This document shows, one piece after another, positions 1-34,509 of a stretch of DNA of 34,509 nucleotides. How positions within the stretch are numbered: position 1 is the stretch's first letter; every line of letters begins with the position of its first letter. Under the pieces are notes generated by a model. The model saw nothing but the letters and a program-made list of their open reading frames with translations. It was not told where the DNA came from and made no database searches. The DNA comes from Desulfohalobiaceae bacterium. GTDB lineage: Bacteria > Desulfobacterota > Desulfovibrionia > Desulfovibrionales > Desulfothermaceae. A program made the translations under genes and the position numbers. The stretch covers positions 1-34,509 of the forward strand of contig JALWFY010000116.1 of NCBI GenBank assembly GCA_027013815.1, in the 5' to 3' direction.

Positions 1-601
1 GTTGAAGGTTTTTTAACTGTCTCAAGGCCTCGCCTATTTGTTGGGTAGTTAAAGGACCTTCTCTATTATAATCCCTATACCTCCTCTCCATGGCAACTTT
101 TATAGCAGAACTATTCCTAGATACACCACCTACCCGCATGCCCCCAGGATGATAACCAGAATGTCCCACTGGGGATGTTCCACCTGTACCTATCCAACGA
201 TTCCCTCCATGGTGCTCCTCTGTTTGTTCCTTTAATCTATCTAAAAAATACTTCTCAACTTCCTCAGGGGTCATTTTAACAATCTCATCTTCTGGTATCC
301 CAAGGGCATCTGCCAAGAATTTGGGTTCCTTTAGCCACTCCCTTAAAAGCATCTTTATAGTATCTGATAGCCTAATCTCATCTTCCCTTGTAAACTCCTT
401 CCCCTCAAAATAGTGGGCAAATATCCTGTCATATAGATCAAAATACCTCTCAGACTTGATCAATATGGTCCTGGCTGCTGTATAAAAATCAAACAAAGAG
501 TTTATAATTCCAAGACCTAGGGCCCTTTGTAATCTCAAAAAAGCAGTAGGACTAATAGGGATACCATTTTCCCTGAGCAAATAAAAGAAATCCACAAACA
601 T
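1..601 (-). CDS. CoxE-like VWA-domain protein, N-terminal part (cut by window edge)
   Basis: Reading frame on the minus strand from ATG at 601 and still open at base 1, so only about 200 N-terminal residues are visible. It begins MFVDFFYLLRENGIPISPTA and continues through a charged helical region to a Gly/His-rich stretch (EEHHGGNRWIGTGG, HSGYHPGGMRVGG near residues 127-155). This is the usual N-terminal half of CoxE-like proteins, whose von Willebrand factor A domain is C-terminal and would lie outside the window. It starts 3 nt after the stop of the MoxR-type AAA ATPase, and such pairs typically work together as a chaperone-like module for cofactor insertion or complex assembly. The family call rests on the N-terminal pattern and the neighbour; the VWA domain itself is not seen. 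Confidence 0.75.
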   Translation of the reverse strand, partial: MFVDFFYLLRENGIPISPTAFLRLQRALGLGIINSLFDFYTAARTILIKSERYFDLYDRIFAHYFEGKEFTREDEIRLSDTIKMLLREWLKEPKFLADALGIPEDEIVKMTPEEVEKYFLDRLKEQTEEHHGGNRWIGTGGTSPVGHSGYHPGGMRVGGVSRNSSAIKVAMERRYRDYNREGPLTTQQIGEALRQLKNLQ

Positions 602-604
602 ATC

Positions 605-1456
605 CTACGCCCTTATCTTGGTCATGGAATTCTTTGCAACCTCTAAATCACGACTCTTTTTAAAGAGCACTCCAAGGTAGGGGACCTCCCTCTTCAAAGT
701 GGATGGATTAAAGTCTGGATCTGTTTGAATGGCCCTTATCCAATTTATAAGTTCCCTTGTGGCAGGCTTTTTTTCAATGGAGGGCAACTGCCTCATTTTA
801 TAAAAACACTTTATGCAATTTTCCATCAATTTGTCTGAAAGGTCTGGAAAATGTACCCTTATTATCCTTCTCATCATTTCAGGAGAAGGAAATGCAATGT
901 GGTGGAAATTACACCTTCCCAAAAAAGGCTCAGATAGGTCTTTTTTTGCATTTGAGGTGATTATTATAACAGGTCTGTGTTTTGCCTGTATCTTTTTGTC
1001 TATTTCAATTATATCAAACTCCATTTGATCCAATACATCTAACATATCGTCTTGAAAATCTGAATCAGCCTTGTCTATTTCATCTATTAATAATACTACC
1101 CTTACATCACTCACAAAGGCCTGTCCTATTTTTCCCATTTTAATGTATTCTTCAATATTACTGACGTCTCTTTTTGAATCTCCAAACCTACTGTCATTTA
1201 GCCTTGTCAGTGTATCATATTGATAAAGGGCATCTATTAATTTCATGGATGATTTGACATTTAATACTATTAAAGGCATTGAAAGGGCCTCTGCTATTGC
1301 ATGGGCGAGCATGGTCTTCCCTGTGCCAGGTTCACCTTTTAAAAGAAGGGGCATCTCAAGGGCCATAGAAATCCTCACTATCTTTGCAAGCTCTTCATCT
1401 AGGACATAACGAGAGCCCTTCTCCAACCTATCTTGCAGGTAATCTTCAGAAAACAT
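605..1456 (-). CDS. MoxR-family AAA+ ATPase (CoxD-like)
   Basis: 283 aa, a normal length for short MoxR ATPases. Walker A is GEPGTGKT at residues 41-48. Walker B is LLIDEIDKAD near 121-130, followed by the sensor-1 region IIITSNAKKDLSEPFLGRC with its arginine. A strong Shine-Dalgarno (GGAGGAG) precedes the ATG. It is followed after 3 nt by a CoxE-like gene, the standard MoxR-plus-VWA arrangement. The likely role is ATP-driven remodelling or metal/cofactor insertion into a partner enzyme; the partner is not in the window. A 390-bp repeat-filled spacer separates it from lon upstream, so it may have its own promoter. Confidence 0.9.
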   Translation of the reverse strand: MFSEDYLQDRLEKGSRYVLDEELAKIVRISMALEMPLLLKGEPGTGKTMLAHAIAEALSMPLIVLNVKSSMKLIDALYQYDTLTRLNDSRFGDSKRDVSNIEEYIKMGKIGQAFVSDVRVVLLIDEIDKADSDFQDDMLDVLDQMEFDIIEIDKKIQAKHRPVIIITSNAKKDLSEPFLGRCNFHHIAFPSPEMMRRIIRVHFPDLSDKLMENCIKCFYKMRQLPSIEKKPATRELINWIRAIQTDPDFNPSTLKREVPYLGVLFKKSRDLEVAKNSMTKIRA

Positions 1457-1530
1457 ATCTCCTCCTCAGGGCATTTATCTATTTGATTAAGTAATTTCAG
1501 GCACTTAAAACATGAAAAACAGCAAAATTT

Positions 1531-1599
1531 TACCCTGTTAGATAAAATGTAGTGTCCATAAGGGGGGATAAAGCCCTCCTTCAGCCTTCTAACAGGATA
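1531..1599. repeat. Two-tier palindromic element
   Basis: Outer arms TACCCTGTTAGA (1531-1542) and TCTAACAGGATA (1588-1599) are complementary with one mismatch. An inner pair AAGGGGGG (1560-1567) and CCCTCCTT (1574-1581) forms a second stem. The left end, TTACCC(T/C)GTTAGATAAAAT, recurs at 32082-32100, suggesting a dispersed element. It lies in the spacer upstream of the MoxR gene and would fold as a hairpin in that leader RNA. It has no T-tract typical of a terminator. Confidence 0.6.
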
Positions 1600-1608
1600 C
1601 TGTTCAGT

Positions 1609-1822
1609 TAAGCTTTTACTCCCAAAAACGTGAAAAAAATTTACGTTTTTTATGGAAGTTAATTCATTGTATATATTAGGCTAAGGGCAAAGGGCTAATA
1701 ACAAAAGGGCTTAGAACCTTTTCTTTATCATCTCTTGTTCTTTTAGCCCTTTACCTTTACCCTTTAGCTTTTTATCACCTTCCATACCAACATGCAGTTT
1801 TAGAACTTTAGTTTGTTAAAAT
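1609..1822 (-). repeat. Composite intergenic repeat, copy 1
   Basis: Contains the A hairpin AAAAACGTG...TTTACGTTTTT (1624-1650), the block TTGTATAT(A) near 1667-1675, a heptad arm (GGCTAAG, GGCAAAG, GGCTAAT at 1679-1699), an inverted heptad arm (TTTAGCCC...CCCTTTAGC near 1742-1770) and a tail ending TTTAGTTTGTTAAAA (1808-1822) that matches the tail of copy 3. The AT palindrome (C module) present in copies 2, 3 and 5 is missing here. With the next block it fills the lon/MoxR spacer. Strand refers to the gene it precedes. Confidence 0.7.
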
Positions 1823-1846
1823 ATGCCTTTAGAAAATCAAAATGCC

Positions 1847-4297
1847 CTATTGGGCCTTTTGTATGGGTTCATCTTTTTTTAACTTACATGCAAGTGGCAT
1901 CACATCCTCAGTTTTTATAAAGATATCCTTTGGTTTTATATCTTTTAAGGCCAAGGGTAAGACCTCATCCATATGCTCAACTTCTATTATTTTTAGGTCT
2001 TTTAGAATTGTACCTGGGACCTCTTTTAAATCCTTGTCATTTTCCTTTGGGATAATCACCCTTGATACCAATCCCCTATGGGCTGCCAATAATTTCTCCC
2101 TCAAGCCACCAATTGGAAGTATACGTCCCCGTAATGTAATCTCTCCAGTCATGGCCACGTCGTTATTCACTGGTACATTTAACAGGGCTGAGACCAAGGC
2201 AGTTGCCATTGTGATACCTGCTGATGGACCATCCTTTGGAGTTGCACCTTCTGGTACATGGATATGTATATCCACATCCTTATAAAAATCTGGTCTTAAC
2301 CCAAAGAGTTCAGACCTAGACCTTACATAACTTAGTGCTGCCTTGGCAGACTCCTGCATCACTTCACCTATTTTTCCTGTAACCTCGACCTTTCCAGTAC
2401 CATTCATAATGGCTACTTCAATCATAAGGAGTTCCCCGCCCATCTCTGTCCATGCAAGTCCAGTTGCCACTCCCACCTGTGCCTTGTCCTCTTTTTCACC
2501 ATACCTAAACTGCGGAACCCCTAAATAAGAACCTATGGAATTCTTTGTAACCACTATCTTTCTTTCAAGGTCCTTACCATCTACCAATCTCTTGGCCACC
2601 TTCCTACATACAGATGCGATCTCCCTCTCTAGATTTCTCACACCTGCTTCTTTTGTATACTTCCTTATTATCTCAATAACTGCGCCATCAGAGAATTTAA
2701 CGTTCTTTCCCTCAAGTCCATGTCGCTTTTGCTGTTTTGGAACCAAAAAATATTTGGCGATCTTTATCTTTTCATCTTCTAAATATCCAGGTAAATGAAT
2801 AATCTCCATCCTATCCCTAAGTGCCCAAGGAATAGTCTGTAGGGTATTTGCTGTAGTAATAAAAAATACATTGGACAGATCATAACTCAAATCCAAATAA
2901 TGATCATTAAATGCATAATTTTGTTCAGGATCAAGTACTTCAAGGAGCGCAGCAGATGGATCACCCCTAAAATCTGTAGACATCTTATCCACTTCATCTA
3001 AACATATAACTGGGTTATTATATTTCTTCTTTCTTAGAGATAGTATAATCTTTCCTGGAAGGGCCCCCACATAAGTACGCCTGTGCCCCCTTATTTCTGC
3101 CTCGTCCCTGACTCCGCCTAAAGATATTCTAATAAAATCCCTATTCATCGCCCTGGCAATAGATTTGGCCAATGAGGTCTTCCCAACCCCTGGGGGGCCA
3201 ACAAAACAAAGTATAGGTCCTTTTACCTTGTCAACTAATTTCTGAACTGCAAGGTATTCAAGTATCCTTTGTTTTGGTTTTTTCAACCCATAATGATCTT
3301 CATCTAATATCTTGGCAGCCTCATCTATGTCTAATCTAGTCTCCTTTAACTCATCCCAAGGAAGCTCTAAGATACAATCCACATAATTTCTCACCACTGT
3401 ATATTCTGCTGAAGATGGGGGTATTTGTTTTAATTTTTTTATCTCCCCTATAGTCTTTTCCTTTGCATCCTCTGGCATGTTTTTTTCTTCCACTTGTTTA
3501 AGTAGGTTCTCAACCTCTTCAAAAGGATCTTGTTCCAATCCCATTTCCTTATGAATAGCCTTTAGCTGCTCATTTAAATAATAGTTCTTTTGATTGGATT
3601 CTATCTGTTGTTTTACCCTCTCATTGATCTTGGATTCTATTTCCAAAAACTCCATCTCACTAATGAGCAAACCATAGACTGACTCCAACTTCTTAATTGG
3701 GTCTAGTTCTTCTAATAGCTCTTGTTTTTTTTCAAAGCCAGCCCTTAAATGGGGTAAGATCCTATCCGCCAATTTTCCAGGAAGCTTGGTATCTAAAATC
3801 ATATTCAATGTATCAGAAGAAATCCGCCTAGAAACTTTAGCATATTTAGGCAAAAATTCCCGCACCATGTGGAGCAGTGCTTCTCCATCTTGAGTATGTT
3901 CCTCATGTTCTTCAATGGGAATAATATCTACTATTGGGAAACTCCCTTTATCGTCAAATAATGGTCCTTCTCCCTTCCATCTGGCTTTTTTTACACCTTC
4001 AAAAAGTACTTTTACTGTACCATCAGGGAGTTTAAGGAGTTGAAGTATCTTTGAAATTACCCCCACTGTATATATGTCTTCCTTTTCTGGAATCTCAATC
4101 TCTGGATTTTTCTGTGTTACCAAAAATATCCATTTATCATACTCAGCAAGGGAACTCTCCACTGCCTTTATTGAGCTCTTTCTACCCACATATAACGGAA
4201 CAATAGCACCAGGAAATATTACCACTTCCCTTAAAGTCATTAGAGGCAGTTGTTCAAAATTCATATTATATTCTGTATCATGAACAATTTCCTTCAT
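1847..4297 (-). CDS. lon: ATP-dependent protease Lon
   Basis: 816 aa, close to the usual length of LonA. The N-terminal substrate-binding domain (about 17-215) is followed by a coiled region, the AAA+ module with Walker A GPPGVGKT at 367-374 and Walker B CLDEVDKM, and the C-terminal protease domain. The catalytic dyad is Ser692 (in KDGPSAG) and Lys735 (in GGLREKLLAA), 43 residues apart as in E. coli Lon. The ATG has AGGAGG 8 nt upstream. It degrades misfolded and regulatory proteins in the cytoplasm. It follows clpX by 58 nt, so clpP-clpX-lon is probably one transcription unit. No HrcA/CIRCE-type operator was seen nearby. Confidence 0.98.
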   Translation of the reverse strand: MKEIVHDTEYNMNFEQLPLMTLREVVIFPGAIVPLYVGRKSSIKAVESSLAEYDKWIFLVTQKNPEIEIPEKEDIYTVGVISKILQLLKLPDGTVKVLFEGVKKARWKGEGPLFDDKGSFPIVDIIPIEEHEEHTQDGEALLHMVREFLPKYAKVSRRISSDTLNMILDTKLPGKLADRILPHLRAGFEKKQELLEELDPIKKLESVYGLLISEMEFLEIESKINERVKQQIESNQKNYYLNEQLKAIHKEMGLEQDPFEEVENLLKQVEEKNMPEDAKEKTIGEIKKLKQIPPSSAEYTVVRNYVDCILELPWDELKETRLDIDEAAKILDEDHYGLKKPKQRILEYLAVQKLVDKVKGPILCFVGPPGVGKTSLAKSIARAMNRDFIRISLGGVRDEAEIRGHRRTYVGALPGKIILSLRKKKYNNPVICLDEVDKMSTDFRGDPSAALLEVLDPEQNYAFNDHYLDLSYDLSNVFFITTANTLQTIPWALRDRMEIIHLPGYLEDEKIKIAKYFLVPKQQKRHGLEGKNVKFSDGAVIEIIRKYTKEAGVRNLEREIASVCRKVAKRLVDGKDLERKIVVTKNSIGSYLGVPQFRYGEKEDKAQVGVATGLAWTEMGGELLMIEVAIMNGTGKVEVTGKIGEVMQESAKAALSYVRSRSELFGLRPDFYKDVDIHIHVPEGATPKDGPSAGITMATALVSALLNVPVNNDVAMTGEITLRGRILPIGGLREKLLAAHRGLVSRVIIPKENDKDLKEVPGTILKDLKIIEVEHMDEVLPLALKDIKPKDIFIKTEDVMPLACKLKKDEPIQKAQ

Positions 4298-4355
4298 TCA
4301 ATATTCCTCCTAACCAGGATTATCAATCTCAAAAAAAGATGCAAGGGGATATAAG

Positions 4356-5609
4356 TTAACAAGCTGTCTTTCTTTCTTTATCATAGAAAAGTAGGGGTTC
4401 TTTTTTCCCTTCAATAACCGCACTATTGATAATACACTCGCTAACCCCTTTTAATGATGGAAGCTTATACATTATGTCTAACATGATGGATTCCATTATA
4501 TTTCTGAGTCCCCTGGCCCCAGTCTTTCTCTCCATGGCCTTTTTTGCTACACCCTTTAATGCATTTTGAGTAAAGTTGAGTTTTACTCCTTCTATTTCAA
4601 ATAGCTTTTGATATTGTTTTATAAGGGCATTTTTCGGCTCTGTAAGTATCTTAATCAAATCATTTTCTTCTAATTCATCCAAGGCTGCAATAACTGGGAC
4701 CCTCCCAACAAACTCTGGGATCAGGCCAAACTTTATAAGGTCTTCAGGCCTACATTGTCTTAAGATCTCACCTATTTTTAGCTTCTTTTTATAAGAAAAT
4801 TGTGCCCCAAAACCCATGGTACGGCCTTTCAATCTCCTCTCTATAATATTCTCAAGACCAATAAAGGCCCCTCCCATGATAAATAGTATATTAGTGGTAT
4901 CTAAACGGATATATTCTTGTTGAGGATGTTTTCTACCGCCCTTTGGGGGTATATTGGCCATAGTACCCTCAATAATCTTGAGTAGGGCCTGCTGTACCCC
5001 CTCTCCTGACACATCTCTGGTTATAGATGCACTATCAGATTTTCTAGAGATCTTGTCTATCTCATCAATATATACTATTCCCTTAGACGCTGCTTCAATA
5101 TCATATTCTGCATTTTGAAGGAGTTGGACCAGGATATTCTCAACATCTTCACCAACATAACCTGCTTCTGTTAAGGTAGTTGCATCTGCAATGACAAATG
5201 GCACATTTAAAATCTGCGCCAAGGTCCTTGCAAGTAATGTCTTACCAGTACCTGTTGGCCCTAATAACAAAATATTACTCTTATCTAACTGTATATCAGA
5301 AGAAGAAAGGCTCTCTTGATAATATATACGTTTATAATGATTGTATACAGCCACAGAAAGTATTTTTTTGGCATCTTCTTGCCCAACTACAAAATCATCC
5401 AATACCCTCTTTATCTCCTGGGGTGGGACAAGTCCACCATCTTCTATCTCCTCTGTCATCTTATCCTGGGTCAATATTTCATTACATAAGGCCACACATT
5501 CATCACAAATAAAGACATCTGGCCCTGCTATAAGTCTTTGAACCTGATCCTGGGTTTTGCCACAAAATGAACAGGCAAACTTTGAATTATTCTCCTTGTT
5601 TTTTGCCAT
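4356..5609 (-). CDS. clpX: ATP-dependent Clp protease ATP-binding subunit ClpX
   Basis: 417 aa. N-terminal C4 zinc-binding domain with Cys13, Cys16, Cys35 and Cys38; AAA+ domain with Walker A GPTGTGKT at 117-124 and Walker [10 protein letters not shown]; sensor/arginine region [16 protein letters not shown]. The ClpP-docking loop reads MGF within GRTMGFGAQ, a conservative variant of the usual IGF tripeptide. It unfolds tagged or native substrates and feeds them to ClpP. It starts 22 nt after clpP, consistent with co-transcription, and lies immediately upstream of lon. Confidence 0.98.
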
Positions 5610-5631
5610 AAATACACCTATTAAAAATTTA

Positions 5632-6216
5632 TTAAATTTCTCTTTTTTTCAAGACCTTATCAATAACCCCATATTCCAGGGCCTCATCAGGACCCATAAA
5701 ATAATCCCTATCTGTATCTTTTTCTATCTTTTTAATATCATTTCCAGTGTGTGTTGCCAGTATGTTATTTAACATCTCTTTTAATCTAATAATTTCTCTT
5801 GCCTGAATGTCAATGTCTGTTGCCTGTCCCTGAAATCCTCCCATGGGCTGGTGTAAGAGTATCCTGCTATGGGGCAGTGCATACCTCATTCCTTTGGTCC
5901 CGGCAGCTAGTAAGACCGCTGCCATACTTGCAGCCTGTCCAAGACAAAGAGTGGCTACTGGTGCTGAGATATACTGCATTGTGTCATAAATTGCCAGACC
6001 TGCAGTAACTGAACCACCTGGTGAATTGATATAAAAATTTATCTCCTTTTCTGGGTCTTCAGATTCCAAAAAAAGGAGTTGGGCACACACTAGATTAGCC
6101 ACATGGTCATCTATGGGAGTACCTAGTAAGATAATCCTGTCTTTAAGTAACCTTGAATAGATATCATAGGCCCTCTCCCCTCTTCCTGTGGTCTCAATTA
6201 CAATTGGAATATTCAT
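5632..6216 (-). CDS. clpP: ATP-dependent Clp protease proteolytic subunit
   Basis: 194 aa, a standard ClpP without a long propeptide. The catalytic triad is visible as Ser97 (GQAASMAA), His122 (LLHQP) and Asp171 (DRDYFM), with the oxyanion-region motif SPGGSV at 65-70. A serine protease forming the tetradecameric chamber of ClpXP. It is preceded by a 444-bp spacer after tig, and this spacer holds an AT-rich palindrome and two hairpins that could influence expression. The tig-clpP-clpX-lon order is the common bacterial arrangement. Confidence 0.98.
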
Positions 6217-6291
6217 ATTTACACCCCTTTAATATCATTTTATTAAATCTCACCCAAAAAATGCTATCTTTTTTTTGCAAACAATGTTAAA

Positions 6292-6393
6292 AATAGATTT
6301 TAAATTTTAAATTTTGGATGTTGGATTAATATTCATTTTTAATGAAAAATCCAAAATTCATAGTGCAAATCAACAAATAAAACTAAATCTATT
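6292..6393. repeat. AT-rich inverted repeat of the AATTTTG family (MITE-like)
   Basis: Bounded by perfect 9-bp inverted repeats AATAGATTT (6292-6300) and AAATCTATT (6385-6393). The interior carries AAATTTTGGATGTTGGATT and its inverted counterpart AAATCCAAAATTCAT around the centre TTCATTTTTAATGAA. The same words make up the C module of the composite repeats at 11572-11648, 16745-16818 and 24797-24873 and the element at 28238-28363. It lies in the tig-clpP spacer. No coding capacity. Confidence 0.55.
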
Positions 6394-6501
6394 AAAAAAA
6401 TATTTTTCTACTTAATCCTATTTTTTTCTATTGTGTAAAACAATCACTCCTTTTTTTGAACCGTTTCTTTAATATAAAACCGCCGCATATTAATGATAGG
6501 A

Positions 6502-6582
6502 AGAAGAGGGAAGACCCCTCTTCTGTTTTGGTATGCTATGAGAGCTATAGCCGATTGTCTGATAATTTGCAATCAACTATAG
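6502..6582. other. Two inverted repeats in the tig-clpP spacer
   Basis: First, a perfect 9-bp stem AGAAGAGGG (6502-6510) / CCCTCTTCT (6516-6524) with a 5-nt loop. Second, a nested stem CTATAG (6545-6550), GATTG (6553-6557) / CAATC (6570-6574), CTATAG (6577-6582). Neither is followed by a convincing T-tract on the minus strand, so they are not called as intrinsic terminators; they could be mRNA processing or stability structures in a tig-clpP transcript. The rest of the spacer (6394-6500, 6583-6660) shows nothing I can name. Confidence 0.45.
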
Positions 6583-6660
6583 TTTAATTTTATGTTACTA
6601 ACTTTTGCTCTCTTAAACTACTTGGGAGATATCTAGAAGGGACTAATCTTTAACTTCCAT

Positions 6661-8019
6661 TTATTCTCCTTGTTCAGCTACCTTTGCTTCAACATCCTCC
6701 TTCTCATCCCCACCTTCTTTTTCATCCTGTCCTTCTTCTAAGTCCTCATATTCAATCTCTGCATATTCATAGACCTTTTCCATTGCTTTATCAGCTAGGA
6801 TACTATCTCTCAAGGCAAACATTAAATTGTTCTTGATATAGAACTCCCTCAAGGTTTGGGGATCTACCCCCATATTATATGCAGTGAGAGCTATCTTTTG
6901 CTCCACTTCCTCATTTGTAACCGTTATATCCTCTTTTTCTGCTATTTCTAAGAGCACAAGTTGAGACTTTACGATTTCTTCGGCCTCAGGCCTAAATTTT
7001 TCCTTTAACTCCTCTTCTGTTCCCAAGGAATCAGGGTCTTTGCCCTTTCTTTCTAAACTCTCTTTCTCTTTTTCTATCATGTTCTTTATTTGTTTCTCAA
7101 CCATGGTCTCTGGGAGAATAATATCTACCTTTTCCAAGATCTGATCCAAAAGCCTTTTTTGCACTATGGACTTTTCTATGTCTTCAATATTTTTCTTTAA
7201 ATTTTCCCTAAGTCTATCCTTCAAATCTTCCAGGGTATCCATACCAAACTTTTTTGCAAACTCATCGTTTGCCTCAGGAAGCACCCTTTCTTTAAGGGAA
7301 TGCAACTCTACCTCTGCCCTTATAGTCTTGCCTGCAAGTTCCTTATTAACAAAATCCTCAGGGAAATGTACCTCTCCCTCATTTTTCCCACCAGGCAGCA
7401 AATCAGCTATTAGTTTTTCAAAATCTGGCAAGGCCTGTCCCATGCCAAAATAAAATTCAAAAAAATCCCTGCTAACGTCCTCTAAAAACTTGTCCCCTTC
7501 ATAGAACTTAAAACTAACTACTGCAACGTCTCCCTGTTTAGGCTTTCTATCCTCCTTAACCACCTCGAATTTACTATATTGCATCCTCAGATTTTCCAGG
7601 GCATTTTCCACTTGTTCTTCACTTATATTTACTTTTTTCTGTTTTGTTTTAAGCCCATGGTATTCTGGAAGTTCTATTTCTGGCTTTATCTCAAAGCTAA
7701 AGGAATACACATAATCAGTATCCCTCTTAAATTCTTTTGAATCCAACATAAGTTCGGAAACAGGACGAACACCAATCTCTCCTAGGATCTCATTAAAATG
7801 GACATTTAGTAGATCTGTTTCTGCCTGTTTGTAGATATCCTCTTTGAATCTACTCTCAACAATATAAGAAGGGACCTTTCCCTTCCTAAATCCAGACAAT
7901 TTTAAGTCCTTTTTGAACATTGCTATAGCCGCATCTATTGCAGCATTTACCTCTTCTGCTGGTACCTCTACATTGACCTTTCTCTTTACTGGTGAAACTT
8001 CCTCGACCTTATATTCCAT
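6661..8019 (-). CDS. tig: Trigger factor (ribosome-associated chaperone, peptidyl-prolyl isomerase)
   Basis: 452 aa. The ribosome-binding signature GFRKGKVP sits at residues 43-50, as in E. coli. An FKBP-type PPIase domain follows (about 155-245, starting near KQGDVAVVSFKFYEG), then the helical chaperone C-domain. The tail is strongly acidic (EYEDLEEGQDEKEGGDEKED). It binds nascent chains at the ribosome exit tunnel. The start ATG has a GGAGGAG site. A hairpin terminator ends only 26 nt upstream of the ATG, so expression may depend on read-through from the tRNA-Leu promoter or on a promoter overlapping the tRNA. Confidence 0.98.
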   Translation of the reverse strand: MEYKVEEVSPVKRKVNVEVPAEEVNAAIDAAIAMFKKDLKLSGFRKGKVPSYIVESRFKEDIYKQAETDLLNVHFNEILGEIGVRPVSELMLDSKEFKRDTDYVYSFSFEIKPEIELPEYHGLKTKQKKVNISEEQVENALENLRMQYSKFEVVKEDRKPKQGDVAVVSFKFYEGDKFLEDVSRDFFEFYFGMGQALPDFEKLIADLLPGGKNEGEVHFPEDFVNKELAGKTIRAEVELHSLKERVLPEANDEFAKKFGMDTLEDLKDRLRENLKKNIEDIEKSIVQKRLLDQILEKVDIILPETMVEKQIKNMIEKEKESLERKGKDPDSLGTEEELKEKFRPEAEEIVKSQLVLLEIAEKEDITVTNEEVEQKIALTAYNMGVDPQTLREFYIKNNLMFALRDSILADKAMEKVYEYAEIEYEDLEEGQDEKEGGDEKEDVEAKVAEQGE

Positions 8020-8045
8020 TTAATATCTCCTCCTCTAAAAAATAT

Positions 8046-8083
8046 AAAAAAAGACCTTTCAGAGACCCCCTCTGAAAAGTCTT
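8046..8083 (-). terminator. Intrinsic terminator after tRNA-Leu, just before tig
   Basis: Minus-strand RNA would form a 14-bp stem from arms 8070-8083 and 8051-8064 with one G-U pair, followed directly by a run of seven U (plus-strand A at 8046-8052). It lies 10 nt downstream of the tRNA and 26 nt upstream of the tig ATG. Confidence 0.85.
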
Positions 8084-8092
8084 AAAAAACCA

Positions 8093-8180
8093 TGCGAGAG
8101 GGGAGACTCGAACTCCCACGGCCTAAATATGGGCCACTGGATCCTAAGTCCAGTGCGTCTACCAGTTCCGCCACTCTCGC
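8093..8180 (-). tRNA. tRNA-Leu (anticodon UAG)
   Basis: 88 nt on the minus strand. Acceptor stem GCGAGAG pairs with CTCTCGC, discriminator A at 8093. D-arm TGGCGGAACTGGTAGACGC, anticodon stem CTGGA/TCCAG with loop CTTAGGA, giving anticodon UAG (reads CUN). A long variable arm (GGCCC...GGCC) and T-arm GGGAGTTCGAGTCTCCC identify a class II leucine tRNA. CCA is not encoded. It is followed by an intrinsic terminator and then tig, a neighbour pair found in many bacteria. Confidence 0.97.
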
Positions 8181-8208
8181 AACAGATCCTTTGGCCTTGA
8201 GTGAATTG

Positions 8209-8237
8209 ACAATAATATCCATCATCCATCATGTCAA
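8209..8237 (-). promoter_or_regulatory. Probable sigma-70-type promoter of tRNA-Leu
   Basis: On the minus strand a perfect -35 TTGACA (8237-8232) is separated by 17 bp from a -10-like TATTGT (8214-8209). Initiation would fall near 8202, about 20 nt before the tRNA 5' end. No alternative promoter with this match is seen in the 106-bp spacer after recD2. Confidence 0.55.
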
Positions 8238-8286
8238 TATAAAAGTAATCTCTTCTCGTGTAAACATCTAAAAAACTTAAGTAGGA

Positions 8287-10455
8287 TTAACAGGCCTTAA
8301 TCCTATTGGCAAGGTTGGTATATCTCTTTTCTTTGTTTAAATCCCTAAGTCCAATTGCCATTGCCTTCCTGCTCCCAAATATAACAGCAAGCTTTTTGGC
8401 CCTGGTCAGCGCAGTATATATTAAATTTTTATGTAACATAATATAATGTTGCACCATTACAGGGAACAGAACCACTGGATATTCACTTCCCTGGGCCTTG
8501 TGTATACTTATACAATATGCCAGAGAAATCTCATCTAGCTCACTTATATGATAGGGTATATCCCTCCCCTCAAAATTAATCATCATCTCCCCTGACTCAA
8601 GGTCTACCTCAGAAATAACCCCCAAATCTCCATTAAAAACCTCTTTCTCATAGTTATTTCTCATTTGTATCACCCTATCCCCCAACCTATAACCCTTTAA
8701 AGACCTTTCTCTAGACCTTTTTGAAGGATTTAACCTTTCTTGAAGTAGTTTATTTAGCTCTATTGTCCCAATGTCTCCTTTATGCATAGGAGTTAAAACC
8801 TGTATATCTTTAAGGGGATTATAGTGATACACCTTGGGTATCCGCTCTGTTACCATATACAATATCATCTCTTGAACCCTTTTGGGGTCTTCTTCCTCTA
8901 CCCAAAAAAAATCTGCCTTTGGAGGCTCATCTTTGCTTTTTATTGGAAATTTTCCCTGATTAATCCTATGGGCGTTAACAACTATCAAAGATTTTCTTGC
9001 CTGTCTGTATATGGTGGTGAGTTTAGTACATGGGATCATATTTGAATCAAGGAGGTCCTGCAAAATATTTCCAGGTCCAACTGAAGGCAATTGGTTTACG
9101 TCTCCAACCAATATAAGCCTACAAGTTATGGGCAATGCCCTTAAGAGATTTACAAACAAATGACAATCCACCATTGAGACTTCATCAAGTATAAGGCCAT
9201 TTATCTTTAACTTCTTTTCTTCACCATATTCAAAAGAACCGCCTGGTCCAAACCCGAGGAGTCTGTGAATAGTAGAGGCGTATAACCCAGTTGCCTCAAA
9301 CAACCTCTTCGCTGCCCTCCCTGTTGGAGCGCCTAACCGGATCTTGTATCCTATTTCTTTTAAAATACGCCCAATAAACCTTATAATAGTAGTCTTTCCA
9401 GTTCCAGGACCACCAGTTATAATATACACAGGAGAGAGACAGGCACCTATTATTGCCTGTGTTTGTTCTTCAGATAATGTTATACCAGATCCTTTCTCAA
9501 GTTTATGTATCAAATCCCTTATATATGCCTCATCCTTTAAGTCCAGTGAAGGGGAGAGCATCAAAGATTTAATCCTAGCTGCAATCTCATTTTCCCATTT
9601 ATAAAAATGTCTTAAATAAACCGCCCTTGGGATATTTTGTTCTGAAATATCTTCTATATAAATCTTTTTCTTTTGTTCTAGGGAAATTATCGCATCTTTG
9701 ATATAATCAAATTCTGTTATATTAAGTAATTTGGAGGTCTCTTGTATTAACTTGTCTTCTGGATAAAATACATGTCCCCTCTCACTTATTGAAAAAAGGA
9801 CATATACAACAGCTGCCTCTATCCTTTCAGGAGAATCCTCTCTAAATCCAAGGCTCAATGCTATTTTATCAGCACTCTTAAACCCAATCCCTTTTACGTC
9901 ATATGCAAGGTCATATGGTCTCTCTCTTAATACCTTGATAGACTCTTGCCCATAGGTCTTATATATCTTAACTGCAAATGATGGGGGCACAGAATGTTCT
10001 TGTAAAAAAAGAATTATATTCCTAACTTCCTTTTGCTCTTCCCAGGATTTTTTTATCTTCTCTAAGGTCTTTTCACCTATCCCCTCGATCTCCAACAATC
10101 TCTCTGGACTCTTGTCCAGTATATCTAGCACCCCTTTCCCAAATCTATCCACCAATCGTGAGGCCAAGACAGGTCCAACCCCCCTCAGCATACCAGAGCT
10201 CAAATATTTCCTGACCCCTACAGTTGTGGCAGGCAAATTCTGTACACAGGACATTGCCTGAAACTGTCTCCCAAACCTTGGATGCATTCTCCAGGAACCC
10301 TTTAAAGACAACTCTGAACCTGGGGCTATGTTCCCAATATTTCCAACAATGGTAATCATCCCTGGTTCATGCTTCGATCTCAATCTTGCAACAGTAAAAC
10401 CTGTATCAGGGTCTGAATACACCACAGAAATCACTTCTCCAAAAAGGGTCTCCAT
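8287..10455 (-). CDS. recD2: RecD2-type ATP-dependent DNA helicase
   Basis: 722 aa, typical for RecD2 (no RecBC partner seen here). An N-terminal OB-like region and helix-hairpin-helix repeats (about 90-210, e.g. GVGPVLASRLVDRFG, IEGIGEKTLEKI) precede SF1 helicase motifs: Walker A GGPGTGKT at 348-355, LILDEVSMVD, GDVNQLPSVGPG, and C-terminal SIHKAQGSEYPVV and YTALTRAK. A 5'-3' helicase linked to recombination and repair in organisms lacking RecBCD. It begins 6 nt after recR, so probably the last gene of ybaB-recR-recD2. Confidence 0.96.
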   Translation of the reverse strand: METLFGEVISVVYSDPDTGFTVARLRSKHEPGMITIVGNIGNIAPGSELSLKGSWRMHPRFGRQFQAMSCVQNLPATTVGVRKYLSSGMLRGVGPVLASRLVDRFGKGVLDILDKSPERLLEIEGIGEKTLEKIKKSWEEQKEVRNIILFLQEHSVPPSFAVKIYKTYGQESIKVLRERPYDLAYDVKGIGFKSADKIALSLGFREDSPERIEAAVVYVLFSISERGHVFYPEDKLIQETSKLLNITEFDYIKDAIISLEQKKKIYIEDISEQNIPRAVYLRHFYKWENEIAARIKSLMLSPSLDLKDEAYIRDLIHKLEKGSGITLSEEQTQAIIGACLSPVYIITGGPGTGKTTIIRFIGRILKEIGYKIRLGAPTGRAAKRLFEATGLYASTIHRLLGFGPGGSFEYGEEKKLKINGLILDEVSMVDCHLFVNLLRALPITCRLILVGDVNQLPSVGPGNILQDLLDSNMIPCTKLTTIYRQARKSLIVVNAHRINQGKFPIKSKDEPPKADFFWVEEEDPKRVQEMILYMVTERIPKVYHYNPLKDIQVLTPMHKGDIGTIELNKLLQERLNPSKRSRERSLKGYRLGDRVIQMRNNYEKEVFNGDLGVISEVDLESGEMMINFEGRDIPYHISELDEISLAYCISIHKAQGSEYPVVLFPVMVQHYIMLHKNLIYTALTRAKKLAVIFGSRKAMAIGLRDLNKEKRYTNLANRIKAC

Positions 10456-10461
10456 TGCCTT

Positions 10462-11067
10462 TTACAATCTCTGTCTAAAGGTTAAGGACTGTTTTAAGGT
10501 CTCTTTGTCCACATATTTTAACTCTGAACCCACTGGGATGCCCTGTGCAAGACGGGTCACTTGGATCTGAGGGAACTCTCTAGCAACAAGGTCCCTTAAA
10601 AAACTCTCTGTCATTTCAGAATCCCTAGTAGAACCTAGGGCAAGGATAATCTCTTTTACCCTACCTGAGGAAAGTATTTTTTTTAAAAGATCAATCTTTA
10701 AATTTGAAGGGTTTTTCCCTTCAATAGGAGATAAGAGCCCCCCTAAGACCAAATATCTCCCTTTATACAGCCTTGTCCTCTCAAGCACCATTACTCCATC
10801 CCAGTCTGGGACCACACATAAAAGGGACTGGTCCCTTGTCTTGTCAGAACACACATTACAGGGAGAATGGTCAGTAAATCCCCCACATTCTTCACATATT
10901 GTGAGTTCTTCCCTGAGTGAAATAATTGCCCTTCCCAGGATATTTACATTTTCTTTTGGAATCTCTAATAGATACAGGGCGATCCTTAGGGCAGATTTTG
11001 GTCCCAGGCCTGGCAAAGATGCAAACTGGTCAACTACTCTCTTTAGTGGTCCAGGTAAGTTATCCAA
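10462..11067 (-). CDS. recR: Recombination protein RecR
   Basis: 201 aa. Helix-hairpin-helix near the N-terminus (LPGLGPKSALRIA, 18-30), C4 zinc finger with Cys58, Cys61, Cys70 and Cys73, then a Toprim domain (LCVVPDWDGVMVLERT) and the family motif YLVLGGLLSPIEG. Acts with RecO/RecF in loading RecA at gaps. The start codon is TTG at 11067, chosen because GGAG lies 9 nt upstream and the sequence aligns with RecR N-termini. It is 14 nt after ybaB, a classic pair. Confidence 0.97.
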   Translation of the reverse strand: MDNLPGPLKRVVDQFASLPGLGPKSALRIALYLLEIPKENVNILGRAIISLREELTICEECGGFTDHSPCNVCSDKTRDQSLLCVVPDWDGVMVLERTRLYKGRYLVLGGLLSPIEGKNPSNLKIDLLKKILSSGRVKEIILALGSTRDSEMTESFLRDLVAREFPQIQVTRLAQGIPVGSELKYVDKETLKQSLTFRQRL

Positions 11068-11081
11068 TTGTGAAATCTCCT

Positions 11082-11396
11082 CTACATCATCCCCATTCCA
11101 GGTAACTTTATCCCACCGGTTAGCTTTGCAATCTCCTGTTCCTTCATCTCCTTGGCCTTTCTCAGCCCTTCATTCACAGCTGCAACTACCAAGTCCTGTA
11201 ACATAGTCACATCATTGGGATCCACCACTGAAGGATCTATTTCTATGCCCACTATTTCCAAGGCTCCATTCACCTTAACCTTTACAATACCTCCACCAGC
11301 ACTTGCCTCTACTATCTTTTTGGCTATCTCATCTTGGGCATCTAACATCTTTTTTTGCAATTGCTGGGCCTGTCTCATCAACTCTTGAATGTTCAT
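11082..11396 (-). CDS. ybaB: YbaB/EbfC-family nucleoid-associated protein
   Basis: 104 aa from ATG at 11396. A longer reading from TTG at 11414 is possible, but the ATG has GAGGAGG at proper spacing and gives the expected N-terminus MNIQELMRQAQQLQKKM. The family pattern is clear: an N-terminal amphipathic helix, a central GGGIVKVKVNGALEIVGIEID, then a C-terminal helix and a Gly/Met-rich tail. A small dimeric DNA-binding protein, usually encoded between dnaX and recR. Here dnaX is upstream but separated by a 270-bp spacer containing composite repeat copy 2. Confidence 0.96.
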   Translation of the reverse strand: MNIQELMRQAQQLQKKMLDAQDEIAKKIVEASAGGGIVKVKVNGALEIVGIEIDPSVVDPNDVTMLQDLVVAAVNEGLRKAKEMKEQEIAKLTGGIKLPGMGMM

Positions 11397-11483
11397 ATAC
11401 CTTTTCCTCCTCAATAAATTCCATTTAATTTGTTGTCTTTCATATATAACTATATACGGCTTTATCCCCTTAGTTTCAGCTCT

Positions 11484-11650
11484 AAGCTTTTATTCTCAAA
11501 AACGATAAAAAATTTTGTTTTTTCTGAATTCTAACTCCTGGTATATAAGGCGAAGGGCTATTTTTTAATTTTAATTTTGAATTATAAGTTCTAAATTTTG
11601 AATGAAAAAAGGATTAATCCAAAATCCAAAATTCAACATCCAAAATTATT
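11484..11650 (-). repeat. Composite intergenic repeat, copy 2
   Basis: A hairpin AAAAACG...TTTGTTTTT (11498-11522, diverged), GTATATAAGG (11541-11550), one heptad arm GGCGAAGGGCTA (11549-11560) and the AATTTTG palindrome C (11572-11648). The inverted heptad arm and tail are absent. It sits in the dnaX-ybaB spacer, about 100 bp upstream of the ybaB ATG, with the A hairpin on the ybaB side. Confidence 0.7.
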
Positions 11651-11666
11651 ACTAATTTAACAGGGT

Positions 11667-13295
11667 TTACTCTTTCTTGGCATATACATCTACCAACCTT
11701 GCATTGAATTTATCAATTACCTCTTGTACTATAGGGTCTTGCATTATCTTTTTTTTTATAGAATTTTTGTCCTGATTTTGAATTATATTAAACACTAATT
11801 TTATATTTTTTCCAAAAAAATCCTTTACCATGTCCTGGAAAAGCAAATACCTATTGGGGTCTGATTTGAGCCTTGTAAGCCAAAATTCAGGACATTTTAT
11901 AAAGACATTGTTTCCCTCTATTTTCCCATCACAAATATGGACATGGGGGAACTCCTTAATTTTTTTATCTCTTTCTAAAAAATCTAAAAATCCCTTCCAG
12001 GTCTTAGGAGCGTTTTCTTGTGCCCCCCTAGACCTGGTCTCTGAAGTCAAGGCCTTATAATTCTCTTTTTTATCGAGATCTGCACCTTCAGGTCTTTTGG
12101 CAAGACTTACTTCCTCCTGATAAATACTATCATCGCCTGTTCCTAAATCCATTTGTATATCTCTATTTTCAATTATTTCCTTTGACCTTGTGATTGGAAT
12201 TAGATCAGGCAGATACGCCATATTTACAAACAATAGTTCTAGATGTAGGACTGGATCTTGAAGTCTGTCTATCCTTGTCTGGGTATTTACCAGCATCTGC
12301 CATGCTGCATGAATCTGAGAAAGGGAGAAAAAAGACGCTATTCTTTTCAATTCCTCCACATCAGCACTAGACTCTATCTCAGAGGACATATCCAACCCCA
12401 TAGACTTTATAAAAAAAAGGTCCCGCCATAACATATTGAATTCTTTTAAAAAATAAGGAATGTCAATGCCCTGTTCTAAAAGCTCCTTTATTTCATTCAC
12501 TATGGACCTTAAGTCCCTTTTTGCCATGAATTCAACAAGTCTTAATTTTATCTCTTGGGAGGCTATGCCCAAAACTTCCCTAACCAAAGAGCTGGTAATC
12601 TTTCCCTCTGATATGGTAATAAGTTGAGATAGCATAGACAGGCTGTCCCTTACACTACCTCCACCTTTTTTAGCAAGGACATGAAGTGCTTCTTCTTCAT
12701 ATGAAATAGATTCCTTTTCTAAGATCTCTTTTAAGTGTTCTACAAGTTCATTAGTGGTGAGTTTTTTAAATACAAACTGCTGACATCTACTCTTTATGGT
12801 AGCTGGAATCTTGTGTATCTCTGTTGTTGCGAGGATAAACACCACATGGGGAGGAGGCTCTTCTAGGGTCTTGAGTAAGGCATTAAAAGCACTCCTAGAC
12901 AACATATGAACTTCATCTATTATAATTACCCTATACTTACACTTAATAGGGGAAAGTGATATATCTTCTATGAGTTTTCTTATGTTATCCACCCCTGTAT
13001 GAGATGCACCATCTATTTCCATTACATCTAAAGAGATGCCCTTTGTGATCTCATTACATATATCACATTTATTACAAGGCTCTTCACACAGGGCATTTCT
13101 GCAATTTATGGCCTTGGCAAATATCCTCGCAACAGAGGTCTTTCCAACCCCCCTGGTACCACTAAATATATATGCATTGGCGATCCTTCCCTCTTTAGCT
13201 GATCGCATTAATACTTTTTTTACAGACCCCTGGCCCTTTAGCTCTGAAAACCTCTGGGGTCTATAAAATGTAATAAGGTGTTTTGGAGAATGCAT
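11667..13295 (-). CDS. dnaX: DNA polymerase III subunits gamma and tau
   Basis: 542 aa from ATG at 13295 (AGGTG six nt upstream); a GTG at 13304 would add three residues. AAA+ clamp-loader ATPase with Walker A GTRGVGKT at 46-53, zinc cysteines Cys65, Cys74, Cys77 and Cys80 with the same spacing as E. coli, Walker B IIIDEVHMLS and sensor IKSRCQQF. The C-terminal part is the tau-specific region. A run of nine A on the coding strand (11757-11749, near codon 513) is a possible slippage site. It follows ilvE by 15 nt, ending the mtnA-der-ilvE-dnaX run. Confidence 0.96.
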   Translation of the reverse strand: MHSPKHLITFYRPQRFSELKGQGSVKKVLMRSAKEGRIANAYIFSGTRGVGKTSVARIFAKAINCRNALCEEPCNKCDICNEITKGISLDVMEIDGASHTGVDNIRKLIEDISLSPIKCKYRVIIIDEVHMLSRSAFNALLKTLEEPPPHVVFILATTEIHKIPATIKSRCQQFVFKKLTTNELVEHLKEILEKESISYEEEALHVLAKKGGGSVRDSLSMLSQLITISEGKITSSLVREVLGIASQEIKLRLVEFMAKRDLRSIVNEIKELLEQGIDIPYFLKEFNMLWRDLFFIKSMGLDMSSEIESSADVEELKRIASFFSLSQIHAAWQMLVNTQTRIDRLQDPVLHLELLFVNMAYLPDLIPITRSKEIIENRDIQMDLGTGDDSIYQEEVSLAKRPEGADLDKKENYKALTSETRSRGAQENAPKTWKGFLDFLERDKKIKEFPHVHICDGKIEGNNVFIKCPEFWLTRLKSDPNRYLLFQDMVKDFFGKNIKLVFNIIQNQDKNSIKKKIMQDPIVQEVIDKFNARLVDVYAKKE

Positions 13296-13310
13296 TATAC
13301 ACACCTATTC

Positions 13311-14234
13311 CTATAATTCATATCTGGTGAGCCATCCTGCATATTTTAAATTCTCCCCTCTAACTACCTTAAAGAATTCCTGTTGAAATAGTTTAGTAAT
13401 TGGCCCAGCATGACCTGAGCCTATTGTCCTACCATCAACCTCGCGAATTGGAGTGAGTTCTGCTGCTGTACCTGTAAAAAATGCCTCATCTGCCATATAT
13501 AGCTCATCTCTAGTAAAACGTTGTTCTACCACCTCATAGCCCATATCTCTGGCCAGGGTTATTATACAATCCCTTGTTAGACCTGGAAGCACTGGACCAA
13601 GAGGGGAAGTCTTTATTTTACTATGTCTAACAATAAAAAGATTCTCTCCACTGGCCTCTGCAACATATCCATCTACATCTAACATCAGGGCCTCATCATA
13701 CCCATCCTTTACCACTTCCATTTTTGCCAGGACAGAGTTCACATAATTTCCACATACCTTTGCCTTGGTCATCATTACATTAACGTGATGCCTAGAAAAA
13801 GAAGAGGTCTTTACTCTGATCCCCTTATCTAGAGCATCTTCTCCCAAATAGGCACCCCATGGCCAAACTGCAATTATGACCCTTATGGGATTAGTAGATG
13901 GATGAACACCCATTGCCCCATCTCCTATAAATACCAAAGGTCTTATATATCCTTCCATTAGCTTGTTCTTCTGTAGGGTCTCAATAATTGCCCCTTCAAT
14001 CTCTTGTTCAGAAAATGGGATCTCTATATTTATTATCTTTGCTGAATCAAAAAGTCTCTTTACGTGCTCAGACAGACGAAATACCGCTGAAGTCCCATCA
14101 GAACACTTATAGCTCCTAATACCTTCAAACACACCTGCCCCATAATGGAGGGTATGAGTAAGCACATGTACCTTTGCCTCATCCCATGGGACAAATTCAC
14201 CGTCAAACCAGATAAAGTTTACCTTATCTACCAT
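13311..14234 (-). CDS. ilvE: Branched-chain-amino-acid aminotransferase
   Basis: 307 aa from ATG at 14234. The frame stays open back to 14330, but that would overlap der, and the 14234 ATG has AAGGAG about 9 nt upstream and gives the family N-terminus ([19 protein letters not shown]). Fold-type IV PLP enzyme: GVFEGIRSY motif, the PLP lysine in [12 protein letters not shown], then [20 protein letters not shown] and [12 protein letters not shown]. Catalyses the last transamination to Val, Leu and Ile and the reverse. Lies 25 nt after der. Confidence 0.96.
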
Positions 14235-14259
14235 AATCCCCTTCTCCTTAATATTTTTG

Positions 14260-15582
14260 TTATTTATTGAAATCTTTTCTATCCCTAGATGTCCTAAAAA
14301 CGAGATGGATAGGAGCCATTTTAAAGCCAAAAATCTTTCTGATCTGATTTTCCAAATACCTCTTATATTGATCCTTCAATAAGGTATGGTCATTTAAGAA
14401 AAATACAAAGGTAGGTGGAATTATATCCGCCTGTGTTAAATAATAAAATTTTGGTCTCTTATTCTTTACCACAGGAGGCTGATGCCTTTTGATTGCAAAT
14501 TGCAATCCCCTATTGAGCTCCCCAGTACTTATCCTCTTGTTTGTCTCTTTCCACAATTTCTCTGCCAGTAAAAGTATCCCCCCAAGCCCACTCTTGTCCA
14601 CAGTAGATGTAAATACTATTGGCACATAAGGACAAAACCTCATCTGTTCTTTAAAGTACCTCCTCAAGGTCTCAAGCTCTCTCTTAGGAACCAAATCTAT
14701 CTTATTTACTGCAAGTATCATTGGCACATGTTCCTTTTGCAAGAACTGAATCAATGTCTTGTCCTGATGAGAAATCCTGGAAATGGCATCTACCACCAAT
14801 ATGGTAATATTGGCCCTTTTGCTGCTAGACAAGGCCCTCAGCACGCTAAATCTCTCTAGTGGGTCTTTTATCTTAGCACGCCTCCTCACCCCAGCAGTAT
14901 CTACAAAGATATAAGTAGAACCATTCCTCTTTAAAACTACGTCAACACTATCCCTTGTAGTTCCAGCAATGGGACTCTCTATGAGCCTCTTCTCTCCAAC
15001 AAAACCATTTATCATCGATGACTTGCCCACATTAGGACGTCCTATTAGGGCTATTTTGAGACCCTGGATATGTGGTACATCTTTTATCTCGGGCAAATAT
15101 TTCTGAATCTTTTCAATCAAATTAGGTATATTAAACCCATGAGCTGCTGAAACAGGTATGAGTTCGAATCCAAGGGAATGAAATTCTGGCACTAAATTTT
15201 CCACGTGTTCTTTACCATCTACCTTATTTACCACAAGCAACACTGGCTTATTTGATTTTCTAATATAATCTGCCACTTCCTCATCTAAAGGAGTAATTCC
15301 AATCCTGCCATCTACCACAAACAGGATCAACGAAGCCTGAGATATGGCCTCTTGCACTTGGAAAAAAATCTCCTTATCGATTTGATCTTGTCCTTCAAAG
15401 GTAAGTCCCCCTGTGTCAAACACTGCAAAGGGTTTAGGTGTATATTTCACCTCTCCATAGATCCTATCCCTAGTAACCCCGGACCTATTATGTGTTATAG
15501 CCTTTTTGGATTTAATCAATCTATTAAACAACGTGGATTTTCCAACATTTGTCCTCCCAACAATAACAACTATAGGCAACAT
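14260..15582 (-). CDS. der: Ribosome-assembly GTPase Der (EngA)
   Basis: 440 aa with the tandem G domains that define Der. The first P-loop is GRTNVGKS at 9-16 (Thr in place of the usual Pro), with DTGG and NKVD. The second is GRPNVGKSS with DTAGVRRR and NKID. A C-terminal KH-like domain ends in [10 protein letters not shown]. Acts in 50S subunit maturation. It starts 4 nt after the mtnA stop with its GGAG inside the mtnA end, so translation is probably coupled. Confidence 0.97.
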
Positions 15583-15586
15583 TGAG

Positions 15587-16627
15587 CTAACTCCCCAATA
15601 AATTACGAATATTTTCTGTAAAAGGAGGATATATTACACCCTTTTCACAGATAATCGCACTTATTAAATTATTAGGAGTTACATCAAAGGCATAATTGTA
15701 CACCCCTACCCCTGTTGGGACCATTTGAACACCTGCAATGTGGGTAACTTCCTTTGAAGGCCTCTGTTCAATAGGGATCTTATCTCCTGTATCTATATTA
15801 AGGTCAAAGGTAGATATAGGGGCTGCCACAAAAAAGGGAATCCCATGATATTTTGCCAAAATAGCCAGTGAGTAAGTCCCAATCTTATTGGCCACGTCCC
15901 CATTGGCCACTATCCTATCAGCACCAACTATAACTGCATCCACAAGCCCCTTTGCCATTAAATAGCCTGCAGAATTATCACATATTACCTTTACCCTTAT
16001 TTCATCGTGGTTCAGCTCATAGGCAGTGAGCCTTGCTCCTTGTAAAAATGGCCTGGTTTCATTTGCAATCACTTCAACGTCTATACCTGCTGACTTTGCA
16101 GCCCTTATAACCCCTAGGGCAGTGCCATACCCACCTGTTGCCAGACCACCTGCATTACAATGGGTCATTATCCTCTTTTTGTCTTTTATGAGTTGGAGTC
16201 CATGCTTTCCAATGGCCTTGTTTGTCAATATATCTTCATTGTGAATTTCCTTGGCCTTTTTGAGCCATATCCACCTGAGTTCCTCTAGACCAATATCTGG
16301 CTCTCTCTCCCAAATACCCCTCATTATGTCCACTACATATTTCAAATTTACTGCCGTTGGCCTGGCATCTTCTAAAAGAGACAATTTTTCCCTAAGCAAT
16401 TCCCTCCATTCTGAGTCATCAGGATCTAAACTCAATGTCCCCAAATAACATCCATATGCAGCTACTACACCTATTGCAGGTGCACCCCTAATCACCATGT
16501 CCTTTATGGCCAATATGACTTCCCTTAGATTTCTACACACAAACCAACTCTCTTTATTTGGAAGATAGCGCTGGTCCAACAAAATCAATATATTTTCTTG
16601 TTCTGAAAACCTAATATGACGTCTCAT
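15587..16627 (-). CDS. mtnA: S-methyl-5-thioribose-1-phosphate isomerase
   Basis: 346 aa from ATG at 16627, with AAGGA 7 nt upstream; a TTG one codon earlier is less likely. Family motifs: RGAPAIGVVAAYG, MTHCNAGGLATGGYGT (catalytic Cys region), NETRPFLQGARLTAYEL, and VIVGADRIVANGDVANKIGT (catalytic Asp). Isomerises MTR-1-P to MTRu-1-P in methionine salvage. Homologues of the eIF2B-alpha fold share the C-terminal part, but the Cys and Asp motifs favour MtnA. No other salvage gene is adjacent, so a broader ribose-phosphate role is possible. Confidence 0.93.
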   Translation of the reverse strand: MRRHIRFSEQENILILLDQRYLPNKESWFVCRNLREVILAIKDMVIRGAPAIGVVAAYGCYLGTLSLDPDDSEWRELLREKLSLLEDARPTAVNLKYVVDIMRGIWEREPDIGLEELRWIWLKKAKEIHNEDILTNKAIGKHGLQLIKDKKRIMTHCNAGGLATGGYGTALGVIRAAKSAGIDVEVIANETRPFLQGARLTAYELNHDEIRVKVICDNSAGYLMAKGLVDAVIVGADRIVANGDVANKIGTYSLAILAKYHGIPFFVAAPISTFDLNIDTGDKIPIEQRPSKEVTHIAGVQMVPTGVGVYNYAFDVTPNNLISAIICEKGVIYPPFTENIRNLLGS

Positions 16628-16652
16628 CAAGAAATCCTTTTTATTAGTTATT

Positions 16653-16896
16653 TAAGCCTTTTCTTGCAAAAACGTGAAAAAAATTTACGTTTTTTCTAAA
16701 GCCTAACTCATTGTATATAAGGGCGAAGGGCTATTTTTTAATTTTAATTTTGAATTATAAATTCTAAATTTTGAATGAAAAAAGAATTAATCCAAAATCC
16801 AAAATTCAACATCTAATATATTAATGGTTTTCGCCTTTTGCCTTTCGCCGCCTTTCATATTAACCTGCAATTTCCCGGAGTTTAGTTTGTTTAAAA
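16653..16896 (-). repeat. Composite intergenic repeat, copy 3 (most complete)
   Basis: In order from the mtnA side: A hairpin AAAAACGTG...TTTACGTTTTT (16668-16695), TTGTATATAA (16711-16720), heptad arm GGGCGAAGGGCTA, C palindrome built of AATTTTGAAT words (16745-16818), inverted heptad arm CGCCTTTTGCCTTTCGCC (near 16831-16848), and tail TATTAACCTGCAATTT...TTTAGTTTGTTTAAAA (to 16896). It fills the gatB-mtnA spacer, and the A hairpin is about 40 bp from the mtnA ATG. Confidence 0.75.
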
Positions 16897-16908
16897 ATAA
16901 AACAAAAT

Positions 16909-18342
16909 CTATTGCTCCAACCTCTTCTTAAAAAGCTCAGTAACTACCCTAGGGTTGGCCTGTCCTTTGGTCTTTTTCATTACCTGACCCATAAAAAAGC
17001 TCATGAGCTTTTTCTTCCCCTTTTTATATGCTTCTACCTCTTTTGGAAATTCAGCTAATACCTCATCTACCAATGTTTCTAATTTTGAATCGTCTGAGAT
17101 CTGAACAAGTCCTTTATCTTTTACATATTTCCTTGGATCAAGTCCTTTGTGAAAGAGTTCTGGGAATATGTCCTTGGCAATCTTCAAGCTAATAGTAGAG
17201 TCCTGAACCAGGGTCAATAAAGAGGCAAAGTTTTCTGGGGAAAATTTAATATTGTCTATGGTAACAGACTTTTCCTTGAGTTCCCTTAATACATCTGTTT
17301 GTATCCAGTTATATACCTCTTTTGGGTTATTATATAACTTGACCACTTGTTCAAAATAATTGGCAATGGACTTGTCAGAAACAAGTAAGTCTGCTTCAAC
17401 ATAGGAAAGATGGTATTCTTTCATAAACCTATCCAATTTTTCCAATGGAAGTTCTGGGAGTTCATCCTTCCACTTAACCATGTCTTGGTCTTTTATTTCC
17501 ACAGGAACCAGGTCTGGATCAGGAAAATATCTATAGTCATGGGCCTCTTCTTTACCCCTCATGGACCTAGTGATCCCCTTTGCTTCATCAAAGAGTCTGG
17601 TCTCCTGAATAATCTCCTCACCATCTTCTACCACGTCTATCTGTCTCTTGATCTCATACCCTAAGGCCTTAAACACATGGCGAAAAGAATTCATGTTTTT
17701 TAGCTCTGTCCTTGTTCCAAGCTTCTCTTCTCCCTTTGGCCTAATAGACACATTTGCATCGCACCTAAAACTCCCCTCCTGCATATTTCCGTCACAAATG
17801 TCTAAGTAGATCAAAATAGCCCTGAGTTCTTTCAGATAGGCCACTGCCTCTTCTGGACTACTCATATCAGGGGCGCTTACTATCTCTATTAAAGGTACCC
17901 CTGTCCTGTTCAAATCAATGAGCGTCTTGTTCTCCCCAGTCACATGAATAGACTTTCCTGCATCGTCTTCCATGTGGATCCTAACAATCCTCACCCTTTT
18001 TGTCCTATCCCCTATCCTTATATCCAAATAACCATGCTCTGCTAGGGGTTCTTCATATTGAGATATTTGATACCCCTTTGGCAAATCAGGATAAAAATAA
18101 TTTTTTCTCGCAAATAACGACTTTTTATTTATAGTACAATTTACTGCAAGTGCCATTTTTGTAGCATACTCAACAGCCTTTTTATTTACAACTGGCAAGG
18201 CTCCAGGCATTGCAGCACATACTGGACATGTATTTGAATTAGGGGGTTGTCCAAAGGTAGTAGGACATGAACAAAACAACTTGGACCTTGTCTTGAGTTG
18301 TGCATGAACCTCTAATCCAATAACAGCTTCATACCTTGACAT
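16909..18342 (-). CDS. gatB: Aspartyl/glutamyl-tRNA amidotransferase subunit B
   Basis: 477 aa, a standard GatB. N-terminal [13 protein letters not shown] motif, zinc cysteines in FCSC...CPVC, kinase-type domain with [16 protein letters not shown] and [13 protein letters not shown], and the C-terminal helical and tail domain (YqeY-like) that grips tRNA ([15 protein letters not shown]). Converts Glu-tRNA(Gln) and/or Asp-tRNA(Asn) with GatA and GatC, which are not in the window. GGAGG precedes the ATG. It is the last gene of the nadK-mltA-gatB run, 10 nt after mltA. Confidence 0.98.
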
Positions 18343-18352
18343 ATTACCTCCA

Positions 18353-19525
18353 CTATTTTTGCTTATTTTCTTTTATTAATAATAGATAAACCTTTCCATA
18401 ATTGGATAAATTACCAGCAACATACCTTGCATCTGGTCCACTACCACAAAATAGATCCACATGATTATCTAATATAGCACCCCCCACATCCTGGGCCATA
18501 AATAATCCTTTGACCTTCACCTGATTGCCTTTTTTTACTGGTATATCCACATCATATACACCAATCGTGCCAAGAGGTATCAAGTTCTTATCTGTTGCAA
18601 AAGAGGCCATAGGGGTGAGTTTAACTCCTATGGCACCACAGGGGCCATGATCTGACAAGCGAAAAAACACATAACTTGGATTTACATATAAAATATCTGG
18701 TAAAAGCCCAGGATGGGACTTTAAATATCCTATAATTCCATCTAATGATGCCTGTTTTTTGGTAATATATCCCTTTTTTATCATGTATTTTCCCAAAGAG
18801 ATGTATTGTCTGCCATTTCTACCTGCATATGCAATATATTTAAATGTTCCGTCTGGTAAAATCAATCTCCCAGACCCCTGAATCTGTAAAAAAAATATAT
18901 CTACTAGGTCTTTTGCCCAGGCAATGACCTTGGCCTTTCCTTGTATGGCACCATAGGAATCTATCTCTTTCCTAGAAAAATATGGCTCAATATGATCTTT
19001 TTGGATCCTATATATCAAGACCTGTCCTTTCCATCGAGGATGAAAACGACCTAAATCTGCCTTTTTAAGGTCTTGTGGCACACCGTAAATAGGATAAATG
19101 TATTTTCCACCTTTTTTTAGAGATGCCTCTATATCCATTTCAAAATAACCAGTAAAAAATGTCTGGGGCTCAAGCTCATACCAGTCAAAATATTTTTCCA
19201 ATAAATAAGGATTATTATCCAATTTAGGTAGGATTTTAATCAAGGTCAAAAGGGTCTGTTTAAGCCTTGAGGTGGTAATCTCGAGCCCTGGCAAAAAGAA
19301 TTCTCTATTTGGAATCCTCTCAAGGTAATCCAAGGTATTTTTCAGTGGTTCCTCTAATGAGGTCCACGACAAAAAACCCTGTCTTTTTGGGTCTAATTCT
19401 TGTAGTGCCCTATTTACCTGAAACTTACAGAGCTTTTTATATCTAGGTTTTTCTTTTGAAACCCTTGGGCCACAGGCAACCAAGAATAATACAATACAAA
19501 ATAAGGCCCAATACACCCTCTTCAT
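18353..19525 (-). CDS. mltA: Membrane-bound lytic murein transglycosylase A (lipoprotein)
   Basis: 390 aa. N-terminal lipoprotein signal with lipobox LVAC (Cys18). MltA domain: [21 protein letters not shown], and [13 protein letters not shown]-terminal 3D domain with [33 protein letters not shown] and HVDLFCGSG, whose aspartates are catalytic in the family. Cleaves the MurNAc-GlcNAc bond with 1,6-anhydro product at the outer membrane, so it supports a Gram-negative envelope. It lies 7 nt after nadK. No strong Shine-Dalgarno is seen, so translation may be coupled. Confidence 0.95.
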
Positions 19526-19532
19526 AAAAAGT

Positions 19533-20375
19533 CTAAATATATCCCTTATCTTTTAATTTTTTAATATATGATGAAGCCCTGGGCATCAAAAAATGTAGTT
19601 CCCTCTCATGTCTTGATACCTCAACTCTATCTCCTGCACAGAGCCCTATCTCCTCCTGTCCATCAATAGTAAGAGAGGCACTTTGTTGTGCTTCATTAAT
19701 TTCAATACTAGCCATGCTGGAACCAGGAATAATAAGAGGTCTAATGCCGCTCAAAAAAGGACAGATTGGACATATCTCGATCACATCCAGACCTGGATAT
19801 ATAAGACTTCCCCCTGCTGCAGCACAATATCCCGTAGAACCATTGGGGGTGGAAAGTATGACCCCATCAGCCCTAAACCTTATAGGCTCTGCCTCTGTTC
19901 CAATAACAATACTCAGTTCCAATAATCTTGCCATCCCATCCCTAGATATTACCACATCATTTATAGCACACCCCTTATTTATATCTTTCCCATCCCTTTT
20001 TATAACATAACACAGGGCAATCCTTTTAGAAAGATGAAACTGGCCCAAGATAAACAGTTCTGTAAAATAAGACTCCCAGGACTCTGGACCAAGTTCTGCC
20101 AAAAAGCCAACCCTGCCAAAATTTATACCCATAAGGGGTATGTTCAAATTCAAAAACTTTCTAGCAACATAAAGTAGTGTGCCATCTCCGCCTAATACCA
20201 AGACCAATGAAGGGGAAAAATCAATCTCCTGTAGTCCAACAAGCTCAGTAGTGGTTATAAATCTATAACTAAACCCTTTGTTCTTAAACCAAGTACAGGT
20301 CTCTTTTCCCAGATCTTTGGCCTGCCTATGATCATGCTTTGCTACAATGAGTATATTTTTAAAACTTATTGACAT
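19533..20375 (-). CDS. nadK: NAD kinase
   Basis: 280 aa. GGDGTLL at 62-68 (phosphate binding), FGRVGFLAEL, the NGSTGYCAAAGGSLIYPG motif, and C-terminal IDGQEEIGLCAGDRVEV. Phosphorylates NAD to NADP. The ATG at 20375 lacks a clear Shine-Dalgarno site, and the start is chosen from the family N-terminus (ILIVAKHDHRQA). First gene before mltA and gatB. Its upstream spacer carries a decayed BOX-like element and composite repeat copy 4. Confidence 0.96.
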   Translation of the reverse strand: MSISFKNILIVAKHDHRQAKDLGKETCTWFKNKGFSYRFITTTELVGLQEIDFSPSLVLVLGGDGTLLYVARKFLNLNIPLMGINFGRVGFLAELGPESWESYFTELFILGQFHLSKRIALCYVIKRDGKDINKGCAINDVVISRDGMARLLELSIVIGTEAEPIRFRADGVILSTPNGSTGYCAAAGGSLIYPGLDVIEICPICPFLSGIRPLIIPGSSMASIEINEAQQSASLTIDGQEEIGLCAGDRVEVSRHERELHFLMPRASSYIKKLKDKGYI

Positions 20376-20462
20376 AGGACATTTTTTCTAGTCTAAAAGC
20401 AGAGGATGTTCAAGAAAATATTTACAAAAAACCAGCACAACTATTTATCTAATACCGAAAAC

Positions 20463-20517
20463 AAGTGGAACTCTGTACCTCCTGGATTTTGACCTTTTAG
20501 ACCTATTTTAATAAAGA
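20463..20517 (+). repeat. Decayed BOX-like palindrome element (P1-P3-P2 relic)
   Basis: AAGTGGAACTCTGT (20463-20476) is identical to the left arm and loop of P1 at 28462-28475, but its right arm is lost. TTGACCTTTTAGACC (20489-20503) resembles P3 at 28208-28224 with broken pairing. TTTAATAAAGA (20507-20517) resembles the left arm of P2. The order matches the intact copies. It lies 90-140 bp upstream of nadK. Confidence 0.5.
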
Positions 20518-20520
20518 TAA

Positions 20521-20760
20521 AAATTAATCCAAAATTCAAAATTCAACATCCAAAATTATATTAAACTGAAATTCCGAAAATTGCAGGTTAATATAAAAGA
20601 TGGCAAAAGGCTAAAGGCGAAAGGCAAAAGGTATAGGAGGAGTTAAAATGCGAATTCTTCCCTTTAGCCTTTAGCCCTTCGCCCTTAGCCTAAGGTAAAC
20701 AAGGACTTAGGATTTAGAAGAAACGTAAATTTTTTTCACATTTTTGAAATAAAAAGCATA
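20521..20760 (+). repeat. Composite intergenic repeat, copy 4 (inverted relative to the others)
   Basis: Half of the C palindrome (20521-20558), tail block AATTGCAGGTTAATAT (20579-20594), heptads GGCAAAA, GGCTAAA, GGCGAAA, GGCAAAA (20602-20629), a 30-nt loop, inverted heptads from 20660 to 20690, then the A hairpin AAACGTAAA...TTCACATTTTT (20720-20745). It lies in the divergent nadK/NUDIX spacer with the A hairpin about 25 bp from the ATG of the plus-strand gene. Confidence 0.7.
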
Positions 20761-20770
20761 TTAAAGGCAA

Positions 20771-21262
20771 ATGATTATTGAGATATTAGATCACAAAGGT
20801 AGACCCATTGGGGCCATGGACTACTCATTGATACATTCTCAAAACCTCAACCACTACAAAGTCCTGGTTGTCCCATATATGGAAGACCAAAAGATATGCT
20901 TAATCAAACTCAATCCTAGGTCTCCATCTCAAGATAGCGTGTGGGATCTCCCAGTAAATACCCATGTCCCAGCTTATGCATCAAGGGAAGAAACTGCCCT
21001 AAAAACCTTAGAATACAATCTTGGACTCAAGATATACCCATTAAACACCTTCATGCGTATATTCTGGAAAGAAGAAAACGAATTTTTATGTATCTATATG
21101 GGCAGGTGTACCAACAGACCTATTTTGTCTAAAAATCCCCAAATTGAGGATATAACTATCTTTCAAATCAGTGACCTTGAATTTTTGATGTCAAAATATC
21201 CAAATCTATTTTCCAAGGAGTTACATTATCTCATGGAACAAAGGATTATTCAAGATATATGA
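20771..21262 (+). CDS. Degenerate NUDIX-fold protein (YfcD / IPP-isomerase-like), probably non-catalytic
   Basis: 163 aa. The pattern ILDHKGRPIGAM...LIHSQNLNHYKVLVV...VWDLPVNTHVPAY...LGL follows YfcD-type NUDIX proteins (normally DxxGxxxG, VHxxxLxHRA, WDLSxxGHV, RELxEELG). In the Nudix box (residues 64-86), aligned on Gly85, the signature Gly is Thr64, the Glu is Ala70, Arg is Lys78, and the metal-binding glutamates are Thr79, Tyr82 and Asn83. Hydrolase activity is therefore unlikely; a binding or regulatory role is an inference. It is the only plus-strand gene in the first 30 kb and is divergent from nadK. Confidence 0.65.
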   Translation: MIIEILDHKGRPIGAMDYSLIHSQNLNHYKVLVVPYMEDQKICLIKLNPRSPSQDSVWDLPVNTHVPAYASREETALKTLEYNLGLKIYPLNTFMRIFWKEENEFLCIYMGRCTNRPILSKNPQIEDITIFQISDLEFLMSKYPNLFSKELHYLMEQRIIQDI

Positions 21263-21391
21263 TCATGCTCTAGTGAATGGCACTTAAATGAAGAAAGATT
21301 TTTATTATCTCATAATTAAAATTGTACCATACAAAAGCATAAGGCCTTACAATAAATTAACATAGGTTTTAAACTCGGCTAGGACGATAGG

Positions 21392-21427
21392 AAAAGGGGA
21401 CGTTAGACAAACAAGGGTCCCCTTTTT
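21392..21427. terminator. Bidirectional intrinsic terminator between convergent genes
   Basis: Perfect 10-bp stem AAAAGGGGAC (21392-21401) / GTCCCCTTTT (21417-21426) with a 15-nt loop. The T-run is five on the plus strand and four on the minus strand. It lies between the NUDIX gene (ends 21262) and the acyl-CoA synthetase (ends 21456), which converge here. Confidence 0.85.
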
Positions 21428-21455
21428 ATTCAAAAAAAAATATAAAAATCCTTAC

Positions 21456-23054
21456 TTATTCCTTTGTTGCAATCTTTTTCTTTGCCCATTCTCTGAGGAT
21501 ATGCTTCTGGATTTTTCCAGTGGCAGTTTTAGGCAAGTCAACAAATTCTATTTCTTTTGGCACCTTGTATTTGGCTATCCTTTGTTTACAAAACTCCATC
21601 AGTTCTTCAGGGGTAACTTTCATACCTTCTTTTAATTTTACAAATGCCTTTGGCACCTCTTGCCATTTTTCATGGGGCATCGCTACAACAGCACACTCTA
21701 AAACAGCAGGGTGTTCATATAAAACATTTTCCACTTCAACAGATGAGATATTCTCGCCACCACTTATAATAATATCTTTAAGCCTGTCTTTTATCTCAAC
21801 ATATCCATCAGGATGAGTAATGGCCAAATCCCCGCTGTGAAAAACTCCACCTCTAAAGGCTTGGTCAGTTTCTTCGGGTTTATTGTGATAACCAAGCATT
21901 ACATTATTACCCCACATGACTATTTCTCCAAGGGTCTTCCCATCATGGGGTACTGGTTCCATGGTAGTTGGATCTAATACATCCATATAAACAGTGGTAA
22001 TGTAAGGCACCCCTTGTCTTGCCTTTATCCTAGCCTTTTCATCAATTGGGAGCTCATCCCATTCTTCTTTCCATTCGCAAACACTGTGGGGACCATACAC
22101 TTCTGTCAAGCCATAACACTGGGTAACAGAACACCCTATACCTTCCATTGCCTTAATCACTGTAGGAGATGGTGGCGCACCTGCTGTATTTATTACAAAT
22201 CCCTTTGGGATATTAACCTTATTGTTCTCTGCATAAGCAGCCATTGATGAAAGTACAACTGGAGCTGCACACAGGTGAGTTGCTTGATGTCTTTCAATAA
22301 GTTTAAAGATCTCCTCTGGGACTACTCTTCTAAGACAAATATGAGTTGCTCCAGGTGCAGTCACGCCCCAAGTATGACACCATCCATTACAGTGAAACAT
22401 AGGAAGTGTCCATATATATTTTGACCTACTATTTATCCCATATTCTAAAATCTCTCCAAGGGCATTCAAATATGTTCCCCTATGACTATATACAACCCCC
22501 TTTGGTCGGCCCGTTGTTCCACTAGTATAATTTATAGTAATAGGTAAGATTTCATCATCAATTCCAAAATGAAATGACTCAGGTTTTACGTCAATAAATT
22601 CTTCATAATCCGGACCATCAAATACCTTATCCTCAACATCACATATACTCACAACCATTATGTCCTTAATATTGTCTTTTATAGACTCAATAGTATTTGC
22701 AAATTCAGTATCAACAAATAATATTTTTGCCCCCGAATCCTTTAATATATATTCAACCTCCGGTGAAGCCAACCTAATATTTATAGCCACTAAAATTGCT
22801 GAAAGCAAAGGTACTCCATAATGAGCTTCAAGTAGAGGTGGAATATTAGGACATAAAAAAGCCACTTTATCACCTTTTTCAATACCATGCTGCTTCAAAG
22901 CAGTTGCTAAACGACACACCCGATCTTTAAATTCTAAATAAGTGTAAGTAGTATCATTGTAAATAACCCCAACCTTTTCTGGAAACACATAAGCCGTTCG
23001 TTCCAAAAAGGATAAAGGACTTAATGGCTCATAATTTACACTTCTTTTTGGCAT
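21456..23054 (-). CDS. AMP-forming acyl-CoA synthetase (medium/long-chain type)
   Basis: 532 aa. Adenylate-forming superfamily: P-loop TSGTTGRPKG near 184-193, GLTEVYGP (A5-like), GDLAITHPDGYVEIKDRLKD (A7-A8 with hinge), ISSVEVEN and the catalytic lysine in KTATGKIQKH. Activates a carboxylic acid to its acyl-AMP and then the CoA thioester. Overall it resembles AlkK/fatty-acyl ligases rather than acetyl-CoA synthetase (shorter, no ACS N-terminal extension). Substrate unknown. GGGGAG lies 6-7 nt before the ATG. Monocistronic, with its own promoter and a nearby palindrome (23148-23162). Confidence 0.9.
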   Translation of the reverse strand: MPKRSVNYEPLSPLSFLERTAYVFPEKVGVIYNDTTYTYLEFKDRVCRLATALKQHGIEKGDKVAFLCPNIPPLLEAHYGVPLLSAILVAINIRLASPEVEYILKDSGAKILFVDTEFANTIESIKDNIKDIMVVSICDVEDKVFDGPDYEEFIDVKPESFHFGIDDEILPITINYTSGTTGRPKGVVYSHRGTYLNALGEILEYGINSRSKYIWTLPMFHCNGWCHTWGVTAPGATHICLRRVVPEEIFKLIERHQATHLCAAPVVLSSMAAYAENNKVNIPKGFVINTAGAPPSPTVIKAMEGIGCSVTQCYGLTEVYGPHSVCEWKEEWDELPIDEKARIKARQGVPYITTVYMDVLDPTTMEPVPHDGKTLGEIVMWGNNVMLGYHNKPEETDQAFRGGVFHSGDLAITHPDGYVEIKDRLKDIIISGGENISSVEVENVLYEHPAVLECAVVAMPHEKWQEVPKAFVKLKEGMKVTPEELMEFCKQRIAKYKVPKEIEFVDLPKTATGKIQKHILREWAKKKIATKE

Positions 23055-23093
23055 AAAAAACTCCCCTTTCCTTTAAATTATTATTTATAAACA

Positions 23094-23122
23094 TTGTTAA
23101 CTTGTGTGAATTATTATGTCAA
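23094..23122 (-). promoter_or_regulatory. Probable promoter of the acyl-CoA synthetase gene
   Basis: Minus strand: perfect -35 TTGACA (23122-23117), 17-bp spacer, -10-like TAACAA (23099-23094). It lies about 40 bp upstream of the ATG at 23054. Confidence 0.55.
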
Positions 23123-23147
23123 GGTAATTTAATATATAGCTAAACAT

Positions 23148-23162
23148 TTAGGTAATACCTAA
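23148..23162. promoter_or_regulatory. Palindromic operator candidate TTAGGTAATACCTAA
   Basis: Perfect 15-bp palindrome (7-bp arms, one central base) 25 bp upstream of the -35 of the acyl-CoA synthetase promoter. The size and symmetry suit a dimeric TetR- or MarR-type regulator. No regulator gene is in the window. The remaining spacer to 23336 shows a short inverted repeat TTAACT/AGTTAA (23266-23281) and nothing else I can name. Confidence 0.4.
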
Positions 23163-23336
23163 CTATACATTTGAGGAGTCCCCTAAATCCTGTCTCTGTA
23201 TAATCCTTTTTAAACGTGATTAAGGCTCTTCTGGTGTCTTCTTAGATAAAAAATATATAGGCAGGTTAACTGATAAGTTAAGTTGTATTTTATAATATTA
23301 AAAGATAGCTCCTTAGAAGTAAATAAAGATTAATCT

Positions 23337-23681
23337 CTAGATTGTTAATAATACTCCACCACCTTTTAAGATCTCAGTTAAAGGTTGTCCCCAATATTTA
23401 ACCTCAATGTTTAATTCCTCTAAATCATTTGTCACACCTAACTGGTCAGCACATGCCTTACAAGCTGTTATATGGACACCTGCATCTTGGGCCTCTTTTA
23501 TCTTTTTTTGAATATTTTTATCTTCAACCACTAACTTTGCAGTAGCCCCCCAAACAATTAAAGTAACCTTTTCCCACCAACCATGGATTAGAGAATTTAT
23601 ACTATACATAAAAACCATATCCTCTGCTGTTATGGGATTATCGTTTACCCACAAGATATAAAGAGTTGTCTTATTTGCCAT
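23337..23681 (-). CDS. DsrE/DsrF-like family protein
   Basis: 114 aa. Alternating beta-alpha pattern beginning TTLYILWVNDNP, then a middle strand VTLIVWGATAKLVVED and AGVHITACKACADQLGV with two cysteines in the position where DsrE-family sulfur carriers have their active cysteine. It ends in EVKYWGQPLTEILKGGGVLLTI. Members bind or transfer sulfur (DsrEFH, TusBCD) or are of unknown role. It stands alone here: 282 bp from the acyl-CoA synthetase and 233 bp from the suhB-like gene, so no pathway can be assigned. AAGGAGG precedes the ATG at a slightly long spacing. Confidence 0.85.
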   Translation of the reverse strand: MANKTTLYILWVNDNPITAEDMVFMYSINSLIHGWWEKVTLIVWGATAKLVVEDKNIQKKIKEAQDAGVHITACKACADQLGVTNDLEELNIEVKYWGQPLTEILKGGGVLLTI

Positions 23682-23914
23682 ATTCCCAGCCCTCCTTTTT
23701 TATTTTTTAAGAATAAAACCCACTCTATTTAATAAAACCAAAATATTGCAGGTCTGTCTTATGGACCCTTTGATGGTAGATACAAGCTCACCAAAGTAGA
23801 AAATTGTATTTTCCATAACCCAACACAACCCACGACCTATAGCTTCTTCTTAATTTTTGCGTCTAGGTGTTGACCTTGGCCTTTTTAAATTGTTTTGTTT
23901 AATGATCTTTATAT

Positions 23915-24709
23915 TTAACTACAGATCAGCCTTGACAACTCTTCGTGGATCTTGCCATTTGTCGCCAGAATATTTGGAGAGTACAAATCAAAGGACCTAT
24001 TGGAAGAATATTGCGTTACCTTACCACCTGCTTCTTCCACCAATAGCCAGCCTGCTGCAACATCCCAAGGTTTTAAGCCCTTTTCATAAAATCCATCAAA
24101 TCTCCCACACGCAACATATGCCAAATCTATAGCAGCTGCGCCCATACGTCTAAGGCCTTGAGCTGCCATAAGTACATTTTGTATTGGGCCAATGACCTCC
24201 TGCATCTGATTGCGAATATTATATGGAAACCCTGTTGCAATTAGGCTATTATTCATTAAAGAGACACAAGATACCCCAATGGGCTGAGAATTTAAATAAG
24301 CGCCTTGTCCTTTTATGGCATAAAAAGTCTCGTTTATAATAGGAAGGTTTATTATCCCTACCACCACCTCCCCTTGGATCAAAAGGGCAACAGATGTAGC
24401 CACCATTGGGAGGGCATGGGCAAAATTAGTGGTCCCATCAATGGGGTCAATTATCCACACTGGCTCTCCACCTATGATGTTGCCATGAGAAGATTCTTCA
24501 GCAAGAAATTGTGCATCCAGGATCTGTTTTAATCCTTTTTTTAACTCCTCTTCCACCGTTATATCAATCTCTGTAACTAGATCTATCTCTCCTTTGTGTT
24601 TTACCTTTATGTCTGTGCCTATCCTGGACTTAATTATATTGCCCGTCTCTTTAACAAGGTAAATGGCCTGCCCTAAAATTTTTTTTAAATCTCTATTTGT
24701 GATCTTCAT
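23915..24709 (-). CDS. suhB: Inositol-1-monophosphatase family protein (SuhB-like)
   Basis: 264 aa. Metal-binding motifs of the family: LAEESSHG, WIIDPIDGTTNFAHALP (near 84-100), and the C-terminal KPWDVAAGWLLVEEAGGKV. Li-sensitive, Mg-dependent sugar-phosphate phosphatase; substrate could be inositol-1-phosphate, fructose-1,6-bisphosphate or NADP, since these activities share the fold. No clear Shine-Dalgarno precedes the ATG. Instead the A hairpin of composite repeat copy 5 begins about 16 nt upstream. The spacer 23682-23914 shows nothing I can name. Confidence 0.9.
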   Translation of the reverse strand: MKITNRDLKKILGQAIYLVKETGNIIKSRIGTDIKVKHKGEIDLVTEIDITVEEELKKGLKQILDAQFLAEESSHGNIIGGEPVWIIDPIDGTTNFAHALPMVATSVALLIQGEVVVGIINLPIINETFYAIKGQGAYLNSQPIGVSCVSLMNNSLIATGFPYNIRNQMQEVIGPIQNVLMAAQGLRRMGAAAIDLAYVACGRFDGFYEKGLKPWDVAAGWLLVEEAGGKVTQYSSNRSFDLYSPNILATNGKIHEELSRLICS

Positions 24710-24718
24710 ATTAAGCTT

Positions 24719-24918
24719 TTTTATGAAAAACTTGAAAAAAATTTACGTTTTTCCTAAATCCTAGGTCATTGTATATAAAGGCGAAGGGCTATTTTTTAAT
24801 TTTGAATTATAAATTCTAAATTTTGAATGAAAAAAGGATTAATCCAAAATCCAAAATTCAACATCCAAAATTATATTAATGGTTTTCGCCTTTAGCCTCA
24901 TATGCCTTTTGCCGTCTT
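24719..24918 (-). repeat. Composite intergenic repeat, copy 5 (main part)
   Basis: A hairpin AAAAACTTG...TTTACGTTTTT (24725-24752), TTGTATATAA (24769-24778), heptad arm AGGCGAAGGGCTA, C palindrome (24797-24873) and inverted heptads TTTTCGCCTTTAGCC...GCCTTTTGCCG. The repeat is then interrupted at about 24918 by the BOX-like element and resumes at 25028 with TAACCTGCAATTTT. It lies between mreB and the suhB-like gene, with the A hairpin facing suhB. Confidence 0.7.
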
Positions 24919-25027
24919 AGCGGAACTTCGTTCCGCTTACTGCTTACGCATATTTTTTAATAAGGATTTATTCCTTATTTTAAAATTTGGCCAATGGCCA
25001 AAGTAAAGCGAAACTTCGTTTCGCTTT
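24919..25027 (-). repeat. BOX-like element, intact copy (P1-P3-P2-P5-P1 on the minus strand)
   Basis: Five palindromes in a row. In plus-strand order: AGCGGAAC/GTTCCGCT (24919-24937), TGC-TTAC-GCA (24941-24950), AATAAGGA/TCCTTATT (24959-24979), TTTGGCCA/TGGCCAAA (24986-25002), AAAGCGAAAC/GTTTCGCTTT (25005-25027). All arms pair perfectly. Read on the minus strand, the order and length match the plus-strand array at 28377-28486. It interrupts composite repeat copy 5. No coding capacity. Confidence 0.8.
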
Positions 25028-25060
25028 AACCTGCAATTTTCAAAACTTCAGATTGATATA
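25028..25060 (-). repeat. Composite intergenic repeat copy 5, tail continued after the BOX-like insertion
   Basis: TAACCTGCAATTTT at 25027-25040 continues the tail module seen uninterrupted in copies 3 and 4. The following 25061-25229 is AT-rich with one phased repeat (separate entry) and an AATTTTG-type block near 25160-25210. Confidence 0.6.
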
Positions 25061-25081
25061 TTCCTTACCTCTGGAACAATG

Positions 25082-25117
25082 AATTACTACAAATTACAAT
25101 TAATTACCATAAATTAC
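25082..25117. repeat. Four AATTAC repeats at exact 10-bp spacing
   Basis: AATTAC occurs at 25082, 25092, 25102 and 25112, with a weaker ACTCAC at 25122. The 10-bp step places the copies on one helix face. It lies in the spacer between the mreB stop and the suhB-like gene. Function unknown. Confidence 0.5.
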
Positions 25118-25229
25118 ATTCACTCACCTAAAACCTAACATAATATTTATCTAGTTAAGTTTAATGTTCATTTTTAATTCATAACTCAAAATCCATAATT
25201 CAAAATTATTACTAATATAATGAAATCTA

Positions 25230-26258
25230 CTAATTAATAAATACCTGTTTATATACCTTCTCATTTTCCATTGCTATACCAGTCCCCCTTACAACAGTAG
25301 TTAGGGGATCATCGTCAACCACTACATTTATATTTGCCTCTTCTCTAATAAGCCTATCAAGCCCCCTTAGCAGGGCCCCTCCTCCTGCCAATAAAATCCC
25401 ATTTTGAGCAACATCTGCCACAAGTTGGGGAGAGGTCTTCTCCAATGCCCTGATAACTGATTCAACAATCATATTAACAGGGTCTTTTATACATTGTGCT
25501 ACTTCTTGTTCTGTCAATTCTATGAGTTGAGGTGCTCCGTTCATCAAATTCTTCCCAGTAATCCTCATTGTCCTTTGTTCATCTCCCACATAATAAGAAT
25601 TCCCTAATTCTATTTTTATCTGCTCTGCGAGATTTTCACCAATTAAGACCTTATATTCATCTTTTAAGTACCTTTGAATTGATTCATTTATCTCATCACC
25701 AGCTATTCTAACAGACTCTGAATATGCCACTGCTGATAGGGAGATTACAGCCACTTCCGTAGTTCCACCTCCAATATCCACTACCATATTCCCAACTGGT
25801 TTTTCAATTGGCAGATTAGCACCAATTGCTGCAGCCATGGGCTCTTCTATGAGTTTTACCTCCCTAGCACCAGCCTGTTGTGCAGATTCTATTACTGCCC
25901 TCATCTCCACCTGGGTAATACCTGTTGGGACACAAATGACCATCTTGGGTTTTACAAGTTGCAACCCCTTAATCACTTTTTTTATAAAATAGGACATCAT
26001 TATTTTTGTAACCTCAAAGTCTGCAATAACTCCATCTTTAAGAGGTCTAATGGCCCTTATTTTTTCAGGGGTCCTGCCCAAGAATTCTTTTGCCTCAGTC
26101 CCAACTGCTAGCACCTTACTAGTCCTTGCATCCAATGCCACAACTGAGGGCTCGTTCAACACTATACCATCCTTAGCAGTATAGAGAAGGGTATTTGCAG
26201 TACCTAGGTCCATTGCAAGGTCTTTTCCTAAAAAATTTAACAACTTCTTAAAAAACAT
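25230..26258 (-). CDS. mreB: Rod-shape-determining protein MreB
   Basis: 342 aa actin-fold ATPase. Phosphate-1 motif AMDLGTANTLLY near 15-26, adenosine and phosphate-2 motif VVDIGGGTTEVAVIS, connect motif EEPMAAAIGA, and GILLAGGGALLRGLDRLI. Forms membrane-associated filaments that guide lateral wall synthesis, so the cell is probably rod-shaped or curved. mreC and mreD do not follow; the next stretch is a repeat-filled 520-bp spacer. Upstream, 2 nt away, is the GAF-domain gene. Confidence 0.98.
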   Translation of the reverse strand: MFFKKLLNFLGKDLAMDLGTANTLLYTAKDGIVLNEPSVVALDARTSKVLAVGTEAKEFLGRTPEKIRAIRPLKDGVIADFEVTKIMMSYFIKKVIKGLQLVKPKMVICVPTGITQVEMRAVIESAQQAGAREVKLIEEPMAAAIGANLPIEKPVGNMVVDIGGGTTEVAVISLSAVAYSESVRIAGDEINESIQRYLKDEYKVLIGENLAEQIKIELGNSYYVGDEQRTMRITGKNLMNGAPQLIELTEQEVAQCIKDPVNMIVESVIRALEKTSPQLVADVAQNGILLAGGGALLRGLDRLIREEANINVVVDDDPLTTVVRGTGIAMENEKVYKQVFIN

Positions 26259-26260
26259 AG

Positions 26261-27238
26261 TCAGTTTTTAACCTCTCTTTTTTTCTTCCTCAATTTATCT
26301 TTTAAATATAGATTTTCTAAAAATAAGGACATGTGATTGCTCAACAAACAGAAAAAATCTGATAGCCCTTTAGATATATTTTTTTTTCTTTTATCCAAAA
26401 AGACAAATACACCCCTGGTCTTTAAATTCACTATTAAGGGCAAACAAACAATGGTATGAAATTCTTTTCCCATATAATTCTTGCCAAAAAGAGAAGATAC
26501 ACATCTGTCTCTTTCTTGGGATAAAATTATGCTCTTATGATTTTTAAACACCCAGCCAATTACGCCATCGTTTATATGAAATCTCTTACCCTCAAGACCC
26601 TCCATTCCCTCTATTTTTTTATTACACCTCTCCAAATAATAACCTGTGCCCCTCTCATTTCTTGATACAAATAGACAATAAAAAAAACCAGTATACGTAG
26701 ACAATATGTTTAAAAGTTGCAATAGATATTCGTCCCATTTTGGGAACTTATCCTTAAGAGAACATATGGTCTGAAATGCATTGTAATAATCAACAACATA
26801 TTCAGTTTCCTGCACCTTACTGTATTCATCTAAAAAGCTGTCTACCAATTTGGCAAAATTATACAAGATCTTTAAATCCTTTTCAGTAAAAGTGTAGGTC
26901 TTTTTACTGTCCACACAAAGGACACCCCTTCCCTTTTGTAAGGGCACCCCCATAAAGGATTTGATCCTCTGTTCCTCTCCTTTTAAATAATAACAAAGGG
27001 TCCTGTTTTCCCTTGAAAAATCATTTATAACAAGTGACTTTTTGTTTTTTATTATCCAACCCACTATACCCTGACCATAATTTACCTTACTATGTAAATT
27101 TATGTTGTCCCCTAAACTAAAATAAGACACCAAAGAATAAATAGGACCTATATTCTTTAAAAACAATACACTACTATATGCGTCAAACACATTAGATACA
27201 GTACTTAAAAGATCTCTATAAAAAGGGGTAGAGGACAT
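26261..27238 (-). CDS. Tandem GAF-domain protein
   Basis: 325 aa, cytoplasmic, no signal or membrane segment. Two GAF-like units: the first about residues 15-140 (GQGIVGWIIKNKKSLVINDF, FMGVPLQKGRGVLCVDSKK) and the second about 165-315 (NDGVIGWVFKNHKSIILSQERD, VCLPLIVNLKTRGVFVFLDKRK). No output domain such as HisKA or GGDEF. It probably senses a small molecule or redox state and signals by contact. Start ATG overlaps the stop of the DUF6485 gene by one base (TAATG), and it ends 2 nt before mreB, so the three are co-transcribed and a link to cell-shape control is an inference. Confidence 0.8.
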   Translation of the reverse strand: MSSTPFYRDLLSTVSNVFDAYSSVLFLKNIGPIYSLVSYFSLGDNINLHSKVNYGQGIVGWIIKNKKSLVINDFSRENRTLCYYLKGEEQRIKSFMGVPLQKGRGVLCVDSKKTYTFTEKDLKILYNFAKLVDSFLDEYSKVQETEYVVDYYNAFQTICSLKDKFPKWDEYLLQLLNILSTYTGFFYCLFVSRNERGTGYYLERCNKKIEGMEGLEGKRFHINDGVIGWVFKNHKSIILSQERDRCVSSLFGKNYMGKEFHTIVCLPLIVNLKTRGVFVFLDKRKKNISKGLSDFFCLLSNHMSLFLENLYLKDKLRKKKREVKN

Positions 27239-27447
27239 TATCTTTTAAACCTTGACTTAAAGTAAAATTCAATACTCCGATCATAGGTCTTTTCTTCATC
27301 TTTAGTAAAATAACATGCAGGTAATTCCCCTCTCTGTCTATGATACCTCACACACTCACAACAAATTCCATGTTTTGAACACGATGGGTATGTACAAGGA
27401 CAATCCTTTGAATTTATCTCGTATCTTGGACATTTCTCTTTTTCCAT
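27238..27447 (-). CDS. Small Cys-rich protein, DUF6485-like
   Basis: 69 aa from ATG at 27447, chosen because AAGGAG lies 6 nt upstream; ATG 27453 and TTG 27468 are less well placed. Seven cysteines in the N-terminal two thirds ([31 protein letters not shown]) plus PACYF suggest a metal or Fe-S site. The pattern matches a small uncharacterised family, recalled as DUF6485. Function unknown. It overlaps the GAF-protein gene by one base. Confidence 0.7.
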
Positions 27448-27571
27448 AGCCATCTCCTTTTGATTCAAGAAAGTTCTAGGAAGGATTATTATGCGAGATT
27501 TAGCTCCCTATAATTTTTATTGAATTAAACATACAAGGTCAAGGTGAAAATAGATAGCCATTTAAACATCA

Positions 27572-28171
27572 CTATTCCTTTGTAAGCATAAATATTCCAT
27601 AAATAGCAAAAAAATTTGGAAAAAATCTTACCACCTTTCCTGTTTCCTCATGATGATAAGTACTTATATTTATTTGTTTTTGTATCTTAAATCCAAAAAT
27701 AGAACAAAATCTCTTAAAGTCTGTGATTCCTATTCTCCTTATATTTGGAGTATCAAACCATTCATACGGAAGTTCTCTGGAAATAGGGGCCCTGCCTTTT
27801 AAGAAAAAATAGAACCGATTTTTATAATGACTAAAATTTGGGAAACTTACAATACCCTTTCTACCCACCCTTAACATCTCAGCAATCAACCACGTAGGGC
27901 GATACACCTGTTGTAAGGTTTGACTGAGTATCACATAATCAAAGGTATTATCAGCGTAGTCTCTGATCTCTTCATTAATATCCCCATGGATTACGCTCAC
28001 CCCCCTAAAAATTGCCTGGGTAACCTTTTCCTCGTCGATCTCGATTCCTGTACCATGAACACCTCTTTTTTTCTGCAAATATTCAAGTAATACACCATTG
28101 CCACATCCAAGGTCCAATACACTACTCTTTGGCCTTATCCAATACGCAATGGTCTTTAGATCAAATCTCAT
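27572..28171 (-). CDS. metW: Methionine biosynthesis protein MetW
   Basis: 199 aa from ATG at 28171 with AGGAG 5 nt upstream; a GTG two codons earlier is less likely. SAM-methyltransferase-like fold with DLGCGNG at 20-26, GIEIDEEKV, FDYVILSQTLQQV and the MetW-typical GKEGIVSFPNF-like region (GRKGIVSFPNFSHYKNR), RAPISRELPYEWFDTPNIR. In bacteria with MetX it supports homoserine acetylation or succinylation, usually as metXW. Here metX lies upstream in the same direction but 303 bp of palindrome array separates them. Confidence 0.95.
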   Translation of the reverse strand: MRFDLKTIAYWIRPKSSVLDLGCGNGVLLEYLQKKRGVHGTGIEIDEEKVTQAIFRGVSVIHGDINEEIRDYADNTFDYVILSQTLQQVYRPTWLIAEMLRVGRKGIVSFPNFSHYKNRFYFFLKGRAPISRELPYEWFDTPNIRRIGITDFKRFCSIFGFKIQKQINISTYHHEETGKVVRFFPNFFAIYGIFMLTKE

Positions 28172-28181
28172 TTCCACTCCT

Positions 28182-28486
28182 AAAGCGGAGCTTTGCCCCG
28201 CTTTATCTTGGCCTTTCAGGCCAACTTTAATAAGGAATTTTATGATAATTTTGAATTATGGATTATGGATTTTGAATTAAAAATAAAATGTTATAGTGGT
28301 CGTGGTTAACTGAATATTAATACAAAATTCAAAATTTAAAATCCAAAATTTTTTATCATAAAAGGCGTAAGCCCTTAAAGTGAAGCAAAGCTTCAACTTT
28401 ATCGTGGCCCTTTGGGCCATATTTAATAAGGAATAAATTCCTTATCATAGGCGTAAGCCCTAAGTGGAACTCTGTTCCACTTAGGG
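28182..28486 (+). repeat. Tandem BOX-like palindrome array in the metX-metW spacer
   Basis: Plus-strand order: P1 (28182-28204, one mismatch), P3 TTGGCCT/AGGCCAA (28208-28224), left half of P2 (28228-28235), an AT-rich inverted repeat (28238-28363), P5 GGC-GTAA-GCC (28364-28373), P1 (28377-28400, one bulge), P3 TGGCCC/GGGCCA (28405-28419), P2 (28426-28445), P5 (28450-28459), P1 (28458-28486, perfect 13-bp arms). The last P1 overlaps the metX stop codon. The pattern is two P1-P3-P2-P5 units closed by P1. Confidence 0.8.
28238..28363. repeat. AT-rich inverted-repeat element with 11-bp ends, inside the BOX-like array
   Basis: Perfect inverted ends TTTTATGATAA (28238-28248) and TTATCATAAAA (28353-28363) enclose AATTTTGAATT-type words on the left and their inverse (CAAAATTCAAAATTTAAAAT) on the right. 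It replaces or splits P2 of the first BOX-like unit. It is related in word content to the C module of the composite repeats and to 6292-6393. Non-coding. Confidence 0.6.
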
Positions 28487-29638
28487 ACAAGAGATATTAA
28501 AACTCAATTTTTGTAAAAAACCCATTATCAGGCTAGAGAGTTTGGGATTTGGAACTAAAAAGGAATCATGACCATAGTCTATCCTAATTTCACAAAAATT
28601 TACATCCAGTCGATTTTTTTTCATGGCCTTTACCATTTCCCTAGACTGATACGTGGGATATAGCCAATCGGAAGTAAAAGATATAACTAAAAATTGCGCC
28701 CTGGCCTTGGAAAAGGCCTTGACCAAGGAACTATCTCCATGGGAATCAGCCAAGTTAAAATGATCAGTTGCACGAGTTAAATACAACAGAGAATTGGCGT
28801 CAAACCTATTTACAAATTTTTCTCCTTGGTGCCTTAGATAACTTGAGACCTGAAAATCTGTCTCAAATACACCTAAGTTAGGTCCCTTTTCCTGAATCCT
28901 TCTGTCAAATTTCTTTCTAAGGGCCACATCGGAAAGATAAGTAACATGTCCAATCATTCTAGCTACTGCCTGTCCATGGACAGGAGGGACCTTTCCATAA
29001 TAATCTCCATTGTTCCAATTTGGATCACTCATAATTGCCTGTCTTGCCACTTCATTAAACGCTATGGCCATGGCAGAATGTTTAGTAGTTGTGGCGATTG
29101 GGATAGCACCGATAACAGCTTCAGGATACCTAACAGCCCATTCTAAGACCTGCATACCCCCCATTGAGCCGCCTATTACTGCCAAAACCTTTTTTATCCC
29201 AAGATAATCTATTAGTTTTTTTTGAGCATATACCATGTCCCCTATAGTCACTGTAGGAAATCTTATACCATATTCTCTCCCTGTCTTCGGATCCACAGAA
29301 TTGGGACCTGAAGACCCCATGCATCCACCTAATACATTTGAACAAATAACAAAGTATTTATTAGTATCTATTGCCTTATTTGGCCCGATCATGTGATCCC
29401 ACCAACCAGGATCTTGATCTGTTTTTGTGTAATATCCCGCAGCATGGGAGTCCCCTGTCAATGCATGGAGGACCAAAACAGCATTGGTCTTATCCCTGTT
29501 CAATTCCCCATAGGTTTCATATGCTATGGTCACTGGGCCTAACTTCTGACCACATTCAAAGATCATCTCATGGGGCGGATGTGCAAAATGAAAATATTTT
29601 TTTTCAACTAAACCAACATCCCCCTTTAACGCGCACAT
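28481..29638 (-). CDS. metX: Homoserine O-acetyltransferase
   Basis: 385 aa from ATG at 29638 (GGAG 7 nt upstream; a TTG four codons earlier is less likely). Alpha/beta-hydrolase acyltransferase: GPVTIAYETYGELN, NAVLVLHALTGDSHAAG, nucleophile Ser158 in GGSMGGMQ, catalytic Asp in FTSDWLYPT and His in YGHDSFL near the C-terminus. Activates homoserine with acetyl-CoA (or succinyl-CoA in some homologues) for methionine synthesis. Pairs with metW downstream. No SAM riboswitch was recognised in its leader. Confidence 0.96.
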   Translation of the reverse strand: MCALKGDVGLVEKKYFHFAHPPHEMIFECGQKLGPVTIAYETYGELNRDKTNAVLVLHALTGDSHAAGYYTKTDQDPGWWDHMIGPNKAIDTNKYFVICSNVLGGCMGSSGPNSVDPKTGREYGIRFPTVTIGDMVYAQKKLIDYLGIKKVLAVIGGSMGGMQVLEWAVRYPEAVIGAIPIATTTKHSAMAIAFNEVARQAIMSDPNWNNGDYYGKVPPVHGQAVARMIGHVTYLSDVALRKKFDRRIQEKGPNLGVFETDFQVSSYLRHQGEKFVNRFDANSLLYLTRATDHFNLADSHGDSSLVKAFSKARAQFLVISFTSDWLYPTYQSREMVKAMKKNRLDVNFCEIRIDYGHDSFLVPNPKLSSLIMGFLQKLSFNISCP

Positions 29639-29900
29639 TTTTAACTCCAAACCCCCCTGTAATTTTGCCCCAGGACATATCTTGATTTTTTTTCATTTTT
29701 TTATGGGACACAATGTAAAATTAAATTTTGTAAGGATTAAAGTTAACATAGGGGAAACTGACATTCAAGAAAAACTAGTTCGTCCCAAATACCATATAAG
29801 CTATTAGGAGATGGAGGAAGTATTCTCCTGAGACTTCTCTGGACATGTATTTTTTGGTTTAGGCATTGAGATATCTGTAGGGGACTAATTCATTCTTGTA

Positions 29901-30014
29901 TTAGAATAAATAGGTATTAGGCTTTGGGTTAATCACCGCCTCTTGCCTTATAATTCCCACGAAAAAATCTTTACCTTTAAATGAAATTTTTTTAGTCTGG
30001 ATCTGATGTTTCAT
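29901..30014 (-). pseudogene. Truncated IS110-type transposase N-terminus (relic)
   Basis: 37-aa frame from ATG at 30014 with a very strong AGGAGG site 6 nt upstream. It starts MKHQIQTKKISFKGKDFFVG, which resembles the N-terminus of IS110-family transposases just before their IDVHK active-site motif; the match ends at VGI and runs into an unrelated tail and stop. The rest of the transposase is absent. The call rests on recall of that N-terminal pattern. An independent small gene is the alternative. Confidence 0.45.
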
Positions 30015-30265
30015 AATTCACCTCCTGGGATATGTTTTTTTAATTAAGTACATCTTTTGTGTATCCTTAAAGAGGTGCAAATTTATAATGTCTCCACTGG
30101 ACTGCTATAGTGCTGTACTCCATAGCACCCAGTGATCTTGATCATTATACAGCATACAGTTTAAGTAAAATTCTTAGGCATGGATTTTGAGTTGCAAGTT
30201 GGAAAATCTTTTTTCCCAAAATTCAAGACCAATACCCTAACTCTCATAACTCATAGGAGGACCTA
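30015..30265. other. Non-coding spacer upstream of the IS110 relic and of nadA
   Basis: No gene is seen. On the minus strand it contains a perfect TATAAT (30149-30144) and a short hairpin GTGCT/AGCAC near 30107-30125. AGGAGG at 30255-30260 serves nadA. The companion stretch 29639-29900, upstream of metX, also has no recognisable gene. Confidence 0.4.
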
Positions 30266-31273
30266 ATGGAGAGGTCAGTTTCTGAAAAAATTCAAAAAAT
30301 CAAACAAAAAATGGGAGATTCTCTCACAATACTAGCACATCATTACCAAAGGGACGAAATAGTTCAACATGCCGATTTTGTAGGCGATTCACTAGAGCTA
30401 GCCAGAAAAATATCGTCATTGAACGCAAGGTATATCATAATGTGTGGGGTCTATTTCATGGCAGAATCTTCTGCCATCCTGGCAAAAGAAGATCAAAAGG
30501 TATTTATCCCTGTAGCAGAGGCTGGGTGTACCTTGGCAGACTTGGCCCCAGGAGAAATGGTGGAAATTGTATTACAAAGGCTTAATCAAGAAAGAAAAAT
30601 AATCCCCATTGCATATGTAAATACATCGGCCAAGGTCAAGGCAATTTGTGCAAAGTTTGGAGGATCTGTATGTACCTCGGCCAATTCCACTACCATGCTA
30701 AAATGGGCAATTACACAAGGGGATGGCGTGCTCTTTTTACCAGATAAAAATTTAGGGATAAATACTGCAAGGTCAATAGGGATTGATGAACAAAAAGTTT
30801 GTGACATGAGCGACAAGATCTTTGAACAAGATTATGTCCTGTATCTATGGCCAGGGTTATGTGATGTACATCTTGGATTTCGAACAGAACATATAATTAA
30901 TATGAGAAAGTCTCACCCAAAGGCAAAAATCATTGTACATCCAGAATGCCCCCCAGAAATAGTCGAAGTTTCAGATGAATGGGGCTCTACCTCAAAGATT
31001 ATTAACTATATAGATCAAATAGATACAGGAAGCGAAGTAATTGTGGGAACTGAAATAAATCTTGTTAATAGACTAAAAAATATCCATTACCCTGATAAAA
31101 TCATATACCCCCTCTCAAACAGTAAATGCAAATACATGGAAATGATTGGAGAAAAACAGCTCCTCACCTTATTGGAAAATTTAGAAAAACAGGATCCTGT
31201 GTATATAGACCCTGAGACAAAAAAGCTGGCAAAACTTGCAATTAATAGGATGTTGGATATATGTGCCAAATAG
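30266..31273 (+). CDS. nadA: Quinolinate synthase NadA
   Basis: 335 aa. Motifs AHHYQRDEIVQHADFVGDSLELA, MCGVYFMAESSAIL, KFGGSVCTSANS, DKNLGINTA and HPECPPEI; the cysteines in MCGV, SVCTSANS and HPECP are the three ligands of the [4Fe-4S] cluster. Condenses iminoaspartate with DHAP to quinolinate in NAD synthesis. Its oxygen-sensitive cluster fits an anaerobe. nadB and nadC are not in the window. AGGAGG is 5 nt from the ATG. Overlaps fdhD by 13 bp. Confidence 0.97.
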   Translation: MERSVSEKIQKIKQKMGDSLTILAHHYQRDEIVQHADFVGDSLELARKISSLNARYIIMCGVYFMAESSAILAKEDQKVFIPVAEAGCTLADLAPGEMVEIVLQRLNQERKIIPIAYVNTSAKVKAICAKFGGSVCTSANSTTMLKWAITQGDGVLFLPDKNLGINTARSIGIDEQKVCDMSDKIFEQDYVLYLWPGLCDVHLGFRTEHIINMRKSHPKAKIIVHPECPPEIVEVSDEWGSTSKIINYIDQIDTGSEVIVGTEINLVNRLKNIHYPDKIIYPLSNSKCKYMEMIGEKQLLTLLENLEKQDPVYIDPETKKLAKLAINRMLDICAK

Positions 31274-31980
31274 GGTCCAATATAATCCAAAAGAAGATAA
31301 TTAAACAACATCACAGTGAGTTAATTGAGACACAAGACATTATTGCAGTGGAAAAAGATCTAGATATCTATGTGAACAGTGAGCCATATCACCACTTAAC
31401 TTATATGCCTGGACAGGAGATAGAGCTAGGACTTGGGATATTATTTTCAAATAAGGTGATAACTAATATATCTCAAATAAAACAAATTAGATTTGACAAG
31501 GTAATTGGAAGGCTAGACATCTATCTCAATGAAAGTATCCAGGAATTGGAAGAAAAGTATCCTTGTTTTCAACAAGTATCCCTCAGCCAAATGGGTGATG
31601 CAAGGACCCTGTTCCTTTCAAAGGGTGAGACCTTTAAAAAGACTGGGTGTGTGCATTCCTGTCTAATCCTATCTTCATCCTTTAAAGAATTGGGATTTGG
31701 AGAAGATGTGGGAAGACACAATGCATTTGACAAGGCAATTGGAGGACTAGTAAAAAAAGATCAATTGGAAAAGGGCTATATTGGAATTGTATCCTCAAGG
31801 ATAAGTTATGAGATAATTCAAAAAGCCATTGTCCTAGGCATTGGCATACTAGCTGGTGTTTCTGCACCTACCTCTATGGCCATTGATATGGCAGATAAAC
31901 AGTTTATAACCTTAATAGGATTTTTTAGAGAACACAGGATGAACATCTACACACATCCTTCTAGGATAATAAAGAAATAA
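31261..31980 (+). CDS. fdhD: Formate dehydrogenase accessory sulfurtransferase FdhD (short form)
   Basis: 239 aa, shorter than E. coli FdhD (277). The C-terminal core is clear: KTGCVHSC (family TGCTHAA), GFGEDVGRHNAFDKAIGG, VSSRISYEIIQKA, GVSAPTSMAIDMA and TLIGFFREHRMNIYTHPSRI. The catalytic loop CGxCG, which carries the two sulfur-transfer cysteines of E. coli FdhD upstream of that core, is not visible; only Cys in YPCFQQ lies in this region. It transfers sulfur from IscS to the Mo/W cofactor of formate dehydrogenase. The start lies inside nadA, so translation is probably coupled. Confidence 0.9.
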   Translation: MCQIGSNIIQKKIIKQHHSELIETQDIIAVEKDLDIYVNSEPYHHLTYMPGQEIELGLGILFSNKVITNISQIKQIRFDKVIGRLDIYLNESIQELEEKYPCFQQVSLSQMGDARTLFLSKGETFKKTGCVHSCLILSSSFKELGFGEDVGRHNAFDKAIGGLVKKDQLEKGYIGIVSSRISYEIIQKAIVLGIGILAGVSAPTSMAIDMADKQFITLIGFFREHRMNIYTHPSRIIKK

Positions 31981-32081
31981 TGTTTTTCCCTTTGTGCAAC
32001 TTAAGGGAATCAAACTAAAATTTGATTTTTAATTTTTTCTTGTATCTTGCTTTTTTTTTTGTTAAAAACAACCTTCGTTTT

Positions 32082-32190
32082 TTACCCCGTTAGATAAAAT
32101 ACCCCGTCTGTAAGGGCGAGGATGAGAATTTTTTGAATAAACCAGAGTTGGGAGGAGCCTAAAGGTCCTTTCAAATCTTCTAAATAGGGG
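32082..32190. repeat. Relative of the palindromic element at 1531-1599
   Basis: TTACCCCGTTAGATAAAAT (32082-32100) matches 1530-1548 with a single difference. A degraded right arm, TTCTAAATAGGGGGTTAGG, lies near 32178-32196. It is in the 287-bp spacer between fdhD and the cytochrome gene. The rest of that spacer is AT-rich with T-runs and nothing I can name. Confidence 0.4.
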
Positions 32191-32267
32191 GTTAGGTCTT
32201 GAAATGTTATGTAATTTGTATTCATAATTAGTTTAAACAAACAAATAAAAATTTTATAGGGTTGATT

Positions 32268-32663
32268 ATGAAAGGATTTAAATTTGGCCTAGGCTTAGGG
32301 ATAATAATTTGTTTTGTCTTTATCTTTATTATGGCCATAAGTTATGATCAAGAGGACATGAAAGAGATATATTCTCCTGCATTTAAAACCCATCAAAGAC
32401 CACCAGCTATATTTATTCACGACAAACACAATGAAAAAGCAGGCCTTGACGATTGTAGTATATGTCATCATCTTTATGAAAACGGGAAATTAGTAGAAGG
32501 GGGAATGAGTGTTGGTGAACCATGTTCTGAATGTCACAAATTAACAAAGACCAAAGACAACAAAATTCCCCTAATGGAAGCATATCACAAAATGTGCATT
32601 GGTTGTCATAAAAAAAGAGGGAAAGGCCCTATGGCCTGTGGTGAATGTCATGTCAAAAAATAA
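32268..32663 (+). CDS. Tetraheme cytochrome c3-family protein, membrane-anchored or secreted
   Basis: 131 aa from ATG at 32268 (AGGG 6 nt upstream; TTG 32262 less likely). An N-terminal hydrophobic segment (7-25) is a signal or signal anchor. Four CXXCH haem sites: Cys63-His67, Cys86-His90, Cys110-His114 and Cys124-His128, with His51, His54, His68 and His107 available as distal ligands, as in bis-His class III cytochromes. A periplasmic electron carrier typical of sulfate or metal reducers. The redox partner is unknown. Its 3' end overlaps the next gene by 14 bp. Confidence 0.9.
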   Translation: MKGFKFGLGLGIIICFVFIFIMAISYDQEDMKEIYSPAFKTHQRPPAIFIHDKHNEKAGLDDCSICHHLYENGKLVEGGMSVGEPCSECHKLTKTKDNKIPLMEAYHKMCIGCHKKRGKGPMACGECHVKK

Positions 32664-33504
32664 AATAATTGGGATCTTCATTATATTTCTTATTTTTTTA
32701 CCTGCATCTGCCTTTGCGTGGGGACTAGGAGTTCACCTTGACTTAGGCATGTATCTACTAGACAATATCAGTCTACTTGCACCCACTATAGGAGAGAGTA
32801 TAATAAATTATAGGTGGTATTTTTTATATGGTTGTCTTAGCCCTGATGTGTTAATTGGCAAGGGCAAAAAGATCTCAAGGACCCATTCACACAACTTTGA
32901 GACTGCACTCAAAATCATAAACAGTAATGAACCTGCACTCAAGGCATATGGAGCGGGATATCTAAGCCATTTAGCAGCAGACGTGGTAGCCCATAATTAT
33001 TTAGTACCCAACATGCTCCAATTATTTAAATTAAATCGTGGGAAAATATTTCATATATTAATAGAGGGGTGTATAGATCGAAATATAGGAACAAACCAAG
33101 ATATTTTTAAAAAAATAATAAAGTCTAATTTTAAAGAAGCAGATGATTTACTACTTAAGATTGTGCAAAAGAAAAGAGCTATCTTTAAGATCAAAAAGGC
33201 CATTTTTAAAAAAGGGATCTCTATCAACTTTTTAACCACTAAAAACAATGTCCAAGAAAAATATTCAGTTATACAAAACAAGGTATTAGATTCATGGGAC
33301 TATATAGAGAACATGGTTGAAATGTCTCAAAAGGCAATTATAGACTGTTTAAACAAAAGGACATCGTCAGATCTTATTAAATATGACCCGATGGGGTTTA
33401 AAAACCTAAAAATAGCAAAAACAAGTAATAAAATTAGTTTTAAAAAAAGACACAGGGGTGTGGTACCTTTTTTTGTTCCCTCAACAAGTCTTCTAAACCT
33501 ATAA
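32650..33504 (+). CDS. Zinc-dependent phospholipase C-like secreted protein
   Basis: 284 aa from ATG at 32650, chosen because it begins an obvious signal peptide (MSKNKIIGIFIIFLIFL, cleavage after AFA); an upstream start at 32599 lies within the cytochrome gene. After cleavage the mature protein would begin with Trp (WGLGVHLDLG). In B. cereus-type PLC the N-terminal Trp ligates zinc. Further candidate ligands: His in GVHLD, Asp in CLSPDV, His in RTHSHNFE, and the AGYLSHLAADVVAHNY motif of the family. Substrate unknown. Overlaps the cytochrome gene by 14 bp. Confidence 0.85.
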   Translation: MSKNKIIGIFIIFLIFLPASAFAWGLGVHLDLGMYLLDNISLLAPTIGESIINYRWYFLYGCLSPDVLIGKGKKISRTHSHNFETALKIINSNEPALKAYGAGYLSHLAADVVAHNYLVPNMLQLFKLNRGKIFHILIEGCIDRNIGTNQDIFKKIIKSNFKEADDLLLKIVQKKRAIFKIKKAIFKKGISINFLTTKNNVQEKYSVIQNKVLDSWDYIENMVEMSQKAIIDCLNKRTSSDLIKYDPMGFKNLKIAKTSNKISFKKRHRGVVPFFVPSTSLLNL

Positions 33505-33526
33505 ACCCAAAAAGCGAGAAAAGGCC

Positions 33527-34444
33527 ATGAGTAAGTTAAAAAAAATTTTAGAACAAGGTCATTTTGCATTAACAGGAGAGCTTGGACCTCCTAGGGGAAT
33601 CAATATAGAGGCAGTGAAAAAAAAGGCCTCATATCTTAAAGGTGTGGTTGATGCAGTAAATATCACTGATAATCAAACCGCAGTTGTCAGGATGTCAAGC
33701 TGGGCCACCTCATTATTGGTGCTTCAAGAAGGGCTAGAGCCTGTGTATCAAATGGTGTGTCGGGATAGGAATAGGCTGGCAATGCAGGCAGACATACTTG
33801 GGGCATATGCCCATGGGATCAGGAACATGCTCTGTCTATCTGGAGACCACCAACAATTTGGGGATCATCCCTTTGCAAAGGGTGTCTATGATGTGGATTC
33901 TATTCAATTGATATCAATAGTGAAAAAAATGAGGGATCAGGAAAAATTCCAAACAGGGGGAGACTTAGACGGTGCTCCCAAAGAGATGTTTATAGGAGCT
34001 GCTGCAAATCCATTTGCTGATCCATTGGAATGGAGAATACACCGATTGGCAAAAAAAATCGAGGCAGGTGCACAATTTATCCAGACCCAGTGCATATACA
34101 ATATGAAGAGGATGAGAGAGTGGGTAAAAGAAGCAAATGATATGGGACTCACTGAAAAGGTGTACATCTTAGCAGGGATCACTCCCATGAAGAGCCTTGG
34201 TATGGCCAAATACATGCAGGCAAAGGTACCAGGAATGGATGTGCCAGATGAAATTATCAAGAGGTTGAAAGGGGTAAACAAAAAAGATCAGGCCAAGGAA
34301 GGTATAAAAATAGCCTGTGAAATGATAGAGGAATTTAAAGAAATGAAGGGAATAGCTGGGATACATCTTATGGCCATTGAAAGGGAACACAAGGTGCCTG
34401 AAATAGCTGAAATGGCCAAACTCTTGCCAAGACCTAATGTATAA
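33527..34444 (+). CDS. metF: Methylenetetrahydrofolate reductase, MetF family
   Basis: 305 aa. Family features: ALTGELGPPRGINIEAV (N-terminal strand with catalytic Glu), VNITDNQTAVVRMS, CRDRNRLAMQADILGAYAHGIRNMLCLSGDH, FIGAAANPFADP, AGAQFIQTQCIYN and AGITPMKSLGMAKYM. Interconverts methylene- and methyl-tetrahydrofolate, serving methionine synthesis or the methyl branch of the Wood-Ljungdahl pathway; the short form is common in anaerobes that use the latter. It starts 22 nt after the phospholipase gene. From 34445 to the window end no gene start is visible. Confidence 0.93.
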   Translation: MSKLKKILEQGHFALTGELGPPRGINIEAVKKKASYLKGVVDAVNITDNQTAVVRMSSWATSLLVLQEGLEPVYQMVCRDRNRLAMQADILGAYAHGIRNMLCLSGDHQQFGDHPFAKGVYDVDSIQLISIVKKMRDQEKFQTGGDLDGAPKEMFIGAAANPFADPLEWRIHRLAKKIEAGAQFIQTQCIYNMKRMREWVKEANDMGLTEKVYILAGITPMKSLGMAKYMQAKVPGMDVPDEIIKRLKGVNKKDQAKEGIKIACEMIEEFKEMKGIAGIHLMAIEREHKVPEIAEMAKLLPRPNV

Positions 34445-34509
34445 ATACTCCACTCTCACTAAATAAAAATATATATCAAGGCCCCAAAAAGGTGAAGACA
34501 GGTATAATT

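Follow-up and report, generated by a model that had tools for sequence, protein, structure and literature searches.

A composite repeat between suhB and mreB

The window, a complete contig (C116) of 34,509 nucleotides, belongs to an uncultured, sulfate-reducer-like bacterium represented by a 2.59-Mb metagenome-assembled genome (MAG) of 219 contigs with an estimated completeness of ~95%; its congeneric sister species comprise, among others, MAGs that were deposited under the names Desulfohalobiaceae (JAMOQN01) and Desulfobacterales (JAMOPG01). The spacer between suhB and mreB (PF00459 and PF06723) holds a composite repeat, here called copy 5 (24715-25055, plus strand). In two sister species the same spacer measures ~26 bp (G002) and ~2 bp (G003) and contains neither the composite nor the palindrome block described below, so copy 5 is lineage-specific at this locus at the level of the genus. 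The initial annotation had proposed aligning this spacer with relatives lacking the block; the comparison did yield two species without the whole composite, but not a pair of alleles in which a composite occurs with and without it. A search of the window with Rfam covariance models at the gathering threshold returned a tRNA only (8093-8180, minus strand, 88 nt in the match) and no family matching composite or block.

Copy 5 opens with a left end (L; 24715..24778), which starts GCTTTTTTATGAAAAACTTGAAAAAAATTTACGTTTTTCC, carries a subterminal hairpin and is identical in kind to a terminus that lies 3′ of a 540-aa gene family in other genomes. The interior (24779..24915) consists of a heptad array, an AT-rich module of type 1 (24791-24882) and inverted heptads ending in GCCGTC. 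The tail is split as originally described: GCCGTCTT (24911-24918) is followed by a run of hairpins, which measures 108 bp (24919-25026), and TAACCTGCAATTTT resumes from 25027. This run is the palindrome block, in copy 5 of subtype I, and it stands in place of the TTTCATA of block-less copies. It comprises hairpin A (24919..24937; AGCGGAAC-TTC-GTTCCGCT), with compensatory variants in relatives, the short palindrome B (24941..24950; TGCTTACGCA), hairpins C (24959..24979; AATAAGGATTTATTCCTTATT) and D (24986..25002; TTTGGCCAATGGCCAAA), and hairpin A′ (25004..25028; TAAAGCGAAACTTCGTTTCGCTTTA), where the compensatory signal across relatives is strongest. The right end (R; 25026..25055) reads TTAACCTGCAATTTTCAAAACTTCAGATTG, and all of these features lie on the plus strand. 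Folded as RNA, the block has a z of -7.8, with 0 of 200 shuffles as strong, and no terminator-like T tract was found within it.

Four further copies lie in the window: copy 1, degenerate and block-less (1612..1815, plus strand; CACCTTCCATACCAACATGCAG); copy 2, truncated to L and middle without R (11486..11660, plus); copy 3, block-less (16656..16889, plus; GCCGCCTTTCATATTAACCTGCAATTT); and copy 4, block-less with a minimal interior (20562..20757, minus; GCCATCTTTTATATTAACCTGCAATTT). A second palindromic cluster at 28176-28484 contains one divergent, stand-alone relative of the block (28375..28484, minus, 73% over 110 bp) and one split relative, which has AT-rich repeat sequence within its hairpin C region. 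Across the genome we found 47 matches to the composite, at least 40 to L, and 64 to the R-end pattern compared to 0 for a reversed control. Extraction gave 53 L..R elements, a few of them spurious or block-internal; the canonical ones span 164-368 bp, and none of the 53 overlaps a called ORF. Roughly 69 composite right ends could be classified, ~18 with the block (14 complete, the others contig-edge, truncated or collapsed) and ~51 without; the automated classification of 69 R ends scored one collapsed block (L054, contig C197) as absent and missed contig C204, which has no R. At ≥93% identity the block occurs 15 times, always within a composite and three times at a contig end. The copy on C88 is truncated, and on C193 and C197 the block has collapsed to a single hairpin, the outcome to be expected if a deletion joined its first and last hairpins, which are similar. 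We did not find the block in 40 related genomes, plasmids or phages, nor an exact match in viral contigs. At one other locus (L186; G000:C82:500-3200) two composites lie in tandem, ~22 bp apart and one behind the other.

Between co-directional genes the composite is typically antisense, with R beside the upstream stop codon (mostly 0-36 bp away) and L toward the downstream start (29:4, p = 1e-5). The bias covers copies 1, 3 and 5 of the window (1612-1815, 16656-16889 and 24715-25055) together with 26 other loci, and may reflect a preferred type of target, a mechanism that distinguishes the strands, or selection.

The block junction and stand-alone relatives

Copies 3 and 4 had been described as running straight from the inverted heptads into TTAACC, and thus as a natural empty site for comparison with copy 5. 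They do carry the same tail without hairpins, but a short segment intervenes, the junctions being GCCGCC-TTTCATA-TTAACC in copy 3 and GCCATC-TTTTATA-TTAACC in copy 4. Since these ~7 bp (TTTCATA) are absent from copy 5, the block replaces a short segment and the block-less copies are not clean empty sites. The suggested target-site duplication (TSD) at the TTAA-like junction is likewise missing, as we found no duplication flanking the block there. The same junction recurs in all block-bearing composites: full block copies read GCCxxCT[T/A]AGCG...CGCTTTAACC, with variants on contigs C141 (CGTTTTAACC) and C147 (TTTAAGC), and nearly all block-less copies read GCCxxCTTTCATATTAACC. Degenerate composites such as that at 1612-1815, presumably the oldest, lack the block, and its absence is thus most likely the ancestral state. 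Nor are block-less copies deletion scars, which in copies 3 and 4 would have spoken against the original proposal, since loss of the block could not recreate the same TTTCATA.

Relatives of the block that stand alone are at most 83% identical to it and have the hairpin order A, B, C, D, A′ in common, though the 3′ hairpin of the composite block is unlike theirs. One of them cleanly interrupts a rhuM-like gene (...NIFES | GELERD..., the right piece matching PF13310 with E 9e-16). Judged against the protein family this would amount to a nearly exact empty site, with a boundary ambiguity of no more than ~1 bp in this single case; the insertion introduces stop codons and breaks the frame. Other stand-alone relatives lie at the junctions between decayed genes, which presumably resemble IS3 and IS256 transposases. 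Among 15 relatives, compared with no correction for kinship, pairing is kept through two-sided changes in 10 cells of hairpin A and 23 of A′ (0 of 1000 shuffles reach as much pairing in either hairpin), a compensatory pattern that palindrome self-repair can also yield.

Element ends and the 540-aa gene family

The ends of the composite recur outside this genome. The sister species G003 holds R ends and L..R elements, among them a full element of ~1.09 kb with a decayed ORF on contig C195. The decayed ORF led to an intact 540-aa homolog in G217 (L218:526-2148). The L hairpin end (..CACGTTTTTGAAgggAAAAGC) immediately follows the 3′ end of this gene in members of four genera, and L flanks members of the family in G003, G141, G217, G362 and G287. 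On the other side, the exact R core AAACTAAAGTTCCGAAA lies 5′ of the gene in G141, and R is also 5′ in the decayed G003 elements, giving an order of end, gene and end. Since its ends lie on either side of that gene, the interpretation that fits the composite best is a putative MITE-like element, non-autonomous and derived from a transposon of no established class, and from the position of the gene we infer that the 540-aa protein is a candidate transposase.

Members of the family have 507-546 residues, with 19-25% identity to the first member and invariant residues in common (for example D21, Y150, E259 and E341). Sequence searches against Pfam, NCBIfam, PHROGs and the PDB gave only weak matches to winged-helix and regulator proteins, a single, partial viral homolog was found, and no intact member was found in the bacterium's own genome. 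The family (L218:526-2148 and L229-L238) is widespread, and distant homologs annotated as hypothetical proteins occur on plasmids of Rhodococcus, Paraburkholderia and Mycobacterium.

The flanks of the composites are constrained, with TA[A/T] 5′ of L and TA close after R. A search for target-site duplications in 48 elements, covering offsets and lengths of 3-6 and permuting left and right flanks, found no excess of k-mer matches; an apparent 5-bp duplication (AATAT) was dismissed as chance in AT-rich flanks. Resemblance between the termini, judged by eye, is weak (TTTC-AAAAACgTG / TTCCGAAAACtGC). We also considered integron attC sites, in view of a TTRRRY-like flank and a cassette-like array in G002, and rejected the idea as L and R are both conserved and flank one gene.

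Two further occurrences of the L hairpin were noted. On contig C153 of G002 (L161:2810-4800), a 78-bp direct repeat with the hairpin inside it occurs in two identical copies, which enclose a 1.9-kb stretch with genes for a Gp49-like (HigB-type) toxin, an HTH antitoxin and a SecB-like chaperone, possibly a mobilised toxin-antitoxin-chaperone cargo. In a Bacteroidales MAG, from another phylum, the exact 25-mer of the hairpin core appears as an inverted pair (L167, 2935-2959 and 5354-5378), which may have arisen by convergence between AT-rich sequences or may mark a related element.

Age and probable exchange of the interior modules

The block combines freely with different backgrounds, occurring next to all four middle types (0, 1, 2 and 3) and all the main R types (CAAT, CAGT and CAGAT), and block-less copies are found on every middle type and R type that carries it. 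The independence of block and R is incomplete, as subtype I occurs only with R type CAAT (5/5). Presence or absence of the same block at a fixed site, in ~18 against ~51 right ends, supports the earlier suggestion that it spreads as a unit. When 12 complete block copies are compared without gaps, the mean pairwise difference is 2.7% in the block, 15.7% in R and 10.4% in L, and singletons number 7/1152 in the block compared to 25/708 in the ends (Fisher p = 4e-6). Copy 5 itself has 5 private changes in 59 end positions and 0 in 96 block positions (p = 0.007), in agreement with the proposal that the block is younger than copy 5. A similar contrast is seen for the type-1 AT-rich module, where ten copies differ by 1.2% within the module, 12% in R and 22% in L, though the last value may still contain alignment slips. 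The low divergence of interiors relative to ends supports the view that block and interiors are either younger than the ends or homogenised relative to their host copies.

The strongest caveat is that metagenome assembly can smooth repeat interiors and mimic old ends around young interiors, and homogenisation in situ or such smoothing would produce much the same divergence pattern, including that of copy 5. The block-bearing composite is known from one genome only, a MAG of short-read type in 219 contigs with three block copies at contig ends, and metagenome assemblers merge low-coverage variants. We nevertheless regard an age difference created entirely by collapse of interiors to a consensus as decidedly unlikely: private changes persist in both left and right halves of the block (L006, L033, L041, L042 and L045), which argues that any smoothing was incomplete, most of the block lies within read length of a unique right flank, and smoothing cannot generate copies with and without the block that differ in their junctions.

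The block might instead have entered one ancestral composite, with all block-bearing copies, copy 5 included, being later transpositions, and with the block as old as copy 5 at its site but better conserved through structural constraint. The junction common to all block copies, the restriction of subtype I to R type CAAT, and the compensatory changes in A and A′, which point to constraint or to palindromes being repaired on their own template, would all fit such a history. It is nonetheless unlikely, given that the ends of block-bearing composites are nearly as diverged as those of block-less ones (L 14% and 18%, R 15% and 17%, respectively, all inflated by alignment slips in A/T-rich hairpins), that the block is found with four middle types, and that the non-palindromic type-1 modules are equally little diverged, making constraint on the block alone an insufficient explanation. 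That the block itself moves, transposing into copy 5 as the initial annotation implied and inserting site-specifically in the composite tail with 7 bp replaced each time, is very improbable. Its stand-alone relatives at other loci, one of them cleanly within the rhuM-like gene, speak for it, but the present version was never found outside composites and differs from those relatives in its 3′ hairpin, no TSD is present, an identical junction with the same 7-bp loss is unexpected for repeated insertion, and the genome lacks a Y1 (RAYT-type) transposase. Considered jointly, the fixed junction, the mixed backgrounds and the low divergence fit exchange by recombination between dispersed composites better than they fit fresh transposition.

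The account that we consider probable is thus one of a mobile element 164-368 bp long, MITE-like and non-autonomous, whose L and R ends would belong to a transposon family with full-length members carrying the ~540-aa gene between R and L, and whose interior is built from modules that can be exchanged, namely heptads, an AT-rich module of one of several types and, in some copies, the 108-bp block. A stand-alone palindromic element would have been captured once in a composite, at the site that separates the inverted heptads from R, and ~7 bp would have been lost there. We infer that the block then spread between dispersed composites, which could occur by recombination or gene conversion through their shared flanks; any transposition of a composite that carries the block would move it as well. 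In copy 5 the block was most likely gained after the composite itself had inserted between mreB and suhB.

Several known repeat systems resemble parts of this picture. Rickettsia palindromic elements are likewise palindromic units of ~100-150 bp, and one relative of our block also lies within a gene; they are known for in-frame insertion in ORFs, whereas the insertion in the rhuM-like gene breaks the frame. The STRR heptad repeats of cyanobacteria resemble the AT-rich and GCC heptads of the composite interior, though here the heptads are filler between conserved element ends. REP, REPIN and BIME sequences associated with RAYT are, as here, intergenic palindromes in mosaic arrays (PMC3116915, PMC2817692); we rejected identity with them since a search of the 95%-complete genome for Y1 transposases (Y1_Tnp, PF01797; RAYT) gave no match, while control genomes did match. 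Pneumococcal BOX elements are also modular hairpin repeats with variable modules and few copies in neighbouring species (PMC3049150), a comparison that covered the modular principle: the modules differ, the hairpin block of the composite has a fixed position within another repeat, and BOX elements have terminal inverted repeats and TSDs (PMC3049150). Closest are the type II MITEs of prokaryotes, such as Chunjie of Geobacter and QMITE of Coxiella (PMC10969869), which like the composite are short (below ~500 bp), AT-rich, non-coding, multi-copy and intergenic, resemble a gene-bearing element at their ends only, and include nested or truncated copies. The composite differs in having no clear terminal inverted repeat, no detected TSD and an unclassified partner protein, and its interiors are less diverged than its ends, the reverse of what is usual.

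More broadly, and as a tentative suggestion that we hold with rather less confidence, the composite may be the non-autonomous arm of an undescribed, TSD-less transposon family, mobilised by a protein of 500-545 aa (an N-terminal domain of unknown fold and a C-terminal winged helix) without relatives in Pfam, NCBIfam or the PDB. Its miniatures might evolve from the inside out, with interior cassettes, the captured palindrome cluster included, being swept through dispersed copies by recombination as the ends age in place. Such a system would offer a datable, module-by-module record of how a mosaic repeat is assembled, in which a miniature transposon captures a palindromic unit that spreads without new insertions. 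It would also tie the repeat ends to a widespread, unnamed family of candidate transposases, and so make the question of their mobility testable.

What the first reader, a model, noticed from the sequence alone, without database searches (positions are those of the whole stretch)
24919..28486. BOX-like element built from five ordered palindromes (P1-P3-P2-P5-P1)
Seen directly: at 25027-24919 (minus strand) and 28377-28486 (plus strand) the same five short palindromes occur in the same order over 109 and 110 bp. Spacer words are partly conserved too (CTTTA after P1, TTTAATAAGGAAT at P2). A fixed module order with diverging sequence resembles the logic of pneumococcal BOX elements, but the modules are different from any family I can recall. 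It has no ORF, so if it moves it must be mobilised in trans, or be maintained for an RNA or DNA role.
Basis: partly seen in the sequence, partly recalled or inferred. Interest (0 to 1): 0.75.

Follow-up and report, generated by a model that had tools for sequence, protein, structure and literature searches.

The report
Multicopy string of five DNA hairpins
This bacterium carries dozens of copies of a short, protein-free DNA element made of five hairpins in a fixed order, wedged between its genes; it resembles known small "hitch-hiker" repeats of other bacteria but matched no family we could test, and we did not find it in its close relatives.

Summary
Both copies are real, share five palindromes in one order, and fold far better than shuffles (z -6.6 to -9.2). 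The element is a genome-wide family: 59 loci in the 2.59-Mb draft of this organism (same genus as Desulfothermus okinawensis), not found in 40 relatives. Grammar: (P1-P3-P2-P5)n-P1, n = 0-2 seen, P2 sometimes opened by an AT-rich insert. Two orthologous operon gaps are 0-43 bp in two same-genus genomes, against ~300 and 520 bp here, so the elements arrived in this lineage. Hairpin arms covary without significant strand asymmetry, P1 loops occur in both orientations, and orientation to genes is not significantly biased; this favours DNA-level hairpins over a conserved RNA. No general target-site duplication and no Y1 or IS630-type transposase was found, so it is BOX/BIME-like in design but not BOX, REP or standard MITE by test. 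Most likely a new non-autonomous interspersed repeat whose palindromes are kept by template switching; its mobiliser is unknown.

The parts
28377..28486 (+). P-element copy B, full unit P1-P3-P2-P5-P1 (P1 28377-28400, P3 28405-28419, P2 28425-28445, P5 28450-28459, P1 28458-28486); its last P1 holds the metX stop codon (28481-28483, gene on minus strand)
28181..28376 (+). preceding unit of the same array: P1 (28181-28205), P3 (28208-28224), left half of P2 (28226-28238), AT-rich insert (28239-28362), P5 (28364-28373); shares the next P1 with copy B
   Evidence: sequence; hits; the same long form at L012/L025, L147, L150
24919..25028 (-). P-element copy A (P1 25028-25004, P3 25002-24986, P2 24979-24959, P5 24949-24942, P1 24937-24919)
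24711..25060 (-). ~350-bp composite repeat ('A-type') in which copy A is an optional cassette
16652..16891 (-). A-type composite without the palindrome cassette (cassette-free comparison within the window)
   Evidence: (L043)
20558..20760 (+). A-type composite without cassette
20463..20522 (+). weak relic resembling P1-P3-P2 (18.6 bits)
11483..11649 (-). partial A-type composite, no cassette
   Evidence: (L059)
1609..1819 (-). diverged A-type composite, no cassette (left end 1776-1819, right end 1609-1672)

Best explanation
It is a non-coding, multicopy interspersed repeat that spread after this species split from its sequenced relatives, mostly into gaps beside or between genes. The unit is a string of four different DNA hairpins (P1-P3-P2-P5) closed by another P1; arrays grow or shrink by whole units between P1 copies. 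SHOWN: copy number, order, unit variation, absence from the relatives searched, short orthologous gaps without it, within-copy arm covariation, loops present in both orientations, no target-site duplication beyond chance. INFERRED: the hairpins form in single-stranded DNA during replication or repair; polymerase template switching between the arms keeps them paired and flips the loops; recombination between P1 copies changes the unit number; new copies arise non-autonomously, by an unidentified activity or by repair-type insertion that leaves no target duplication. One subset (15-16 copies) multiplied by riding inside a separate ~350-bp repeat.
For: Family: 73 blast matches and 94 covariance-model matches (both strands counted) in the own genome, merged to 59 loci. 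Relatives: 0 of 40 by DNA, 0 of 10 by covariance model. Gaps: metX-metW is 0 bp in G003, 43 bp in G002, ~300 bp here; mreB-suhB is 2 bp in G003, 23 bp in G002, 520 bp here. Among 24 A-type copies with both ends, 12 carry the cassette, 11 lack it and 1 (L040) keeps one hybrid P1 (n = 0); cassette state and AT-region variant occur in all four combinations, one of them (cassette plus alternative AT region) in a single copy. Pairing: 90.2% of 707 cells; covariation score reached by 0 of 500 shuffles. First-P1 arms match each other 96%/88% within a copy (arm positions 1-5/6-10) against 57%/55% between copies. No significant strand asymmetry: 41 G-T vs 30 A-C cells, p = 0.24. Loops of the 36 P1 hairpins that passed the filter: AAA 13/TTT 6, TCT 6/AGA 2, GAA 2/TTC 1, others 6; of 19 P3 loops TTTCA 9/TGAAA 1, TTTTA 4/TAAAA 1. 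Arm homogenisation plus spacer inversion is how the start of the abstract of PMC8604942 describes template switching between inverted repeats; the title and abstract start of PMC8794818 say the same process can create and maintain hairpins (both seen only in the listing).
Against: No transposition and no polymorphism between strains was seen; only one genome of the species was held. Arm covariation can also be inherited within subfamilies or selected: two of the five measures are weaker (pairs with two-sided change, 4 of 500 shuffles; further pair types, 19 of 500). The palindrome does not reliably extend into unique flanks (arm positions 11-14, p about 0.05 at either end), as vigorous template switching might produce. 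Transposase absence was tested for two families only, in a 95%-complete draft of 219 contigs, several of which end in these repeats.
Confidence: 0.55

Rival explanations
1. A conventional MITE/BOX-type element moved in trans by a DDE insertion-sequence transposase that recognises the terminal P1 palindromes as inverted repeats.
For: Similar hairpins at both ends; intergenic, multicopy, non-coding; degraded IS-like genes (named by eye from translations) carry copies; one copy (L145) is flanked by an 8-bp direct repeat TATCCACC.
Against: No target-site duplication beyond chance over 31 copies: mean longest shared word 4.13 vs 4.28 permuted, p = 0.83; one copy with a word of 7 or more where 0.91 is expected. 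No IS630-type DDE_3 match in the own genome. Other transposase families were not searched.
Confidence: 0.2
2. A REP/BIME (REPIN) system mobilised by a Y1 REP-associated transposase.
For: Extragenic palindromes in ordered arrays, often near gene ends (27 of 48 within 30 bp of an ORF); no duplication is expected from Y1 enzymes (recalled).
Against: No PF01797 match in the own genome, while 5 of 14 control genomes rang. REP tag sequences were not looked for.
Confidence: 0.05
3. A functional RNA element (mRNA stabiliser, processing site or attenuator) conserved by selection in operon gaps.
For: Compensatory changes; P5 is GGC-GTAA-GCC in several copies, a GNRA-like loop; three copies lie beside tRNA genes; the metX stop codon lies in P1 and AGGAG before metW adjoins the array.
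Against: Orientation relative to co-directional genes 10 ++ vs 20 --, p = 0.10; no significant G-U over A-C excess; absent from the two orthologous operon gaps examined in G002 and G003; unit number variable; fewer in co-directional gaps than background gene pairs (30 of 48 vs 270 of 329, p = 0.003).
Confidence: 0.15
4. Chance similarity of ordinary terminator hairpins.
For: Some single copies sit where terminators would.
Against: E = 1e-9 between the two copies and 59 loci; of 48 strong non-coding hairpins in a 427-kb sample I count 25 as modules of this element (list; the sample contigs were chosen partly because they held matches).
Confidence: 0.01

Closest known systems
BOX elements of Streptococcus pneumoniae (PMC3049150; passages read)
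   Same: Composite, module-ordered, mostly intergenic repeat, typically under 200 bp, with a variable number of internal units, hairpin-rich, confined to a species and near relatives, found nested with other repeats
   Different: Here the repeated unit is four palindromes and the same class of palindrome closes both ends; no target-site duplication beyond chance, whereas BOX is reported to cause them. BOX sequences themselves were not compared.
REP/BIME/REPIN elements
   Same: Extragenic palindromes in mosaic arrays
   Different: Five hairpins of four kinds in one fixed order; no Y1 transposase match in the genome
RUP, ERIC, Correia/NEMIS-type MITEs (as described in PMC3049150 passages)
   Same: Short non-coding insertions in and around transcription units
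   Different: No single long terminal inverted repeat seen, no duplication beyond chance, no IS630-type transposase match; sequences not compared
Double-hairpin elements of Allomyces mitochondrial DNA and palindromes of Fusarium and Lobosphaera mitochondria (known here only through passages of PMC7218506)
   Same: Hairpin-forming repeats, many in spacers, optional between close relatives, no mobiliser named in the passages seen
   Different: Bacterial chromosome; five-hairpin unit; sequences not compared

Membership tests
BOX (pneumococcal) | composite of ordered modules with variable internal unit number | tested here: met
   fixed order; n = 0 (L040), 1 (commonest), 2 (28181-28486; C54:6241-6438; C99:26727-26917):
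BOX (pneumococcal) | boxA/boxB/boxC sequence homology | not tested
   BOX sequences were not fetched; Rfam scan of 24600-28600 gave 0 matches up to E = 1, but whether Rfam holds BOX was not checked
BOX / MITE | target-site duplication | tested here: not met
   31 non-composite copies, mean shared word 4.13 vs 4.28 permuted, p = 0.83; 1 of 31 has an 8-bp repeat
BOX / MITE | terminal inverted repeats | tested here: inconclusive
   both ends are P1 palindromes, so inverted similarity follows from palindromy
REP/BIME/REPIN | REP-associated Y1 transposase in the genome | tested here: not met
   PF01797: 0 matches in own genome, 5 candidates scored; controls ring in 5 of 14; draft 95% complete
RUP-type (IS630-mobilised) MITE | IS630-family transposase (DDE_3) in the genome | tested here: not met
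   PF13358: 0 matches in own genome, 4 candidates scored; controls ring in 3 of 14
known structured RNA family | match to an Rfam model | tested here: not met
   only a tRNA (8093-8180) in the window at gathering threshold; 0 at E <= 1 over 24600-28600

The most novel reading that the evidence does not exclude
A transposase-independent interspersed repeat: a string of DNA hairpins that keeps itself paired and flips its loops by replication template switching, loses or gains units by P1-P1 recombination, and enters new sites through hairpin-prone repair events without target duplication. It would be a bacterial counterpart of the double-hairpin elements of mitochondria.
Probability: 0.15. Interest if true: 0.7.

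Novelty: new member of a known kind. Interest (0 to 1): 0.42.

Why it matters
It adds a lineage-specific composite palindromic repeat from a sulfate-reducer genus (Desulfothermus; thermophily recalled) and shows two operon gaps of 0-43 bp in relatives swollen to ~300-520 bp without coding gain. Copies with flipped loops and mutually matching arms are a natural data set for asking whether DNA template switching, rather than selection on RNA, maintains bacterial extragenic palindromes.

Tried and rejected
Rfam: nothing at the element. Named collections: an exact-pattern scan of genome contigs and two of viral contigs gave 0 (the tool may leave out the own genome); plasmids, copy B, no match. Phages, A-type query: 42 records matched at E <= 1; the five rows listed all match an AT-rich stretch (query 227-293, E = 0.01), which I take as low-complexity chance; 37 rows were not seen. 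Target-site duplication: rejected statistically. Palindrome extension into unique flanks, suggested by C29:2846-2955 and C111:63411-63518, is only marginal overall and is not claimed. Strand asymmetry of mismatched pairs: not significant. Another copy of the IS-like gene interrupted at L145 was sought to read its empty site: none in own genome, G001 or G002, one 89-bp partial match in G003. The unknown ORF behind the related end repeat in G003 had no Pfam or NCBIfam match and no match in own genome, G001 or G002. A first orientation tally mixed redundant and A-type copies (++17, --16, +-10, -+7, 7 at contig edges); I use. The pattern had my wrong loop length and found nothing.

Counts dropped: 14 of 45 copies were set aside as A-type, and copies without 36 bases at both ends were skipped, hairpins scoring under 6 and copies with short flanks were skipped, leaving 26 first and 28 last P1; only P1 with six perfect pairs, a 3-base loop and a fixed arm pattern were counted (36 of at most 62), 4 of 52 B/C copies at contig edges were left out, and gene calls were my own longest-ORF calls; one search used loci L031-L060 (30 of the 47 matches). 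Searches scored part of the first-look candidates (40 of 67 or fewer and 40 of 222; 150 of 1923; 150 per genome of 292-1660 for nine genomes and all 124 of G008), so 59 loci is a lower bound.

Full report
OBSERVATION. They match each other over about 110 bp at 73% identity (E = 1e-9 in an own-genome search) and fold as four (plus copy) or five (minus copy) separate hairpins, with 0 of 200 dinucleotide shuffles folding as well. Two things were missed. The plus copy is the second half of an array: a first unit at 28181-28376 carries P1, P3, the left half of P2, an AT-rich insert of about 120 bp and P5, and shares the next P1. The minus copy lies inside a ~350-bp repeat, 24711-25060, on the minus strand.

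A GENOME-WIDE FAMILY. The window is one contig of a 2.59-Mb, 219-contig draft (95% complete). Blast with copy B gives 73 matches. A covariance model built from 20 copies gives 94, counting both strands. Merged, these are 63 intervals at 59 loci; 15 (hand list) or 16 lie inside the 350-bp composite. The shared grammar is (P1-P3-P2-P5)n-P1: n = 1 is commonest; n = 2 occurs at 28181-28486, C54:6241-6438 and C99:26727-26917; one composite copy (L040) keeps a single hybrid P1, n = 0. P2 is sometimes opened by an AT-rich insert of roughly 90-125 bp (window, L012/L025, L147, L150). A subfamily beginning ACCGAAGC...GCTTCGGT (four copies) sits in degraded genes: an IS-like integrase gene (L145), IS-like scraps (two in L146), and a broken RhuM-like gene at C29:2843-2956. 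The peptide on one side of the last matches Pfam RhuM at 9e-16; the other side has only sub-threshold matches and no NCBIfam family above its cut-off. The IS names are mine, from reading translations. Of 48 strong non-coding hairpins in the 427-kb sample I count 25 as modules of this element (list); the sample contigs were chosen partly because they held matches.

WHERE IT CAME FROM. None of 40 relatives (3 same genus, 7 same family, 30 same order) has a DNA match, and none of 10 has a covariance-model match (the tool warns that an empty answer alone shows nothing, but the same model rings 94 times in the own genome). Orthologous gaps indicate arrival in this lineage: mreB-suhB is 2 bp in G003 and 23 bp in G002 against 520 bp here; metX-metW is 0 bp and 43 bp against about 300 bp. 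In G001 the mreB-suhB gap also looks short (sequence), but its metX-metW spacer is longer and unlike ours; it is a damaged draft (43% complete) and I do not lean on it.

DNA OR RNA? Arms of a hairpin agree with each other far more than arms of different copies do: for the first P1, 0.96 vs 0.57 and 0.88 vs 0.55 at arm positions 1-5 and 6-10 (26 copies); for the last P1, 0.95 vs 0.63 and 0.82 vs 0.57 (28 copies); 0 of 2000 permutations reach these. Over the whole structure 90.2% of 707 cells pair and 13 of 37 pairs show a two-sided change (reached by 4 of 500 shuffles); the covariation score is reached by 0 of 500, further pair types by 19 of 500. Relatedness can inflate this control. If RNA of one strand were the selected form, G-U cells should outnumber A-C cells; they do not significantly (41 vs 30, p = 0.24), though transcription of both strands would give the same. 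Orientation to co-directional neighbours is not significantly biased (10 vs 20, p = 0.10). Loops occur in both orientations with few intermediates: of 36 P1 loops AAA 13/TTT 6, TCT 6/AGA 2, GAA 2/TTC 1, and six others, of which only one (ATA) lies between AAA and TTT. Homogenised arms plus inverted spacers are what the abstract start of PMC8604942 describes for template switching; PMC8794818 (title and abstract start) says that process can create and maintain hairpins (listing). I infer that mechanism; I did not observe it.

HOW DOES IT MOVE? Not shown. Flanks of 31 non-composite copies carry no duplication beyond chance (4.13 vs 4.28, p = 0.83); L145 with TATCCACC is the one long shared word. 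No Y1 and no DDE_3 gene was found; other transposases were not searched. Compared with neighbouring gene pairs in the sample, the elements are under-represented in co-directional gaps (30 of 48 vs 270 of 329, p = 0.003), as expected of tolerated insertions; gene calls were my simple longest-ORF calls. The composite that carries copy A is a separate repeat. Of 24 copies with both ends, 12 hold the cassette, 11 do not and 1 holds only P1; cassette state and AT variant occur in all four combinations, one of them once, so cassettes have probably been gained, lost or recombined.

COMPARISON. BOX is the best functional analogue (composite, variable unit number, lineage-bound), but BOX is reported to have terminal inverted repeats and to cause target duplications (PMC3049150, passages read), and the duplication test fails here. 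REP/BIME needs a Y1 partner, which was not found. Mitochondrial double-hairpin elements are an analogue known here only through passages of PMC7218506. Paper searches for such repeats in Desulfothermus (0 papers) or in Desulfo- species with MITE and palindrome terms (10 of 12 listed) showed no title or abstract start describing it; this covers only the open-licence library. A general search of palindromic repeats was seen as a listing of 20 of 394.

VERDICT. A real, apparently undescribed, lineage-specific composite palindromic repeat family; BOX-like in design but not BOX by test; mobiliser unknown; hairpins probably maintained at the DNA level.

Noticed in passing
24711-25060 (-), 16652-16891 (-), 20558-20760 (+), 11483-11649 (-), 1609-1819 (-); 40 distinct right ends in held own-genome sequence: A separate intergenic repeat (186-371 bp in 24 copies) whose right end often lies just upstream of start codons and points with the downstream gene in 29 of 35 cases (p = 1e-4), unlike the palindrome element.
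   Followed up: partly
L166-L172 (G002, G003): Same-genus genomes carry a ~78-bp repeat (TAACTCAAGAACTTGCAATGATTTAAG...CGTAAATTTTTTTCACGTTTTT...AAAAGCTTA) that matches the right end of the own composite; the own copies look like this repeat swollen by internal hairpins.
   Followed up: partly
L173 (G003:C195) about 2906-3650, and L170: In G003 that repeat lies behind the 3' end of a degraded ORF with no Pfam or NCBIfam match, a possible autonomous partner; no match in the own genome.
   Followed up: partly
L011 1417-1501, L015 1582-1675, L016 1424-1701: Three palindrome elements lie beside tRNA genes (tRNA-Leu, tRNA-Ser, and between tRNA-Leu and tRNA-Phe); the first two start at the base after the tRNA 3' end.
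   Followed up: no
C111:63411-63518 (L132): The last P1 is embedded in a terminator-like hairpin GGCGGGTAATCCC...GGGATTACCCGCC followed by a T run, as if P5 had been rewritten to match the flank.
   Followed up: partly
28169-28205: The metW-side end of the array adjoins AGGAG (28181-28177) a few bases before the metW ATG (28171), so the element's edge may serve as ribosome-binding context.
   Followed up: no
1528-1564 and 32080-32116: Two 37-bp direct repeats, TTTTACCC(T/C)GTTAGATAAAAT..., 78% identical, 30.5 kb apart.
   Followed up: no
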